NCBI RefSeq assembly: GCF_000384115.1
Contig: NZ_KB913029.1
Coordinates: 1,150,907-1,214,906, forward strand
Direction: 5' to 3'
Length of the DNA stretch: 64,000 bases
Origin: Sporichthya polymorpha DSM 43042
GTDB taxonomy: Bacteria > Actinomycetota > Actinomycetes > Sporichthyales > Sporichthyaceae
Shown: positions 1-64,000 of the stretch, piece after piece
Position numbering within the stretch: position 1 is the first letter of the stretch
Layout of the letters: every line of letters starts with the position of its first letter
Notes under the pieces: model-generated
What the model saw: the letters and a program-made list of their open reading frames with translations, nothing else
What the model was told of the DNA's origin: nothing
Database searches by the model: none
Program-made: the position numbers and the translations under genes

Positions 1-68
1 CGCGTGCGGGGATCGTCGAACGTGAGGGTCAGGACGCCACGGGCGTCCTGATCAGACCCAAGTCCCAT
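1..68 (-). CDS. Enoyl-CoA hydratase/isomerase family protein (N-terminal fragment, cut by window edge)
   Basis: Only about 22 codons are visible, reading leftward out of the window from an ATG at 68. An AAGGA ribosome site lies five bases upstream of it. The peptide contains GVLTLTFDDP, which looks like the first beta strand of crotonase-fold proteins (enoyl-CoA hydratases and isomerases of beta-oxidation-like pathways). The start lies inside the 3' end of the LLM oxidoreductase gene, a 17-base overlap, so the two are probably co-transcribed and translationally coupled. The family call rests on a short stretch and the specific reaction cannot be told. Confidence 0.5.
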   Translation of the reverse strand, partial: MGLGSDQDARGVLTLTFDDPRT

Positions 69-1206
69 CCGCGTCCTTGGTCGAGAACCGCGGCGCCACC
101 TTGTCGATGAACATCTGCAGCTCCTCCTCGTTCTCCTCCGGGTCGAGGTGACCCTGGCCGAACTGGAGCCACATCTCGTTGAAGCCGAGGCGCTTGTGCG
201 CGTCCTCGATCGCGTAGGAGATCTGGTCGGCGTTGCCGATCAGGCAGTTCGCGTAGCCCTGGCCGAACGGGAGGAAGAACTCGTTCCAGTACCAGTCGTG
301 CTCGGCCTTGATCTCCTGCAGCCGGTCGGGGTTGTTGCCCAGCATGAGCACGCCACCCCAGGCCGCGGCGTCCTCGCGCTTGACCTCACGGCCGGCCTCG
401 GCGGCGGTGGCGATGTAGCGGTCCCAGAGCTTCTCGCAGAAGTCCATCTGGTTCGCCATCACGATCGGCTTGCCGCCCTCACGTGCCCACATGTCGATGG
501 TGCGCATCGAGTGCGCGAACGCCCCGTACAACGGGGGGTGCGGGTCCTGGTAGCAGCGGGGCGCGATGCCGATCTCCTGGACCATCCCGTCCGGCCCCAT
601 GCCCGCGCCGTACTTCTCGTACGCGGGGTGGCCGGTCAGGCCGCTCTCCGGCGGGAACTGCCAGTACTTGCCCTTGTGCGAGAAGGTCGAGTTCAGCCAG
701 GCCTTCTTCACGATGCCGACGCACTCTTCGAAGATCTCGCGGTTCATCGTGTCGACCTCGCCGCGCGCCTTCGCGTCCTGCGGCGTGGTCGCGTTCGCAC
801 CCGGCACCGCGGCGTAGGAGCCGACCCAGCGCGACTGGTACCCGCGCGTGAACCCGACGTTCAGCCGACCCTGCAACATGTGGTCGAGCGTCGCGATCTC
901 CTCGGCCGCGCGGACCGGGTTGTGCGTCGTGAGCACGTAACCGAGGGTCGAGACCCGCATCCGCTTCGAGTGCAGACCCACGAACAGGCTGAACATGCCC
1001 GGGTGGTTCGTGATCTCGAAGCCCTCGATCTGCAGGTGGTGCTCGTTGTGCCCGTAGGACGCGTACCCGAGTTCGTCCGCGAGGCGGATGTAGCCGCGGA
1101 TCTCCTCCAGATAACGCTGGTAGAGCTCCTTGTTCTGGCCCGCCATGCCCTGCTTGATCTCGTGCTGACGCCCGATCATGCCCGGCTGGATCAGGTGGAA
1201 CTTCAT
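52..1206 (-). CDS. LLM-class flavin-dependent oxidoreductase
   Basis: This 384-residue protein resembles the bacterial luciferase-like monooxygenases, TIM-barrel enzymes that use reduced FMN or F420. The N-terminus (MKFHLIQPGMIG) runs straight into the first barrel strand. ASYGHNEHH near residue 50, LTTHNPVRAAEEIATLDH near residue 95 and GRLNVGFTRGY near residue 115 are typical of the family. It is the first gene of a leftward unit that continues into a crotonase-family gene. Its promoter carries a dyad shared with other catabolic genes in the block. LLM members oxidise many substrates, so the family call is firm and the substrate is unknown. Confidence 0.9.
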   Translation of the reverse strand: MKFHLIQPGMIGRQHEIKQGMAGQNKELYQRYLEEIRGYIRLADELGYASYGHNEHHLQIEGFEITNHPGMFSLFVGLHSKRMRVSTLGYVLTTHNPVRAAEEIATLDHMLQGRLNVGFTRGYQSRWVGSYAAVPGANATTPQDAKARGEVDTMNREIFEECVGIVKKAWLNSTFSHKGKYWQFPPESGLTGHPAYEKYGAGMGPDGMVQEIGIAPRCYQDPHPPLYGAFAHSMRTIDMWAREGGKPIVMANQMDFCEKLWDRYIATAAEAGREVKREDAAAWGGVLMLGNNPDRLQEIKAEHDWYWNEFFLPFGQGYANCLIGNADQISYAIEDAHKRLGFNEMWLQFGQGHLDPEENEEELQMFIDKVAPRFSTKDADGTWV

Positions 1207-1250
1207 GCGGCCCTCCGTGGGAGCACGATCGAGATGAGTTGTCTTCCCAG

Positions 1251-1279
1251 AGATTGCCTCGAAAGCAATTCCCTGTCAA
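1251..1279 (-). promoter_or_regulatory. Promoter of the LLM oxidoreductase gene
   Basis: On the minus strand TTGACA (complement of 1274-1279) is followed after 17 bases by CAATCT (complement of 1251-1256). The -35 is a perfect consensus and the -10 is weak. The start codon lies at 1206. The -35 overlaps the dyad at 1276-1291. Confidence 0.5.
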
Positions 1280-1291
1280 CTCACGTGTTGA
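1276..1291. promoter_or_regulatory. Operator-like dyad TCAAC-N6-GTTGA, site 1
   Basis: TCAAC at 1276-1280 and GTTGA at 1287-1291 form a perfect 5-6-5 inverted repeat between the divergent LLM and amidohydrolase genes. The same or nearly the same dyad occurs at 10182-10212, 14075-14090 and 16411-16427. Its position over a -35 box suggests repression. A TetR-family protein is encoded 0.9 kb away, but linking it to the dyad is inference. Confidence 0.55.
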
Positions 1292-1308
1292 AAATGCCTA
1301 CGTCGGCG

Positions 1309-1337
1309 TTGATCGCGGCGAGCCGCGGGGCTAGGCT
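1309..1337 (+). promoter_or_regulatory. Promoter of the amidohydrolase gene at 1346
   Basis: TTGATC at 1309-1314 and TAGGCT at 1332-1337 are separated by 17 bases. The predicted transcription start falls within a few bases of the ATG at 1346, so the message would be leaderless or nearly so. Confidence 0.5.
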
Positions 1338-1345
1338 GAGAGGCG

Positions 1346-2173
1346 ATGACAGCGACGCGCGCTCCCCACTTCCCCCCGCCGACCGGTGTCGTGGACGCCT
1401 GGATCAACCCCAATCTCGGTGCCACCGCCGGCGACGTCTCGTACCTGTTCCCCGACCTCGCCGAGCGCCTCGAACGCGGCACCACGCTCGAGCAGCTGAT
1501 CGACGAGATGGACGCCGCCGGCGTCGCGAAGGGCGTGCTCTGCTCCGGGTTCTTCGGTGACGACCGGGAGTGGTGCGTGAAGGCCCGCGACACCCATCCA
1601 GACCGGTTCGCGCTCTCCCACGTCGTCGATCCACGGGACGGCATGGCCGCGGTCCGCCTCGTCGAAGACCTTGTGGCACAGGACAATTACCGCCTGATCC
1701 GCATGATGGGACTGCAGACGCAACTGGCCTACAACGAGGCCGCGTACTACCCCGTGTACGCCAAATGTGTGGAGTTGGGGATCCCCGTCAGCCTCAACGT
1801 CGGCTTCCCCGGGCCGCAGGTTCCGAGCAAGTACCAGGACCCGCTGCCGGTCGACGACGTCTGCGCGTTCTTCCCCGACCTGAAGATCGTCCTCGCCCAC
1901 GGCGGGGAGCCGTGGGTCGACGTCTGCGTGAAGCTGATGGTCAAGTGGCCCAACGTGTCCTACATGACCTCGGCCATTGCCCCGAAGCACATTCCGCCCG
2001 CGATCCTGCAGTACGCCAACACCCGGGGCGCAGATCGCGTCATGTTCGCGAGCGACTACCCACTCCTTACACACGAGCGTTGCCTGGGGGAAGTGGTGAA
2101 TCTGGAGTTCCGGGACGGGGAGAAGCTCCAGAAGTACGTCGCCGGGAACGCCGAGGCCCTCTTCTTCTCCTAA
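1346..2173 (+). CDS. Amidohydrolase-2 family protein lacking the usual N-terminal HxH
   Basis: This 275-residue protein looks like the ACMSD-type amidohydrolases (TIM-barrel decarboxylases and hydrolases). VLAHGGEPWVD near residue 180 and MFASDYPLL near residue 235 match the later metal and catalytic strands. The first strand, which normally reads DxHxH, is VVDAWINPN, so the two N-terminal metal-binding histidines are absent. Members with this change may bind metal differently or not at all. The start is the ATG at 1346, just downstream of a good -10 box. It is followed after 30 bases by the TetR gene and is probably co-transcribed with it. The reaction is unknown. Confidence 0.8.
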   Translation: MTATRAPHFPPPTGVVDAWINPNLGATAGDVSYLFPDLAERLERGTTLEQLIDEMDAAGVAKGVLCSGFFGDDREWCVKARDTHPDRFALSHVVDPRDGMAAVRLVEDLVAQDNYRLIRMMGLQTQLAYNEAAYYPVYAKCVELGIPVSLNVGFPGPQVPSKYQDPLPVDDVCAFFPDLKIVLAHGGEPWVDVCVKLMVKWPNVSYMTSAIAPKHIPPAILQYANTRGADRVMFASDYPLLTHERCLGEVVNLEFRDGEKLQKYVAGNAEALFFS

Positions 2174-2203
2174 TTCACCGTCCATGATGCGATAATTCGC
2201 GCC

Positions 2204-2881
2204 ATGGCGAGCAGTGGAATTGAGGCGCGGCGCCAGGCCGCGATGGAAGAGGGCAGTGCGGCCTACATCGCACGCCGCAAGGAGATCGTCCGCGCCGCGG
2301 CGCACGTGTTCCGGGACAAGGGGTACGAGGCCACGCTGAAGGACGTCGCGCAAGCCCTCGGCACCGAGCGCGCCTCCATCTACTACTACTTCGGCAGCAA
2401 GGAAGAACTGCTGCAGGAGATCGTGCGCGAGGCCCTCGCCCGCGACATGGAGGCCGCGCACGCCATCCGCAAGAGCAAGGACACGACGCCGGCGAAGATC
2501 CGCGCGCTGATCGAGTCGATGGTGATCTCCTACGCGGAGAACTACCCCCACATGAACGTCTACATCGAGGACCTCGGCCGCATCGCCCGCCAGGACAGCG
2601 AATGGGCGATCGACGTCATCGAGGAGACACGCCAGTACGAGGCGCTGGTCCGCTCGATCCTCCGCCAGGGCCAGGAGGAAGGGACACTGCGCGACGACAT
2701 CCCGATCAACGTGGCCTCGATGGCGCTCTTCGGCACGGTCAACTGGATGTACCGCTGGTACCGCCCGACCTACCCCGTCCCGCCGGAGGAGATCGCCGAC
2801 GGGTTCGCGCGCATCTTCCTCTCCGGCTTCGCGGTCCCCGGGGCCGAGGAGGCCGCGGGGACCGCGAAGGGAAAGCAGTAG
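2204..2881 (+). CDS. TetR/AcrR-family transcriptional regulator
   Basis: The 225-residue protein has an N-terminal TetR DNA-binding domain at about residues 25-75, with AAHVFRDKGYEATLKDVAQALGTERASIYYYFGSKEELL covering the helix-turn-helix. The all-helical C-terminal domain includes ALFGTVNWMYRWYRP, seen in TetR proteins near acyl-CoA and steroid catabolism genes. It lies downstream of an amidohydrolase and ends exactly where the convergent binding-protein gene ends (stop codons at 2881 and 2882, no bases between). It is the best local candidate to bind the dyad shared by the catabolic promoters. That link is inference from proximity. Confidence 0.9.
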   Translation: MASSGIEARRQAAMEEGSAAYIARRKEIVRAAAHVFRDKGYEATLKDVAQALGTERASIYYYFGSKEELLQEIVREALARDMEAAHAIRKSKDTTPAKIRALIESMVISYAENYPHMNVYIEDLGRIARQDSEWAIDVIEETRQYEALVRSILRQGQEEGTLRDDIPINVASMALFGTVNWMYRWYRPTYPVPPEEIADGFARIFLSGFAVPGAEEAAGTAKGKQ

Positions 2882-4402
2882 CTACAGGCAGGTCGGCTTC
2901 AGACCCTTCGGCGCGTTGAACGTGCCGTCGGAGTTGAACCGGATCCCGAAGTAGCAGAGGTTCTCCGGCTGGGGTCCGGTGGCCTTGTACGTCGTGGCCG
3001 GGATGATCCCGTCGAGCGTCTCGTTCTTGATCTTGCCTGCGCCGACGAAGATGTCCTCCTTCGTCAGCGGCCGCGTCTGCGCCTCGGGCCCGAGCTTCTC
3101 GACGATCTTCGCGAGCATCTGACCAGCGGCCCAAGTGCCCGAACCGGAGGTGTCGACCGCCGCGCCGGGGGCGTACTTCTGCATCGCCTCGTGGTACGCC
3201 TTCGTCGCCGGCGTGTTGTTGACCAGGTACGGGAACGACAGGCTGGACAGGAACGCCCCGGACTTACGGAGGTTCGGGTCCTTCGGGTCGAAGCTCCCCT
3301 GCAGCGCGATCAACGGCAGCTTCGGGAAGTACCCGATGGCCGCGCAGGACTTCGCGGCTCGCTGCAGACCCGCACGGTCGAGGCCCCAGGCGACGACGTC
3401 GGCACCGGCGTTCTTCGCGTTCTGGCACTGCGCGGTGTAGTCGGGCTGCGTGATCGAGACCGACCCGGAGTACACGACCTCCATGCCGAACTTCTTCGCG
3501 TAGCCGTCCTTGATGATCGTGTCGTTGAAGTTCGACCCGCACGGCGATGCCTCGACGCAGTACAGGACGGCGATCTTCTTGCCGCCGGCCTCGGCGGCCT
3601 GCTGGACCGAGCCCGCGATGCCGGCGCGCGGCGTCCCACCGACCGGGTACATGTACTGGTTGGAGTTCCACTCCGGCGCGGCCTGGTCACCGCCGATCGC
3701 CGCGACCTTCATCTTGTTCAGTCCGGCCTGGAAGCCCGCGACGTCCAGCGGCACGAAGGCCGCGAAGATCGCGATCGCACCTTCCTTGGAGACCAGGCGT
3801 TCGACCGCGGCCTGGCTCAGCGCCGGGTTCGACTGGTCGTCGATCTGGATGAACCGGATCGGGTGGCAGCCCAGGCCGCCCTTGGCGTTCATGTAGTTGA
3901 CCCACACGTACGAGGTCTTGATGGCGCCGGCGAAGTTCGCGCCGACGAGACCGCTGAACGTGCCCACCTGACCGATGACGACCGGCGGGCCCTGCTGCTT
4001 GCAGCCGGCCGCGACGGGGGTCTGCGCGGTGTTGCCGCCCGACGCCTTGGTCCCGGCCGTGTTGCCCTTGGTCCCGGACGAGTTGTTCGTCGTCGCGGTG
4101 TTCCCACCGGCGGCGGCGTTCGGCGCGGTGTTCGTCGTCGTGGTGCCCGGGGCGACCGCACCCGGTACGGCGCCGGTGCCGGCGCCAGGCACGACTCCGC
4201 CGGCCGGGTCGGTGCCGGGAGTCACGGCGCCGGTGCCGACGTCGGAGGTGACCCCGGCCGGCGCGGCCTCCGCGACCTCTTCGTCGACCCGCGAACCGCA
4301 CCCGGCGAGGACGAGACCGACGGCCACGGCGACCGCTGCGATGCGTCCGGCGGACGGGCCCGTGCGAGCCCGCGTCGATCGGAACGGACTAGGCGTTCGC
4401 AT
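2882..4402 (-). CDS. Liv-type ABC transporter substrate-binding lipoprotein
   Basis: The 506-residue protein has a signal peptide ending in a lipobox, LVLAGC, with the acylated Cys at 35. An unusually long low-complexity linker rich in Ala, Gly, Thr and Asn follows to about residue 130. A type-1 periplasmic binding fold of the branched-chain amino acid family then begins at PPVVIGQVGTFSG. The linker could let the domain reach away from the membrane. The start overlaps the end of the permease gene by 14 bases, so the two are coupled. Family members bind amino acids, aromatic acids and other small carboxylates. The catabolic context suggests a catabolic substrate, not leucine, but this is inference. 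Confidence 0.88.
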   Translation of the reverse strand: MRTPSPFRSTRARTGPSAGRIAAVAVAVGLVLAGCGSRVDEEVAEAAPAGVTSDVGTGAVTPGTDPAGGVVPGAGTGAVPGAVAPGTTTTNTAPNAAAGGNTATTNNSSGTKGNTAGTKASGGNTAQTPVAAGCKQQGPPVVIGQVGTFSGLVGANFAGAIKTSYVWVNYMNAKGGLGCHPIRFIQIDDQSNPALSQAAVERLVSKEGAIAIFAAFVPLDVAGFQAGLNKMKVAAIGGDQAAPEWNSNQYMYPVGGTPRAGIAGSVQQAAEAGGKKIAVLYCVEASPCGSNFNDTIIKDGYAKKFGMEVVYSGSVSITQPDYTAQCQNAKNAGADVVAWGLDRAGLQRAAKSCAAIGYFPKLPLIALQGSFDPKDPNLRKSGAFLSSLSFPYLVNNTPATKAYHEAMQKYAPGAAVDTSGSGTWAAGQMLAKIVEKLGPEAQTRPLTKEDIFVGAGKIKNETLDGIIPATTYKATGPQPENLCYFGIRFNSDGTFNAPKGLKPTCL

Positions 4403-6329
4403 GGGAACGGACCTCCTGGAGACGGGAACCGGTCAGGTTCGGGGTGGCGTCGCCGAAGCGACGCAGGGAGCGTGCGGGGGCGGCACCCTCGGGGCCGCGG
4501 TTGCGGGTGAGTTGGCCGAGCAGGGCCGACCCACCGCCCTCCGCGAGCATCGCCGTGGCGATCGCCGCGACGCCGTACCCGAGTTGCAGGTACAGCGCGG
4601 CGTCCGGGTTGTCGATGTACACCGGGGCCACGACCGAGAGCAGGGGGGCGACGATCGCCGCGACGATCGTCGACGTGCCGGAGATGACCAGCACGGAGAG
4701 GAAGATCAGCGAGTACACGTAGGAGTACGAGTCCTGCGTGATTCCGCCGAAGACCGAGGCGTTGAGCGCACCGGACATCGCCGCCATGGACGCCGACAGG
4801 CAGAACACCAGGACCAGCGTGACGTTGGCCGACAGGCCGAGCGTCGTCAGGCCGACCGGGGAGTCCGCCATGCCGCGCAGCAGGCGGCCGAGGCGCGCCC
4901 GCTCGATGAGCGCGACGAGCACGATGCCCGCGATCGCGATCCCCAGCAGCAGGAAGTAGTAGGCCTTGTCGCTCTCGAACCAGCCCGGTCGCCCGGTCTG
5001 CAGACCGACGCGGCTGCCGAAGAAGTAGCTGCGCGGGTAGAAGTAGTTCGCGAGCAGGACGCCGAAGCCGAGCGTCGCGAGCGCGAGGTACAGACCGGAG
5101 AGCCGGATGGCCGGGATCGCGATCAGCGCACCGACGGGGATCGCGACCGCGCCGGCCCACAGGACCGCCATCAGCCACGGGGTGCCGCTGCCGAGCGCGT
5201 GCCCGAATGCCGCGGCGCCGATGGCGAAGAAGCCCATCTGGCACAGCGAGATCTGACCCGACGTCCGAACCAGCAGACCGAGGGAGAGGAACAGCAGCAC
5301 CTGCGAGAGCGCGACGTTCCAGGTGACCAGCTTCTCCTCGACGACGAACGGGACGACGCACGCGCCGGCCAGCACGACGACGGCCGCGGAGGAGCGGAAC
5401 TGCACCGGCAGCGGCTCGCGCACCGAGCTGCGCGCCTTCACGGTCTGGCCGAGCTCGACGAGCCGCTTCTTCGGGATGAGGAGGAGCAGGAGGAACAGGA
5501 TGATGAACGGCGCGTTGGTGTCGAGGCCCTGCAGCGAGACGTTGCTGCTGGCCTCCTTGGAGATCAGCGCCTGCACGACGCCGACGATGATGCCCCCGGC
5601 GAAGCTCATCGGGAGGTTGGTGAACGCGCCGATCGCGGCAGCACCGAGCGCCTGGACCACGAGCAGCGAGAGCAGGGTGACGTCGAGCTGCTGCTGCTGC
5701 GAGGCGAGCAGGACGCCGGAGACGGCGGCGAACCCGCAGCCGATCATCCACGCGGTGCGCCGGACCTTCGTCGGCGAGACACCGGTCATGTCGAGCAGCT
5801 CGGGGTTGTCGACGACCGCGCGCATCGCACGTCCGGTTCGCGTCGCGCGGAAGAACGCGTACAGGGCGATCGCCGACACGACACCGAAGACCGTGACCAG
5901 GACCTGTTCGTAGGTGACCTGAACACCGGAGAGCGTGAAGGCCCGCTTCTGCGACAGGGCCGGGCTCACCGACATCGGAACGACGCCGTAGATGAGCTGC
6001 ACGAGCGCCTGCACCGCGACGATCAGACCGACCGTCGCCACGACCTTGTACGTCGTGGACACCTGCGCGAGGCGTCGGGCGATCGGTTCGAACGCGGCGC
6101 CGACGACGATGCCGAAGATGACGATCGCGAGGAAGGCCGCGATCCACGGCGGCAGCCCGCCGTCGTCGCGCAGCTTGTAGAAGATGACGGCCGCGCCGGC
6201 GCCGATCGCGCCGTGGCCGAAGTTGAAGACACCGGTCGTCTTGTAGGTCAGCACCAGGCCCATCGCCGACAGGCCGTAGACGGTGCCGACGGTGACGCCG
6301 ATGACCAGGAAGGTCACGTACTCGCTCAC
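4389..6329 (-). CDS. Fused LivH-LivM-type ABC transporter permease
   Basis: At 646 residues this is about twice the length of a single Liv permease. Residues 1 to about 290 match a LivH-type permease (EYVTFLVIGVTVGTVYGLSAMGLVLTYK at the N-terminus, GAFTNLPMSFAGGIIVG near 240). Residues from about 310 match a LivM-type permease (SLGLLVRTSGQISLCQMGFFAIGAAAF). One polypeptide thus supplies both membrane halves. The GTG start at 6329 overlaps the stop of the upstream small membrane protein (GTGA), and the 3' end overlaps the binding-protein start. No ATPase gene is in this operon, so one must come from elsewhere, perhaps the livGF genes at 39-41 kb. Confidence 0.88.
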   Translation of the reverse strand: MSEYVTFLVIGVTVGTVYGLSAMGLVLTYKTTGVFNFGHGAIGAGAAVIFYKLRDDGGLPPWIAAFLAIVIFGIVVGAAFEPIARRLAQVSTTYKVVATVGLIVAVQALVQLIYGVVPMSVSPALSQKRAFTLSGVQVTYEQVLVTVFGVVSAIALYAFFRATRTGRAMRAVVDNPELLDMTGVSPTKVRRTAWMIGCGFAAVSGVLLASQQQQLDVTLLSLLVVQALGAAAIGAFTNLPMSFAGGIIVGVVQALISKEASSNVSLQGLDTNAPFIILFLLLLLIPKKRLVELGQTVKARSSVREPLPVQFRSSAAVVVLAGACVVPFVVEEKLVTWNVALSQVLLFLSLGLLVRTSGQISLCQMGFFAIGAAAFGHALGSGTPWLMAVLWAGAVAIPVGALIAIPAIRLSGLYLALATLGFGVLLANYFYPRSYFFGSRVGLQTGRPGWFESDKAYYFLLLGIAIAGIVLVALIERARLGRLLRGMADSPVGLTTLGLSANVTLVLVFCLSASMAAMSGALNASVFGGITQDSYSYVYSLIFLSVLVISGTSTIVAAIVAPLLSVVAPVYIDNPDAALYLQLGYGVAAIATAMLAEGGGSALLGQLTRNRGPEGAAPARSLRRFGDATPNLTGSRLQEVRSHANA

Positions 6330-6769
6330 GGCTCACACATCCCGCACTGGTCGAGGCCGGCCGGCGAGGGCGCGGCCGCCACGGCCTTGCCGGCCACCAA
6401 CAGGCAGTCGGCGCGATGGACGAGGGTGGTCCCCGGGACGGTGACGAGGTCGCTCGACCGGCTCTCCGCCGCGACGTCGGCGCGGATCGCACCCGCTGCC
6501 CCGGCGAACTGCGCGCGGGCGGTGCCGAGCATGAGGCGCTCGAGGTGACGCAGGTTCCGCAGCCCGACCCGGATCCAGCCCGCCACACCCGACAGCGACA
6601 CGATCAGCGCGATGCTGCCGACTGCCATCCAGACGGTCTGGTCGGTCCACTCCAGCGTGCCGCTGCACCCGAAGTAGGCGACCCAGATCCCGAGCAGGCC
6701 GGCGCCGATGCGCACGCTCGGCCAGACGACCTCGCGGCGTTGCCACGGGCCGTCGAGCACCCAGCTCAT
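6326..6769 (-). CDS. Small membrane protein of the importer operon (147 aa)
   Basis: I do not recognise a family. The protein has two likely membrane segments, VRIGAGLLGIWVAYFGCSG (about residues 16-34) and TVWMAVGSIALIVSLSGVAGW (about 42-62), then a soluble tail ending DQCGMCEP. The start at 6769 is chosen because its ATG overlaps the previous stop as ATGA. A longer frame from 6976 would run back through the upstream gene. The stop overlaps the permease start as GTGA. This tight coupling suggests a fixed ratio with the permease, perhaps as an accessory subunit. Confidence 0.75.
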   Translation of the reverse strand: MSWVLDGPWQRREVVWPSVRIGAGLLGIWVAYFGCSGTLEWTDQTVWMAVGSIALIVSLSGVAGWIRVGLRNLRHLERLMLGTARAQFAGAAGAIRADVAAESRSSDLVTVPGTTLVHRADCLLVAGKAVAAAPSPAGLDQCGMCEP

Positions 6770-7194
6770 GCCTCGTTCACCGCCGTGCTGCGGCGACGGT
6801 GGGAAGAGGACGAGCCGTTCGACGCGGAGACCGGGTGCAGCTGACCACCCGCCAGCACCGCGGCCGCCTCCTCGTGCTCCTCCGGCGTCAGGGCGAAGGC
6901 CGAGTTCTCGACGTTGCCGCCCTGCCCCGCCGCGATCTTCACGAGCGCGTCGCGGATGCTCCACAGTTCGCGCCACTCGTCACGCAGGTCGGCCGAGACC
7001 CAGAGCAGGCCGCCGAGGCCGAGCAGGAAGACGCCGAACAGACCACCGGAGATGATGTAGGGCAGCTGTCGCCCGACGCTGGTGGTGCCACTGATCCCCC
7101 ACCAGCCCAGGAGCAGCACGATCGCTCCACCGGCGATGCAGACCCAGGCGCCCACCCGGTCCCACTGTGCGCGCAGGAATGTCATCGGGTTCAT
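6766..7194 (-). CDS. Small membrane protein of the importer operon (142 aa)
   Basis: The family is not recognised. Two membrane segments are visible, WVCIAGGAIVLLLGWWGI (about residues 17-34) and LPYIISGGLFGVFLLGLGGL (about 44-63). A charged, probably cytoplasmic region with ELWSIRDALVKIAAG follows, then a Ser- and Arg-rich end. The plan resembles the next gene (two membrane spans, then a soluble tail), so the pair may be ancient paralogues or partners. Its ATG overlaps the stop of the exported protein gene (ATGA), and its own stop overlaps the next start (ATGA). Confidence 0.75.
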   Translation of the reverse strand: MNPMTFLRAQWDRVGAWVCIAGGAIVLLLGWWGISGTTSVGRQLPYIISGGLFGVFLLGLGGLLWVSADLRDEWRELWSIRDALVKIAAGQGGNVENSAFALTPEEHEEAAAVLAGGQLHPVSASNGSSSSHRRRSTAVNEA

Positions 7195-8582
7195 CGAGAT
7201 CGCGCTCCCAAGAGTCGGAGAGTCGGAATGGAGAACGTGGCGATCACACCGGCCGCCACCAGGACCCAGTAGAGGTTCGACAGGGCGTCGATGCTCAACG
7301 TGGTGGTCGCGGCCTGAACCCGGTCCGCGGCGGGCACGAGGTTCGCGGTCGGCACGCCGCCTGACATCGCGTCAGTTCCGGGGAGAGCGCCCGCACCGTC
7401 GAGGCCGCCGGGCAGCAGTCCGGCACCGTCGACCGCGCCGGGCAGGACACCGCCGGTCCCGGCGCCGTCGACGCCCGGAGCTGCCGAGCCGCCGAGCGCC
7501 CCGTCCGTGGAACCCGGTACCGGCGAGAACGCGGTGCTGCCCTCGCTGCTGATCGAGGCGTTCGCGCGGCCGAAGACCAGCGTGAAGTCGGTGGGGCCCG
7601 TGTACAGCGGGTTGTCCGGCGGGGCCGGCGCCTTCCAGTGCAGCGCGAAGGTCGCGCCGGTGATCCCGGTGGGGGTCTCGACGGCCTTGATGTAACTGAT
7701 GCGCATGCCCTGCGCCTCGAACGCCTTCTCGACGGCGGCGTTGTCGACCGCGTACTGCTGCGGGCCCGCGCCCGGCAGTTGCACGGTGAACTGGCCGTCG
7801 TAGAAGCCGAAGGTCGGGGCGTGGAAGGTCATGCCCGCGAACGGCAATGGGATCTGCGGGAACGGCGGGGTGTTCGGCACCGGCGCCGGCGCCGGGCTGT
7901 TCGCCGGGACCGTGAACTCCAGGCCCGGGAAGCGGATGCCGCTGATCGACAGGCTCGACGTCTTCGTCACCTTGCCGTCGTAGCCGCGGAGCACCGAGGC
8001 CTTCGAGATGACCTGGCCGATCTCGCCCTGGTCGCCGATCGAGAGCGCCGCGTGCCGCGCGACGGCGTCAGCACTGACCCGCTCGCCGCTGACGCGCACG
8101 ACCGCGTCGGACACCGACCCACTGCCCTCGGTCCCGAAGACGGCGTGCGAACTCGCGTCGGTCTCCTCGGTCTGGGCGCGCATCGAGATGCCGGGCTGAT
8201 TGATCTCCTGCTTGCCCTGTCCCAGGCCCGAGGTGACCATGAAGGGGTAGGCCGGCGTCTGCGGCAGGCCCTGCACGATACTCGGGATCAGGCCGGGCAC
8301 ACCCGCGGCGACCTCACCCGGGTAGGGCAGCGACGCGAACGAGGTGCCCGACGGCAGCGAGGTCAGTGCCGCCTGCGCGACCGGACCCGCGAACTGCGGC
8401 GAGACTCCGGCCGCGATGGAGGCGTTCTCCATGAGGTAGTCGAAGCCGTACGCGGCCGCGGTGGCGTCGAACGTGCCGGCCGCCGTGGCGTGCCCGGACC
8501 ACACGAGCGGTGCGCCGGCCAGGATCGCGAACGCGCCGGTGGCGCACAGCGCCCGCCGTCGACGCACGGAACGGTTGCTCAT
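7191..8582 (-). CDS. Exported, C-terminally membrane-anchored protein of the importer operon
   Basis: The 463-residue protein starts MSNRSVRRRRALC at 8582, with GAGAGG about ten bases upstream. A signal peptide (GAFAILAGAPLVWSGHATAA) is followed by a large extracytoplasmic domain I do not recognise, then a repetitive Gly/Ala/Pro/Asp-rich stretch at about residues 380-420 (GAVDGAGLLPGGLDGAGALPG). One C-terminal membrane span (WVLVAAGVIATFSIPTL) ends in a short basic tail. No LPXTG signal precedes the span, so it is a membrane anchor and not a sortase substrate. Coupling to the two small membrane proteins, permease and binding protein suggests a role in delivering substrate through the envelope. 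That role is inference. Confidence 0.78.
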   Translation of the reverse strand: MSNRSVRRRRALCATGAFAILAGAPLVWSGHATAAGTFDATAAAYGFDYLMENASIAAGVSPQFAGPVAQAALTSLPSGTSFASLPYPGEVAAGVPGLIPSIVQGLPQTPAYPFMVTSGLGQGKQEINQPGISMRAQTEETDASSHAVFGTEGSGSVSDAVVRVSGERVSADAVARHAALSIGDQGEIGQVISKASVLRGYDGKVTKTSSLSISGIRFPGLEFTVPANSPAPAPVPNTPPFPQIPLPFAGMTFHAPTFGFYDGQFTVQLPGAGPQQYAVDNAAVEKAFEAQGMRISYIKAVETPTGITGATFALHWKAPAPPDNPLYTGPTDFTLVFGRANASISSEGSTAFSPVPGSTDGALGGSAAPGVDGAGTGGVLPGAVDGAGLLPGGLDGAGALPGTDAMSGGVPTANLVPAADRVQAATTTLSIDALSNLYWVLVAAGVIATFSIPTLRLLGARSR

Positions 8583-8644
8583 CGGGGGTCGACCTCTCGG
8601 ATGTGGGGACAGACGGACTGGCCGGGCTCGCCGGAACGGGTGGC

Positions 8645-10129
8645 TCAGGCGAGGTAGTTGGCCGTCGTGTCGATCTTCATGACCTTGGTCTGGGTCCATT
8701 CGAGGTAGCCCTCAAGACCCATCTCGCGGCCGAGGCCGGAGCGCTTGTACCCGCCGAACGGCTGGCCGAGCACGCCGCCGGTGGAGTTGCGGGTGAACGA
8801 GCCGGCGCGCACGCGGCGGCCGACGTTGCGGGCGAGTTCGGCGTCGTGCGTGAAGATCGCACCGGTCAGGCCGTACGGGGAGTCGTTCGCGATCTTCACC
8901 GCGTCGTCCATGTCGTCGTACGTGAGCACGGTGAAGACCGGACCGAAGACCTCCTCCTGCGCGATCTGCATCCCGTTGTCGACGTCGACCAGCAGCGTCG
9001 GCTCGTAGTACCAGCCGCGGTCGAGGTGCGCGGGACGCTTGCCGCCGGCCACGACCGTCGCGCCCTCGGCGACGGCTTCGGCGACGAACTTCTCGCAGCG
9101 GTCACGGGTGCGGGCGACCGCGACCGGGCCGAACTCGGTCCCCGGGTCCATCGCGTCGCCGATCTTCAGCGAGCCGAACACCTGCGCGAGCGCACCGGCG
9201 ATCTCGTCGCGGCGAGCGGTCGGCACGAGGAGGCGGGTGAGCGCGACGCAGACCTGGCCCTGGAACGGCAGCAGCCCGGGCAGCACCATCGGGAGCAGGT
9301 CCTCGGTGGAGACGTCCGGGGCGACGATCCCCGCGGACTTGCCGCCGAGCTCGAGCATGGTCTTGACGATCCGGTCGGCGGTGCCGTGCAGCACCTTCGA
9401 ACCGACCTCAGTGCCGCCGGTGAAGCTGACGACGTCGACGCCCGGGTGCGAGACGAGGTAGGAGCTGGCCTCGCGGTCGGCGGCGAGCAGGCTCAGCACG
9501 CCCGGCGGGAGGTCGGCCTCCTCGGCGGCCTCGGCGAAGAGCTGGCCGGTCAGCCGGGTCTCGACGGGCAGCTTGACGATGACGACGTTGCCGGTGAGCA
9601 GCGCGGGCAGCACCTTCATGCCGACGTAGGACATCGGGCCGTTGTAGGTCAGGATCGAGACCGCGACGCCGTACGGCTCGCGGTGGATCTCGACCGGGCC
9701 GGCGAACCCGTCGCGGCGCTCGAACTCGGGCAGCGACTCGGCGAGCGCGAAGGCGTCGGAGTAGACGGTCGGCGCGACCAGGTTGTTGATCGCGTCGCGG
9801 AACGGGGCGGTCGGGCCGCACTCCAGGCCCCAGGCGTCGCCGATCTCGGCGGACCGCTTCATCAGGGCCTCGGTGAACCGGCGGACGTGCGCGATGCGGG
9901 CCGCGACCGTCATCGTCGGCCAGGGGCCGTCGTCGAAGGCCCGGCGCGCGGCCTCGACGGCGAGGTCGACGTCGCGGGTCGAGGGCTCGGCGACGTAGGC
10001 GAGAACATCCTCGTTGCTGGGGTTGACCACCGCGGCGCGCTCGTCCGTCGCAGCCGGAATCCAGCTGCCACCGACGAAGAACTCGTTCAGATGGCGAAGT
10101 GCAGCCGGATCAAAAGTGGTCTCAGACAT
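8645..10129 (-). CDS. NAD(P)-dependent aldehyde dehydrogenase
   Basis: The 494-residue length is normal for the family. ILTYNGPM near residue 158 is the cofactor-contact region. SFTGGTEVGSKV near 235, the general base Glu in MLELGGKSAG near 258 and the catalytic Cys at 294 in FQGQVCVALTR are all present. It should oxidise an aldehyde to a carboxylate in the cytoplasm. It has its own promoter carrying two tandem operator-like sites. The exported-protein/importer operon follows in the same direction after 62 bases, so all six genes may form one transcript. Confidence 0.93.
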   Translation of the reverse strand: MSETTFDPAALRHLNEFFVGGSWIPAATDERAAVVNPSNEDVLAYVAEPSTRDVDLAVEAARRAFDDGPWPTMTVAARIAHVRRFTEALMKRSAEIGDAWGLECGPTAPFRDAINNLVAPTVYSDAFALAESLPEFERRDGFAGPVEIHREPYGVAVSILTYNGPMSYVGMKVLPALLTGNVVIVKLPVETRLTGQLFAEAAEEADLPPGVLSLLAADREASSYLVSHPGVDVVSFTGGTEVGSKVLHGTADRIVKTMLELGGKSAGIVAPDVSTEDLLPMVLPGLLPFQGQVCVALTRLLVPTARRDEIAGALAQVFGSLKIGDAMDPGTEFGPVAVARTRDRCEKFVAEAVAEGATVVAGGKRPAHLDRGWYYEPTLLVDVDNGMQIAQEEVFGPVFTVLTYDDMDDAVKIANDSPYGLTGAIFTHDAELARNVGRRVRAGSFTRNSTGGVLGQPFGGYKRSGLGREMGLEGYLEWTQTKVMKIDTTANYLA

Positions 10130-10156
10130 TTATGTCCCCAAATCGGAATTGGTGTG

Positions 10157-10185
10157 AGCGTAGCCACAGCCGGGGCCCTCGTCAA
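10157..10185 (-). promoter_or_regulatory. Promoter of the aldehyde dehydrogenase/importer operon
   Basis: On the minus strand TTGACG (complement of 10180-10185) and TACGCT (complement of 10157-10162) are separated by 17 bases. This is a good sigma-A-type promoter. The -35 is entered by the first of two tandem operator-like repeats. Confidence 0.6.
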
Positions 10186-10212
10186 CACCCGCGTAGACAA
10201 CACGCGTGTAGA
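10182..10212. promoter_or_regulatory. Tandem operator-like sites upstream of aldehyde dehydrogenase (site 2)
   Basis: CAACACCCGCGTAGA (10183-10197) is followed directly by CAACACGCGTGTAGA (10198-10212). The two match at 13 of 15 positions and each resembles the TCAAC-N6-GTTGA dyad with GTAGA as the right half. The second contains the perfect palindrome ACACGCGTGT. Two adjacent sites suggest cooperative binding over the -35 box. Confidence 0.55.
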
Positions 10213-10295
10213 TCACCGAGGCGCGGAAACGAGCCGCCACGAGCGATCTCCATGAGACCGTCCGGTGGCACCCGAAACCGCTGCTGAGCTGGGCT

Positions 10296-11108
10296 TCAGC
10301 CGGCGGCGTGCGGTGGGGCGGACGGGACGCGGAGCGGGAAGCGACTGGTCACGCCGCCGTCCAACCGGAGCGTCTGGCCGGTGATGTAACTCGATGCGGG
10401 TGAGGCCAGGAACGCCACGGCGTTCGCGGCTTCCTCGGGCGTTCCGAGACGCCCGAGCGGGATCGAATCCGCCATTCCGAGAGCCGCGCTGTTGACCGCC
10501 TTGGCGGCGTCGGAAATGACCACACCGATCGCCACGATGTTCATGCGGATGTCGTCGCGGGCGTATTCGAGCGCGACGGAAGTCGCGAGATTCGCGAGCC
10601 CGGCCTTCGCGGCGCCGTACGACGCGGCGTAGGGGCTGGAGACGGCCCCGGCGATCGAGCCGATCGACACGATCGAGCCGCCGGTCCCCTGACTCTGCAT
10701 CTGGCGCAGGGCGGCCTGGACGACCTTGCGGACGTACCCCAGGTTCATCCACTGGATGAGGTCCCAGTTCTCGTCGGTCATCTCGTCGAGCCGGACCCAG
10801 GGCGCGAACAGCGTCTGGCCGCCGACGACCGTCACGAGGACGTCGATGCCGCCCAGCGCCGCGACCGTGTCGGCGACGACGCGCTCCAGGGCCGCGGCGT
10901 CGCGGACGTCGACCGACAGACCGACGCACTTGGCGCCGGTGCCGCTGAGCTCGGCCGCGAGGGCCTCGGCCTTGTCGCCGGCGAAGTCCGCGATCGCGAC
11001 CGCCGCCCCGTGCGCGGCGAGCGCCCGCGAGGTCGCGCCACCGTTGCCGGGTCCGGCGCCGCCGATGACGAGGGCGCGCTTGCCTTCGAGGCCCAGCGTC
11101 GCGGTCAC
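10296..11108 (-). CDS. Short-chain dehydrogenase/reductase (SDR)
   Basis: The 270-residue protein uses the GTG at 11108, which overlaps the stop of the acyl-CoA synthetase as GTGA. An upstream ATG frame would run through that gene. The nucleotide-binding turn is the slightly unusual [17 protein letters not shown]. The catalytic Ser, Tyr and Lys are visible in [21 protein letters not shown]. It probably oxidises or reduces a hydroxyl or keto group on a CoA-bound or free intermediate. It is the last gene of an operon with an amidohydrolase and an acyl-CoA synthetase. Confidence 0.88.
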
Positions 11109-12643
11109 GACTGCGACTGCTTCAGCAGAGCGCGGTTGACCTTGCCGGTCGGCGTCATCGGCAGCTCCGCGACGAACTCGACGATCCGGGGTTTCTTGTA
11201 CGAGGCCAGTTCGGCGCCCACGTAGTCGCGGACGTCGTCGGCGCTGAGGTTCGCACCGGCCCGCTGGACGACGACGGCCTTGACGACCTCGCCCCAGTCC
11301 GGGTGCGGGACGCCGACGACGACGACCTCCGCGATGCCGGGGTGGTTGCCGAGGGTCCGCTCGATCTCCGAGGGGAAGATGTTCTCCCCGCCGGAGATGA
11401 TCATGCTCTTGATGCGGTCGAGGATGAACACGTGGCCGTCGGGGGTCCACGCCGCGCCGTCACCGGTGTGGATCCAGCCGTCCCGGATCGTCTCGGCGGT
11501 CTCCTCGGGCTGGTTCCAGTACCCGACCATGTTGTTCGGGCCGCGGTGGCACAACTCGCCCATCGTGACGCCGTCCTTCGGCACGAGGTTGCCGTCCTCG
11601 TCGAGGATCGCGAGCTCGCTGAACAGCGCCGGGGTGCCGCACGCCTTGAGCAGCTCCGGGTTCTCGCCGGACAGGGCCCGCCGGTGCGAACTGGGGCTCA
11701 GGTAGGTGCCGGGACCGAACTCGGTCATGCCCCAGGCCTGCATCATGTCGCAGCCGAAGACCTCGATGGCGTCGCGGATGACCTCTTCCGCCGTCGGGGC
11801 GCCGCCGTACTCGACCTGGCGGACCGAAGTGGCCTTGAACTTCCGCTCGCGGGCTGCGTTCACGAGCCGGGGCAGCATCGTCGCGATCGCGAAGAAGCCG
11901 GTGACCTGCTCCGCCTCGATGATGTCGAGGCAGGCGTCGGCGTCGAACTCGGCGATGACGACCGGCCGACCCATCGCCAGGTAGGCCAGGCTCATGTAGC
12001 CGACGACGTGGAAGAGCTGACCCAGCATCAGGTACTTGTCGTCGGCGTTGATCCGGGCGGCGGACAGGTAGTCCAGGGTGCAGGCCCCGTAGGAGTACTG
12101 CGTGTGGACCGCGCTCTTCGGGATGCCCGTGGTGCCACCGGTGGAGATCGCCAGGTACGGCTCGTGGAGCAGCGAGTCCGGGTCGGGCAGCGCCACGTCG
12201 GAGTTCGCCTTCGCGAGCACGTCCTCGTACTCCGACGACGAGCCGGGGTTCCACTCGATCCACTGCGCCACGTCCACCGTGCCGCGCACCTGCTCGACCA
12301 CGTCGGCGAACTCGCTCGCGTAGAACACGACCGACGGGGTCGAGTCCGCAAGCGCCTGGGTCACCTGCGCCGGCGAGAAGCGCCAGTTCAACGGGAACAG
12401 CAGCGCACCGGCCTTCGCCGTCGCCAGGTAGAGCTCCATGAGCTCGACGCAGTTCCGCGACAGCGCGGCGACGCGCTGCCCTTGCCCGGCGTCCAGCGTC
12501 CCGACCATCGCCTTGGCGAGGAGATCCGTGCGGGTCGCGAGTTCACCGAAGGTGCGGCGGACGCCGACCTCCGGCGCGATCAGTGCCTCGCGGTCGGGGG
12601 CGCTGATCGCGGTCTTCGTCGCGAGCCGGCCGATGTTGATCAT
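11105..12643 (-). CDS. AMP-dependent acyl-CoA synthetase/ligase
   Basis: At 512 residues this is a normal-length ANL-superfamily ligase that activates a carboxylic acid to its CoA thioester with ATP. The phosphate-binding loop [11 protein letters not shown] lies near residue 167, VEYGGAPT and the adenine-contact motif [11 protein letters not shown] near 275-305, the hinge HTGDGAAW near 390, and the C-terminal lysine loop [12 protein letters not shown] at the end. The start ATG at 12643 has GAGGAG about ten bases upstream. The substrate is not evident. The neighbours suggest a cyclic or aromatic acid and not a plain fatty acid. Confidence 0.92.
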
Positions 12644-12675
12644 GCGTCAGGTCTCCTCGCCTCGGATGAGCGAAA

Positions 12676-14004
12676 TCAGAACGCCGTGGCCAGCGGCTTG
12701 TGCACGTCGCCCCGGGGGAAGAAGTCGTAGTCGTTCGGGGTGAGCAGCGCGTCCATCTTGAGGCCGATCTCGTCGGCGACCGGCCGGAGCTTGTCCAGGT
12801 CGAAGCCCCAGAGCTTGGCGGCGTTCTCACTCAGCATCTTGCGCGCGTCCTCGGGCGAGGCGCCGGCGGCACCGAGGGTGGACCGCAGCCAGTCGAGCGT
12901 GCCCGGCCCCGCGCCCCACGTGCCCTCGTGGTGCGGGTAGTCCATGCCGATCTGGATCTTGTCGATGCCGATCTCGTGACGTGCGATCGCCTCGGCGCGG
13001 GAGAACAGCGAGCTGCCCATGTGGCACTGGCGCTGGAAGTAGAACGACGGCTTCTCCTTCACGACCTCGCGGACGTCGCGGCGCAGGTAGGACTTCTCCC
13101 ACGTGTAGTCCATCGACTGCAGGGCGCTGATCACCCAGCCCGAGCCCTGCTCGGTCATCACCAGGTTCAGCCCCGGGAAACGCTCGAACACCCCGCCCCA
13201 GATCATGTGCGTGAGGATCTGCTGCGTCGAGAAGAACGCCTGCGCGGTCATCATCGGTACTGCGCACGCCGGGTGCGGAACCGCCATCAGCGTCCCGGTG
13301 GCCATGTGGGTGCTGATCGAGGAGATCGCCGTGTGGCTGTTGATCGGCATCTCCAGCTCCTGCAGCACCTCCCAGATCGGGTCGTGCCGGGAGTGGAAGA
13401 ACGGCGTCGACTCGTCCAGGCTCGGCAGCGCGATGCCGATCAGGCCGTTCTCCTTGGCCCAGCGGATCTCCGCGATCGTGTCGTCGACGTCGGCGAAGCT
13501 GACGACGGCGAGCCCGCCGAAGCGGTCGGGGTACGCGGAGCAGAAGTCCGCGAGCCAGCGGTTGTGCGCCTTGTTCGCGACCTCGACCTTCTCCGGGCTG
13601 CGCTTGTAGCCGATCAGCGCGGCCTTGAGCGGCGGGTGCAGCTCCCACGGCAGGCCGAAGTCCGGGAACAGGATCTCCCCGGCGATGCCCTCGTGGTTGA
13701 GCTCCTTGATCCGCTTGTGCGGGTCGCCCTGGCCCTCGAGCCGGCCGGGCTCGATGACGGTCTCGATCCACTCCTCGACCAGGTACTCATCCATCCGGTT
13801 CCGGAGGCTGGCCGGGTCCGTGGTGCGCGCACCGACCTTCTCGAACTCGACGCAGAACTCGGCGAAGTCCTCCTGGTACGCGGCCGGGATGTACTTCGCG
13901 TAGTCCTTCATCGGCGCGGTCGCGTGACCGTCCGAGGAGATGATGATCGCCCGCTCACCGGGGCCGGAATTCAGTTCCGCGTTGGTCGGGAAGGTGGAGG
14001 ACAC
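12676..14004 (-). CDS. Amidohydrolase-2 family protein
   Basis: The 442-residue protein starts at the GTG at 14004, with GGGAG seven bases upstream. The longer frame from 14124 crosses the promoter. The N-terminal strand IIISSDGHATAP keeps one His of the usual metal motif, a pattern common in the large actinobacterial amidohydrolase-2 proteins. LVMTEQGSGWV near residue 285 and GMDYPHHEGTW near 355 mark the later catalytic strands. Relatives include decarboxylases and C-C hydrolases acting on aromatic breakdown products. It heads an operon with an acyl-CoA synthetase and an SDR, and it diverges from a second amidohydrolase across a shared operator. Confidence 0.87.
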   Translation of the reverse strand: MSSTFPTNAELNSGPGERAIIISSDGHATAPMKDYAKYIPAAYQEDFAEFCVEFEKVGARTTDPASLRNRMDEYLVEEWIETVIEPGRLEGQGDPHKRIKELNHEGIAGEILFPDFGLPWELHPPLKAALIGYKRSPEKVEVANKAHNRWLADFCSAYPDRFGGLAVVSFADVDDTIAEIRWAKENGLIGIALPSLDESTPFFHSRHDPIWEVLQELEMPINSHTAISSISTHMATGTLMAVPHPACAVPMMTAQAFFSTQQILTHMIWGGVFERFPGLNLVMTEQGSGWVISALQSMDYTWEKSYLRRDVREVVKEKPSFYFQRQCHMGSSLFSRAEAIARHEIGIDKIQIGMDYPHHEGTWGAGPGTLDWLRSTLGAAGASPEDARKMLSENAAKLWGFDLDKLRPVADEIGLKMDALLTPNDYDFFPRGDVHKPLATAF

Positions 14005-14048
14005 GTGAGAACTCCCGGGGTCGACGGGGGCGCAATGACAGCGAAATA

Positions 14049-14078
14049 ACCGTAGACGCTGGAAATAGAGCCAGTCAA
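14049..14078 (-). promoter_or_regulatory. Promoter of the leftward amidohydrolase operon
   Basis: On the minus strand TTGACT (complement of 14073-14078) and TACGGT (complement of 14049-14054) are 18 bases apart. The -35 overlaps the left half of the dyad at 14075-14090. Confidence 0.55.
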
Positions 14079-14090
14079 CACCGAGGTTGA
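14075..14090. promoter_or_regulatory. Operator-like dyad TCAAC-N6-GTTGA, site 3
   Basis: TCAAC (14075-14079) and GTTGA (14086-14090) are separated by six bases. The dyad sits between two divergent amidohydrolase genes and overlaps the -35 boxes of both predicted promoters, so a bound repressor would block both. Confidence 0.6.
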
Positions 14091-14115
14091 TTGAGGGCGG
14101 ATCCGCTGCTACGTT
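14087..14115 (+). promoter_or_regulatory. Promoter of the rightward amidohydrolase gene
   Basis: TTGATT (14087-14092) and TACGTT (14110-14115) are separated by 17 bases. The start codon is at 14144. Confidence 0.55.
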
Positions 14116-14143
14116 CTCCACCAATCAGGGAGGAGACCCACGC

Positions 14144-15361
14144 ATGCTGCTGGACCGTTTCCCCGGCTTCCCGGAAGAGCTCGCCGGACTCAAGGTCATC
14201 GACGCGGACACTCACTACTCGGAACCGCACGACTTGTGGACGTCCCGCGTCCCGGCGAAGTTCCGGACGCAGGTTCCCCACATCGCCGACAACGGCATGG
14301 GCGGCCAGTGCTGGAAGTTCAACGGCGACGACCTGCTGTTCTCGTCCGCGGGCAGCGCGAGCGTGATCCGCAAGGACGGCACCAAGTCCGCGCTGCTGGA
14401 CTGGGACATCCAGAACGGCACGATGCCGATCCACGAGATCCACCCCGCGTCGTACGACCCGGTCGCGCGCCTCGAGGAGATGGACCGGCAGGGCGTCTGG
14501 GCGCACATCATCTACCCGAACGTCGTCGGCTTCGGCGCGCACAAGCTGATCAAGCACAGCAACCAGGAACTGGCCCTGGAGATCCTCAAGATCTACAACG
14601 ACGCGTGCGGCGAGATGCAGGCGACGTCCGGCGGCCGGCTCTACCCGCAGGCCCTCGTGCCCTTCTGGGACCTCGACGCCGCGCTTCAGGAGATCCAGCG
14701 CTGCAAGGAGGAGCTCAAGCTCACCGGGATCACGATGAGCAGCGCGCCCCACGCCGCGGGGCTGCCGCCGATCATCGACAAGCACTGGGACCCGATGTGG
14801 GAGCTCTGCACGGCGCTGAAGATCCCGATCAACTTCCACGTCGGCAGTTCCGAGTTCGACCGTGAGGCCTTCACCTCCGGGGTGTGGCCGGGGCAGGACC
14901 CGATCCGCACGCACGTGATCGGCTGCGTGCTGCTCGAGATGAACAACGCGAAGATGCTCGCGAACCTGCTGACGTCGGACCTGCTCGTCCGCTGGCCGGA
15001 CCTGAAGTTCGTCTCGGTGGAGTCCGGCATCGGCTGGATCCCCTACGTCCTCGAGCGCCTGGACTACCAGCTGCTGGAGACCTCGCTCGACGGTCGCGTG
15101 TGGGAGCAGCCCACCGCGAAGGAGTTGTTCCGCCGCTCGGTGTACGGCTGCTTCTGGTTCGAGGAGGCCGCGCCGTCCCGCGTCCTCGACTTCATCGGGT
15201 TCGACAACGTCCTGTTCGAGTCGGACTTCCCGCACCCGACCTGCCTCTACCCCTCCCCGGTCGAGCACGCGCTCAAGGTGCTCGAGCCCTGGGGCCCGGA
15301 CGTGATCCGCAAGGTCATGTCGACCAACGCCGCCAACCTGTACGGCATCCCGGTCGACTGA
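14144..15361 (+). CDS. Amidohydrolase-2 family protein
   Basis: The 405-residue protein starts at the ATG at 14144, with a strong GGAGGAG eight bases upstream. The N-terminal strand is KVIDADTHYSEPHDLW, the DxDxHxxEP form of the metal motif. KFVSVESGIGWIPYVLE near residue 290 and LFESDFPHPT near 360 are further family landmarks, the latter holding the Asp of the last catalytic strand. It is divergent from, and probably co-regulated with, the amidohydrolase at 12676. The substrate is unknown. Decarboxylation or ring-fission product hydrolysis is plausible from the family. Confidence 0.88.
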   Translation: MLLDRFPGFPEELAGLKVIDADTHYSEPHDLWTSRVPAKFRTQVPHIADNGMGGQCWKFNGDDLLFSSAGSASVIRKDGTKSALLDWDIQNGTMPIHEIHPASYDPVARLEEMDRQGVWAHIIYPNVVGFGAHKLIKHSNQELALEILKIYNDACGEMQATSGGRLYPQALVPFWDLDAALQEIQRCKEELKLTGITMSSAPHAAGLPPIIDKHWDPMWELCTALKIPINFHVGSSEFDREAFTSGVWPGQDPIRTHVIGCVLLEMNNAKMLANLLTSDLLVRWPDLKFVSVESGIGWIPYVLERLDYQLLETSLDGRVWEQPTAKELFRRSVYGCFWFEEAAPSRVLDFIGFDNVLFESDFPHPTCLYPSPVEHALKVLEPWGPDVIRKVMSTNAANLYGIPVD

Positions 15362-15379
15362 TCACCTGATCGACATCAG

Positions 15380-15411
15380 AACGGCCCCCGGAGTTCGCTC
15401 CGGGGGCCGTT
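15380..15411. terminator. Bidirectional intrinsic terminator
   Basis: A 14-base perfect stem (15380-15393 with 15398-15411) closes a TTCG loop between two convergent genes. It begins AA and ends TT, so it can act in both directions. The T-tract is short. Confidence 0.8.
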
Positions 15412-15436
15412 TCGCTTGTCCAGCAGGGCATCCGCC

Positions 15437-16369
15437 TCAGCGGGAGACCGGCGGTTCCTTGTCGTGCCGACCCGGCATCTCGGCGCCCTTGAGCGTGAGG
15501 AACCGGCGCAGCGCGGCGTACGTCTCGACCGGCGCCTCCTCGGGGAGGAAGTGCGCGCTCGGCAGCGCCTCGCCGCGGACGTCCTCCGCTTTCTTCTGCC
15601 ACTCGGCGACGACGTCGTGCTTGCGCCCGACGTACCCGTGCTCGCCCCAGAGCGCGAGCAGCGGGGCGGTGATCTTCTGGTCGAGGTCGGCCTCGTCGTG
15701 CTCGAGGTCGATCCCCGCGCCGGCGCGGTAGTCCTCGCACGCGGCGTGGATGGTGGCCGGGTCCGAGAACGCCGCGATGTACTCGTCGAGCGCGGGCTGA
15801 CTGAACGCCTGCATGTCCGTGCTCCAGCTGCGCAAGCACCAGCGCAGGTAGAACTCCGGGTCCGCGCCGATCATCCGCTCGGGCAGGTCGTACGGCTGGC
15901 TCAGGAAGAACCAGTGGTAGTACGACCGCGCGAGGTCGGAGTTCGCGTTCCGGAACACCGTGTGCGTCGGGAGAATGTCGAGCACCGCGACCTGCTCGAT
16001 GCGCTCCGCGTGGTCGAGCGCCATCCGGTGCGCCACCCGTCCCCCGCGGTCATGGCCGACGACGGTGAACGTCCCGAAGCCGAGCGCCTCCATCACCTCG
16101 ACCATGTCCTGCGCCATCGCGCGCTTGGAGTACAGCTCGCCCCCGGGCTTGCCGTCGGGCTTCCCGCTCGCCCCGTAGCCCCGCAGGTCCGCGACCACGA
16201 CCGTGTAGTCCGTCGACAGCGCGGGTGCGATCCGGTGCCACATCGCCCCGGTCTGCGGGAACCCGTGCAGCAACAACAACCCCGGCCCCGACCCCGCGAC
16301 CCGCACCGAGATCGGCACCTCAGCCGTCGAAACCGTCGCCTTGCGGAAGAAAGAAAGAATGGGAAGCAC
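15437..16369 (-). CDS. Fluoroacetate-dehalogenase-like alpha/beta hydrolase
   Basis: The 310-residue alpha/beta hydrolase carries every residue expected of fluoroacetate dehalogenases: nucleophile Asp107 in GHDRGGR, carboxylate-binding Arg108 and Arg111, acid Asp131 in VLDILPT, halide-pocket His152 and Trp153 in YYHWFF, Tyr214 in CEDYRAGA, and base His273 in SAHFLPEEAP. That family releases halide from 2-haloacids by an ester intermediate and water. Many relatives act on chloro- or fluoroacetate, but specificity needs a test. A variant of the shared operator lies 42 bases upstream of the ATG at 16369. It converges on the amidohydrolase at 14144 across a shared terminator. Confidence 0.85.
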   Translation of the reverse strand: MLPILSFFRKATVSTAEVPISVRVAGSGPGLLLLHGFPQTGAMWHRIAPALSTDYTVVVADLRGYGASGKPDGKPGGELYSKRAMAQDMVEVMEALGFGTFTVVGHDRGGRVAHRMALDHAERIEQVAVLDILPTHTVFRNANSDLARSYYHWFFLSQPYDLPERMIGADPEFYLRWCLRSWSTDMQAFSQPALDEYIAAFSDPATIHAACEDYRAGAGIDLEHDEADLDQKITAPLLALWGEHGYVGRKHDVVAEWQKKAEDVRGEALPSAHFLPEEAPVETYAALRRFLTLKGAEMPGRHDKEPPVSR

Positions 16370-16410
16370 GCGCCAATTCTTCCCTATCGCTTTCTATTTC
16401 CACCAGGTGG

Positions 16411-16427
16411 GTCTACGTCCGTGTTGA
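16411..16427. promoter_or_regulatory. Operator-like dyad, site 4
   Basis: On the minus strand this 17-base site reads TCAACACGGACGTAGAC, almost the same as the first repeat at 10182 and with GTAGA as right half. It lies upstream of the dehalogenase-like gene. No clear -10/-35 pair was found around it. Confidence 0.45.
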
Positions 16428-16447
16428 CGGGAGCCGCGGACGGCGGT

Positions 16448-16534
16448 CCCCAGTGGGTGACAGGGTTGCAACGGATGGGGCGCCGGAGCGCGGTGATGGC
16501 GCCTCAGGTGTTGCAACTGTGTCGCTCACTGGGG
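16448..16534. repeat. Inverted-repeat element A, left of the AbiEi/DUF559-type gene
   Basis: The 25-base arms (16448-16472 and 16510-16534) match at 21 of 25 positions when one is reversed. The inner flanks also pair (GGGGCGCC with GGCGCCTC). The right arm supplies the stop codon and last residues of the neighbouring gene. Its arms match those of element B at 17476. It looks like a MITE- or REP-like palindrome. Confidence 0.75.
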
Positions 16535-17388
16535 AGACCACGCGCCCGAGCGCCACGGCGGCCCCAGGCGCCACACGCGCTCGATCTGGGCGAGCACGCC
16601 AGGGAGGCGGAACCGCACGTCCTCGAAGGAAAAGCGGAGCACGACCGTCCCGCGTTCGATGAGCAGGTTCCCGCGACGGCGGTCCTCCCGGTACTGCTGT
16701 CGAGTCGAGTGAAACTCGAACCCGTCCGCCTCGATGACCAGCCAGCCGTCGAGCACGATGTCGACCCTGCCGACGCCACGGAAGCGAACCTGGATCGCGA
16801 CGTCCGCCCCCAGCAGGACGACCAGCAACCGCAGCACAGTCTCCAGGGGTGACTCCGCGAGGTCGTCGACGAAGCGGACGGCCTGCCGCAGCGCCGCGGC
16901 GCCGTGACCCCGCGCGGCATCCGCAGCCGTCCGAAGGGTCGCCAGCGACACCCCGCCGCCGTGCGTTGCGGAGTCGAGTACGACGTCGGCGTCGAGCAGC
17001 GGCATCGTCCGCCCGCAGTCCAGCGCGGTCCGCAGCGGCGCGGTGAGCGGCCGAAAGCCGGGCAGGTCCGCCGCGCGAAGTCGAGCGCGATGGAAACGAC
17101 CCCCGCCGCCCGCTCCCGGCACGAGGGGACGGTGATGTGCACGGCGGCAGGGGGATTCCAGAGCGCGAACCCGTGCATCGCCGCCGCGCTCGCATGGGAC
17201 AAGGCTCCGCCGTTCCGCACTGCCAGCACCAGCGCCGGATCCGCGGTGGGCAGGGCGTAGGTGCCGTGGCTGATCGACAGCGGACCTTCTCTCGCGGCGC
17301 GCAACTCGGCGTCCGACACCCCCATCGCTCGCAGCTGTTCCCATCGCGCGGCACCACCGCACGCCACCAACACCGCCCCTAGTTCCAT
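16526..17388 (-). pseudogene. AbiEi-like/DUF559-type protein gene, frameshifted
   Basis: The first part reads from the ATG at 17388: MELGAVLVACGGAARWEQLR, then a winged-helix-like region and LSHASAAAMHGFALWNPP, as in AbiEi-type antitoxin proteins. Near 17094-17097 the sense passes to another frame, which continues LRAADLPGFRPLTAPLRTAL and ends in a nuclease-like DUF559/Vsr-type region (VIEADGFEFHSTRQQYREDRRRGNLL). One missing base in a T-run on the coding strand would explain it. Joined, the product would be about 287 residues. It is flanked on both sides by related inverted repeats. A sequencing error cannot be excluded. The promoter side shows nothing clear. Confidence 0.65.
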
Positions 17389-17475
17389 CCGCGCAGCGTG
17401 GCCGTCTTTTCCGGCCGCGGTTCCGGAGTTGTGGACAGATTCGGGGGTGTGGCGGGCTGTGGAAATCCGGCTCCG

Positions 17476-17579
17476 CCCCAGTGAGCGACAGAGTTGCAAC
17501 GCCTGAGGCGACTTTCGACCGCCAAGGCGCCGCATCCGTTTCAACCCTGTCGCTCAGTGGGGCCGGTCGCTCACTGGGG
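17476..17579. repeat. Inverted-repeat element B, right of the AbiEi/DUF559-type gene
   Basis: Arms at 17476-17500 and 17538-17562 match at 22 of 25 positions when one is reversed, and a third partial arm (GTCGCTCACTGGGG) lies at 17566-17579. The arms are nearly the same as those of element A, and the match continues inward (CCTGAGGCG). The two elements bracket the broken gene at 16526-17388. Confidence 0.75.
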
Positions 17580-17606
17580 AATCCGGCGGGCGGGAGAATC
17601 GGGGAC

Positions 17607-18401
17607 ATGGAGACGCGAGGGACAGCGCTGGTCACCGGTGGGGCGTCGGGGATCGGGAGGGCGACGGCGGAGCGGTTGGCGGCCGAGGGGTACGAGGTCG
17701 TGATCGGGGACGTCGATCCGCGGGCGGAGGTGGTCGCGGCGGAGATCGGGGGGACGGCGCGGGTCCTCGACGTCACCGACCTCGGCGCGTGGGAGCGGGT
17801 CGCGGCGAACCTGCAGCAGGACGGCCGGCAGCTGAGCGCCCTCGTGCTCAACGCCGGGATCGCGGGCGGGGGCACGGACCTCGGGAGCCTCGACCTCGAC
17901 CGGTACGCCCAACTGATGCGGGTCAATGTCGACGGGGTGGTCTACGGGCTCCGGACGATGCTCCCCCACCTCGCGCGGCCGGGGGTCGTGACGGTCACCG
18001 CCTCGCTCGCGGGGCTGATGGGCGTCCCGGCCGACCCGGTCTACGCGATGACCAAGCACGCGGTGATCGGGCTGGTGCGCAGCACCGCGGCGGGGCTCGC
18101 GACCGAGGGGGTGCGGATCCATGCCGTCTGCCCCGGGTTCGTCCAGACGCCGCTGCTGGGAGCGGCGCAGCAGCAGTTCGAGGCGGCCGAGTTCCCGCTG
18201 CTGACGGCCGACCAGATCGCCGCCGCACTGGCGGACCTCGTCACCGGCCGGTCCCGGGCCCTGGTGACGGTGCTGCAGCCGGGCCGCGACCCGGTCGACT
18301 ACGCGTTCGCCGGGATCCCCGGCCCGCGCCTGCTCGACGGGTCGAAGGCGCCGGACCTGCCGGACGACCTGCGCCTGGAGCCGTCCGACCCGCCGGCCTA
18401 G
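17607..18401 (+). CDS. Short-chain dehydrogenase/reductase (SDR)
   Basis: The 264-residue protein starts at the ATG at 17607. Longer frames begin inside repeat element B. TALVTGGASGIGRATAERL is the cofactor-binding motif, with GDVDP after the second strand. LNAGIAGG (about residue 80) and the catalytic YAMTKHA (about 145) complete the family signature. It should reduce or oxidise a carbonyl or alcohol with NAD(P). Genes on either side give no clear pathway. Confidence 0.88.
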   Translation: METRGTALVTGGASGIGRATAERLAAEGYEVVIGDVDPRAEVVAAEIGGTARVLDVTDLGAWERVAANLQQDGRQLSALVLNAGIAGGGTDLGSLDLDRYAQLMRVNVDGVVYGLRTMLPHLARPGVVTVTASLAGLMGVPADPVYAMTKHAVIGLVRSTAAGLATEGVRIHAVCPGFVQTPLLGAAQQQFEAAEFPLLTADQIAAALADLVTGRSRALVTVLQPGRDPVDYAFAGIPGPRLLDGSKAPDLPDDLRLEPSDPPA

Positions 18402-18434
18402 TTTCCGCAGGCCGCGGTCGGGCAGTCGGCAGAC

Positions 18435-19043
18435 GTGCTGTTCCTCGAGACACCGGCCCGCGCCCTCCGCACCGCGGCGGGACTGCCCGGCCGCGTCGTC
18501 CGACTGGTCGAGGACGCGGAGGACCTGCTCGCCCGCACGCGCAGCGTCCTGGCCGCGGCGGAGGCGACCACCGAGGACGCCGCGGAGACCCTGGGCTCCG
18601 CCCGCACCCTGACGCAGGACGCCGCCGGGATGGTCACGCAGGTGCAGCCCGAGCTGCAGAAGGTCCTGCCGCTGCTGGAGAAGTTCGCCAACGGACTCTC
18701 GCCCACGGAGGTCGAGGCCGCGATCCGGCTCGTCGACGAACTCCCGACCCTGACGCGGTCACTGCGGGAGGACGTCCTCCCGATCCTCGGCACGCTGGAC
18801 CGGGTCGGACCGGACATCAACGAACTGCTGCACGTCATGGACGACGTACGCCGCGCGGTGCTCGGAATCCCGGGCTTCTCGTTCTTCAAGAAGCGCGGCG
18901 AGGAGATCATCGAGGAGCACCCGGACCTCGAGACACACCCGCGCGACGACAGCCCGCGCGACCACACCCCGCGCAACGACAAGCCGGCCGAACCGAACGT
19001 GCGCCGCGACGGCTTGGCCCTCGCGGCGACGTTCCGTCCCTGA
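18435..19043 (+). CDS. Hypothetical protein, helical with coiled-coil-like repeats
   Basis: The 202-residue product begins at GTG 18435, 33 bases after the SDR. Residues about 20-130 are amphipathic heptad-like helices (VVRLVEDAEDLLARTRSVLAAAEATTEDAAE, then LPLLEKFANGLSPTEVEAAIRLVDELPTLTRSL). A conserved-looking stretch VGPDINELLHVMDDVRRAVLGIPGFSFFKKRGEE follows, then a charged disordered tail. Similar actinobacterial proteins are sometimes labelled RuBisCO large subunit without any basis I can see here. It may be a scaffold or membrane-associated helical protein. No function is assigned. Confidence 0.7.
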   Translation: MLFLETPARALRTAAGLPGRVVRLVEDAEDLLARTRSVLAAAEATTEDAAETLGSARTLTQDAAGMVTQVQPELQKVLPLLEKFANGLSPTEVEAAIRLVDELPTLTRSLREDVLPILGTLDRVGPDINELLHVMDDVRRAVLGIPGFSFFKKRGEEIIEEHPDLETHPRDDSPRDHTPRNDKPAEPNVRRDGLALAATFRP

Positions 19044-19063
19044 CGGTCCCTCAGGTAGGCCGT

Positions 19064-19720
19064 CTACTTCGGCTGCGGCACGATCCGGATGTAGGGCTTC
19101 GGCTCCTTCCAGGTGCCGAAGATCTCCTTGGCCTGGTCGTTGTTCACCGAGCCGGCGATGATGACGTCGTCGCCGGGCTGCCACTGGGCGGGGGTCGCGA
19201 CCTTGTGGTTCGCGGTCAGCTGCAGGGAGTCGATGACCCGCAGGACCTCGTCGAAATTGCGGCCGGTGGTCATCGGGTAGACGAGGATCAGCTTGATCTT
19301 CTTGTCCGGACCGATGACGAAGACGTTCCGGACGGTGAAGTTGTCCATCGCGGTGCGGCCCTTGGCCTCACCCTCGGTCTCGGCCGGGAGCATCCCGTAC
19401 GCCTTCGCGACGACGTAGTCCTTGTCGCCGATCAGCGGGTAGTTCGGCGCGGTGCCCTGGGTCTCCTCGATGTCCCGGGCCCAACCCTCGTGGTCCTCGG
19501 TGGAGTCGACGGAGATGCCGATGATCTTGGTGTTGCGCTTGTCGAACTCGGGCTTGATGCGCGCCATGTAGCCGAGCTCGGTCGTGCAGACCGGGGTGAA
19601 GTCCTTCGGGTGGGAGAACAGCACCGCCCAGGAGTCGCCGATCCACTCGTGGAACTTGATGGTGCCCTGGGTGCTCTCGACCTCGAAGTCGGGGGCGGTG
19701 TCACCGATACGCAGGCCCAT
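19064..19720 (-). CDS. 1-Cys peroxiredoxin (AhpC/TSA family)
   Basis: The 218-residue protein reduces peroxides through Cys45 in FSHPKDFTPVCTTELG. The long C-terminal region with YPMTTGRNFDEVLRVIDSLQL and AQWQPGDD is typical of the Prx6-like 1-Cys group, and no second catalytic Cys is evident in the usual place. The ATG at 19720 is preferred because GGAG lies six bases upstream and relatives begin with a similar MxLRxGD sequence. In-frame ATGs at 19726 and 19732 are alternatives. It diverges from the large signalling gene at 19892 across about 170 bases. Confidence 0.92.
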   Translation of the reverse strand: MGLRIGDTAPDFEVESTQGTIKFHEWIGDSWAVLFSHPKDFTPVCTTELGYMARIKPEFDKRNTKIIGISVDSTEDHEGWARDIEETQGTAPNYPLIGDKDYVVAKAYGMLPAETEGEAKGRTAMDNFTVRNVFVIGPDKKIKLILVYPMTTGRNFDEVLRVIDSLQLTANHKVATPAQWQPGDDVIIAGSVNNDQAKEIFGTWKEPKPYIRIVPQPK

Positions 19721-19891
19721 GTCCATCTCCATCCGGTCGGGGTCCTCTACTACCACTATCCAATGTCGAGCAACCGTATAGCGATTCCCGACTTCCTGCC
19801 GCCCGGGGGGCGGACTTGCGGGGCACGTCACTCTCAGCGAGACTCCACTCGGTCGACGCGACCGCCCCAACGGTCCGGAGCTCGCTTACCG

Positions 19892-23590
<3,699 letters not shown>

Positions 23591-23615
23591 CCGGGGCGCC
23601 GAATCTGACGGAGAT

Positions 23616-23828
23616 TCAGGCGCGTTTGAGCGCCGACGGCTTGTGCACCGCTTCGCCGCTGCCGGACTCGCTCCGCACGAGGTACTGCGGGTTGCCCCGG
23701 GACGCGCGGACGGTGCGGCCCGCCGCCTCGGTGTCGGAGGTGATCTTGCGGAGCATCACCCCGGTCGCGCTGCCGCCGTGGGACTGCCAGGTCACCTTGT
23801 CGCCCTTGCGGAACGTCTTCTTCGCCAT
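23616..23828 (-). CDS. DUF2945 (HVA1/Tudor-like) small protein
   Basis: The 70-residue protein has KGDKVTWQSHGGSATGVMLRKITS at residues 9-32 and ends in a Ser/Lys-rich tail. This matches the small beta-barrel DUF2945 family, whose function is unknown. It lies nine bases downstream of the RsbW/GAF gene and is probably in the same transcript. A weak hairpin (GAATCT at 23601-23606 with AGATTC at 23612-23617) separates it from the convergent kinase gene. Confidence 0.8.
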   Translation of the reverse strand: MAKKTFRKGDKVTWQSHGGSATGVMLRKITSDTEAAGRTVRASRGNPQYLVRSESGSGEAVHKPSALKRA

Positions 23829-23837
23829 GAGGCGGCG

Positions 23838-25286
23838 CTACCCGTTCTCGTCCGTCCGGATGCGGACGAGGCTCTGGGCGAGGACGTCGGCGAGCGCGCG
23901 GACGTAGCGGGTCTGCGCGGGGGCGTCGTAGCGGCTGCTCGGCGGGAAGGCCATCCCGAGCACCCCGAGGCGGCGTTCGCCGACCTGGAGCGGAACGACG
24001 TGCAGCGCGCGCTCGGTCGGGAACAGCCCGCGGAGCGGCGGGTAACGCTCGGCCAGCTCGGCCAGGGAGTGCACCACGATCGGCCGGCCGGTGCGGTAGA
24101 CGATCGCCGACGGGATGCCGGCGTGGACCGGGACGTCGTCGTAGTCCGCGGACCCGGCCTCGGGGGCCACGTCCTGGCCGAGGGCGTGCAGGTGGTCGCC
24201 CTCGCGCACGTACACCCGGGCGACGAGGGCCCCGAGCTCGCGCACCCCCGCGGCGATGACCGTCCGCGCCATGTCCTCGGCGTCCGAGACCTCGGCGAGC
24301 GCGGCGTTGATGCGCTGCAGCAGGTCGAGGCGGGCGGCCGCCTCCCGCAGCACGGAGAGGTCCTCGACCTCCTGGACGAGCACCTCCGCGAACGGCACCG
24401 GCTCCTCCGGCCGGTCGCCGCGGGCGTACGCGCGCAGTTGCGAGATCAGGCCGCCCACGTACCAGCGCCGGAACAGCTGGTGCACCGCCGGGGTCTCGAG
24501 GTTGAGGATGCGCGCACTGCGGGCGTACTGGTCGACCTGCTCGAGCGCGGTGAGGTACCGCTCGCCCGCCTCGATGGCCGTGAGCGGCAGGGCGAAGACG
24601 AGGTCGGTGTGCCGGGTCCCGCACGCGGCGGACGCGGCGGCCTGCTCCTTGAGCGCGGTCCGCGCCTGGGCGAAGTCGGCGGTGACGACGTCGACGAGGG
24701 CGTCGAGGTCGGACGGCAGCGGGGAGGCCGCCTCGCCCCGGGCGAGGGTGAGCTCACGGACGACGTTGTCGATGTGCTGCTTGGCCTCGAGCAGCAGGCG
24801 CGTCGGCACGGCGCCGAGGGAGACGGTGAAGGCCTCCTCGGTCTCGTCCTCCCAGGCGTCGAGGAACGCGTCGAGATCGACCTCGGGCGGTTCGGGCCGG
24901 TCCGCGGAGCCCGGGCGCAGCACCGCCCAGACGACCTTCCCGCCGTTCTCGTCGGGGTCCACGCCCCACGACTCGGCCAGGGCGGCGACCACTGCCAGTC
25001 CACGCCCGGTCATCGCGTCGTCGCTCTGGGCGGGCAGGACGAGACGGCGCCGGCCGGCGTCGGCGACCTGGACGCGCGCGGCGCCGGCCCCGAGGGCGGT
25101 GAGCCCGACCAGGATCGGCGGTTCGCCGTGCAGCTGGGCGTTGGTGACGAGCTCGGTGAGGACGAGCTGGGCGTCGGCGATGAGGTCCTCCGGGAGCCCG
25201 GCGAGCTCCTCGGCGGCCAGGGCGCGGCACCGGGCAGCGGCGTCGGGGCCCTCGATCGGCCGCAGCACCGGCTGCGCCGTATCCAT
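23838..25286 (-). CDS. RsbW-like ATPase and GAF domain regulatory protein
   Basis: The 482-residue protein begins with an anti-sigma-factor-type ATPase domain (LIADAQLVLTELVTNAQLHGEPP near residues 35-60, TGRGLAVVAALAESWG near 92-107). A helical middle of unknown fold spans about 130-290, and a GAF domain about 330-475 (ALAEVSDAEDMARTVIAAGVRELG, then VPLQVGERRLGVLGMAF). The order suggests a sensor whose ligand alters an RsbW-like partner-binding or kinase activity. It lies next to, and converges on, the large phosphatase/kinase at 19892, so the two may act in one stress-signalling circuit. That is inference. Confidence 0.8.
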   Translation of the reverse strand: MDTAQPVLRPIEGPDAAARCRALAAEELAGLPEDLIADAQLVLTELVTNAQLHGEPPILVGLTALGAGAARVQVADAGRRRLVLPAQSDDAMTGRGLAVVAALAESWGVDPDENGGKVVWAVLRPGSADRPEPPEVDLDAFLDAWEDETEEAFTVSLGAVPTRLLLEAKQHIDNVVRELTLARGEAASPLPSDLDALVDVVTADFAQARTALKEQAAASAACGTRHTDLVFALPLTAIEAGERYLTALEQVDQYARSARILNLETPAVHQLFRRWYVGGLISQLRAYARGDRPEEPVPFAEVLVQEVEDLSVLREAAARLDLLQRINAALAEVSDAEDMARTVIAAGVRELGALVARVYVREGDHLHALGQDVAPEAGSADYDDVPVHAGIPSAIVYRTGRPIVVHSLAELAERYPPLRGLFPTERALHVVPLQVGERRLGVLGMAFPPSSRYDAPAQTRYVRALADVLAQSLVRIRTDENG

Positions 25287-25485
25287 CCCGAAGCCTCCTG
25301 TGGACGTGGCAGCCCCCGGCCGTCAGGGCCGCACACACCGCCGAGGACGTTACCGGAGTACGGGTCGGGTTCTGTGTCCGCCGAATGGCTGTCTTTGTGC
25401 GACGAAATTTGTACGCAGCGTAAACAAAGTGACGAGCGCCACGTGCGCCGCCGCCACGCCATCCATATCTGACCGAGCGTCAGGG

Positions 25486-25641
25486 TTGCCTACCCAGCAA
25501 ATTCTCAGGTGGTTCGCGGTCTGCCTGGGGATCTTCTCCCTCGCGCTCCGCCAGGCCGCGCGCATCGCCGTGGTCGTGCTCGGCGAGGGATCCGGTACGC
25601 CGACCGGGAAACTCGACCGAGCACCCCGCGGGCTACCTTGA
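25486..25641 (+). CDS. Possible 51-residue membrane peptide
   Basis: A TTG-started frame encodes MPTQQILRWFAVCLGIFSL followed by a second hydrophobic stretch ARIAVVVLGE, so one or two membrane segments are possible. It ends four bases before the aminotransferase start. There is no convincing ribosome site, and only the hydrophobicity and position support it. The rest of 25287-25485 shows no gene. Confidence 0.25.
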   Translation: MPTQQILRWFAVCLGIFSLALRQAARIAVVVLGEGSGTPTGKLDRAPRGLP

Positions 25642-25645
25642 CCGG

Positions 25646-26809
25646 GTGACGAGCCGGTTCCAGATCGCTGCGCGGGCCAATGTCCCGCCGTTCCACGTGA
25701 TGGACCTGTGGGCGGCGGCGGGCCGGCGGCAGGCCGAGCACGGGGACGTCGTCAACCTCGTCGCCGGACAGCCGATGACGCCGGCCCCGGCACCCGTGCG
25801 CCGCGCGGCGGCGGCCGCCCTCGAGAACGACCTGCTGACCTACACGGTCTCGCCGGGCATCCCGGAGCTCCGCGCGGCGATCGCGGAGCACCACGGCCGC
25901 TGGCACGGGATCGGCGTCACCGCCGACGACGTCCTCGTCACGACCGGGTCGAGCGGCGGGTTCCTGCTCGCGTTCCTCGCGGCGTTCGAGGCCGGTGACC
26001 GCGTCGCGATCGCGCGGCCCGGCTACCCCTGCTACCGCAACGTGCTGACCGCGCTCGGGTGCGAGGTCGTCGAGCTGCCGACGGGTCCGGCGGACCGGTT
26101 CCAGCCGACGGTCGCGATGCTCGAAGCCCTCGCCGAGCCGGTCAAGGGTCTCGTCGTCGCGTCGCCCGCGAACCCGACGGGGACGATGCTGCTGCCGGCC
26201 GAGCTCGCCGCGCTGGCGAGCTGGTGCGAGGCGAACGGCGTGCAGCTGATCAGCGACGAGATCTACCACGGCATCTCGTTCGGGGACGCGCCCGAGTACA
26301 GCAGCGCGTGGGCGACGAGCCGCGAGGCGATCGTCTTCAACTCGTTCTCCAAGTACTTCTCGATGACGGGCTGGCGCATCGGCTGGATGCTCGTGCCGGA
26401 GCGGCTGCGCCGGACCGTGGACGGGCTCAACGGCAACTTCACGATCTGCGCGCCGGCGCTCTCGCAGCTCGCGGCGATCGCGGCGCTGACCGAGGAGTCC
26501 TACGCCGAGTGCGAGGCGAACGTCGCGCGGTACGCGGGGAACCGGGCGCTGCTCCTGGACGGGCTGCCGAAGCTGGGCCTGGAACGGCTCGCGCCGGCGG
26601 ACGGCGCCTTCTACGTCTACGCCGACGTCGGGCACGTCACCGAGGACTCGATGGCGTTCTGCCACCGGATGCTCGCCGAGACCGGCGTCGCGACGGCGCC
26701 GGGAATCGACTTCGACGTCGTCGAGGGCCACCGCTTCCTGCGGCTGTCGTTCGCGGGGACGCCCGACGACGTCCGCACCGCGCTGGACCGGTTGGCGGGC
26801 TGGTTGTAA
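25646..26809 (+). CDS. Class I/II PLP-dependent aminotransferase
   Basis: The 387-residue fold-type I aminotransferase transfers an amino group from an amino acid to a keto acid. ASPANPTGTMLLP near residue 175, ISDEIYHGISFGD near 204 and the PLP Lys236 in SFSKYFSMTGWRIGWM are present, and an Arg near the C-terminus (FLRLSFAG) fits carboxylate binding. A TACCTT -10 box at 25634-25639 lies six bases before the GTG, which suggests a leaderless message. The AlkD-like gene follows with no spacing. Specificity cannot be told. Confidence 0.9.
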   Translation: MTSRFQIAARANVPPFHVMDLWAAAGRRQAEHGDVVNLVAGQPMTPAPAPVRRAAAAALENDLLTYTVSPGIPELRAAIAEHHGRWHGIGVTADDVLVTTGSSGGFLLAFLAAFEAGDRVAIARPGYPCYRNVLTALGCEVVELPTGPADRFQPTVAMLEALAEPVKGLVVASPANPTGTMLLPAELAALASWCEANGVQLISDEIYHGISFGDAPEYSSAWATSREAIVFNSFSKYFSMTGWRIGWMLVPERLRRTVDGLNGNFTICAPALSQLAAIAALTEESYAECEANVARYAGNRALLLDGLPKLGLERLAPADGAFYVYADVGHVTEDSMAFCHRMLAETGVATAPGIDFDVVEGHRFLRLSFAGTPDDVRTALDRLAGWL

Positions 26810-27523
26810 GTGGGTTCGTTGGCGAGTGTTGCCGAGATCGAGGCGGCGCTGGCGGCCGTCGGGGACCCGGTCCGCGCGGACCACGAGCGTCGGTACCTCA
26901 AGAGCACGCGCGAGCACTACGGCACCGGCATGCCGGCCGTCCATCGCATCGCGAAGGGCGTGGGACGACTGGACCACGCGGCGCTCGTCGACCTGGTCGA
27001 GGCGTTGTGGGCGCACCCGGCGTTCGAGTGCTCCGCGGTGGCGGTGGATCTGCTCGTTCACCACGTCCGGACGCTCGGCCCGACGGACCTGCCGCTGATC
27101 GAGCGGATGATCCGCACCGCGGGCACGTGGGCGCTGGTGGACGGCCTCGCGGGCAACGTCGTCGGCCCGATCGCGGACACGCACGCGGAGACCGCGACGG
27201 TGCTGGACCGGTGGGCGGGCGACGACGACTTCTGGGTGCGGCGCTCGGCCCTGTTGGCACATCTCGTGCCGCTCCGCCGCGGGGGCGGGGACTTCGCGCG
27301 CTTCGTCCGTTACGCCGACGCGATGCTCGACGAGCGTGAGTTCTTCATCCGCAAGGCGATCGGGTGGGTGCTCCGCGACGCGGCCCGGAACCGGCCGGAG
27401 ATGGTCTTCGACTGGCTGTTGCCGCGCGCGGCACGGGCCTCGGGGGTGACGATCCGCGAGGCAGTCAAGCACCTGACGGAGGATCAGCGCGCGGCAGTGC
27501 TCGCGGCGCATCGGGGGTCGTGA
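26810..27523 (+). CDS. AlkD-like DNA alkylation repair (HEAT-repeat) protein
   Basis: The 237-residue protein starts with a GTG directly after the aminotransferase stop. MPAVHRIAKGVGR near residue 41, WALVDGLAGNVVGPIAD near 104 and EFFIRKAIGWVLRDAARNRPEMVFDWL near 176 match the HEAT-like repeats of AlkC/AlkD glycosylases. Those enzymes remove alkylated bases without flipping them. The Trp and Asp (WALVDGLA) typical of AlkD active-site strands are present. Abutting the aminotransferase implies co-transcription without an obvious functional link. Confidence 0.85.
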   Translation: MGSLASVAEIEAALAAVGDPVRADHERRYLKSTREHYGTGMPAVHRIAKGVGRLDHAALVDLVEALWAHPAFECSAVAVDLLVHHVRTLGPTDLPLIERMIRTAGTWALVDGLAGNVVGPIADTHAETATVLDRWAGDDDFWVRRSALLAHLVPLRRGGGDFARFVRYADAMLDEREFFIRKAIGWVLRDAARNRPEMVFDWLLPRAARASGVTIREAVKHLTEDQRAAVLAAHRGS

Positions 27524-27541
27524 GGCGCCCCGGAGCAGGCG

Positions 27542-28177
27542 TCAGCGGGCGATGCTCGCGGTGCAGCGTCCCGGCTCGACGAACGCGCGGAGCTCGGTGA
27601 CCTGCAGGCCGGAGTCGAGGCCGTTGAGCACGCACTGGATCAGTGCGCGGTGCATGCCGCAGACCAGGCCCGGCTGCTCGCGGGCGACTTCGAGGAACGG
27701 GCAGTGGCGCAGGTCGACGTGCAGCCCGTCGTCGGCGACGGCGACCTCGGGGGCGAAGCCGATCGAGTCCAGGATCTCCCTGAGGTGGCCGGCCACCGTG
27801 GCGGCGTCGCCGGCGTTGGCGCGCGTGCTCGGGCGCGCGCCGGTCTCGGCGAGGAGGGCCTGGCCCCAGGCGTCGCCGGTGCGCTCGGCGAGGGCGACGT
27901 CGCCGGACTCGGCGGTCGCGTGCGCGAGCATGCGCGAGAGCAGCAGGTAGTTGCGGCTGTCCCGATGCGTCACCGGCCGGAACAGCTGCCGGGGCCGACC
28001 GCGGCCGCCCCGGGAGTCGGTCGCCTGCTCGGCGAGGCCGTCCGCGACCAGGCGGCGCAGATGGAAGCGCACCGTGTTCGGGTGCAGGTCGAGCTGCGCC
28101 GCGATCTCCTCGATCGCAACGGCCCGGCCGAAGCCACGCAAAGCGGACAGAACAGCCCCGCGCCGGTCAGAGACCAC
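27542..28177 (-). CDS. ArsR/SufR-like helix-turn-helix regulator with a Cys cluster
   Basis: The 211-residue protein has a winged helix at about residues 5-60 (VAIEEIAAQLDLHPNTVRFHLRRLVADGL). The C-terminal sensor domain carries Cys159 (RHCPF), Cys173 and His176 (VCGMH), Cys182 and Cys205 (PGRC). The Cys and His spacing resembles that of SufR-type regulators, which bind an iron-sulfur cluster. It diverges from a flavohaemoprotein across 99 AT-enriched bases, so sensing nitric oxide, oxygen or iron-sulfur status is a reasonable inference. No clear operator dyad was found between the two. Confidence 0.82.
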   Translation of the reverse strand: MVSDRRGAVLSALRGFGRAVAIEEIAAQLDLHPNTVRFHLRRLVADGLAEQATDSRGGRGRPRQLFRPVTHRDSRNYLLLSRMLAHATAESGDVALAERTGDAWGQALLAETGARPSTRANAGDAATVAGHLREILDSIGFAPEVAVADDGLHVDLRHCPFLEVAREQPGLVCGMHRALIQCVLNGLDSGLQVTELRAFVEPGRCTASIAR

Positions 28178-28276
28178 CGTGCTCCCTTGATCGCAAATGT
28201 TCCACCAGGCACCCGGGCCTCAATTTTTCCAATTATCCTCGTAGAAAATCACGCCCGCTCCAATCGCAGGTGAGGG

Positions 28277-29383
28277 ATGGCCGAAGACCTGATCAAGGAC
28301 AGTTTCGCGGTTGTCGAGCCCGAGGCCGACCGCGTGGCGTCGTACTTCTACGCGCGGCTGTTCATGGAGGCCCCCGAGCTGCGTGAGTTGTTCCCGGTCG
28401 CCATGGACCTCCAGCGCGACCGGCTGTTCGGCGCGCTCGTGCGCATCGTGCAGGGATCGGACCAGCCGGAGTTTCTGGACGGCTTCCTCGCGGGCCTCGG
28501 CCGCGACCACCGCAAGTTCGGTGTGAAGGCCGCGCACTACGAGGCGCTCGGCCGGTCGCTGCTCGCCGCGATCGCGCGCTACGCGGGCCCGGCGTGGACG
28601 CCCGAGGTGCAGAACGCGTGGGTCGAGGCGTACGCGCGGGTCGCGCGCACGATGATCGAGGCCGCGCGGCGCGCGGCGCTCGACACGCCCGACTGGTGGC
28701 TCGCGGAAATCGTCGAGCACGAGGAGCGCGGGTCGGACATCGCCGTCGTACGGCTGCGTCCGGATCAGCCGTTCCCGTACGAGGCCGGGCAGTACTGCTC
28801 GGTCGAGACTCCGTGGTGGCCGCGGGTGTGGCGCAACTACTCGATGGCGACGGCACCGAACAAGGACAACCTGCTCGAGTTCCACGTCCGCAAGGTGGAC
28901 GCGGGCTGGGTCAGCACGGCGCTGGTGCGCAAGGCGCGGCCGGGCGACGTGGTGCGGATCGGGCACGCGACAGGGACGATGACCGCGGACCGCACGTCGG
29001 ACCGGGATCTGGTTTGCATCGCCGGCGGCACCGGGCTCGCGCCGATGAAGGCGATCATCGAGGACATGGGCCGGTGGAACTGGTACCGCCGGGTGCACCT
29101 GTTCGTCGGGGCGCGGACGGTCGAGGAGCTCTACGACCTGTCCGCGATCAACGGTCTGGCGCGGGCGTACGAATGGCTGAATGTCGTGCCCGCGATCTCC
29201 GACCAGCCGGACTTCCCCGGTGAGCAAGGGGTCGCCGTGGACGTCGCGCTCCGGCACGGCGACTGGCGCAATCACGACGTCTTCATCTCCGGCTCGGCAC
29301 CGATGGTGCGCAATTCCATCGACCGCCTGCTGATCAGCGGCGTCTCGCTGTCGCGCATCCGCTTCGACTCCTTCGGTGACTGA
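28277..29383 (+). CDS. Flavohaemoprotein-like globin with FAD/NAD reductase domain
   Basis: The 368-residue protein has a globin domain (about residues 1-135) with the likely proximal His78 in LGRDHRKFGV. The reductase has the FAD motif RNYS at 186-189 and the NAD loop GGTGLAP at 250-256. It ends ISGVSLSRIRFDSFGD. Flavohaemoproteins use NAD(P)H and O2 to oxidise nitric oxide to nitrate, and at 368 residues it is a little shorter than the usual 395-400. It diverges from a Cys-cluster regulator. Some actinobacterial relatives are not NO dioxygenases, so function is probable and not certain. Confidence 0.88.
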   Translation: MAEDLIKDSFAVVEPEADRVASYFYARLFMEAPELRELFPVAMDLQRDRLFGALVRIVQGSDQPEFLDGFLAGLGRDHRKFGVKAAHYEALGRSLLAAIARYAGPAWTPEVQNAWVEAYARVARTMIEAARRAALDTPDWWLAEIVEHEERGSDIAVVRLRPDQPFPYEAGQYCSVETPWWPRVWRNYSMATAPNKDNLLEFHVRKVDAGWVSTALVRKARPGDVVRIGHATGTMTADRTSDRDLVCIAGGTGLAPMKAIIEDMGRWNWYRRVHLFVGARTVEELYDLSAINGLARAYEWLNVVPAISDQPDFPGEQGVAVDVALRHGDWRNHDVFISGSAPMVRNSIDRLLISGVSLSRIRFDSFGD

Positions 29384-29458
29384 CGTCCCCCCGGTGAGGG
29401 CGCGCCGATCCGGGTAGGGGGTCGACGAGGCAAATCGACGCCGAAGGAGGCCACGCCC

Positions 29459-29662
29459 GTGCCGTCCCTGCCCACGTCCGCGGCGATCCGTGACGCGCTG
29501 AACGCCGCCGACTTCCCCGCGAGCAAGGAGCGACTGGTCGAGTACGCACAGACCGCCGGCGCCGAGATCGAGGTCGTCCGCGCGTTGCGCGCACTCCCCC
29601 TGGCCAACTACGGGAGCACCGACGAGGTGATCCGGTCGGTCGGAACGTCAGATCCGTTCTGA
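29459..29662 (+). CDS. DUF2795-like small protein
   Basis: The 67-residue product starts at the GTG at 29459, with GGAGG about nine bases upstream. NAADFPASKERLVEYAQTAGAEIEVVRALRALP matches the small helical DUF2795 family, common in actinobacteria and of unknown function. It follows the flavohaemoprotein after 75 bases in the same direction. A short dyad (CGTCAG and CTGACG, 29646-29664) covers the stop codon and may act as a weak terminator. Confidence 0.75.
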   Translation: MPSLPTSAAIRDALNAADFPASKERLVEYAQTAGAEIEVVRALRALPLANYGSTDEVIRSVGTSDPF

Positions 29663-29688
29663 CGACCGCCCGCTGACCGTCAGTCATT

Positions 29689-29710
29689 TGATGTGACGGG
29701 CATCACATCA
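29689..29710. promoter_or_regulatory. CRP/FNR-family operator-like palindrome
   Basis: TGATGTGA and TCACATCA form a perfect 8-6-8 inverted repeat, so the core TGTGA-N6-TCACA is an exact match to the CRP consensus. It lies 33 bases upstream of the ATG of the small membrane protein. Which regulator binds is unknown. Confidence 0.65.
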
Positions 29711-29742
29711 GTTTGGTCTGTCGTGCGGGGTAGTTCCCCGCC

Positions 29743-29952
29743 ATGCATGCGCGCCACCAGCCACGAGCGGTCGCGGTCGCCCAGGGGCTCAATCACCTGG
29801 TGATCGTGGTCGGCGCGTTCTTCTTCGCGCTCGCCATGGCGGCGGTCGCGGTGCAGGGCACCGGGCCGCGGACGGTCGAGGTCAACTTCCCGCACCGGGC
29901 CGAGCTGCAGACCGGGCCGACCGCCCCACTGGACGCGGCCCCGCCCCGCTGA
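29743..29952 (+). CDS. Small single-span membrane protein
   Basis: The 69-residue peptide has one hydrophobic segment (LVIVVGAFFFALAMAAVAV, about residues 19-37) between a basic N-terminus and a Pro/Ala-rich tail. There is no recognised family. The ATG at 29743 has no ribosome site. It lies immediately after a GCGGGG-TAGTT-CCCCGC hairpin at 29725-29741 and downstream of a CRP-like site. The arrangement suggests a regulated gene, but the coding call rests on the frame, the membrane span and the promoter context. Confidence 0.5.
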   Translation: MHARHQPRAVAVAQGLNHLVIVVGAFFFALAMAAVAVQGTGPRTVEVNFPHRAELQTGPTAPLDAAPPR

Positions 29953-30009
29953 TCACGCCGGCCTGCTGAGCCGGAAGAATCCCGTTCGAGCGGAGAGGAC
30001 GGGGTGGTC

Positions 30010-30978
30010 ATGCGTGCCGTGCAGGTGACGAAGCTGGAAGGGCCGGAGTCGGTCGAGATCGTCGAGATCGCCGAGCCGACACCGGAGCCCGGTGAGGTCG
30101 TCATCGAGGTGCACGCCGCCGGGTTCGCGTTCCCGGACGTGCTGCAGACCCGCGGGATGTACCAGTACCAGCCCGATCTGCCGTTCACGCTCGGGAGCGA
30201 GATGGCGGGCGTCGTGCGCACCGCGCCCGCCGACAGCGGGCTCGCGGCGGGCGATCGCGTGGTCGCACTCGGCATCAATCGCGGGATGGCGGAGGTCGCG
30301 TGCATCCCGTCCTCGCAGGTGTTTCGGCTTCCGGACTCGGTGCCGATGGAGCAGGCCGCCGGACTGCTGTTCAACGACCTGACGGTCCATTTCGTCCTGA
30401 CGAAGCGCGCCGGCATGGTCCGGGGCGAGACCGTGCTCGTCCACGGCGCGGCCGGCGGCATCGGCGTCTCGGCGCTCCGGCTCGCCCCGGCGCTCGGCGC
30501 CGGGCGCGTTCTCGCGGTCGTCAGCGACGAGGCGAAGGCCGCCGTCGCCCGCGAGGCCGGCGCGGACGACGTCGTGCTCGTCGACGGCTGGCTGAACCGG
30601 GTCCGCGAGCTGACCGGGTCCGGCGTCGACGTCGTCGTCGACCCCGTCGGCGGCGACCGCTTCACCGACAGCCTGCGTTCCCTCCGCCCCGGCGGCCGGC
30701 TGATCGTCGTCGGCTTCACCGCCGGCGAGATCCCCACGGTCAAGGTCAATCGCCTGCTGCTGAACAACATCGACGTCCGCGGCGCCGGCTGGGGTGCGTG
30801 GTGGATGACCCACCCGGGCTATCTCCACGAGCAGTGGGCCGAGCTCGAACCCCTCTACGCCAACGGCGCGATCAAGCCCCTACCCCTTACCGTCCTCCCG
30901 TTCGACCAAGCCCTCGACGGCCTGCTCGCCATCGACCGGCGCCAGGTCACGGGGAAGATCGTGCTGAAGGTGCGCTGA
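30010..30978 (+). CDS. NADPH:quinone oxidoreductase-like zinc-less MDR protein
   Basis: The 322-residue medium-chain reductase begins MRAVQVTKLEGPESVEI. The ATG at 30010 is chosen over the in-frame GTG at 30004 because relatives start MRAV, and GGAGAGG lies about eleven bases upstream of it. FPDVLQTRGMYQYQPDLPFTLGSEMAGVV (about 40-68) is typical of the quinone-reductase branch, and no zinc-ligand cluster is seen. The cofactor loop is LVHGAAGGIGVSAL (about 142-155). It should reduce an enone or quinone with NADPH. A Z-type repeat and a long palindrome follow its stop. Confidence 0.88.
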   Translation: MRAVQVTKLEGPESVEIVEIAEPTPEPGEVVIEVHAAGFAFPDVLQTRGMYQYQPDLPFTLGSEMAGVVRTAPADSGLAAGDRVVALGINRGMAEVACIPSSQVFRLPDSVPMEQAAGLLFNDLTVHFVLTKRAGMVRGETVLVHGAAGGIGVSALRLAPALGAGRVLAVVSDEAKAAVAREAGADDVVLVDGWLNRVRELTGSGVDVVVDPVGGDRFTDSLRSLRPGGRLIVVGFTAGEIPTVKVNRLLLNNIDVRGAGWGAWWMTHPGYLHEQWAELEPLYANGAIKPLPLTVLPFDQALDGLLAIDRRQVTGKIVLKVR

Positions 30979-30982
30979 CCCG

Positions 30983-30998
30983 CCCTGCACTGGAGATG
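30983..30998 (+). repeat. Partial Z-type repeat after a stop codon
   Basis: CCCTGCACTGGAGATG matches the first half of the hairpins at 57092 and 57511, apart from the base before TGGAGATG in the first of these. The stop-codon context (CTGACCC before it) also resembles that at 57083. It lacks the second arm. Confidence 0.5.
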
Positions 30999-31014
30999 TC
31001 ACCAACGCAGTCAC

Positions 31015-31060
31015 AACGTCAGCGGGATCGAGCGCTATAGCGCGCGATCTCGCTGACGTT
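31015..31060. terminator. 46-base palindrome between convergent genes
   Basis: Arms 31015-31030 and 31045-31060 pair with one mismatch around a centre that is itself palindromic (GCGCTATAGCGC). It lies between the convergent MDR and alpha/beta hydrolase genes and overlaps the stop codon of the latter. A bidirectional terminator role is likely, although there is no T-tract. Confidence 0.6.
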
Positions 31061-31991
31061 ACGGGGCGTCAGAACCCAGCGCCGAGCGGAGGAAGGTCCC
31101 GACGGAGGTGAGGGCGTCGCGGGCGGCGGGGACGGGGCCGGCGAGGCTGAGGAAGCCGTGGACCATGCCGTCGTACCGGGTGGTGGCCGCCTCGACGCCC
31201 GCATCGACGAGCGCGGCGGCGTAGGCCTCGGCGTCGTCGCGGAACGGGTCGTGCTCGGCGGTCACGACGAGCGTCGGTGGCAGGCCCGCGAGGTCCGTCC
31301 GCGGCGGGACGAGGCCCTCACCGCCGGAGGGGGCGTACATCGACCACCCTGAGCGGACGAGGTCCGCGCTCACCAGCGGGACCCCCGAGACGTCCGGGAC
31401 CTCCGCGGTCAGCACCGGGTACAACAGCGTCTGCGCGCGCAGCGACGGCCCACCCTGGTCCCGGGCCCGCCGGGCCGTCAGCGCCGCCAGGGTCCCGCCC
31501 GCGCCGTCGCCGGCGATCGCGATCGCGGTCGGGTCGATCCCCAGATCCTCGGCGTGGTCGGCGATCCAGGTCAGGGTCTCGAAGCAGTCGTCCGGGGCCG
31601 CGGGGAACGGGTGCTCCGGCCCGCGGCGGTAGTGCACGGCGATTACGGCGCAGCCCGACGCCGCGGCGAGCGAGCGACACAGGGTGTCGTGGCTCTCGAG
31701 ATCGCCGAAGAAGAACCACCCGCCGTGGACGAACAACACCGCCGGCAACGTCCCCGGCGCCGGACGGTAGACCCGCAGCCCGATCCCCCCGAGGCGCCGC
31801 GGGATCGTCACGTTCCGGACCTCGTGCAGCTCCGGCGCCGCGCCGGCGAGCCGGTCCGCGAACCGTGCGAACACCCGCCAGCTCGGGACGTCGGTCGGGC
31901 GCACCTCGGCCGCGATCGAGGCGAGTTCGGCCAGCGCGGCCTCGACGCCCTCCCCGACCTCGACGGTGCACGCCAGCGGCAGACCGGTCAC
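31059..31991 (-). CDS. Alpha/beta hydrolase fold-3 (HSL-type) protein with Ser-to-Gly nucleophile change
   Basis: The 310-residue protein starts at GTG 31991, overlapping the previous stop as GTGA. The oxyanion motif VHGGWFFFGD lies at residues 88-97, and Asp248 (EHDPF) and His278 (VHGF) of the triad are in place. The nucleophile elbow, normally GDSAGG, reads GDGAGG at 161-166 with Gly163 (codon 31503-31505) where Ser should be. It should not work as a normal esterase. It might bind ligand, use another residue or be decaying, but the reading frame is intact. It is coupled to the upstream EthD-like gene. Confidence 0.82.
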   Translation of the reverse strand: MTGLPLACTVEVGEGVEAALAELASIAAEVRPTDVPSWRVFARFADRLAGAAPELHEVRNVTIPRRLGGIGLRVYRPAPGTLPAVLFVHGGWFFFGDLESHDTLCRSLAAASGCAVIAVHYRRGPEHPFPAAPDDCFETLTWIADHAEDLGIDPTAIAIAGDGAGGTLAALTARRARDQGGPSLRAQTLLYPVLTAEVPDVSGVPLVSADLVRSGWSMYAPSGGEGLVPPRTDLAGLPPTLVVTAEHDPFRDDAEAYAAALVDAGVEAATTRYDGMVHGFLSLAGPVPAARDALTSVGTFLRSALGSDAP

Positions 31992-32740
31992 GTCGAGCTC
32001 TCCTCCCGGTTCGAGCTCGCCAGCCACAGCGAGTCCAGGTGGGTGTCCGTGCCCGGCACGGTACCGACGAAGGCCGAGCGCCAGCGGACATCGGCACCCG
32101 CGGCCGTCACCGCCTCGTCGTGAACGACGCCGAACTCCGCCGCCGCCTCGGCGGACGTGAGGAACCACAGCCCCAGCACGACGTCCAGGGCCGCGGCGGG
32201 ACCGTGGCGGAAGTTCACCGCTCGCGGCACGTCGCCGACGACGAGCCCGACGCCCGGCCGCTCGCACAGCGTCCGCGCGACCCCCCGGTACGTATCCGCG
32301 TCACCGGAGACGAGCGCGAGCACCACCGCCGGGTACCGGCGGTCCAGCGCCAACGCCGGCGGGACCCCGTCAACCGCGGAGGCCTCGGCCCACGGCGCCG
32401 GGAGCCACCACACCCGCTTCACCTTGCCGGGCGCAGTCATCCGGCCGGCCGCGATGAGGACCGGGATCTGCTCCACGCACCAGGGCCAGAAGGTCGAGCC
32501 GTCGTCGGCGAGCCAGTACGCGTTGAGCAGCGTGCCGACGTCGGGGTCGTCGGCGACGCGGTGGCGCTTCTCGACCGCCCTCGCCACGAACCGCCCGCCC
32601 GCGAGAACGCCCGGCCCGAGCAGCGCGCCGCCGTAGAAGTGGTCGCGCTCGTACCAGCGGTTGAACTCGACCTCGGCCCCACGGTCGGGGTCGATCAGCG
32701 TCAGCACCGCGCTCCCGAGCGGCGTCACGTAACCGGTCAT
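31988..32740 (-). CDS. Hypothetical protein, possibly two ferredoxin-like (EthD/Dabb-type) domains
   Basis: The 250-residue protein has VEFNRWYERDHFYGGALL near residue 24, which resembles the dimeric alpha/beta barrel of EthD-type proteins. A second similar stretch (VDVVLGLWFLTSAEAAAEFGVVHDEAV) lies near residue 190, so a tandem domain is possible. No catalytic residues can be named. Its stop overlaps the start of the hydrolase with the altered nucleophile, and malQ ends 18 bases upstream, so three genes may form a transcript. EthD-like proteins often accompany oxidative catabolic enzymes. Confidence 0.6.
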   Translation of the reverse strand: MTGYVTPLGSAVLTLIDPDRGAEVEFNRWYERDHFYGGALLGPGVLAGGRFVARAVEKRHRVADDPDVGTLLNAYWLADDGSTFWPWCVEQIPVLIAAGRMTAPGKVKRVWWLPAPWAEASAVDGVPPALALDRRYPAVVLALVSGDADTYRGVARTLCERPGVGLVVGDVPRAVNFRHGPAAALDVVLGLWFLTSAEAAAEFGVVHDEAVTAAGADVRWRSAFVGTVPGTDTHLDSLWLASSNREESST

Positions 32741-32758
32741 GCCGCCACTCTGGCGGAC

Positions 32759-34654
32759 CTACGCCGGCGCCGGAGGCTCCGGGGGGTCCGTCGCGGCGCG
32801 GACCTTCTCCACCACCTCGCGCACCAGCGGCCGGTGCTCGAGCTGCGCGAGGTCGACCGGCAGCGGGACCGACCAGTTGGGCCGCCCACCGTCGGCGCCG
32901 GGGATGTTCGGACGGTCGGCCGCTCCGGCGACGTCGTCGAGCGCGACCGTGAGCAGCAGGCTCGGGGTCTCGGCGAGCAGACCGTAGGCCCCGGCCACCG
33001 CGTCCTCGACTGACGCATCGTCAGCCAGACCTGCGCCCGCGGCGAGGCGGTCGCGGATCTCCGTCGTCCCCTCCTCGTTCGGGTCCATTCCGAGCTGACG
33101 TTGCTCGTCGAGGTCGGACCCGGTCCACAACCCCGCGACGGTCGGGAGGTCGTGCGTGGTGACCGCAGCCATCGCCTGCTCCGGCCAGGACGCCGGCTCG
33201 TCGGACTCGAACCACAGCAGCCGGTAGGACAGGATGCCGCGCTCGGCCATCGCCTCCCGGACGCCGGGCTCGACGGTCCCGAGGTCCTCGCCCACGACGA
33301 GTGCCTGCGCACGCCAGCTCTCCAGCGCGACGATGTCGAGCAGGTCCTCGGACGGGTACCGCACGTACGCGCCGTCGGTCGGCGAGGCACCGCCCGGCAC
33401 CCACCACAGCCGGAACAGGCCCATGACGTGGTCGACCCGCAGCCCACCGCCCGCGGTCATCGACGCGCGCACGGTCTCGATGAACGGCTGGTACGCGGCG
33501 TCGACCAGGCGCCACGGCACGAACGGGGGCAGCCCCCAGTCCTGGCCCTTGGTGTTGAACTCGTCCGGGGGTGCACCGACACTAAGGTCCTCCGCGAGCA
33601 GTTCCTGCCACGCCCACGCGTCGAACCCGCCCGGGTCGACGCCGATCGGCATGTCCTGAATCAGCGCGATCCCCCGGCTGGCGTCCTTGAGCTGACGCTG
33701 CGTCAGCCACTGCAGCCAGCAGTAGAACTCGATGCGGTCGGCGTGCCCGGCCGCGAACGCCGTCACCGCGGAGGATTTCGGCGTCCGCAGCGGGGTCGGC
33801 CACGACCGCCAGCCCGGCCCGAACTCCTCGCACAGCACGCACCACGTCGCGAACTCGTGCAGCGACGGGCCGGACGTCCGCATCCACGCCTCGAAGTCCG
33901 GGCACGGGTCGCGGCGTCGGATCGCCCAGACCTGCACGAGCGCGCCGAGCTTGAGCCGCCACACCTCGTCCCGGTTCAGGTGCGGGTCCGCGTTCAGCGC
34001 ACGGCCGGCCTGCGCGGCGTGCTCGACCTCGGGCACCGCCGCCGCTCCCGGCACGTTCTCGACCGCGAGGTACAGCGGGTTCAGGAACCGCCGGCTCGCG
34101 GGGTAGTACGGGCTCGACTGCTGCGGCGTCGTCGGGGAGACGGCCTGCACCGGGTTGACGAGGACGAACCCGGCCCCGAGCTCACGGCTCGACCACCGCG
34201 CCAGGCGGCGCAGGTCCTCCAGGTCGCCCATCCCCCAGCTGCGCGCGGACCGCATCGCGTAGACCTGCGCGGCCCAGCCCCACATCCGCCGCTCGGGCAG
34301 GTGCGCCCGGCCCGGGCCGAGGATGAGCCGCCGCGCGCGGCCGGCGGAGCCGATCATCGCGTGGTACCCGTACGGCAGGTCGGCGGGGAAGAAGTCCGCC
34401 ACCTCGCGCGTCGAGCCGTCCTCGAGGACGAGGTAGGCGTGGCCGTCCGGCACCGGCTCACCGGGACGGGTGACCAGCGGCCGCGGCGGACGGTCGTCCG
34501 GCGGCGTGCCGATGCGTTCCCGGATCGTCTCGAGGACCTCGGGCGCGATCGTGCGCAGAGTGCCGCTCGCGTCCAGGAACCGGTCGTCGATCCCCCACGC
34601 GTCGGTCACCGGAGCGGACTTGTCGTCGGAGGACATGTCGTTGGGGGCAGCCAC
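32759..34654 (-). CDS. malQ: 4-alpha-glucanotransferase (amylomaltase)
   Basis: The roughly 631-residue GH77 enzyme transfers alpha-1,4-glucan segments in maltodextrin and glycogen metabolism. GLRVDHVMGLFRLWWVP near residue 395 and VVGEDLGTVEPGVREAM near 445 hold the nucleophile Asp and acid Glu regions, and VTTHDLPTVAGLW near 490 the third carboxylate. The GTG at 34654 is chosen because GAGG lies five bases upstream. An ATG at 34636 and the longer start at 34696 are alternatives. It is the only glucan gene in the window and may be co-transcribed with the two following genes without a clear pathway link. Confidence 0.9.
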   Translation of the reverse strand: MAAPNDMSSDDKSAPVTDAWGIDDRFLDASGTLRTIAPEVLETIRERIGTPPDDRPPRPLVTRPGEPVPDGHAYLVLEDGSTREVADFFPADLPYGYHAMIGSAGRARRLILGPGRAHLPERRMWGWAAQVYAMRSARSWGMGDLEDLRRLARWSSRELGAGFVLVNPVQAVSPTTPQQSSPYYPASRRFLNPLYLAVENVPGAAAVPEVEHAAQAGRALNADPHLNRDEVWRLKLGALVQVWAIRRRDPCPDFEAWMRTSGPSLHEFATWCVLCEEFGPGWRSWPTPLRTPKSSAVTAFAAGHADRIEFYCWLQWLTQRQLKDASRGIALIQDMPIGVDPGGFDAWAWQELLAEDLSVGAPPDEFNTKGQDWGLPPFVPWRLVDAAYQPFIETVRASMTAGGGLRVDHVMGLFRLWWVPGGASPTDGAYVRYPSEDLLDIVALESWRAQALVVGEDLGTVEPGVREAMAERGILSYRLLWFESDEPASWPEQAMAAVTTHDLPTVAGLWTGSDLDEQRQLGMDPNEEGTTEIRDRLAAGAGLADDASVEDAVAGAYGLLAETPSLLLTVALDDVAGAADRPNIPGADGGRPNWSVPLPVDLAQLEHRPLVREVVEKVRAATDPPEPPAPA

Positions 34655-34753
34655 CCGAACCTCACAGACCTGGAGCAGGTGAGCAAGAACTCCCACCGAA
34701 CCGGGGCCGGAAACCCCCAGCGCCGCGGAATTGCGCCGGAAGCGGCGCCGGCG

Positions 34754-34969
34754 TCATCGGCGCAGCGTCGCCGCGTGCAGGACAGCCCGCTCCCGGGCCA
34801 GGCGGACCTTGCGGGGATGAAGTCGCCGCCGCAGGGCGCGGGCCTCGGCCAGCTCGGCGAGGAGAATCTCGCGGCGGCGCAGCCGCAGCTCCTGCTGGGC
34901 GGCCGCTTCACGCCCCTGCGGATCCGGCTCGGCGGCCTCCTCGGGGGCCTGGCGGTCGGCGTCGGAAAT
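34754..34969 (-). CDS. Possible 71-residue charged protein with non-standard ATT start
   Basis: The open frame has high third-position GC as in local genes, and it reads as a charged helical peptide (LRRREILLAELAEARALRRR near residues 28-47) ending at TGA 34754-34756. The only start in frame after the upstream stop is ATT at 34969. There is no good ribosome site. It could be a real gene using a rare start, a remnant, or chance. Confidence 0.25.
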   Translation of the reverse strand: MSDADRQAPEEAAEPDPQGREAAAQQELRLRRREILLAELAEARALRRRLHPRKVRLARERAVLHAATLRR

Positions 34970-34984
34970 GGTTAAACCCTGCCC

Positions 34985-35180
34985 GGCCCCTCGGGGTTAC
35001 ACCCCGAGGCGAAGAATTAAGCCGATTCAAAGGTCGTGGCGGGTCCTAAATCGGCAAAACCGGGGTACACCTGTATTCGGGATAGGAAGCCCGCAACCCA
35101 CCCGCAGCTCGGGCAGCAGGTCCGCCAGCCGGTGACTTGTAGCTGTGGGTTAAGGCACCCACCACGTTGTGGGTGCCTTT
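34985..35180 (+). ncRNA. Candidate structured RNA ending in an intrinsic terminator
   Basis: The segment starts with a 9-base perfect stem (CCTCGGGGT and ACCCCGAGG, 34989-35009) and ends with an 11-base terminator stem. Between them short GC stems and unpaired A-rich runs (AAATCGGCAAAACCGGGG) alternate. No gene precedes the terminator on the plus strand, so something untranslated would have to be transcribed. I do not recognise an RNA family. Confidence 0.3.
35152..35179. terminator. Intrinsic terminator
   Basis: AAGGCACCCAC (35152-35162) pairs perfectly with GTGGGTGCCTT (35169-35179) around a six-base loop. It can act in both directions and lies 30 bases from the stop of the NmrA-like gene (35210), so it may serve that gene as well. 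Confidence 0.75.
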
Positions 35181-35209
35181 GCGTGTCCGGACCCGGGCGC
35201 CGGCGACCG

Positions 35210-35938
35210 TCATTGCGCGGCGAACCAGGTCTCCCAGTCGGGCCCGCGCAGGAGCGCGCCGGGACCGGCGAGCATCGACCCGCCGGCCATGCTCGCCGGC
35301 GCGGGCACCGCCTCCACGCGCACCTGCTCGCCGGTGCGGGCGACGACCCGCTCGACCAGGGCGACCAGTCGCTCGACCTTCGGCCCGGCGAGGTCGACGT
35401 CGCCGTCGACCTGCCCGGTCGCGGCTTCGAGCAAAAGCTTCACGATCTCGTCGGTCGCGACCGGTTGGGTCGGGACGTCGATGATCCGGGTGACGTCCCC
35501 GTCCCGGAACCAGCCGAGCATCTGGCCGGCGAACTCGTGGAACTGCGTCGCCCGGACGATCAGCGCACCCGGGGCGGTGGCGCGCGTGGCCTCCTCCTGC
35601 GCCACCTTGGCGACGTAGTAGCCGTAGTCGGGGCTGCGGTCGGCCCCGACGATCGAGAGCACGACGGTGCGCGGCACGCCGGCCTCGCTCGCGGCCTTGC
35701 CGAGGTTCTCCGCGACCGTCACGAAGAACTCGGTCGACTCCTGCTCGTCCAGGGTGGGGCTCTGGGTCACGTTGACGACGGCGTCGACGCCGGCGAGCGC
35801 CTCGACCAGCCCCGCGGGCTGCAGCAGGTCGTACCCGGTGCTCGGGGAGAGCCCGACGACCTCGTGGCCCTGCGCCGTCGCCAGCGCGACGACCTGGCGA
35901 CCGATCAGACCGGTGGACCCGGCGACGGCGATCCTCAT
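35210..35938 (-). CDS. NmrA/NAD(P)H-binding atypical SDR
   Basis: The 242-residue protein begins MRIAVAGSTGLIGRQVV, the Rossmann motif of the extended/atypical SDR group. VVNVTQSPTLDEQESTEFFV and VLSIVGADRSPDYGYYVAKVAQE follow, the latter with a YxxxK-like pair. Relatives sense redox state through NAD(P)H or act as quinone or sugar-nucleotide reductases. The ATG at 35938 starts right at the Rossmann motif. It diverges from an Rrf2-family regulator across a long imperfect dyad, so the regulator probably controls this gene. The ligand is unknown. Confidence 0.85.
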   Translation of the reverse strand: MRIAVAGSTGLIGRQVVALATAQGHEVVGLSPSTGYDLLQPAGLVEALAGVDAVVNVTQSPTLDEQESTEFFVTVAENLGKAASEAGVPRTVVLSIVGADRSPDYGYYVAKVAQEEATRATAPGALIVRATQFHEFAGQMLGWFRDGDVTRIIDVPTQPVATDEIVKLLLEAATGQVDGDVDLAGPKVERLVALVERVVARTGEQVRVEAVPAPASMAGGSMLAGPGALLRGPDWETWFAAQ

Positions 35939-35978
35939 GACTGCTCCTCGGTTCGGGCGACGGCCCGGGCGTGAACTC

Positions 35979-36026
35979 GGATATTTGCTGTCTGCGTTTC
36001 CATCTAAACACGGACAGAACAAATCC
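35979..36026. promoter_or_regulatory. Imperfect dyad between NmrA-like and Rrf2 genes
   Basis: The 19-base arms 35979-35997 and 36008-36026 match at 14 of 19 positions when one is reversed, with ten bases between. The right arm covers the expected -35 region of the Rrf2 gene. It is a likely Rrf2-family operator. Confidence 0.55.
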
Positions 36027-36043
36027 GCGATACCCTCGCGTGT

Positions 36044-36517
36044 GTGAAGTTGGCCGCCGGGGTGGAGTGGGCGATCCACTGCTGCGTCGTCCTGAGCCGC
36101 GCCGACGGACCGGTGCCGGCGCCACGCCTGGCGGAGTTCCACGGCGTCTCGCGGACGTACCTCGCGAAGAGCCTGCAGGCACTCTCCCGCGCGGGGCTGG
36201 TCTCGTCCACCGAGGGCCGGGTCGGCGGTTACGTCCTGAACCGGCTCCCGACGGAGATCACGGTGCTCGACGTCGTCCTCGCGGTCGAGGGGGACGCCCC
36301 CGCGTTCCGCTGCACGGAGATCCGGCAGAACGGCCCGTTCGCCGCCTCGCCCGAGCAGTGCGTGCGCCCCTGCGGCATCGCGGCGGTGATGGCGAAGGCC
36401 GAGCAGGCCTGGCGGGACTCGCTCGCGGCGACGACGATCGCCGACCTCGCCGCCTCCCTCGCTGACCTCGTCACCCCCGACGAGGCCCGCGCGGTCAGGG
36501 AGTGGTTGGCGCAGTAG
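36044..36517 (+). CDS. Rrf2-family transcriptional regulator
   Basis: The 157-residue protein starts at GTG 36044. TACCCT at 36031-36036 is a fitting -10 box, so the message may be leaderless. The winged helix covers about residues 1-70 (EFHGVSRTYLAKSLQALSRAGLV, then EGRVGGYVL). Cys90, Cys106 and Cys110 form a possible cluster or redox triad like those that hold Fe-S in IscR and NsrR, although the spacing is not identical. It diverges from an NmrA-like gene and ends three bases from the convergent M1 peptidase stop. Confidence 0.88.
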   Translation: MKLAAGVEWAIHCCVVLSRADGPVPAPRLAEFHGVSRTYLAKSLQALSRAGLVSSTEGRVGGYVLNRLPTEITVLDVVLAVEGDAPAFRCTEIRQNGPFAASPEQCVRPCGIAAVMAKAEQAWRDSLAATTIADLAASLADLVTPDEARAVREWLAQ

Positions 36518-36520
36518 GGG

Positions 36521-37966
36521 TCAGGACGGCGCCGGGCCGCCCGGGCCGGGCAGCGTCGGCCGGGAGCCGGTGAACAGCCAGGTGTCGAAGAACCGGCCGA
36601 GATCACGGCCGGACACCTTCTCGGCGTGGGCGACGAACTCGGAGATGGTCACCGCGTCGCCGGCGCGCTTGGTCGCCCAGCTGCGGAGGATCCGGAAGAA
36701 GGTCGAATCCCCCACCACCTGGCGCAACTGATGGAGCGTCATGGCCCCGCGGACGTAGACGGCCCCGTTGAACAGGTTCTCCGCGCCGGGGTCGCCGATG
36801 CGGACCGACCAGAACTCGAGGTCGTCCGCGTACGCCTCCCACGTCTCGGCGAACCGCTTCGCCGCGGACTGCCCGCCGGTGCGCTCGGTGTACAGCCACT
36901 GCGCGTAGGAGGCGAAGCCCTCGTTCACCCAGATGTTGCGCCAGTCCGCGAGGCGGACGTTGTCCCCGAACCACTGGTGGGCGAGCTCGTGCACGACGAC
37001 ACCGACACCCGAACCGCCGGGCGCGAAGAACTTCGGCGCGTACACCGGGCGGGTCTGCGTCTCGAGCGCGAACTCCGCGGCGGCGGCGTGCACGATCGCG
37101 CCGCCGATGTCGTACGGGTACGGCCCGAACATCTCGGCCAGGGTCGCGATCACCGTGGACTGCTGGGCGAGCGCGTCGCGCGCGAAGTTCGGGCCGAGGA
37201 TGCGGTCGACGGCGTCCCAGTACCGGATGCCGTCCTTCGTGTACGCCGTCAGCTCGAGGTCGCCGACCGCCAGCACGACGAGGTAGGACGCCATCGGGTC
37301 GTCGGCGCGCCAGGTCCACACCGTCCGCCCGGCCGCGCTGCGTTGCTCGGCGAGGACGCCGTTGCTGACCGCCGTCAGCCCGGCCGGGACGTCGACCTCG
37401 ACGGTGTACGTCGCGCGGTCGGTCGGGTGGTCGTTGACGGGGAACCAGGTCGTCGCGACGTGCGGCTGCCCGGTGAACACCGCCCCGGTGAGGGTGCGAT
37501 GGAAACCGCGGGCCTCGGTGCCGGACAGGGTCGGGTCGGGGATGCCGGCGTAGGTGACGACGACGGTGAACGTGCGCCCCTTGGTGAGACCGGCGGCCGG
37601 GGTGATCTCCAGCTCCTGCCCGGTACGCGCGAAGCGGGCCGCGGCCCCGTCGACGGTGACCTTGCGGACGTTCAGCCCGACCAGGTCGAGGTTGAACCGC
37701 GCGAGGTTCTGCGTGGCCCTCGCCGAGATCGTCGCGACCCCGGCGAGGTGGCCGGGCAGCGGGTCGTACCGCACGGCGAGGTCGTAGTTCTGGACGTCGT
37801 ACCCGCCGTTGCCGTCGCCCGGGAAGTACGAGTCCCCGACGCCGGCGGCCCCGGGGACGAAGGCGTCCTGCGCCTGCGCGTTCCCCGGGGCCGTGAGCGC
37901 CGCTCCGACGAGGGAGGCGGCCGCGAGGGCGAGCCCGGACCGCAGCGGCAGGCGAAATCGGCGCAT
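36521..37966 (-). CDS. Secreted M1-family zinc metallopeptidase
   Basis: The 481-residue protein has a signal peptide (LALAAASLVGAALTAPGNAQAQ) followed by an M1 aminopeptidase-like fold. The zinc site is HELAH at 326-330 and Glu349 (NEGF), exactly HEXXH-18-E. The GAMEN-type exopeptidase motif is not obvious (the region reads AAAAEFALETQTRP), so the N-terminal specificity of classical M1 enzymes may differ. VYVRGAMTLHQLRQVVGD near residue 420 is typical. It starts at the ATG at 37966, just before the signal peptide. It is expected outside the membrane, trimming peptides. Confidence 0.9.
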   Translation of the reverse strand: MRRFRLPLRSGLALAAASLVGAALTAPGNAQAQDAFVPGAAGVGDSYFPGDGNGGYDVQNYDLAVRYDPLPGHLAGVATISARATQNLARFNLDLVGLNVRKVTVDGAAARFARTGQELEITPAAGLTKGRTFTVVVTYAGIPDPTLSGTEARGFHRTLTGAVFTGQPHVATTWFPVNDHPTDRATYTVEVDVPAGLTAVSNGVLAEQRSAAGRTVWTWRADDPMASYLVVLAVGDLELTAYTKDGIRYWDAVDRILGPNFARDALAQQSTVIATLAEMFGPYPYDIGGAIVHAAAAEFALETQTRPVYAPKFFAPGGSGVGVVVHELAHQWFGDNVRLADWRNIWVNEGFASYAQWLYTERTGGQSAAKRFAETWEAYADDLEFWSVRIGDPGAENLFNGAVYVRGAMTLHQLRQVVGDSTFFRILRSWATKRAGDAVTISEFVAHAEKVSGRDLGRFFDTWLFTGSRPTLPGPGGPAPS

Positions 37967-38022
37967 ACCGCTCAGAGTGCCATGCCGATCGCCGCGCTGC
38001 GGGCCCGTCAGCTCGCTCCCGC

Positions 38023-39246
38023 TCAGTCCTGCGGCTCGAGGAACTCGGTCAGGGCTTTCCACTCCTTGCCGGTGTACTGCGCGATCCGGGCGCCCTTGGT
38101 GCCACTGTGGCCGCCGGGGAGCGGGCCGAACGTCACCGGCGGGATGAGGCCGGTCTCGAAGCCGGACAGCTTCTCGGCCTCGGAGCGGAACTTCGCCCAG
38201 CAGACGTCGTCGCCGAGTCGCTTTACGATCTCGAAGAAGACCTGCGCGGAGGCGTAGTTCTGGAGTGCGAAGGAGTTGTCGGCCTCGGCGCCGCCGCCGG
38301 CCTTCATCGCGTCGCGGTACTTCTTCACCGCCGGGGCGTCCGAGCTCGGGAACTCGAGGATCGCGGAGGAGAAGAAGCCCTCCGCCGCCGGGCCGGCCGG
38401 GCCGACGGTGCTCGGGCTGCCCGGGCCCCCGGAGGACGAGTTGCCGACGACCAGCGTCGACCACTTCAGGTCCCGGACCTCCTTGAGCAGCAGTGCGGTC
38501 TGCGCGTTGTCGGTGCCGGAGATGACGGCGTCGGGGTTCTTGGCCTTCAGCTTGAGGATGGCTGAGTCGACGTCGGTCGAGTTCGGCTCCAGCTTCTCGT
38601 TGGCGACGAGCTTGATGTCGTGCTTGGGCGCCTGCTCGTCGACGGCCTCGGCGAACGCCTCACCGAGGTCGTTGTCCTGCGTCAGCAGCGCGACGGTCTG
38701 AACCTTCTTCTCCTGAGCCAGCCAGTCGAGAATCACGCGCACCTGGTCCTTGTGGCCGGTGCCGAGCAGCCACACCTCGCCCTTGTCCGGGTCCGGCGGG
38801 AGGACCGGGGCGAACATCGGCATGCCCTTGCGCTCCAGGTAGGAGAAGCTGCCGGGCAGGTTGGCGGTGCCGGCCGGGCCGAGGACGGCGAAGACCTTCT
38901 CCTCCTCGCCGAGTCGGCGGACGTTCGCGACGGACCGGGCGGCCTCGAAGCCGTCGTCGAGCACGACGAGCTCGACCTTGCGGCCGTTGACGCCGCCGGC
39001 GGCGTTGACCTCGGTGACCGCGGCCTTGAGGCCGGCCTCGAAGCCCTTGCCGGCCGTCGCCGCGCCGCCCGAGAGCGGCAGCGAGGTGCCGACCTTCAGC
39101 GCGGTGTCGGTGACACCCTGCGAGACGCCGTCGCACGAACCGTCCCCGCCGGCCTGCACCGCTGGCTTGTCGTCGCTCTGGGAACTGCAGCCGGCGGCGG
39201 CCAACAGGAGGACAGCCGCGGCGAGCGCGGTCCGGCGCGTGGTCAT
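38023..39246 (-). CDS. Liv-type ABC transporter substrate-binding lipoprotein
   Basis: The 407-residue protein has a lipoprotein signal with Cys20 (LLAAAGC) and a type-1 periplasmic binding fold (TALKVGTSLPLSGGAATAGKGFEAGL). AAGGVNGRKVELVVLDDGFEAARSVANV is the family-wide early region. AAGGAG-type spacing (AAGGAG six bases before ATG) supports the start at 39246. It follows livF after 67 bases and is the last gene of the complete livHMGF cluster. Substrate specificity is not evident. Confidence 0.9.
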   Translation of the reverse strand: MTTRRTALAAAVLLLAAAGCSSQSDDKPAVQAGGDGSCDGVSQGVTDTALKVGTSLPLSGGAATAGKGFEAGLKAAVTEVNAAGGVNGRKVELVVLDDGFEAARSVANVRRLGEEEKVFAVLGPAGTANLPGSFSYLERKGMPMFAPVLPPDPDKGEVWLLGTGHKDQVRVILDWLAQEKKVQTVALLTQDNDLGEAFAEAVDEQAPKHDIKLVANEKLEPNSTDVDSAILKLKAKNPDAVISGTDNAQTALLLKEVRDLKWSTLVVGNSSSGGPGSPSTVGPAGPAAEGFFSSAILEFPSSDAPAVKKYRDAMKAGGGAEADNSFALQNYASAQVFFEIVKRLGDDVCWAKFRSEAEKLSGFETGLIPPVTFGPLPGGHSGTKGARIAQYTGKEWKALTEFLEPQD

Positions 39247-39313
39247 CGAGAACTCCTTGCTCGGGTGGGATCCAGACGGGGGCAACGGACGGGGCAACTT
39301 CCGGAACAGGGCA

Positions 39314-40021
39314 TCAGTGCGCCCCGAGGTAGGCACGGATGAGCCGGTCGTCGCCGGCGAGCTCGGCGGCGGGCGCCTCGAGCACGGTCCGGCCACCGGC
39401 GAGCACGTAGGCGCGGTCGGCGATCGCGAGCGCCGCCGCGTGCTGCTCGACCATGAGGAAGGTCGTGCCCTCGCCCCGCAGCCGCTGCACGAGGCCGAGC
39501 AGTTCGTCCACGACGGAGGGCGCGAGACCGAACGACGGCTCGTCGAGCATGACCAGCCGCGGCCGGGCGAGCAGCGCACGGGCGAGCGCGAGCATCTGCT
39601 GCTGACCGCCCGACAGCGCCGCGGCCGACTCCTGAAGCCGCGGCTTGAGCATCGGGAACAGCTCGAGCAGGTTCGCGCGGTCGGCGGCCACGGCGGACGC
39701 GCCGTCCTTGCGCAGGACGGTGCCGAGGTCGAGGTTCTCGGCGACGGTCAGCCCGGCGAGGATCCCGCGGCCCTCGGGCACGTGGCCCAGCCCGCGCGCG
39801 GCTCGCGCCTCGGGCGGCCCGGAGAACACCTGGCCGTCGAAGCTGATCGACCCGGCGCGCGTCGCGACGACGCCGGAGATCGCCCGCAGGGTCGTGGTCT
39901 TGCCCGCGCCGTTCGCCCCGAGCAGCAGGACGATCTCGCCGGGGGCGACGTCGAGCGAGACCCCGCGCAGGACGTGGGCGCCGCCGTAGCCGGCTTCGAG
40001 ATCACGGACCGACAGCAGCAA
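39314..40021 (-). CDS. livF: ABC transporter ATP-binding protein, LivF type
   Basis: The 235-residue ATPase has Walker A GANGAGKTT near residue 34, the signature LSGGQQQMLALARALL near 132 and Walker B RLVMLDEPSFGLAP near 152. It starts at TTG 40021, overlapping livG by 20 bases. The domain length and VPEGRGILAGLTVAENLDLG motif are typical of LivF. It would pair with LivG to drive the permease pair encoded upstream. The same pair might also energise the ATPase-less importer at 3-9 kb. Confidence 0.92.
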   Translation of the reverse strand: MLLSVRDLEAGYGGAHVLRGVSLDVAPGEIVLLLGANGAGKTTTLRAISGVVATRAGSISFDGQVFSGPPEARAARGLGHVPEGRGILAGLTVAENLDLGTVLRKDGASAVAADRANLLELFPMLKPRLQESAAALSGGQQQMLALARALLARPRLVMLDEPSFGLAPSVVDELLGLVQRLRGEGTTFLMVEQHAAALAIADRAYVLAGGRTVLEAPAAELAGDDRLIRAYLGAH

Positions 40022-40790
40022 AGCCCGCTCCCAGGTAGGCGTCGACGACCTCCGGCTGCGCGAGGACCTCGGCCGGGGTGCCCAGGGCGATCACGCCGCC
40101 CTGGTGCAGCACCGCGAGACGCGGGCACAGCCGCGAGACCAGCGCGAGATCGTGCTCGATGATCACGACCGAGAGGTCGTTGTCCGCGGCGAGTTCGACC
40201 AGCGGCGCGACCATCGCCTCGACGTCCTCGGCCCCGAGCCCGGCGGCGGGTTCGTCGAGCAGGACGAGGCGCGGGCGGGCGATCAGCGCCCGCGCGACCT
40301 CGACGATCTTCTGCGTCGCGAGCGGGAGCGCCGAGGCCTCGGAGTTCGCGCGGTCCGCGATGCCGAAGCGCTCCAGCAGGTCGAGCGACTGCTCGCGCGC
40401 CGGGCGGGACTCGCGCCGTGACCCGAGTACGGCCCGAAGGTGCGCGAGCGGTCCCGCGCGCCCGTCGAGGCCGAGCATGACGTTCTCGACGACGCTGATC
40501 CCGGCCACCAGCTTCGGCGTCTGGAAGGTGCGGCCGACCCCGCGTCGGGCGATCGCGTCGGGCGCGACGCCGATCAGGGTCTCGCCGCCGAGCCGGACGT
40601 CGCCGCCGGCCGCGCGCACGTAACCGGACACGACGTTGAACACGGTCGTCTTGCCGGCACCGTTCGGGCCGACGAGGCCGGTGAAACCGGTCGGCACGTC
40701 GAGGTCGACCGACCGCAGGACGTGGTTGCCGCCGAAGCTGACCGCCAGTTCCCGCAGCGTCAGGACCGAGTCCGGAGTCGAGTCCGCCAT
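40002..40790 (-). CDS. livG: ABC transporter ATP-binding protein, LivG type
   Basis: The 262-residue ATPase has Walker A GPNGAGKTTVFNVVSGYVRA near residue 40. The helical insert after TFQTPKLVAGISVVENVMLG is typical of LivG. The expected signature region is LPLATQKIVEVARAL, where the canonical LSGGQ is altered to LPLATQ, a change common in LivG. Walker B is LVLLDEPAAGLG. It starts at the ATG at 40790, one base into the stop of livM. Confidence 0.92.
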   Translation of the reverse strand: MADSTPDSVLTLRELAVSFGGNHVLRSVDLDVPTGFTGLVGPNGAGKTTVFNVVSGYVRAAGGDVRLGGETLIGVAPDAIARRGVGRTFQTPKLVAGISVVENVMLGLDGRAGPLAHLRAVLGSRRESRPAREQSLDLLERFGIADRANSEASALPLATQKIVEVARALIARPRLVLLDEPAAGLGAEDVEAMVAPLVELAADNDLSVVIIEHDLALVSRLCPRLAVLHQGGVIALGTPAEVLAQPEVVDAYLGAGFAAVGP

Positions 40791-41803
40791 CAGGCGTCAC
40801 CTCCCGAGGAGGCCAGGGCGGGTTGTTCCTCCGCCGCCGGGGCCGCCGGCGCTGGCGCCGAACGCCGCGTCCGGAACTTGCGCCAGAGCTCGGGGAGGCC
40901 GGCCAGGCCGCTGGGCAGGAACCGCACGACGAGAATGAGCGCGATCGCGTAGGCGAGGCGCTGCCCGGCGCCGAGGTCCTGCAGCAGCTCGCGGGCGACG
41001 ACGACGAAGATCGCGCCGAGCAGCGGGCCGACCAGGAACGTCACGCCGCCGACGAAGGCGACGACGAGGAACTGGATGAGCAGGCCGACGCCGAAGATCT
41101 CCGGCGTCAGGTACGCCTGCAGCTGGCCGTAGACCGCGCCGGCGAGTGCGCCCATCGCCGCGGACAGCGCGAACGCGACGAGCTTGTAGCGAGCCGCGGA
41201 GATGCTGACCGACGCCGTCGCGATCTCGGCGTCGCGGACCGCGAGCAGGCAGCGACCAAGGCTGGTGACGCGGATGCGCCACGCGACGAGCAGCGCGAAC
41301 GCCGCGACGCTGAGCGCGAGGTACCACTGCGAGGCGGCGACGTCGAGGCCGCCGAACTGCACCGGCTCGACGTCGGTGCCGGCGATGCCGCCGGTGATCG
41401 AGTCCAGCTCGACGAACCCGCGCCGGACGAGCTCGGCGAAGGCGAGGGTGGCGATCGCGAGGTAGAAGCCGTGCAGGCGGACGGCCGGGAACCCGATCAC
41501 CGCTCCGGCCGCCGCGGCCGCGAGGCAGGCGAGCGCGGCCGCGAAGGGCCACGGCATCCACTCGTGCCAGTAGGCGGTCAGATAGGCACCCATCCCGAAG
41601 AACGCGGCCTGCGCCAGGACGACCTGACCGGTCCAGCCCATGATGATCGTCAGACCCAGCCCGGCGACCATGTAGACGGCCACCAGGGAGACCAGGAACA
41701 GCCGGTACGGGTTGACCAGCGAGGGCAGCGTAAGAAGGACCATCACGACGGCCGTGACGGCCAGTGCCTTGACGACGGTCAGCGCCGAGATCGCGCGCGG
41801 CAC
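40790..41803 (-). CDS. livM: Branched-chain amino acid-type ABC permease, LivM
   Basis: The 337-residue membrane protein has about nine or ten spans. GWTGQVVLAQAAFFGMGAYLTAYW near residue 55 is the LivM signature region, and LAIATLAFAELVRR near 115 and LLGAIFVVVARELLQDLG near 260 also fit. A Pro/Ala-rich cytoplasmic tail ends the protein. It starts three bases after livH and overlaps livG by one base, so the operon is tightly packed. Confidence 0.92.
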   Translation of the reverse strand: MPRAISALTVVKALAVTAVVMVLLTLPSLVNPYRLFLVSLVAVYMVAGLGLTIIMGWTGQVVLAQAAFFGMGAYLTAYWHEWMPWPFAAALACLAAAAAGAVIGFPAVRLHGFYLAIATLAFAELVRRGFVELDSITGGIAGTDVEPVQFGGLDVAASQWYLALSVAAFALLVAWRIRVTSLGRCLLAVRDAEIATASVSISAARYKLVAFALSAAMGALAGAVYGQLQAYLTPEIFGVGLLIQFLVVAFVGGVTFLVGPLLGAIFVVVARELLQDLGAGQRLAYAIALILVVRFLPSGLAGLPELWRKFRTRRSAPAPAAPAAEEQPALASSGGDA

Positions 41804-41806
41804 GGG

Positions 41807-42664
41807 TCAGACCTCCCGTGTCCGTACCGTGCCGAACAGCCCCTGGGGCCGGAGCAGCAGCACGAGCAGGACGACCAGCAGCGCCACCGCCGGGCGGGCG
41901 GACGTCGAGATCCAGTAGCCCGCGAGGTTCTCGATGACGCCGAGACCGAGGCCCGCGGCGAGCGCTCCCCACACCGAGGTGAAGCCGCCGACGGTCGCCG
42001 CGACGAAGCCCTTCAGCACCATCGAGCCGGCGTTCTGGTCGGTCAGCAGCGTCGACTGACCCTGCAGGATCATCGCCAGCGTCGCGATGACGCCGGCGAC
42101 GGCCCACGCGGTCCGAAAGACCCACGAGACGCTGACGCCGACCAGTCGCGGCGTCACGCGGTCCTCGGCGACGGCGCGCATCCGAACGCCGCCCGGGGAG
42201 CGGAAATACCTGGCCAGCGCGTATGTGACGGCAATGGCGAGCCCGAGCGAGACGAGCTGATTGGCCGTCACGCGGGTGCCGAGGACGTCCCAACTCGAGT
42301 CGAACGGCGAGTCGACCTCACGCGGCTGCGACCCCCAGAAGAGCTGGGTCAGCGCATTGAGTCCCACGAAGATGCCGATCGTCATGAGCACGCCGGCGAA
42401 CTCGGACTCCGACAGCAGCGGTCGGATCAGCACCCGTTCGAGGACCACCGCCAGCAGCGCCCCACAGAGGAGCGCGATCGGGATCGCGACGAAGTACGGG
42501 ACGCCCGCGTCCATCAGCGTCCAGAGCAGAAACGCGCCGAACAGGCCCATCTCCGCCATCGCGAAGTTCGGCACGTTGGTGGCCCGCATGACCAGCACGA
42601 GAGCCAGTGCCATGAGGGCGTACCAACTGCCTGACTCCAGGCCGTTGACGACCTGTTCGCTCAC
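41807..42664 (-). CDS. livH: Branched-chain amino acid-type ABC permease, LivH
   Basis: The 285-residue protein has about eight membrane spans. NGLESGSWYALMALALVLVMRATNVPNFAMAEMGLFGAF at the N-terminus and VGGFTSVWGALAAGLGLGVIENLAGYW near residue 220 are typical of LivH. It starts at GTG 42664 and heads the operon livH-livM-livG-livF-binding protein. A good promoter lies 30-60 bases upstream. Confidence 0.92.
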   Translation of the reverse strand: MSEQVVNGLESGSWYALMALALVLVMRATNVPNFAMAEMGLFGAFLLWTLMDAGVPYFVAIPIALLCGALLAVVLERVLIRPLLSESEFAGVLMTIGIFVGLNALTQLFWGSQPREVDSPFDSSWDVLGTRVTANQLVSLGLAIAVTYALARYFRSPGGVRMRAVAEDRVTPRLVGVSVSWVFRTAWAVAGVIATLAMILQGQSTLLTDQNAGSMVLKGFVAATVGGFTSVWGALAAGLGLGVIENLAGYWISTSARPAVALLVVLLVLLLRPQGLFGTVRTREV

Positions 42665-42695
42665 GGGCGCCCCTAGCGTCGTTGGATGGCTAGCG

Positions 42696-42725
42696 ACTAT
42701 AGGAGGGCCGCGGGAACCGTGACAA
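42696..42725 (-). promoter_or_regulatory. Promoter of the livHMGF operon
   Basis: On the minus strand TTGTCA (complement of 42720-42725) and TATAGT (complement of 42696-42701) are 18 bases apart. Around the predicted start lie CTAGCGTCG (42673-42681) and CTAGCGAC (42690-42697), a short motif that recurs in other promoter regions of the window. Confidence 0.55.
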
Positions 42726-42766
42726 GGATTCGGCTCCGCCTGGGTGATCGGCCGGGTGACGCCGTC

Positions 42767-43531
42767 TCAGGCGTTGGTGACCCCGAGGCCGAGGCCGCCG
42801 TCGATGGTGAGGACCGCGCCGGTGTGCCACTCCGCCTGGGCGAGGTACTCGACGGACTCGGCGACCTCGTCCGCGGTGCCCGGCCGGCCGATGGCGTGCG
42901 CGGGACCGAGGGAGGCCATGCGCGCGGCCGCCGTGGCGTCGTCCATCAGGCCCGCGCGCTGGTTGATCTCCGTGAGCACGCCACCGGGGCGGACGCAGCT
43001 GACGCGCACACCCTGCGGGCCGAGCTCGGCGGCGAGGACGCCGGTCAGCGTCTCGAGCGCCCCCTTGGTCGCGGCGTAGGGCGAGGCGCCGGGGAACGCG
43101 CGCTGGGTGTGGACCGACCCGAAGAAGATCACCGCGCCGGCCCGTTCGCGCAGGTGGGGCAGGGCGAGGCCGGTCAGCAGCATCGGCGCGATGACGTTCG
43201 AGGCGAAGATGTCCGCCAGGCCCTGTTCGGTCAGCTCGTCCACCGACCCGCGGTACATGTTCGCGGCCGAGTTGACCAGGACCTCCAGCCCGCCACCGAA
43301 CTCGACCGCGGCCTCGATCATCGCCGCGCGGTCCGCCGCGGAGGTCACGTCGCCGGGCACCGCGAGGGCGTTGGGGCCGGCCTTCTCCGCGACCGCCTGA
43401 ACCTTGTCGGCCCGGCGCCCGGTGAGCGTGACCTTGGCGCCCCTGGCCGCCAGGCGGTACACCGTCGCCTCACCGATCCCCGAGCCACCGCCGGTGACCA
43501 GGACCGACATCCCTTCGAGCCGACGGCCCAT
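42767..43531 (-). CDS. Short-chain dehydrogenase/reductase (SDR)
   Basis: The 254-residue protein has MSVLVTGGGSGIGEATVYRL at the N-terminus, NSAANMYRG near residue 85, and SVHTQRAFPGASPYAATKGAL with the catalytic Tyr and Lys near 150. It ends TIDGGLGLGVTNA, like many FabG-like SDRs. It starts at the ATG at 43531 and lies 68 bases downstream of the ThuA-like gene, in the same direction and probably the same transcript. The substrate is unknown. Confidence 0.88.
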   Translation of the reverse strand: MGRRLEGMSVLVTGGGSGIGEATVYRLAARGAKVTLTGRRADKVQAVAEKAGPNALAVPGDVTSAADRAAMIEAAVEFGGGLEVLVNSAANMYRGSVDELTEQGLADIFASNVIAPMLLTGLALPHLRERAGAVIFFGSVHTQRAFPGASPYAATKGALETLTGVLAAELGPQGVRVSCVRPGGVLTEINQRAGLMDDATAAARMASLGPAHAIGRPGTADEVAESVEYLAQAEWHTGAVLTIDGGLGLGVTNA

Positions 43532-43599
43532 GATCGAGTTCCCTTCGTTCGTCTGACGGATCTTCAGCGTGGTGCGGTGCGGATGCCGGAGGTTTCGGG

Positions 43600-44298
43600 T
43601 CAGCGACCCGTCGTCCACCGAATCGCCCGGCGCACGATCTCCCGGTGGGCCGGGATCTCGTACGAGGGCGGGTGGTGGCCGAGCGCGTCGTAGACGACGC
43701 GGCCGCCGCCGTACTCGCGCGACCAGAGCAACGGGCGGGCCGGGCCCTCGGTGCCGGGCGCCACGGCGGTCAGCAGTCCGTCGACGTCGGGCCGCAGGTC
43801 GAGCTCGCCGTAGACCTCGTCGACGAGGTCGAACGGGTCGATGTCGGCGATCAGTCCGTGCTCGTCCGCCGCCCGCTCGACGGGCCGCACCGTGATCTCC
43901 GGCCCGATCGGGGGGTGCCAGGAGGTGCCCCACACCCACGTGCCGCCGAGGATGTCGCCCCATTCGGGCCAGTCGTCGAAGCAGATCGAGGCGGTGTGCA
44001 TCCCGAGCAGGCCGCCGCCGGCGGCCAGGTGGTTCGCGAGCGCCTCGCGCGCCGCGGGCGAGACCGTCCGGCCCTCGACCTCGGCGAGTACGCGGTAGCG
44101 CTCGGGCGTGGCGCCGGTCATCGTCCACCGCAGCGCGTTGACGACGAACAACCCCGCCCCGGGCAGCGCCGCGAAGGCGGCCTCGACGTCGGTGTGGACG
44201 TCCGCGGGAACGCCCTCGGAGGCGAGCAGGTCCGCCAGGCAGGCCGTCGTGGCGGGGAAGTCGTGGGTCAGACCACCGGACAGTACGACCGCTCGCAC
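43600..44298 (-). CDS. ThuA-like domain protein
   Basis: The 232-residue protein resembles the ThuA (trehalose utilisation) family, which has a class-I glutamine amidotransferase-like fold and unclear chemistry. VVLSGGLTHDFPATTACLADLL at the N-terminus, GGGLLGMHTASICFDDWPEWGDILGG near residue 95 and REYGGGRVVYDALGHHPPSY near 195 are the family landmarks. It starts at GTG 44298, with CAGGAG upstream. ThuA-like proteins often neighbour sugar or inositol dehydrogenases, and an SDR follows here. Confidence 0.85.
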   Translation of the reverse strand: MRAVVLSGGLTHDFPATTACLADLLASEGVPADVHTDVEAAFAALPGAGLFVVNALRWTMTGATPERYRVLAEVEGRTVSPAAREALANHLAAGGGLLGMHTASICFDDWPEWGDILGGTWVWGTSWHPPIGPEITVRPVERAADEHGLIADIDPFDLVDEVYGELDLRPDVDGLLTAVAPGTEGPARPLLWSREYGGGRVVYDALGHHPPSYEIPAHREIVRRAIRWTTGR

Positions 44299-44367
44299 GA
44301 AGCAACTCCTGGAACTCTTACGGTGATGCCGAACGTTTCTCTCGATCAGCGCGCGGACGTCAGGATG

Positions 44368-44396
44368 ACGCTAGCGACGACCCCGGACCGGGACAA
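44368..44396 (-). promoter_or_regulatory. Promoter of the ThuA/SDR genes
   Basis: On the minus strand TTGTCC (complement of 44391-44396) and TAGCGT (complement of 44368-44373) are 17 bases apart. The -10 is embedded in CTAGCGACG (44371-44379, plus strand). Confidence 0.45.
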
Positions 44397-44434
44397 GGAG
44401 CCCCCAAACCCGTCCAGGTTCAGCTCAGGGAAGG

Positions 44435-44472
44435 CTCAACCCTTGAGTGATGGGCCTCATAGTGGCTACCTT
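44435..44472 (+). promoter_or_regulatory. Promoter and operator-like palindrome of the P450 operon
   Basis: TTGAGT (44443-44448) and TACCTT (44467-44472) are 18 bases apart. The -35 overlaps the palindrome CTCAA-CCC-TTGAG (44435-44447), which may be an operator. The first P450 starts at 44512. Confidence 0.5.
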
Positions 44473-44511
44473 CGTAACGACTAGTCCAGCGGTACGGCGA
44501 AAGGCGGACGA

Positions 44512-45735
44512 ATGAGCGTCACCGCAGAGGTGTCGCGGCCGATCGTGCTGAGCACGTACGCCGACGTGCGGGAGGCCCTGCGCTCCCGCGACCTCAAGCA
44601 GGCGCTCTACGACGCCGGCGGCGCGGTGATGTCGGGCGCGCTCATCACCCTGCACGGGGACGAGCACAAGCTGCGGCGCCGGGTCGAGAACCGGCTGTTC
44701 CGCCGGGGCACCTTCCGGTACTGGGAGCTGACGCTGGTCCCGGGGACGATCGAGCAGAGCTACGCGCCGGTCCTGGCCGCGGGCTCGACGGACCTGGTCC
44801 ACCTCGGGCGGCGGACGATCATGTACCTGACCGCGCTGGTCGCCGGGATCGACCCGCCGGAGGACACCGACCGCGCCGACCGGCTCGAGGACCTCGCCCG
44901 GGTCTTCAGCGCCGGCGCGACCGCGATCCACTCCACCCGCGACCCGGCCGAACTCCACGCCGAGGTCACCGCGGCGATGGAGACCTTCGAGGCCGAGTTC
45001 CTCCGCCCGTCCCGCGAGCGCCGCGAGGCACTGCTCGCCGACCTCGCCGCCGGCCGCATCGCCGAGGAGGACCTCCCCCGCGACGTCCTCACCGCACTGC
45101 TGCGCAACCGCGCCGAGCTGGGCGTCGACGACGGCCAGATCCGCCGCGAGGTGGCGTTCTACCTGCAGGCCGGGTCGCACAGCACCGCGAACCTGTTCAC
45201 GCACTCCGCGCACCAGGTCTTCACGCGGATCGACGACCCCGCGTTCGCCTCCCGGCTCGACGACCGCCGCTTCCTGCAGCGGTGCGTGCTGGAGACGCTG
45301 CGCCTGAACCCCGCGTCCCCCGTCGCCTGGCGGACCGCGGTCGAGGACATCACGCTGCGGAACGGGATGGAGATCCCGGCCGGGTCGCTCGTCGAGCTCG
45401 ACCTCAGGTCCGCGAACACCGACCCCACCGTGTGGGGCACGAACGGCGAGCTCTTCGACCCGGACCGCGAGCTCCCCGACGGCGTCCCGCCGTGGGGCCA
45501 CTCCTTCGGCGGCGGCATGCACGCCTGCATCGGCATGGAGCTCGACGGCGGCGTTCAGAACACCGGTGCGCCGGACGACCACGAGCCCGTCTTCGGCACC
45601 GTCACGCTCATGATCCACGCCCTGCTGCAGAACGGGGCCCGTCCGGACCCGGCGAACCCGCCGCGGCTGGACTCCGACTCCAAGCGTCACAACTTCGCCA
45701 GCTACCCGGTCGTGTTCGAGGAGGCCCTCCGATGA
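44512..45735 (+). CDS. Cytochrome P450 (first of a coupled pair)
   Basis: The 407-residue protein has the I-helix oxygen-binding stretch FYLQAGSHSTAN near residue 220, the K-helix ETLRLNP (ExxR) near 262 and the haem loop SFGGGMHACIG with the thiolate Cys339. It is a soluble bacterial P450 that would insert one oxygen atom using electrons from a ferredoxin. It starts at the ATG at 44512 and overlaps the second P450 as ATGA. The two share a layout (TYADVREALRSRDLKQALYD here, TFAEAKEVYRAKDLRQALYD in the second), so they are tandem paralogues. No reductase is adjacent. Confidence 0.93.
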   Translation: MSVTAEVSRPIVLSTYADVREALRSRDLKQALYDAGGAVMSGALITLHGDEHKLRRRVENRLFRRGTFRYWELTLVPGTIEQSYAPVLAAGSTDLVHLGRRTIMYLTALVAGIDPPEDTDRADRLEDLARVFSAGATAIHSTRDPAELHAEVTAAMETFEAEFLRPSRERREALLADLAAGRIAEEDLPRDVLTALLRNRAELGVDDGQIRREVAFYLQAGSHSTANLFTHSAHQVFTRIDDPAFASRLDDRRFLQRCVLETLRLNPASPVAWRTAVEDITLRNGMEIPAGSLVELDLRSANTDPTVWGTNGELFDPDRELPDGVPPWGHSFGGGMHACIGMELDGGVQNTGAPDDHEPVFGTVTLMIHALLQNGARPDPANPPRLDSDSKRHNFASYPVVFEEALR

Positions 45736-46979
45736 CCGTCACCGCTCCGTCCACGCCCGAGGCCAAAGAGCCGCTGGTGGTGAGCACGTTCGCCGAGGCG
45801 AAGGAGGTCTACCGCGCCAAGGACCTGCGGCAGGCGCTCTACGACGAGGGCGAGGTCGTCATGGGCGACGTCCTCGTCAACCTCCACGGCGCCGAGCACC
45901 GCGCGCGCCGTCGCGCGGAGAACAAGATGTTCCGGCGCGAGGTCTTCGAGCGCTACGAGCGCGAGCTATTCCCGCAGGTCATCGAGCGCACCCTCGCCCC
46001 GTACGTCGAGGCCGGGCGCGTCGACCTGGTGAAGCTCGGTCACGAGCTCCTGCTGAACCTCGCCGCCCTGACCGCCGGCGTCGACCGGCCGAAGGGCACG
46101 GCCGAGGAGACGCACCACCTCTACAGCTACATGATGCTGTTCATCGAGGGCGCGACGCTGGCGCACTCGACCGGTGACAAGGACGAGCAGCGCAAGTGCA
46201 TCTACGCCGGCCTGCTCGACTGGGACCGCGACTTCCTCGCGCCCTCGGTCGAGCGCCGGCGCGCACTGCTCGAGCGCAAGGCCGCGGGTGAGGACGTCGA
46301 ACTCCCGCGCGACGTGCTCACGACGCTGCTGGAGAACTGGGACGAGCTCGAGCTCACGCACGAGGTGCTCCGCCGCGAGATCGCGTTCTTCCTCCTCGCC
46401 GGCGCCCACACGACCGCAACCGCGTTCGTGCGCTCGATCGACCACATCCTGAGCTGGGTCGAGAAGCACCCCGAGGACCTCGAGGTCATCCGGACCGACC
46501 AGCTGTTCGTGCAGCGCTGCATCCACGAGACCGTGCGGCTGAACCCGTCGAGCCCGATCGGCAAGCGCCGCGCGCTGGCACCGGTGTCGCTGTCCTCCGG
46601 CGAGGTGAACGAGGGCGACTTCGTCATCCTCGACCTGCAGAACATCAACCGCGACCCCGAGGTGTTCGGCGAGGACGCGGCCGAGTTCAACCCGCGCCGG
46701 CCGCTGCCTCCGGGCGTCGCGCCGTTCGGTCTGAGCTTCGGCGGCGGCATGCACGTGTGCATCGGCCAGGACCTCGCCGCCGGCGTCGTCCCCCGCGCGG
46801 ACTTCGACGCCGACAACCACCTGTTCGGTCTGCTGACCGGCTCGATCCAGGCCGTGCTCACCGCGGGCGTCCGCCGCGACCCGGAGAACCCGCCGGAGCG
46901 CGACAAGAACACCCTGCGCCCGTACTGGGGCAGCTACCCGGTGCTGCTCGGCGACGCCGCGCCGGACGAGTCGGCGTGA
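45732..46979 (+). CDS. Cytochrome P450 (second of a coupled pair)
   Basis: The 415-residue protein has the I-helix FFLLAGAHTTATAF near residue 218, ETVRLNPSSP near 264 and the haem loop SFGGGMHVCIG with Cys343. The ATG overlaps the stop of the first P450. Longer upstream frames cross that gene. The Dabb-like gene follows with a GTGA overlap. A coupled pair could form a heterodimer, carry out successive oxidations, or use two related substrates. The haem and ExxR motifs are complete in both. Confidence 0.93.
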   Translation: MTVTAPSTPEAKEPLVVSTFAEAKEVYRAKDLRQALYDEGEVVMGDVLVNLHGAEHRARRRAENKMFRREVFERYERELFPQVIERTLAPYVEAGRVDLVKLGHELLLNLAALTAGVDRPKGTAEETHHLYSYMMLFIEGATLAHSTGDKDEQRKCIYAGLLDWDRDFLAPSVERRRALLERKAAGEDVELPRDVLTTLLENWDELELTHEVLRREIAFFLLAGAHTTATAFVRSIDHILSWVEKHPEDLEVIRTDQLFVQRCIHETVRLNPSSPIGKRRALAPVSLSSGEVNEGDFVILDLQNINRDPEVFGEDAAEFNPRRPLPPGVAPFGLSFGGGMHVCIGQDLAAGVVPRADFDADNHLFGLLTGSIQAVLTAGVRRDPENPPERDKNTLRPYWGSYPVLLGDAAPDESA

Positions 46980-47275
46980 GCGGGTTCCGGCACGTCGTGA
47001 TGTTCCGGTGGCAGCCGGAGTCGACGACGGAGCAGCGCGAGGCGGCGATCTCCGCCCTCGCCCGCCTGAAGGACGAGGTCGCGGACCTCGGCCGCCTGTC
47101 CGTCGGGCTCGACGCCGGGCTGGCCGAGGGCAACGCGGACGTCGTCGTGGTCGGCGACTTCCCGAACTCCGAGGCCTACCTGGCGTACCAGTCGGACCCG
47201 CGGCACACCAAGGTCGTCACCGAGTACCTCCGCCCGATCATCGCGGAGCGCGTGGCGCTGCAGTACGAGCTCTGA
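46976..47275 (+). CDS. Dabb (stress-responsive alpha/beta barrel) protein
   Basis: The 99-residue protein starts at GTG 46976, overlapping the P450 stop as GTGA. FRHVVMFRW at the N-terminus, SVGLDAGLAEGNADVVVVGDF in the middle and YLRPIIAERVALQYEL at the end match the small dimeric Dabb fold. Such proteins bind or cyclise polyketide-like and aromatic substrates, or have unknown roles. Coupling to two P450s suggests it handles their substrate or product. Its last 38 bases overlap the convergent Lrp gene. Confidence 0.88.
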   Translation: MSGFRHVVMFRWQPESTTEQREAAISALARLKDEVADLGRLSVGLDAGLAEGNADVVVVGDFPNSEAYLAYQSDPRHTKVVTEYLRPIIAERVALQYEL

Positions 47276-47759
47276 CGCTCCCCCGCGCTGCGCCCTTGCC
47301 GGCGGCCTGCCGCACCAGCGGCAGGACCCGCCGTGGGATGCGCTGGGTCAGCGCGACCTGCGAGCGCGTCCGCACGACGCCCGGGATCGCGATGATGCGC
47401 TGCACCACGTGCTCGAGCTCCGGGGTGTCGCGCGCGACGACCTGGCAGAGCAGATCGCCGTCCCCGGTGACGGTGTGCGCCTCGATGACCTCACCGATCT
47501 CGGTGAGCGCCTCGACCACCGAGTCGAGGTGACCCTGCGCCAGGTCGAGCTGCACGAACGCCGCGACGGGGTAGCCGAGCGCGCGCGTGGAGACCTGCGG
47601 CGCCAGGTCGGAAATCACCCCGGTCTCCTGCAGCCGCAGGAACCGTGCGGCCACCGTGCCGCGCGCGACGCCCAGCACCCGCGCGTACTCGCGCAGCCCG
47701 GCGCGGGGGCGCTCCAGCAGTTCCAGCAGCAGGGCGCGGTCGAGGTCGTCGACGGACAT
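47238..47759 (-). CDS. Lrp/AsnC-family transcriptional regulator
   Basis: The 173-residue protein has the AsnC-type HTH at about residues 5-55 (DDLDRALLLELLERPRAGLREYARVLGVARGTV) and a RAM ligand-binding domain (HTVTGDGDLLCQVVARDTPELEHVVQ). It probably senses an amino acid. It diverges from the indolepyruvate ferredoxin oxidoreductase gene, so it likely controls amino-acid-derived keto acid oxidation. An A-rich stretch between them (AGTACAAAAAACTGTATC at 47814-47832) fits Lrp binding. The C-terminal tail overlaps the Dabb gene end. Confidence 0.9.
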   Translation of the reverse strand: MSVDDLDRALLLELLERPRAGLREYARVLGVARGTVAARFLRLQETGVISDLAPQVSTRALGYPVAAFVQLDLAQGHLDSVVEALTEIGEVIEAHTVTGDGDLLCQVVARDTPELEHVVQRIIAIPGVVRTRSQVALTQRIPRRVLPLVRQAAGKGAARGSVRARTAAPRAPR

Positions 47760-47832
47760 GGACAGGTGCTCCGTTCGGCACGGTCGGCGCGGGCGCGGAC
47801 TGAGCCATTGGCCCAGTACAAAAAACTGTATC

Positions 47833-47861
47833 TGGACGAGTGCCCGGCCGGTGCCTAGCGT
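47833..47861 (+). promoter_or_regulatory. Promoter of the indolepyruvate ferredoxin oxidoreductase gene
   Basis: TGGACG (47833-47838) and TAGCGT (47856-47861) are separated by 17 bases. The ATG is at 47872, so the leader would be only a few bases. The same two hexamers with the same spacing occur at 58728-58756. Confidence 0.5.
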
Positions 47862-47871
47862 CCGGAGCACG

Positions 47872-50800
47872 ATGTCGAAACTCGCCCTCTCCGACCGGTA
47901 CGTCGCCACGCGGAACGTCGTCCACCTGACGGGCATCGCGGCCCTGGTCCGGATGCTGCTCGACCAGCGTCGCGCCGACCGCGCCCGTGGTCTGAACACG
48001 CAGACCTTCGTCTCGGGCTACGAGGGGTCGCCGCTCGCCGGCTTCGACCTCGAACTCGGTCGCCGGCGCGAGCTCCTCGACGCGCACGACGTCGTCTTCA
48101 CCCCCGGACTGAACGAGGAGGCCGCGGCCACCGCGGTGCAGGGGAGCCAGCTCGCCGCCGTCGCCGGCGGGATGCGCCCCGACGGGGTCGTCGGGGTCTG
48201 GTACGGCAAGGCCCCCGGCCTCGACCGCGCGACCGACGCGATCCGCCACGCGAATCTGATGGGTACTCACTCCACGGGAGGTGTCCTCGCGGTGGTCGGT
48301 GACGACCCGGCGGCGAAGTCCTCCAGCGTCCCGTGCGCGTCGGAGTTCGCCCTCGCCGACCTCGCGATCCCGACGCTCTACCCCGCCGACCCGGGCGAGG
48401 TGATCACCTTCGGCCTGCACGGCATCGAGCTCTCCCGCGCCTCCGGGCTGTGGGCCGCACTGAAGATGGCCACCGCCGTCGCGGACGGCTCGGCCACGGT
48501 CGCGGTCGAGCCGTTCCGCTTCGTCGCACCGGACCGGACGATCGACGGCCGGCCGTTCACCCACACCGTCACCGGCCGGCTTCTGCAGCCCACACTCGGC
48601 CCGCTCGAGCGTGACCTGCACCGGGCCCGGCTGGAGATCGCCCGTCGGTACGCCGCGGCCAACCGGATCAACGAGATCGTCGTGCGCTCCACCGACGACA
48701 CGATCGGGTTGGTCGCGGCGGGCAAGACCTGGCTCGACCTCCGCCACGCCCTCGCCCGGCTCGGTCTCGACGAGACCGACCTGCGCCGTCGCGGGATCCG
48801 ACTGCTCAAGCTCGGCATGGTCCACCCGCTCGAGCCGGGCACCGTGCGGACGTTCGCGCAGGGGCTGCGGGAGATCGTCGTGGTCGAGGAGAAGCGTGCG
48901 TTCCTCGAGTCCGCGATCAAGGACGTGCTCTACGGCGTCCCGAACGCCCCGGCGGTCTCGGGCAAGACGACTCCGGACGGCGCGCCGCTGCTTCCGCCGC
49001 ACGGCGAGCTCGACCCCGAGAGCATCGCGTCCGCACTCGCGGAGCGACTCCGCCTGACCGTGCCCGCCCCCGTGCGGACGAAGTCCGGCCCGACGCCGTT
49101 GCCGCTCCTGCCGCGCACGCCGTCGTTCTGCTCCGGGTGCCCGCACAACAGCTCGACGCGGCCGACGGAGGGCTCCCTGGTCGGCGCCGGCATTGGCTGC
49201 CACGCGATGGTCCTGCTCATGGACCCGCGCCAGGTCGGGGACGTCGTCGGCCTGACGCAGATGGGCGGCGAGGGCGCGCAGTGGATCGGGATGGCGCCCT
49301 TCGTCGACACCCCGCACCTGGTGCAGAACCTCGGCGACGGCACGTTCTTCCACTCCGGCAGCCTCGCGATCCGCGCGGCCGTCGCCGCGGGCGTCTCGAT
49401 CACCTACAAGCTGCTCTACAACGGCACCGTCGCCATGACGGGGGGTCAGGACGCCGTCGGTCAGCTGTCGGTCCCCGCCCTGACGCGGCTGCTCGCGGCC
49501 GAGGGTGTCGCGCGCACGATCATCACGACCGAGAACCCGCGGCGGTACCGCCGCACCCGCCTCGCGCCGGGCGTCCAGGTCTGGAGCCGGAAGCGCCTCG
49601 ACGAGGCGCAGCGGACGCTCGCGGCGACGCCGGGAGTCACCGTGCTCATCCACGACCAGGAGTGCGCGACCGAACTGCGCCGCGCCCGCAAGCGCGGACT
49701 CGCGCCGACGCCGGCGAAGCGCGTGGTCATCGACGAGCGGATCTGCGAGGGCTGCGGCGACTGCGGGGCGAAGTCCGGCTGCCTGTCGGTGCACCCGGTC
49801 CCGACGGAGTACGGTCGCAAGACCCGCATCCACCAGGGTTCGTGCAACCTCGACGCCACCTGCCTGGCCGGCGACTGCCCGTCGTTCGTGACGGTGGCAC
49901 CCGACGCGGAGGCGAAGCCGCGCCGCGCCCCGGCGCTCGACGACGCCGACCTCCCCGCCCCGCCGGCGCAGCGGCCGGACGAGGTACGCGTCCGGCTCGC
50001 CGGGGTCGGCGGCGCCGGCGTGGTGACGGTGGCTCAGGTTCTCGCCACCGCCGCAGTGATCGACGGCCGCCACGTCCGCGGCCTCGACCAGACCGGCCTG
50101 GCCCAGAAGGGCGGCGCGGTCGTCTCCGACCTCACGCTGAGCACCGCGCCGATCGACGTCCCGGGCCGCCTCTGCGCGGGTGAGGCCGACGTCCTGATCG
50201 CGGCCGACCTGCTCGTCGCCGCGGACCCGGGGCGTCTGGCCGCCGCCGACCCGGCCCGGACCGCCGCCGTGGTCTCGACGGCTCAGATCCCGACCGGGTC
50301 GATGGTCGTCGACCCGACGGTGGAGTTCCCGGTCGTCGACGAGGTCCTGAGCCGGATCGCCGCCGCGACCCGGACGCAACTGACGCTCGACGCCCACGGC
50401 CTGTCCGCGCGGCTGCTCGGCAGCGACCAGTACGCCGCGATCCTGCTCGTCGGCGTCGCCTGCCAGTCCGGCGCGTTGCCGCTGCCGCCGGCGGCGATCG
50501 AGCGGGCCCTGGAACTGAACGGCGTCGCGGTCACGGCCAACGTCCAGGCGTTCCGCCGCGGCCGTCAGGCCGTCGCCGACCCGGCCGGTCTCACCCGAGC
50601 CCTGGGCGGCGCGCCGGAGACCGAACCGGAGACCGACGACCTCGACGCCCTGCTCGCCGTGCGAACCGCCGACCTGACCGGGTACTCGGGACCGGAGTAC
50701 GCCGCGGAGTACGCGGCGGTCGTCGAACGGGTCCGCACCGCGGAGGCCGCGGTGGTCCCGGGCAGCACCGCCCTGGCGGCGGCCGTCGCCCGGAACCTGC

Positions 50801-51330
50801 ACAAGCTGATGGCCTACAAGGACGAGTACGAGGTCGCGCGGCTCGCCCTCGACCCGGCGAACCGGGCTGCGCTGGCCCGCGAGTTCGGGCCCGGGGCCCG
50901 GGTCACCCGCCACCTGCACCCGCCGGCGTTACGGGCGCTCGGCCTGCAGCGGAAGATCCCCGTCCCCGAGCGCGTCGCCGACCCCGCGTTCCGGGCGCTG
51001 GTCCGCGCCCGCCGTCTGCGCGGCACCCGGTGGGACCCGTTCGGGCGGGCCGAGGTGCGCCGCGTCGAGCGCGAACTCGTCGCGGAGTACCGCACGGGAA
51101 TCGAGCGGCTCCTGAGCGGACTCTCCCCCGCCGCGCTCGCCGCAGCGGTCGAGATCGCCGGCCTGCCCGACGAGGTCCGCGGCTACGAGGAGATCAAGCT
51201 CGCGAACGTCGCGCGCTACCGGGAGCGCCTCGCCGGTGCGCTCGCGGCCTACCCGCCCGCGGCCCCCGGGCCGGCCGGGGACGAGAGGACGTCCCCGAGC
51301 CGCTCCCGCCAGGTGGCCAGGTCCACGTAG
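47872..51330 (+). CDS. Fused indolepyruvate ferredoxin oxidoreductase
   Basis: The 1152-residue protein oxidatively decarboxylates aryl-pyruvates to aryl-acyl-CoA with ferredoxin. The N-terminal half has the pyruvate oxidoreductase fold (QTFVSGYEGSPLAGFDLELGRR near residue 45). The TPP region includes CSGCPHNSSTRP near residue 425 and VGAGIGCHAMVLLMD near 440. Cys-rich sequence CEGCGDCGAKSGC near 630 suggests an iron-sulfur cluster. The gamma-type domain (VRLAGVGGAGVVTVAQVLATAAV) starts near 705. Many bacteria encode the subunits apart, but here they are one chain. It diverges from an Lrp regulator. Its last 82 bases overlap the convergent SnoaL-like gene. Confidence 0.92.
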   Translation: MSKLALSDRYVATRNVVHLTGIAALVRMLLDQRRADRARGLNTQTFVSGYEGSPLAGFDLELGRRRELLDAHDVVFTPGLNEEAAATAVQGSQLAAVAGGMRPDGVVGVWYGKAPGLDRATDAIRHANLMGTHSTGGVLAVVGDDPAAKSSSVPCASEFALADLAIPTLYPADPGEVITFGLHGIELSRASGLWAALKMATAVADGSATVAVEPFRFVAPDRTIDGRPFTHTVTGRLLQPTLGPLERDLHRARLEIARRYAAANRINEIVVRSTDDTIGLVAAGKTWLDLRHALARLGLDETDLRRRGIRLLKLGMVHPLEPGTVRTFAQGLREIVVVEEKRAFLESAIKDVLYGVPNAPAVSGKTTPDGAPLLPPHGELDPESIASALAERLRLTVPAPVRTKSGPTPLPLLPRTPSFCSGCPHNSSTRPTEGSLVGAGIGCHAMVLLMDPRQVGDVVGLTQMGGEGAQWIGMAPFVDTPHLVQNLGDGTFFHSGSLAIRAAVAAGVSITYKLLYNGTVAMTGGQDAVGQLSVPALTRLLAAEGVARTIITTENPRRYRRTRLAPGVQVWSRKRLDEAQRTLAATPGVTVLIHDQECATELRRARKRGLAPTPAKRVVIDERICEGCGDCGAKSGCLSVHPVPTEYGRKTRIHQGSCNLDATCLAGDCPSFVTVAPDAEAKPRRAPALDDADLPAPPAQRPDEVRVRLAGVGGAGVVTVAQVLATAAVIDGRHVRGLDQTGLAQKGGAVVSDLTLSTAPIDVPGRLCAGEADVLIAADLLVAADPGRLAAADPARTAAVVSTAQIPTGSMVVDPTVEFPVVDEVLSRIAAATRTQLTLDAHGLSARLLGSDQYAAILLVGVACQSGALPLPPAAIERALELNGVAVTANVQAFRRGRQAVADPAGLTRALGGAPETEPETDDLDALLAVRTADLTGYSGPEYAAEYAAVVERVRTAEAAVVPGSTALAAAVARNLHKLMAYKDEYEVARLALDPANRAALAREFGPGARVTRHLHPPALRALGLQRKIPVPERVADPAFRALVRARRLRGTRWDPFGRAEVRRVERELVAEYRTGIERLLSGLSPAALAAAVEIAGLPDEVRGYEEIKLANVARYRERLAGALAAYPPAAPGPAGDERTSPSRSRQVARST

Positions 51331-51683
51331 TCGCGGAACGCCGTGATCAGCCCGGCCGCCGGGTCGATCTCGGCGACGCCGTTGCACTCGATCGCGTACT
51401 CGCGGCCGTCAATCCAGAACCGGTCGACGCGTTCGAGCCAGGCCCGGTCCGCGGCGTAGGACGCCGAGACCAGGTCCCAGCGGACACGTTCCGAACGATT
51501 CAAAATCGGCGCAAGCAGCCCCGCGACCCCCGCCGGACCCACCACGGGCGGGTGCGGCATGTTGGCGTACGTGGCCGTCGGCGCGAAGCAGGCTCCTGCC
51601 GCCGCCGCATCCCTCGCAGCTACGGCAGCCAGGAAGCGGGACACGGTCGCAAATGCGGGACCCGACTCGGCGGAAATTGTCAT
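51249..51683 (-). CDS. SnoaL-like (NTF2-fold) protein
   Basis: The 144-residue protein has FATVSRFLAAVAARDAAAAGACFAPTATYANMPH at the N-terminus and YAIECNGVAEIDPAAGLITAFRDYVDLATW towards the end, the pattern of the SnoaL/limonene-epoxide-hydrolase fold. The conserved Asp and Tyr positions fit but do not prove an enzyme. The ATG at 51683 is preferred because AGGG lies at a suitable spacing. A GTG at 51692 is possible. It converges on the ferredoxin oxidoreductase with an 82-base overlap. A 13-base inverted repeat lies upstream. Confidence 0.8.
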   Translation of the reverse strand: MTISAESGPAFATVSRFLAAVAARDAAAAGACFAPTATYANMPHPPVVGPAGVAGLLAPILNRSERVRWDLVSASYAADRAWLERVDRFWIDGREYAIECNGVAEIDPAAGLITAFRDYVDLATWRERLGDVLSSPAGPGAAGG

Positions 51684-51715
51684 CGTCGCCACCCTTGAAC
51701 ACGAGGGGGAGTTGT

Positions 51716-51788
51716 GGTTCTAGCGACGCCCAGATTCCCTTGTCCTACGCTCCGATGCAAAACCCTGGCCCATATCGTCGCTAGAACC
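51716..51788. promoter_or_regulatory. Perfect 13-base inverted repeat in a divergent promoter region
   Basis: GGTTCTAGCGACG (51716-51728) and CGTCGCTAGAACC (51776-51788) are exact inverse copies, 47 bases apart, between the SnoaL-like gene and the molybdenum hydroxylase genes. A pair of sites for one regulator, one per divergent promoter, is a good reading. CTAGCGACG also occurs at 44371. Confidence 0.6.
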
Positions 51789-51879
51789 TTGACTCCGCCT
51801 TTTCCGCTCAGGCAGGGTCTTCGGTGAGAGACGTAGACCACAGGGGTGCTTTCGCCCGGCACACAGGAGAGTCGAGGTC

Positions 51880-54213
51880 ATGGTCGACGCACAGAGCACC
51901 ATCGGTGCTGCCCCCAGCAGTGCGCCCGCGGAACCCGCCGCCGGTGAGGTCCGGCTGGGCCGCCGCACGTTCCTGACCTTCCTCGTCGGTGTCCCCGCAC
52001 TGTCACTGGCGACGTCGGTGACGCTGGACGGCTTCCTCGGGGACGTCGCGGAGGCGGCCACCGGCAGCACGCAGGCGGTTCCGTCCGGTCAGTCGATCGA
52101 GGAAACGTTCGACATCGCCGACGCCATCATCATGGCGGGCGCGCCCACCATGCCGCTGCTGCAACTGGACATCGGCACCGACGGCATCGTGCGCTTCGAC
52201 ATCCCGCGCATCGAGATGGGTCAGGGCATGACCACCGCGATGGCCATGCTCATCGCGGAGGAGCTCGACTGCCCGCTGGAGCAGGTCAAGGTCACCTGCG
52301 CCGACGCCCGCCCGGAGCTCGCCTGCAACCAGATGACCGCCGGCTCCTGCAGCCACCGGCAGTTCCACGACCCGCTCCGCGTGCTCGCCGCCACCGCCAA
52401 GATGCGGATGACGGCCGCCGCCGCGCAGCAGTGGGGCGTCGACCCCTCGACGCTGTCGGTCCACGACGGCGTGATCGTCTCCGGTGACGGCCGCACCGCC
52501 ACCTTCGGTGAGCTGAGCCGCGCCGCCGCCGACCCGAACCTCAAGATCGGCGCGGTCCGCCTCAAGGAGGCGAGCCAGTACAAGATCGTCGGCAAGCCGA
52601 CCCGACGCGTCGACGCGCTCGACATCGTCACCGGGCGCAAGAAGTTCACGATGGACCTGCAGGTCCCCGGCGCGCTGCCGACCATGGTGCGCCGGGCCCC
52701 GACGCTGAACGCCGAACTCCAGGAGTTTCGGAACAAGGCGCAGGTCGAGAAGATGCCGGGCGTGATCGCCACGGCCCTGCTCAAGAACGGCGTCGCGGTC
52801 GTCGCCGAGACGTTCGAGCAGGCCCGCGCCGGCGCCGCCGCGGTCGAGGCCGTGTTCGACTCCGGCCCGGTCGCGAACGAGTCGAACGAGACCGTCGGGC
52901 AGAAGCTGCGCGCCAGCATGCTGCCGTTCATGGCCCCGCCGGCCGGCGCCAACACCGTCGAGGCCGAGTACGAGTGGGCGCCCGCCGCCCACGGCTTCCT
53001 CGAGGTCGAGTGCGCGATCGCCGACGTCCGCTCCGACGGCGCCGACCTGTGGAGCGGCTTCCAGGCCCCGATCGTCGCGGGCCAGCAGGTCGCGTTGGCG
53101 CTCGGCCTTCCGATCGACTCCGTGAAGGCGCACGTCGTCCCCGTCGGCGGTGGTTTCGGCCGGCGCGTGTTCTTCGACGCCGCGATGGAGGCGGCGCTGG
53201 TCTCTCAGCAGGTCGGCCGCCCGATCAAGCTGATGTGGACCCGCACCGACGACTTCCGGCACGGCCGGCACCGTCCGCAGAACGTGCACCGGTTCCGCGC
53301 GACGATCCTCGACAACAAGGTCGTGTCGTCCGAGCAGCGGGTCGCCGGTGTCTCCACCGACTACCGGCACGGCCTCGGCGAGATCTTCTCCGCGATCATC
53401 ACGGAGATGCCGCAGGGCGCGAAGCAGGCGATCGTCAACGACGGGTTCGGCCAGGGCGTCTTCACGACGATGGTGTCCTCGCCGTACAACCTCGGCGCCC
53501 AGGACAAGCGTCAGCTCGAGGTCTCGCTCGGCATGCCGACGTCCTCCTACCGCAGCGTCCCCTGCCAGACGGCGCGCGGCAGCGAGGAGATGTTCATCGA
53601 CGAGCTCGCCGAGAAGCTCAAGGTCGACCCGTACGAGTTCCGGCGGGTCCTGCTCAAGTCCGACCGCTCGCGCGCCGTCCTCGACGCCGTCGCCGAGCGC
53701 GGGCAGTGGGGCAAGAAGATGCCGGAGGGCCACGCCCAGGGCATCGCCTTCCACTCGGAGAGCCGCTCGCACACCGCGGCGCTCATCGAGCTGGACGCCC
53801 GCAACCCGAAGATCCCGCGGGTGACCAAGGCCGTCATCGCCATCGACTGCGGCAAGCCGATCAACCCGCTCGGCATCATCGCGCAGATGGAGGGTGGTCT
53901 CGCCGAGGCGATCTCGCTGACGCTCAAGGCCGGTCTGCACATCGTCGACGGCCTGCCGCTGGAGGGCAGCTTCTCCCAGTACAAGTGGCTGCGGATGCGG
54001 GACATGCCCTCCGACATCCAGGTCATCGTCATGCCCGACAAGGGTGACCCGATCGGTGGGACCGGCGAGGTCGGCATGGCCGCCCCGACCGGCGCGATCG
54101 CCCAGGCCTACACCAAGGTGACCGGCATCCGCCCCCGGAAGTTCCCGATCGTCCACCCGGTCGACTTCGAACCGTTCGCGCCCGGCCAGCTGCCCCCGCC
54201 GGCGTTCTCGTAG
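51880..54213 (+). CDS. Xanthine dehydrogenase family molybdopterin-binding subunit (isoquinoline 1-oxidoreductase beta-like)
   Basis: The 777-residue protein has a twin-arginine-type N-terminus (LGRRTFLTFLVGVPAL near residue 27), so it is probably exported folded with its partner. Molybdenum-hydroxylase landmarks include IPRIEMGQGMTTAMAMLIAEELD near 108, VGGGFGRRVFFDAAMEAALV near 425 and the catalytic Glu730 in GTGEVGMA near the end. Such enzymes hydroxylate N-heterocycles or aldehydes with water-derived oxygen. Its [2Fe-2S] partner follows after 14 bases, and two amidohydrolases are coupled behind. Confidence 0.9.
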   Translation: MVDAQSTIGAAPSSAPAEPAAGEVRLGRRTFLTFLVGVPALSLATSVTLDGFLGDVAEAATGSTQAVPSGQSIEETFDIADAIIMAGAPTMPLLQLDIGTDGIVRFDIPRIEMGQGMTTAMAMLIAEELDCPLEQVKVTCADARPELACNQMTAGSCSHRQFHDPLRVLAATAKMRMTAAAAQQWGVDPSTLSVHDGVIVSGDGRTATFGELSRAAADPNLKIGAVRLKEASQYKIVGKPTRRVDALDIVTGRKKFTMDLQVPGALPTMVRRAPTLNAELQEFRNKAQVEKMPGVIATALLKNGVAVVAETFEQARAGAAAVEAVFDSGPVANESNETVGQKLRASMLPFMAPPAGANTVEAEYEWAPAAHGFLEVECAIADVRSDGADLWSGFQAPIVAGQQVALALGLPIDSVKAHVVPVGGGFGRRVFFDAAMEAALVSQQVGRPIKLMWTRTDDFRHGRHRPQNVHRFRATILDNKVVSSEQRVAGVSTDYRHGLGEIFSAIITEMPQGAKQAIVNDGFGQGVFTTMVSSPYNLGAQDKRQLEVSLGMPTSSYRSVPCQTARGSEEMFIDELAEKLKVDPYEFRRVLLKSDRSRAVLDAVAERGQWGKKMPEGHAQGIAFHSESRSHTAALIELDARNPKIPRVTKAVIAIDCGKPINPLGIIAQMEGGLAEAISLTLKAGLHIVDGLPLEGSFSQYKWLRMRDMPSDIQVIVMPDKGDPIGGTGEVGMAAPTGAIAQAYTKVTGIRPRKFPIVHPVDFEPFAPGQLPPPAFS

Positions 54214-54227
54214 AGAAAGGGTGTTCC

Positions 54228-54695
54228 GTGCCCAAGTACACCTTCCGGCTGAACGGCAAGAACGTCACCGTGGACACCCCGAGGGACCTCCCTCTGCTGT
54301 GGGTGCTGCGGGACAAGCTCGCCATCACGGGCCCGAAGTACGGCTGCGGCATCAATGACTGCAAGGCCTGCACCTCTCTGCTCGACGGCCAGGCGATCAC
54401 GCCGTGCTCGGTCAAGGTCTCGGAGGTCGCCGGCAAGTCCGTGACGACGATCGAAGGCCTGGCCAAGGGCGGCAAGCTGCACCCGGTTCAGGAGGCCTGG
54501 ATCGAGCAGGACGTCCCGCAGTGCGGGTTCTGCCAGCCCGGCCAGATCATGAACGCGGTCGCGCTGCTCAAGCGGACGAAGAAGCCGACCGACGCGCAGA
54601 TCCGGTCGATCCAGAACGTCTGCCGCTGCGGCACCTACTTTCGCATCCGCAAGGCGATCGAGTCGGCAGCGCGAAAGATGGCCGCCAAGTCGTGA
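54228..54695 (+). CDS. [2Fe-2S] subunit of molybdenum hydroxylase
   Basis: The 155-residue protein has two [2Fe-2S] sites: plant-type Cys40, Cys45, Cys48 and Cys60 (GCGINDCKACTSLLDG and PC), and the second with Cys99, Cys102, Cys132 and Cys134 (CGFCQPGQ and CRCGTYFRIR). This is the standard small subunit of aldehyde oxidase and isoquinoline 1-oxidoreductase-like enzymes. The GTG at 54228 is 14 bases after the large subunit, and its stop overlaps the next gene as GTGA. A medium FAD subunit is not present here, as in the isoquinoline oxidoreductase group. Confidence 0.93.
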   Translation: MPKYTFRLNGKNVTVDTPRDLPLLWVLRDKLAITGPKYGCGINDCKACTSLLDGQAITPCSVKVSEVAGKSVTTIEGLAKGGKLHPVQEAWIEQDVPQCGFCQPGQIMNAVALLKRTKKPTDAQIRSIQNVCRCGTYFRIRKAIESAARKMAAKS

Positions 54696-56074
54696 CGCAA
54701 GGACTGTCGCAAGGATCCAGCACCACTCTGCTCGTCGGCGGAACTCTGATCGACGGGACGGGGGCGGCGGCCCGCCCGGGCGAGTCGGTCCTCATCCGGG
54801 ACGGACGGATCGCCGCCCTCGGACGGGCCGCGGACGACGAGGCCGCCGCGAACGGTGTGGACGTCCGCATCGACGCGACCGGCCGCACCGTCATGCCCGG
54901 CCTCATCGACGCGCACACGCACCTCACGTTCGGCGAGCCGACCGGCAACGACGAGCTGTTCCACCACCGCACCGAGGCCTACAGCTCGATGCTGTCGGCG
55001 TACAACGCGCGCAAGGTGCTTCGCGCCGGCGTGACGAGCGTCCTCGACGCCGACTGCCTGTGGAACATCGGCGTCGAGCTCCGGGACGCGATCGAGACCG
55101 GCATCGTCGAGGGCCCGCGCATGCGGGCCGGCGGCCAGGCGCTGATGACGATGCTCGGCGGCACCGCGGGCCGGATGATCAAGGACGAGGGGACCACCGG
55201 GTACGCGACCGTCGTCCACAACCGGGACATGATGGTCAACGAGATCCGGCGTCAGATCAAGTACGGCGTCGACTGGATCAAGATCATGGTCACCGGCCTG
55301 ATCCCGTCGATGAAGGGCCCCGAGGTCAAGGTCTGGAGCTTCGACGAGCTCCGGACCGTCTGCGACGCCGCGCACGAGCTCAACACCAGGGTCGTCGCGC
55401 ACTGCCGCAACTCCGAGAGCACGCGCGAGGCCGCGCTGGCCGGGGTCGACCTGATCTACCACGCGTCCTACATGGACGACCGTGCGCTCGACGCGGTGCT
55501 GGAGTCCGGCGCCGCGCTCTGCCCGACCTTCACGCTGCTCGGCAATCTCGCCGACTACGGGTTGAAGATCGGCACCGCACCCGAACTACTCGACGTGTTC
55601 CGCGCCGAGGTCGAGGTGACGGCCAATCAGATGGCCAAGGCCCACGAGCTCGGCGTCACGTTCCTCGCCGGGTCCGAGACCGGGTTCGCCGTCACGCCGG
55701 TCGGTGAGTGGCACGCCCGCGAGCTGGAGATGTTCGTCCAGTACATGGGCATGACCCCGATGGACGCGATCGTCGCGGCCACCCGCAACGGCGCCTTCGC
55801 CATGCGGATGGAGGGCCGGCTCGGCACGCTCGAGGTCGGCCGCATCGCCGACGTCCTCGTTCTCGACGGGAATCCGTTGGCCGACATCACGATCCTCCAG
55901 GACCGGTCGAAGATCGTCGAGGTGATCAAGGAGGGCCGGCGCATCGACCTCACGACGCCGATCCCCGAGCGGAAGATGCGCAGCAGCGACCAGGTCCGGA
56001 TGCTCGCCTCCTGCCCCCTGACCCGTGGCCTCGCCCTCACCGAGGAGCAGCTCGAGAAGCTCGCCCGTGTCTGA
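54692..56074 (+). CDS. Imidazolonepropionase-like metal-dependent amidohydrolase
   Basis: The 460-residue protein has VMPGLIDAHTHLTFG (HxH) near residue 75, the Lys of WIKIMVTG near 197, VVAHCRNS near 234 and LIYHASYMDD near 255. The late metal-site strand reads FLAGSETGF, where GTDxG is expected, so the usual Asp is Ser-Glu. GRIADVLVLDGNPLADI closes the family signature. It starts at GTG 54692, overlapping the iron-sulfur subunit as GTGA. It probably opens or hydrolyses a ring after molybdenum-dependent hydroxylation. The substrate is inference. Confidence 0.85.
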   Translation: MTQGLSQGSSTTLLVGGTLIDGTGAAARPGESVLIRDGRIAALGRAADDEAAANGVDVRIDATGRTVMPGLIDAHTHLTFGEPTGNDELFHHRTEAYSSMLSAYNARKVLRAGVTSVLDADCLWNIGVELRDAIETGIVEGPRMRAGGQALMTMLGGTAGRMIKDEGTTGYATVVHNRDMMVNEIRRQIKYGVDWIKIMVTGLIPSMKGPEVKVWSFDELRTVCDAAHELNTRVVAHCRNSESTREAALAGVDLIYHASYMDDRALDAVLESGAALCPTFTLLGNLADYGLKIGTAPELLDVFRAEVEVTANQMAKAHELGVTFLAGSETGFAVTPVGEWHARELEMFVQYMGMTPMDAIVAATRNGAFAMRMEGRLGTLEVGRIADVLVLDGNPLADITILQDRSKIVEVIKEGRRIDLTTPIPERKMRSSDQVRMLASCPLTRGLALTEEQLEKLARV

Positions 56075-57086
56075 CGTCGCCTCAGATTCGCCGGCAGGGT
56101 CGGCTCCAAAGATCGTCGACGTCCACGCCCACGCGGTGCTCGAGGTCAGCCTCGGCGCCGCGGGGGCGGCGGGGCCGGAGCTCGGCGTCACCGAGGACGG
56201 CACGCCGTTCTACCGCGTCGGCGAGTACGTGCTCCGCGGCGTCCGCTACCGCGGCTCGCCGTTCATGGACGTCGACGTGCGGCTGGCGGCGATGGACGCC
56301 GCCGGCATCGACGTCCAGCTGCTCTCCCCCAACCCGCTGACGTACTTCGGCCGGCTCGACGCCGACGCGGCGATCGGGTTCGCGCGCACGCACAACGACG
56401 CGCTCGCCGCGCTCGTCGGCAAGCACTCCGACCGCCTGCTCGGCGCGGCCCAATTGCCGATGCAGGACGTCCCGGCCGCGATCGCCGAGCTGCGGCGCAG
56501 CGTTCGCGACCTCGGACTGCGCGCGGCGTACATCGACACCGACCCCGCCGGACGGACGCTCGACGACCCCGCGCTCGACCCGCTGTACGAGGCGCTGGTC
56601 GACCTCGACGTCCCGCTGTTCGTGCACCCCACGCCGCTCGGGGAGCAGGGCCCGCCGGACGACGTGCGGCTGCGCCGGTTCGACCTCGACCTGCTGTTCG
56701 GCTTCGCCCGCGACGAGACGCTCGCCGTCGCGGCGCTCGTGTGCGGCGGCATCCTGGAGCGGCACCCCGGTCTCGACGTGTGCATCAGCCACGGCGGCGG
56801 GGCCGCCGCCTTCCTCGCCGGCCGCCTCGCCCGCGCCGTGGAGGTCCGGCCGTGGGCCTCGAAAGCCCTGCGGGAGAACGGTTTCGCGCACTACTACCGG
56901 CAGCTGTGGTTCGACACCCACGTCCACGACGCGGGCTCGCTCGAGCTCCTCGCCTCCCACGCCGGCACCGAGCGCCTGGTGTTCGGCACCAACTTCGCGG
57001 GTTGGGACTCCGGCGCGCACGACGGCCCCGGCCCCCTCGCCCCCACCCTCGCCGCCAACGCGGCCCGGCTCCTCCGCCTCCCCTGA
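56067..57086 (+). CDS. Amidohydrolase-2 family protein (ACMSD-like)
   Basis: The 339-residue protein starts at the GTG at 56067, eight bases into the end of the previous gene. KIVDVHAHAVLEV keeps the full HxH metal motif. LFVHPTPLGEQG near residue 190 and DVCISHGGGAAAFLAGRL near 240 hold further ligands. The last strand reads LVFGTNFAGWDS in place of the more usual GSDYP. Such proteins decarboxylate or hydrolyse aromatic ring-cleavage products. It is the last gene of the molybdenum hydroxylase operon. Confidence 0.85.
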   Translation: MSDVASDSPAGSAPKIVDVHAHAVLEVSLGAAGAAGPELGVTEDGTPFYRVGEYVLRGVRYRGSPFMDVDVRLAAMDAAGIDVQLLSPNPLTYFGRLDADAAIGFARTHNDALAALVGKHSDRLLGAAQLPMQDVPAAIAELRRSVRDLGLRAAYIDTDPAGRTLDDPALDPLYEALVDLDVPLFVHPTPLGEQGPPDDVRLRRFDLDLLFGFARDETLAVAALVCGGILERHPGLDVCISHGGGAAAFLAGRLARAVEVRPWASKALRENGFAHYYRQLWFDTHVHDAGSLELLASHAGTERLVFGTNFAGWDSGAHDGPGPLAPTLAANAARLLRLP

Positions 57087-57091
57087 CCCAC

Positions 57092-57124
57092 CCCTGCAGT
57101 GGAGATGACATCTCTTGTGCAGGG
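57092..57124. repeat. Z1 hairpin repeat
   Basis: The 31 bases 57094-57124 match 57511-57541 at 30 of 31 positions. The arms CCCTGCA and TGCAGGG enclose a second inner pair (AGATG and CATCT). A 20-base perfect repeat follows 18 bases later (57143-57162). Confidence 0.75.
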
Positions 57125-57142
57125 CCGGCCGAAACCATTGGA

Positions 57143-57162
57143 GGGCGCGGTTGGCGCCGCCG
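57143..57162 (+). repeat. 20-base copy of the SDR 3' coding end
   Basis: GGGCGCGGTTGGCGCCGCCG occurs here and at 57560-57579, where it encodes the last residues of the SDR at 57552. In this copy the SDR stop codon position reads TGG in place of TAG, so it is a decayed duplicate. Confidence 0.75.
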
Positions 57163-57187
57163 CTGCCTCGGTGCCCGCGGGCCGAGG

Positions 57188-57257
57188 TGCACCGAGTGCG
57201 CAGTTGAGCACGGGTGCCCGCGCCTCGGCTGGTGCTGATCTGCGCACTCGGCGCAGG
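57188..57257. repeat. X1 70-base hairpin repeat
   Basis: This segment matches 57413-57482 at 68 of 70 positions. Its ends TGCACCGAGTGCGCAG and CTGCGCACTCGGCGCA pair with one mismatch, so each copy can fold into a 16-base stem with a 38-base loop. Confidence 0.8.
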
Positions 57258-57290
57258 TGGGCACCCCCAGGGGGCCCGGAGGTGCTGTCT

Positions 57291-57315
57291 TGCGCTTTGG
57301 GGAGAAGGAAGCACG
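57291..57315 (+). repeat. Y1 25-base direct repeat
   Basis: The segment starting TGCGCTTTGGGGAGAAGG matches 57343-57367 at 22 of 25 positions, 52 bases apart and in the same direction. Confidence 0.65.
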
Positions 57316-57342
57316 CCGAACGGCCGTTCCCGCGTGCTGTGC

Positions 57343-57367
57343 TGCGCTTTCGGGAGAAGGAAGTACC
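57343..57367 (+). repeat. Y2 25-base direct repeat
   Basis: This is the partner of Y1 (57291-57315). Both lie between the two X repeats. Confidence 0.65.
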
Positions 57368-57412
57368 TCGACCGGCCGCGCGCCGCGTCCCCGTCGCCCG
57401 CGCGGGCCGATC

Positions 57413-57482
57413 TGCACCGAGTGCGCAGTTGAGCACGGGTGCCGGCGCCCCGGCTGGTGCTGATCTGCGCACTCGGCGCAGG
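57413..57482. repeat. X2 70-base hairpin repeat
   Basis: This is the second copy of X, 225 bases after X1, with two differences in 70 bases. Confidence 0.8.
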
Positions 57483-57510
57483 CGGGCCCGCGAGCTGCCG
57501 CCCCGCACCA

Positions 57511-57541
57511 CTGCACTGGAGATGACATCTCTTGTGCAGGG
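57511..57541. repeat. Z2 hairpin repeat
   Basis: This is the second copy of Z, 417 bases after Z1, and it ends ten bases before the SDR stop codon (57552-57554). Confidence 0.75.
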
Positions 57542-57551
57542 TGGGTGGGGA

Positions 57552-58301
57552 CTACTGCAGGGCGCGGTTGGCGCCGCCGTCGACGGGGATCGCGGCGCCG
57601 GTGACGTACGCGGCGAGGTTCGAGCACAGGAACGCGACGAGCGCGCCGAACTCGGCCGGTTCGCCGAGCCGGCCGGCGGGGACCCCCGCGAGCTGGGCGG
57701 CGAGGGCCTTGTCGTCGAACACGCGGCGGACGCGGTCGGTGGCGTGAACGCCGGGCTGGACCGAGTTCACGGTGACGCCGTCGGCCGCGACCTCGGTGGC
57801 GAGGGTGCGCAGGAAGCCGGTCGCGCCGGCGCGGGCGGCGTTGGAGAGCGCGAGGTTCGCGTAGGGCTGGCGGACCCCGAGCGAGGTGATCGCGACGATC
57901 CGGCCCCACTGCTGCGCGCGCATGTCGGGCACGACCGCGAGGCACTGGCGCACGACCGCGAGCAGGCTGCGGTCGAGCGCCGCCTGGTACGCGTCGGCCG
58001 GGGTGTCGAGCGCGGTGCCCGCCGCGGGGCCGGGGCCGTTGACGACGAGGACGTCGAGCCCGCCGAGCCGGTCCCGAGCCTCGAGCACGAAGCGCTCGGC
58101 CCCGAGCGGGTCGGCGAGATCGGCGACGAGCCACTGCGTCCCGCCGCCGAGCTTGTTCGCGGCGGCCTCGGCGCGGCCGGCGTCCGACCCGCAGATCACG
58201 ACCTCCGCGCCCTCGGCGACGAGGGCCTCGGCGCAGGCGTACCCGAGTCCGGCGCTCGCGGCGCCGACGGCCGCTCGGCGGCCGGAGAGTCCGAGATCCA
58301 T
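57552..58301 (-). CDS. Short-chain dehydrogenase/reductase, atypical active site
   Basis: The 249-residue protein has a Rossmann start (GRRAAVGAASAGLGYACAEAL), a VNGPGPAAG strand near residue 80 and the FabG-like end AIPVDGGANRALQ. The usual YxxxK is replaced by PYANLALSNAARAG, the SNxxR pattern of a known divergent SDR branch, so the Lys is lacking. It may still be active or act on a different substrate. Its start at 58301 is four bases after a small ferredoxin gene (stop at 58306). Its 3' end is duplicated in the repeat island. Confidence 0.83.
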   Translation of the reverse strand: MDLGLSGRRAAVGAASAGLGYACAEALVAEGAEVVICGSDAGRAEAAANKLGGGTQWLVADLADPLGAERFVLEARDRLGGLDVLVVNGPGPAAGTALDTPADAYQAALDRSLLAVVRQCLAVVPDMRAQQWGRIVAITSLGVRQPYANLALSNAARAGATGFLRTLATEVAADGVTVNSVQPGVHATDRVRRVFDDKALAAQLAGVPAGRLGEPAEFGALVAFLCSNLAAYVTGAAIPVDGGANRALQ

Positions 58302-58305
58302 GACG

Positions 58306-58536
58306 TCAGGCTTCCACCTCGACGCCGTTCTGCTGCAGGTGGATCGCGCCGGCCGGGCAGTTGCGCACGGCGGCGACCAGCCGGTCGCGGTGCGCCTCGA
58401 ACTCGGCGTCGATCTCCGCGTCGGGGACGAGTTCGGCGATCTCCTCGTCGTCGAAGCGGAACACGCGGGGCAGGTCGGCGACGCAGCGACCCGAGCTCAT
58501 GCAGATGTCGGAGTCGATCCAGAGCTTCGCGCTCAT
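58306..58536 (-). CDS. Ferredoxin, probable [3Fe-4S] P450-type
   Basis: The 76-residue protein has Cys12, Cys18 and Cys60 (ICMSSGRC and NCPAGAI), three Cys with the CxxxxxC spacing of P450-type [3Fe-4S] ferredoxins. The start at 58536 has a strong GAGGAGG. It could feed electrons to the P450 pair 12 kb away or to a partner of the coupled SDR. No reductase is beside it. Confidence 0.9.
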   Translation of the reverse strand: MSAKLWIDSDICMSSGRCVADLPRVFRFDDEEIAELVPDAEIDAEFEAHRDRLVAAVRNCPAGAIHLQQNGVEVEA

Positions 58537-58727
58537 TCCACGCACCTCCTCGGGGGCGGACGGTCGGGGGCGGCGAGCTCGCACTGTAATCGCTCCGCGC
58601 GGTGGCGGGCTAGGCCGCCGGGCGGGGTAGTAGCTAGAGGCTTAGCGTCTTTGAACGCGCAACCCATCCGCACGCCAAGATTCCGCGTTACACGCATGTA
58701 TCAGCGGACAAATGCGGGGGACGACGC

Positions 58728-58756
58728 TGGACGATCGGTCGGCGAGGAAGTAGCGT
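58728..58756 (+). promoter_or_regulatory. Promoter of the SDR at 58828
   Basis: TGGACG (58728-58733) and TAGCGT (58751-58756) are separated by 17 bases, the same hexamers and spacing as at 47833-47861. Confidence 0.5.
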
Positions 58757-58827
58757 CGTTACAAGAACAACGTCGCATGGGCGCCGTCCGGACCGGTCGC
58801 GGTCCCACGGGGTGAGGAGGGGCTCGC

Positions 58828-59619
58828 ATGACCGAGAAGTGGGCGGTGGTCACCGGCGCCGGGAACGGCATCGGCACCGTCATCGCGCGGTCGGCGGCGA
58901 AGCTCGGCTACCGCATCGCGGCGTGGGACGTGAACGCCGCCGGCGTGGAGGAACTGGCCGCCGAGCTCGGCGAGATCTGCGTGCCCCGCCAGGTCGATGT
59001 CGTCGACGAGGCGGCCGTCGAGGCGGCCGTCGCCTCCCTGCCCGACGCCCCCTCCCTGCTCGTCAACAGCGCCGGCATCGTGCGGTTCGGCCCGCTGCTC
59101 GAGGTCTCGCTCGCCGACTGGGAGCAGGCCCTGCGCGTCAACCTGACCGGCACGTTCCTCGTCGGCCGCACCGTCGCCCGCCGCATGGCGACCGTCGGCG
59201 ACGGCGCGATCGTCAACATCGCCTCGGTCAACGGCGTCGCGGCCGCCCCCAACGCCGGCGCCTACTCGGCCTCGAAGGCCGGCGTCATCCGGCTGTCCGA
59301 GCACCAGGCGATGGAGTGGGCGCCGCTCGGCATCCGCGTCAACTGCGTCGCGCCCGGCCTCATCGACGCCGGGATGTCGGACGCGATCTACGCCGACCCC
59401 GAGGTGCGCCGCCTGCGCCAGGCACGGGTCCCGCTGGGCCGTCTGGGGTCGAGCGAGGACATCGCCGACACCGTCCTGTTCCTCGCCTCGGAGAAGGCCA
59501 CGTACATCACCGGCCAGGTCCTGGCCGTCGACGGCGGCCTGCTCAAGAGCACCCTCGCCAGCCTGCCCCGGCCGAAGTCGGTCGACTCGGTGGGCCCGGG
59601 CGACGACTCCCTGGCCTAG
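58828..59619 (+). CDS. Short-chain dehydrogenase/reductase (SDR)
   Basis: The 263-residue protein has VVTGAGNGIGTVIARSAAKLGY near residue 6, NSAGIVRFG near 81 and the catalytic YSASKAGV near 149. GQVLAVDGGLLKS is the C-terminal cofactor region. GAGGAGG about eight bases upstream supports the ATG at 58828. It is followed by a TrmB-type regulator after 77 bases. The substrate is unknown. Confidence 0.9.
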   Translation: MTEKWAVVTGAGNGIGTVIARSAAKLGYRIAAWDVNAAGVEELAAELGEICVPRQVDVVDEAAVEAAVASLPDAPSLLVNSAGIVRFGPLLEVSLADWEQALRVNLTGTFLVGRTVARRMATVGDGAIVNIASVNGVAAAPNAGAYSASKAGVIRLSEHQAMEWAPLGIRVNCVAPGLIDAGMSDAIYADPEVRRLRQARVPLGRLGSSEDIADTVLFLASEKATYITGQVLAVDGGLLKSTLASLPRPKSVDSVGPGDDSLA

Positions 59620-59696
59620 GGCAGCCGGTGTCCGTCTCCCCGTGGGCCGCGGGGCGCGTCCCGCGGCACGCGTTCGCGGGGTGGAATGATGGCGGA

Positions 59697-60575
59697 ATGT
59701 CGCAGCAGAACGTCATCGAGGAGCTGCAGCGACTCGGCATGTCCGGCTACGAGGCGAAGGCGTACGTCGCCCTCGTCGCGGCCGGCGCCCCGCTCAACGG
59801 CTACGAGGTGGCGAAGCGCTCCGGCGTCCCCCGCAGCACGGTCTACGAGACGCTCGCGAAGCTCGTCGCCCGGGGCGCCGCGTACGAGGTTCGCGCCGGT
59901 GAGGACAACGTCGGCTACATCTCGCTGCCGCCGTCCGCGCTGCTCGACCGGATGCGCCGCGAGTTCGACCAGTCGATGGACACCCTGCGCGAGGCCCTCC
60001 CGGAGATCGCCTCGCCGACGCAGGTCCGCCTGGTCCACAGCCTCTCCGACCGCTCCTCCCTGCTCGCCCGCGCCGAGGACGTCATCGCCGCCGCGCGCAC
60101 CGACGTCTTCCTCTCCGGTTTCCCGGCCGAGCTCGACCCGCTGAAGCCCGCGGCCCGCCGCGCCGAGGCCGACGGCGTCGACGTCTCCGTCGTCACCTTC
60201 GGCGAGGACAAGGACCCGGTCGGCAACACGACCCCGCACCGCTTCTCCTCGCCCGAGGTCGTCCTCGAGAACCTCGGCTGCCGGCTGCTGGTCGTCTCCG
60301 GCGACCGGGAGCAGGCCGTCATCGGCGGCGTCGTCAACGGCGACGCCTGGGGCGTCTACACCGACGACCCGGCCGTCGTCCTCGTCGCCGTCGAGTACGT
60401 CCGGCACGACATCGCGATGCATCTGATCGCCGAGCGCTTCGCCCCGGACGAGTTCGAGTCGTTCTGGACCGAGAACCCCCGGCTCCGCCGCCTCCGCGCC
60501 GACCACGGCGCCCCCGCCGCGATCCTCAAGCGCGGCGCCGGCACCGGCACCCCGCCGCGCCGCCCCCGCCGCTAG
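59697..60575 (+). CDS. TrmB-family transcriptional regulator
   Basis: The 292-residue protein has the TrmB-type HTH at about residues 5-65 (LGMSGYEAKAYVALVAAGAPLNGYEVAKRSGVPRSTVYETLAKL) and a C-terminal effector-like domain (DVFLSGFPAELDPLKPAARRAEADGVDVSVVTFGED, a phospholipase D-like fold common in the group). It ends in a basic Pro-Arg tail. Such regulators sense sugars or other small ligands. It lies between an SDR and gdhA, and a long palindrome follows its stop. Confidence 0.87.
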   Translation: MSQQNVIEELQRLGMSGYEAKAYVALVAAGAPLNGYEVAKRSGVPRSTVYETLAKLVARGAAYEVRAGEDNVGYISLPPSALLDRMRREFDQSMDTLREALPEIASPTQVRLVHSLSDRSSLLARAEDVIAAARTDVFLSGFPAELDPLKPAARRAEADGVDVSVVTFGEDKDPVGNTTPHRFSSPEVVLENLGCRLLVVSGDREQAVIGGVVNGDAWGVYTDDPAVVLVAVEYVRHDIAMHLIAERFAPDEFESFWTENPRLRRLRADHGAPAAILKRGAGTGTPPRRPRR

Positions 60576-60586
60576 ACCGATCCCGA

Positions 60587-60644
60587 TGTCAAGAAAGGGT
60601 GACACCCCTTACTGCGCAGTAAGGGGTGTCACCCTTTTTTGACA
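60587..60644. terminator. 58-base near-perfect palindrome, bidirectional terminator
   Basis: The core 60594-60637 is a perfect 44-base palindrome (centre ACTG/CAGT), and the flanks TGTCAA and TTGACA extend it to 58 bases with one mismatch. It lies between the convergent trmB-like and gdhA genes and ends in a T-run, so a bidirectional terminator is likely. It is longer than needed for that alone. Confidence 0.75.
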
Positions 60645-60653
60645 GGGGCGGCG

Positions 60654-62928
<2,275 letters not shown>

Positions 62929-62988
62929 GCGCTTCCCTTCGCCCGCCTAGGCTGATCATGTCCGTCCGGCTATCGAAGGCGTACCCCT

Positions 62989-64000
62989 TTGCTCGCGATT
63001 ATTGCTGCGCACTTCGCCGTCGCAGCGGTCGCGCCGTGGCTCGTGCACCTGCTGCGCCGCCGGGCCTTCGTCGTCCTCGCCGTGGTGCCGCTGATCTCCT
63101 TCGTGTGGTTGCTCACACAGGCCGACGCAGTGCACGACAGCCACCCGCCGACGGAGACGTACGACTGGGTGCCGAGCCTCAGCATCGACATCGCGTTGCG
63201 CATGGACACCCTCGCCTGGGTCCTGGCGCTCGTCGTGACCGGCGTCGGTGCGCTCGTGCTCGCGTACTGCGCCTGGTACTTCGACGACGACCACCCCGGC
63301 CTCACCCTGTTCACCGGCACGTTCACCGCGTTCGCGGGGTCGATGCTCGGTCTGGTCCTGTGCGACGACCTGCTGGTCCTCTACGTCTTCTGGGAACTGA
63401 CGACGGTCTTCTCGTTCCTGCTGATCGGGACCGACCCGACCAAACGCGCCGGCCGGCAGGCCGCGATGCAGGCGCTGATGGTGACGACGTTCGGCGGCCT
63501 GGCGATGTTCGTCGGGATGCTGCTGCTCGGCCGGGAGGCGGACACCTTCCGCATCAGCGAGATCCTCGCCGACCCGCCGTCGGGGACGCCGACGACCGTC
63601 GCGGTGTTCCTGCTCCTCGTCGGGGCGTTGAGCAAGTCCGCCCTGATCCCCTTCCACTTCTGGCTCCCGGGCGCGATGGCCGCCCCGACCCCGGTCAGCG
63701 CGTACCTGCACGCGGCCTCGATGGTGAAGGCCGGCGTCTTCCTCGTCGCCCTGCTCGCGCCGGCGTTCGCGGGGACGCCGTGGTGGCACGAAACCGTGCT
63801 GACCCTCGGCGTCGGGACGATGATCCTCGGCGGCTGGCGGGCGCTCCGGCAGCAGGACGCAAAGCTCCTGCTCGCCTACGGGACCGTGAGCCAACTTGGC
63901 TTCCTGATCGTCGTCTTCGGCGTCGGGACGCGGGCGAGCGCCCTCGCCGGCCTCGGTCTCCTGCTCGCCCACGCCCTGTTCAAGGCGACGCTGTTCCTCG
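62989..64000 (+). CDS. mrpA: Na+/H+ antiporter subunit A (MrpA/MnhA), 5' part
   Basis: The gene runs off the window. The visible 337 codons start at TTG 62989 (MLAIIAAHFAVAAVAPWLVHLLRR) and read as a many-span membrane protein. LALVVTGVGALVLAYCAWYF near residue 78, DLLVLYVFWELTTVFSFLLIG near 124 and the HAASMVKAGVFL stretch near 243 are typical of MrpA and the related NuoL. VGALSKSALIPFHFWLPGAMAAPTPVSAYLHAASM confirms the antiporter-like family. It is the large first subunit of Mrp-type Na+/H+ antiporters. AAGG upstream is weak support for the start. Confidence 0.85.
   Translation, partial: MLAIIAAHFAVAAVAPWLVHLLRRRAFVVLAVVPLISFVWLLTQADAVHDSHPPTETYDWVPSLSIDIALRMDTLAWVLALVVTGVGALVLAYCAWYFDDDHPGLTLFTGTFTAFAGSMLGLVLCDDLLVLYVFWELTTVFSFLLIGTDPTKRAGRQAAMQALMVTTFGGLAMFVGMLLLGREADTFRISEILADPPSGTPTTVAVFLLLVGALSKSALIPFHFWLPGAMAAPTPVSAYLHAASMVKAGVFLVALLAPAFAGTPWWHETVLTLGVGTMILGGWRALRQQDAKLLLAYGTVSQLGFLIVVFGVGTRASALAGLGLLLAHALFKATLFL

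Follow-up and report, generated by a model that had tools for sequence, protein, structure and literature searches.

Analyses of the spacer between an amidohydrolase gene and an SDR oxidoreductase gene in the window (the whole stretch of 64,000 nucleotides that was analysed) showed that the repeat island found there brings together members of three interspersed repeat families, designated Z, X and Y, at the shared 3' ends of the two converging genes. The Z family most probably consists of dispersed palindromes resembling the repetitive extragenic palindromes (REPs) and the Rickettsia palindromic elements (RPEs), which would be useful or at least tolerated at the 3' ends of mRNAs, tolerated in protein loops and homogenised within each species. 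In the following, G000 is the genome under study, G001 and G002 belong to the same genus, and G001 to G004 are draft genomes; copy counts rest on genome searches together with individually read stretches.

Organization of the repeat island

Gene calling by codon usage, with the window as training set, placed the two converging genes 465 nt apart, and the entire island lies inside this spacer. The features of the region are the following.

56136-57086, + strand: amidohydrolase gene, PF04909 (codon-usage gene call; Pfam 8e-35); its 3' end is the island border
57094-57122, + strand: Z1 palindrome, CTGCAGTGGAGATGACATCTCTTGTGCAG, starting 7 nt past the amidohydrolase stop
57142-57162, - strand: exact 21-nt copy of the SDR 3' coding end, with TGG replacing the stop in the adjoining codon; the orthologous site of G002 is without this copy
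57181-57258, + strand: X1, long hairpin repeat, core CCGAGTGCGCAG...CTGCGCACTCGG
57282-57314, + strand: Y1, the first of two units of the 52-nt tandem repeat Y, core TGCGCTTTCGGG
57334-57366, + strand: Y2, second Y repeat unit
57406-57483, + strand: X2, the second long hairpin, which over 70 nt matches X1 at 68/70 positions; either of the two may be the counterpart of the single X in G002
57511-57539, + strand: Z2 palindrome, CTGCACTGGAGATGACATCTCTTGTGCAG, lying 12 nt beyond the stop of the SDR gene (itself on the - strand)
57552-58301, - strand: SDR oxidoreductase gene, PF13561 (codon-usage gene call; Pfam 1.4e-45); its 3' end is the island border

The three repeat pairs described in a preceding sequence-only reading of this DNA were all found again: the best 31-nt pair (Z, from 57094) was identical at 30 of 31 positions at an offset of 417, the best 70-nt pair (X, from 57188) at 68 of 70 at an offset of 225, and the Y pair (from 57291) at 22 of 25 at an offset of 52. 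The same reading had reported a 20-base copy of the SDR 3' coding end in which TAG had become TGG; the match proved to be 21/21 (57142-57162 against 57559-57579) within a pair that extends to 74 nt at 85% identity, and in the copy TGG stands at the place of the SDR stop TAG (reverse strand, 57552-57554). The Z-X-Y-Y-X-Z order of the units likewise held, while their interpretation as a single nested unit did not, each being a direct copy of a dispersed family.

The Z, X and Y patterns were each observed twice in the 64-kb window and not once in dinucleotide shuffles of it; the island repeats are genuine and chance is ruled out. Hairpin folding of the island Z and X units gave z values of -2.8 to -8.3 relative to shuffled sequences, and the island Y units folded no better than shuffles. 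A source of structured RNA, another suggestion of the sequence-only reading, is a possible role of the island. An Rfam search returned no family for the island palindromes, just sub-threshold microRNA-like matches, and no intrinsic terminator, defined as a G+C-rich hairpin followed by a U-tract, was detected in the region 56900-57700.

The orthologous site in G002

The G002 orthologues of the two flanking genes encode proteins 97% and 96% identical to those of G000, and the site between them reads amidohydrolase-Z-X-Z-Z-SDR over about 220 nt, with one X, no Y and no copy of the SDR end. It is simpler than the G000 island and not identical to it. The suggested duplication at a gene's end finds support in this site, from which the SDR-end copy, the Y-Y pair and the second X are all missing. 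The G000 block formed by Z1 and the SDR-end copy resembles the last-Z/SDR block of G002 (86% over 77 nt), and the SDR-end copy retains a CTC codon that is found in G002 and missing from the present G000 SDR gene.

The simpler Z-X-Z-Z arrangement in G002 argues that the SDR-end duplication was a local rearrangement inside the repeat cluster. The simplest reading of the copies and of the G002 site is that the G000 lineage would have enlarged its island by local repeat-mediated rearrangement, in which a Z together with a gene-end segment may have been copied beside the other Z, by template switching or by unequal exchange between Z copies; the Y-Y pair and the second X would have been gained in the same lineage. 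Alternatively, the difference may be due to loss in G002 instead of gain in G000.

Orthologous sites were compared over about 394 kb with G002 and at 22 loci of G001. Between G000 and G002, whose DNA is 91% identical, most compared Z sites were common to both, with differences in arms and spacers, and because the compared sites are mostly shared there is no sign of present-day Z mobility.

Copies and distribution of the three families

A blastn-type search with the island as query gave 71 matches in G000, and further copies of all three units were found in both G000 and G002. The designation of the island as a REP array, one of several offered in the sequence-only reading, is well supported, as Z, X and Y each have many further copies, mostly at gene 3' ends, with Z found also in frame within genes.

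Z is a palindrome with the core GAGATGWCATCTC, and 58 such cores in 33 clusters were counted among the G000 loci read. A 22-nt Z pattern with at most 3 mismatches gave 45 strand-hits in G000 and 0 with the reversed pattern as control, while the symmetric form of Z gave 49+56 matches in G000 and 135+140 in G002 (control 0-1) and none in 57 genomes outside the genus. The exact 20-nt Z pattern, which is strict, had no match in the reference genome collection, from which very near genomes are perhaps left out; the plasmid collection gave no match, and the exact pattern was matched once among viral contigs. Alignment of 47 copies of both forms showed stem pairing in 75% of cells, against 66% in shuffles and 35-48% in slid controls, and a stem covariation of 0.285 against 0.170, figures in which pairs 9-13 are partly selected because the aligned copies were picked by core patterns. 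The outer arms are paired in only about half of the copies.

About 30 copies of X were found in G000, mostly at gene 3' ends; the X consensus folds as a hairpin whose covariation is weak because the X core is nearly invariant. Y forms arrays of period 52 in G000, with X intermixed, for example at G000:C1:2793415-2793900, and an X-Y-Y-X-like array recurs once in this genome, at G000:C1:2793579, with 75% identity. All three families are present in G002, Y is present in G001, where the G000-type Z form is absent, and one clear relative of X was found in G003. A ten-unit Y array, mostly of period 52 and with one X embedded, lies between converging genes in G002 (L273:940-1570, contig C12). Several Z copies were also observed at the extreme end of the G000 chromosome record, near its start point (L013:1490-2740, G000:C1:5498889-5500140).

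Position of Z relative to genes and in-frame copies

Among the 25 classifiable intergenic Z clusters none lay between divergent genes (P about 2e-4) and 11 lay between convergent genes, where 15% would be expected (P about 4e-4). From the preceding stop codon to Z the median distance was 7 nt, and 19 of 27 clusters were within about 20 nt of a stop. Six G000 clusters lie inside called genes and in frame, are often paired and are usually read as GD(D/V)IS(S/T); one of the six, L035, is placed at the very C-terminus in a different reading frame. The core spacings inside ORFs were 27, 36, 36 and 36 nt, that is multiples of 3 in 4/4 cases against 5/19 outside ORFs, although the 36-nt spacing at L014 may be a non-coding case because the local coding score of the frame is poor. 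At this locus (L014:1470-1730) a Z pair and Y units occur together in one long open frame, with a coding score near zero at one core.

An in-frame insert relative to homologues was found in the gene for the mycofactocin glycosyltransferase MftF (L038:723-2219; G000:C1 about 859,000-860,400), which carries the repeat-derived sequence APTGDDISTGSAAFVGDDISTAAG, about 27 extra residues in G000. The G002 orthologue carries a shorter version of 15 residues at the same site, 12 other actinomycetes have none to two extra residues there, and the TIGR03965 match of the protein splits exactly at the insert. A THUMP-like methyltransferase contains about 12 extra residues in comparison with G003, G004 and G007. 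Two candidates were rejected as proven Z insertions: the copy in an acyl-CoA synthetase lies in a variable region with no net insertion relative to PDB homologues, and that in an AfsR-like linker also falls in a variable region. In a molybdopterin/flavodoxin-type reductase gene (L021:3-3101, L233:2-3001) G000 and G001 have palindromes of their own species' form at one shared internal site, and the G000 gene contains a second palindrome in another frame (PALEMSSPVG). Annotators should be aware that a short GDDIS(S/T)- or ADDIRS-like stretch in one of these proteins can derive from a repeat.

The Z form of G001

At the methyltransferase site G001 carries CGGATGACATCCG where G000 and G002 show GGAGATGACATCTCC. 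This variant led to the prediction of a form used throughout G001, which was borne out by the counts of GGATGWCATCC: 106 in G001, 1 each in G000 and G002, 11 in G003, 0 in G004 and 0 in the control. The 11 occurrences in G003 lie mostly in ordinary coding sequence. In comparison with the Z core the stem of GGATGWCATCC is altered symmetrically, the two species forms contrasted as a pair being GAGATGACATCTC and CGGATGACATCCG. Most of the G001 copies read are located immediately downstream of stops, frequently in tandem arrays of 25-27 nt; occasional copies lie within genes. The copies near stops show an orientation bias, 24 having T at the centre in the sense direction and 8 having A.

Comparison of 22 G001 loci, picked regardless of G000, with the 33 G000 clusters revealed two clear shared sites and one weak one, against an estimated chance expectation of about 0.3. 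The two clear sites are inside the molybdopterin/flavodoxin reductase gene and at the end of an fbiB-like F420 ligase/nitroreductase gene. At both of these, and in the methyltransferase gene, G000 and G001 carry different forms at the same site. The variant form in G001, in some cases at Z sites, therefore indicates that the family turns over in concert in each species while its sites are kept.

In a second arrangement observed in G001, two palindromes of the GGGATGWCATCCC type are separated by exactly 59 nt and enclose an inverted TCGACCG/CGGTCGA (L234:300-390, L236:1510-1600, L244:4735-4815 and L251:1446-1525). With this internal inverted repeat the whole would form one hairpin of about 90 nt and looks like a discrete element.

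Origin and possible role of Z

On the reading that we consider probable, that of REP/RPE-like palindromes, Z would disperse, multiply in tandem and settle where it is tolerated, either just past stops or in frame in protein loops. Dispersal may depend on a putative enzyme that recognises the palindrome as DNA, and the copies just past stops would, judging from their position, act as mRNA 3'-end hairpins. Z would then be homogenised in each species, in keeping with the symmetrically altered versions that sister species carry at sites that are at least partly the same. A RAYT as mobiliser of Z was rejected given the absence of the REP transposase family PF01797 (Y1_Tnp) from all five genomes, G000 to G004, in a search that detected its positive controls.

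It is also conceivable, though we think it doubtful, that Z is mainly a hairpin that terminates transcription or stabilises mRNA and owes its spread to selection at gene ends and not to selfish dispersal, with one Z for each converging gene of the island. Such a role agrees with the location of 19/27 clusters within about 20 nt of a stop and of none between divergent genes, with Z1 and the last Z flanking both stops in G000 and G002, with the stability of the Z hairpins and with the preference of near-stop G001 copies for one orientation (24 vs 8); however, the island has neither a U-tract nor an intrinsic-terminator match, in-frame inserts in MftF and other genes are unexpected of terminators, a terminator needs a stem and not an invariant 13-nt sequence, and the outer stem of Z is often unpaired. 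The invariant, symmetric core and its symmetrical change between sister species at retained sites would suit a binding site for a dimeric protein, such as a nucleoid or recombination factor, or an uptake-sequence-like tag comparable to the DUS dialects of Neisseriaceae, with the species forms produced by co-evolution. DUS, too, differ between species as dialects, can lie inside genes and form inverted pairs at terminators (PMC3630211). We regard this explanation as unlikely: there are roughly 60-150 palindromes per genome against thousands of DUS, and the orientation bias in G001 and the tandem arrays fit dispersal or an RNA function at least equally. A broader form of the idea, to which we give equally little credence, would have Z as genome-wide palindromic marks read by a putative trans-acting factor whose drift in specificity rewrites all of them symmetrically in place (GAGATGWCATCTC to CGGATGWCATCCG-like), at gene ends and in proteins alike, leaving species dialects at inherited sites.

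That the island is one composite MITE-like element with the body Z-X-Y-Y-X-Z, inserted at the SDR end, is highly improbable. The single further X-Y-Y-X-like array in G000 weakly supports the insertion of a composite, but Z, X and Y also occur independently elsewhere, in the orthologous site of G002 Z and X are already present and Y is missing, and the island is flanked by a duplicated gene end together with Z (85% over 74 nt) and not by a short target-site duplication. A MITE-like nature would at most be putative, as neither a target-site duplication nor a mobiliser (PF01797) was found, and the composite-element reading is largely refuted by the G002 site. The symmetrically matched forms of sister species at inherited sites allow a direct question to be put, whether repeat palindromes turn over through re-invasion, through gene conversion or by co-evolving with a binding factor.

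Comparison with known repeat systems

REPs are defined by GTAG or CGTC tags and lie downstream of genes, sometimes within them (PMC3733652). Z is a short, dispersed, multi-copy palindrome found downstream of coding regions in convergent or tandem spacers, and it resembles REPs and BIMEs, which are palindromes of 20-40 bp that number from tens to hundreds, group in pairs and for the most part follow converging or co-directed genes, some copies being intragenic, with dimers that encode 20-30 residues (PMC3733652). It differs from them in that the GTAG/CTAC tag accompanied 0/58 cores (2.3 and 2.0 expected), CGTC and GACG occurred near 5/58 and 4/58, below the 12.6 and 13.0 expected, no Y1/RAYT transposase was found in five genomes (G000 to G004), and sister species have a symmetrically altered stem at shared sites. 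Z was not assigned to the GTAG or CGTC REPs because the tag and RAYT tests failed.

With the RPEs Z shares in-frame palindromic inserts in unrelated functional genes that are kept in the protein (PMC10969869, PMC3733652), such insertion relative to homologues being found in MftF and the THUMP-like methyltransferase. The two differ in that the Z host is a high-GC actinomycete and the Z unit is 27-37 nt against about 150 bp for RPE; most Z copies read lie past stop codons. The DUS of Neisseriaceae are similar in that one motif has species-specific forms, lies in part inside genes and occurs as inverted pairs at gene ends, whereas they number in the thousands (PMC3630211), Z copies are far fewer and the Z unit is itself palindromic. 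Prokaryotic MITEs such as ERIC are also small repeats near genes with occasional in-frame fusions (PMC10969869), but for Z no body with terminal inverted repeats, transposase partner (searched as PF01797 alone) or target-site duplication was found, and the duplication flanking the island is a gene end.

No report of such a palindromic family in actinomycetes was found in the open-access literature searched, and the in-frame, protein-invading REP-like repeats of the cited literature are from Rickettsia and other, mostly Gram-negative, bacteria. The present case is an actinomycete genus with an untagged, RAYT-less family, of which sister species carry different, symmetrically matched versions at inherited sites.
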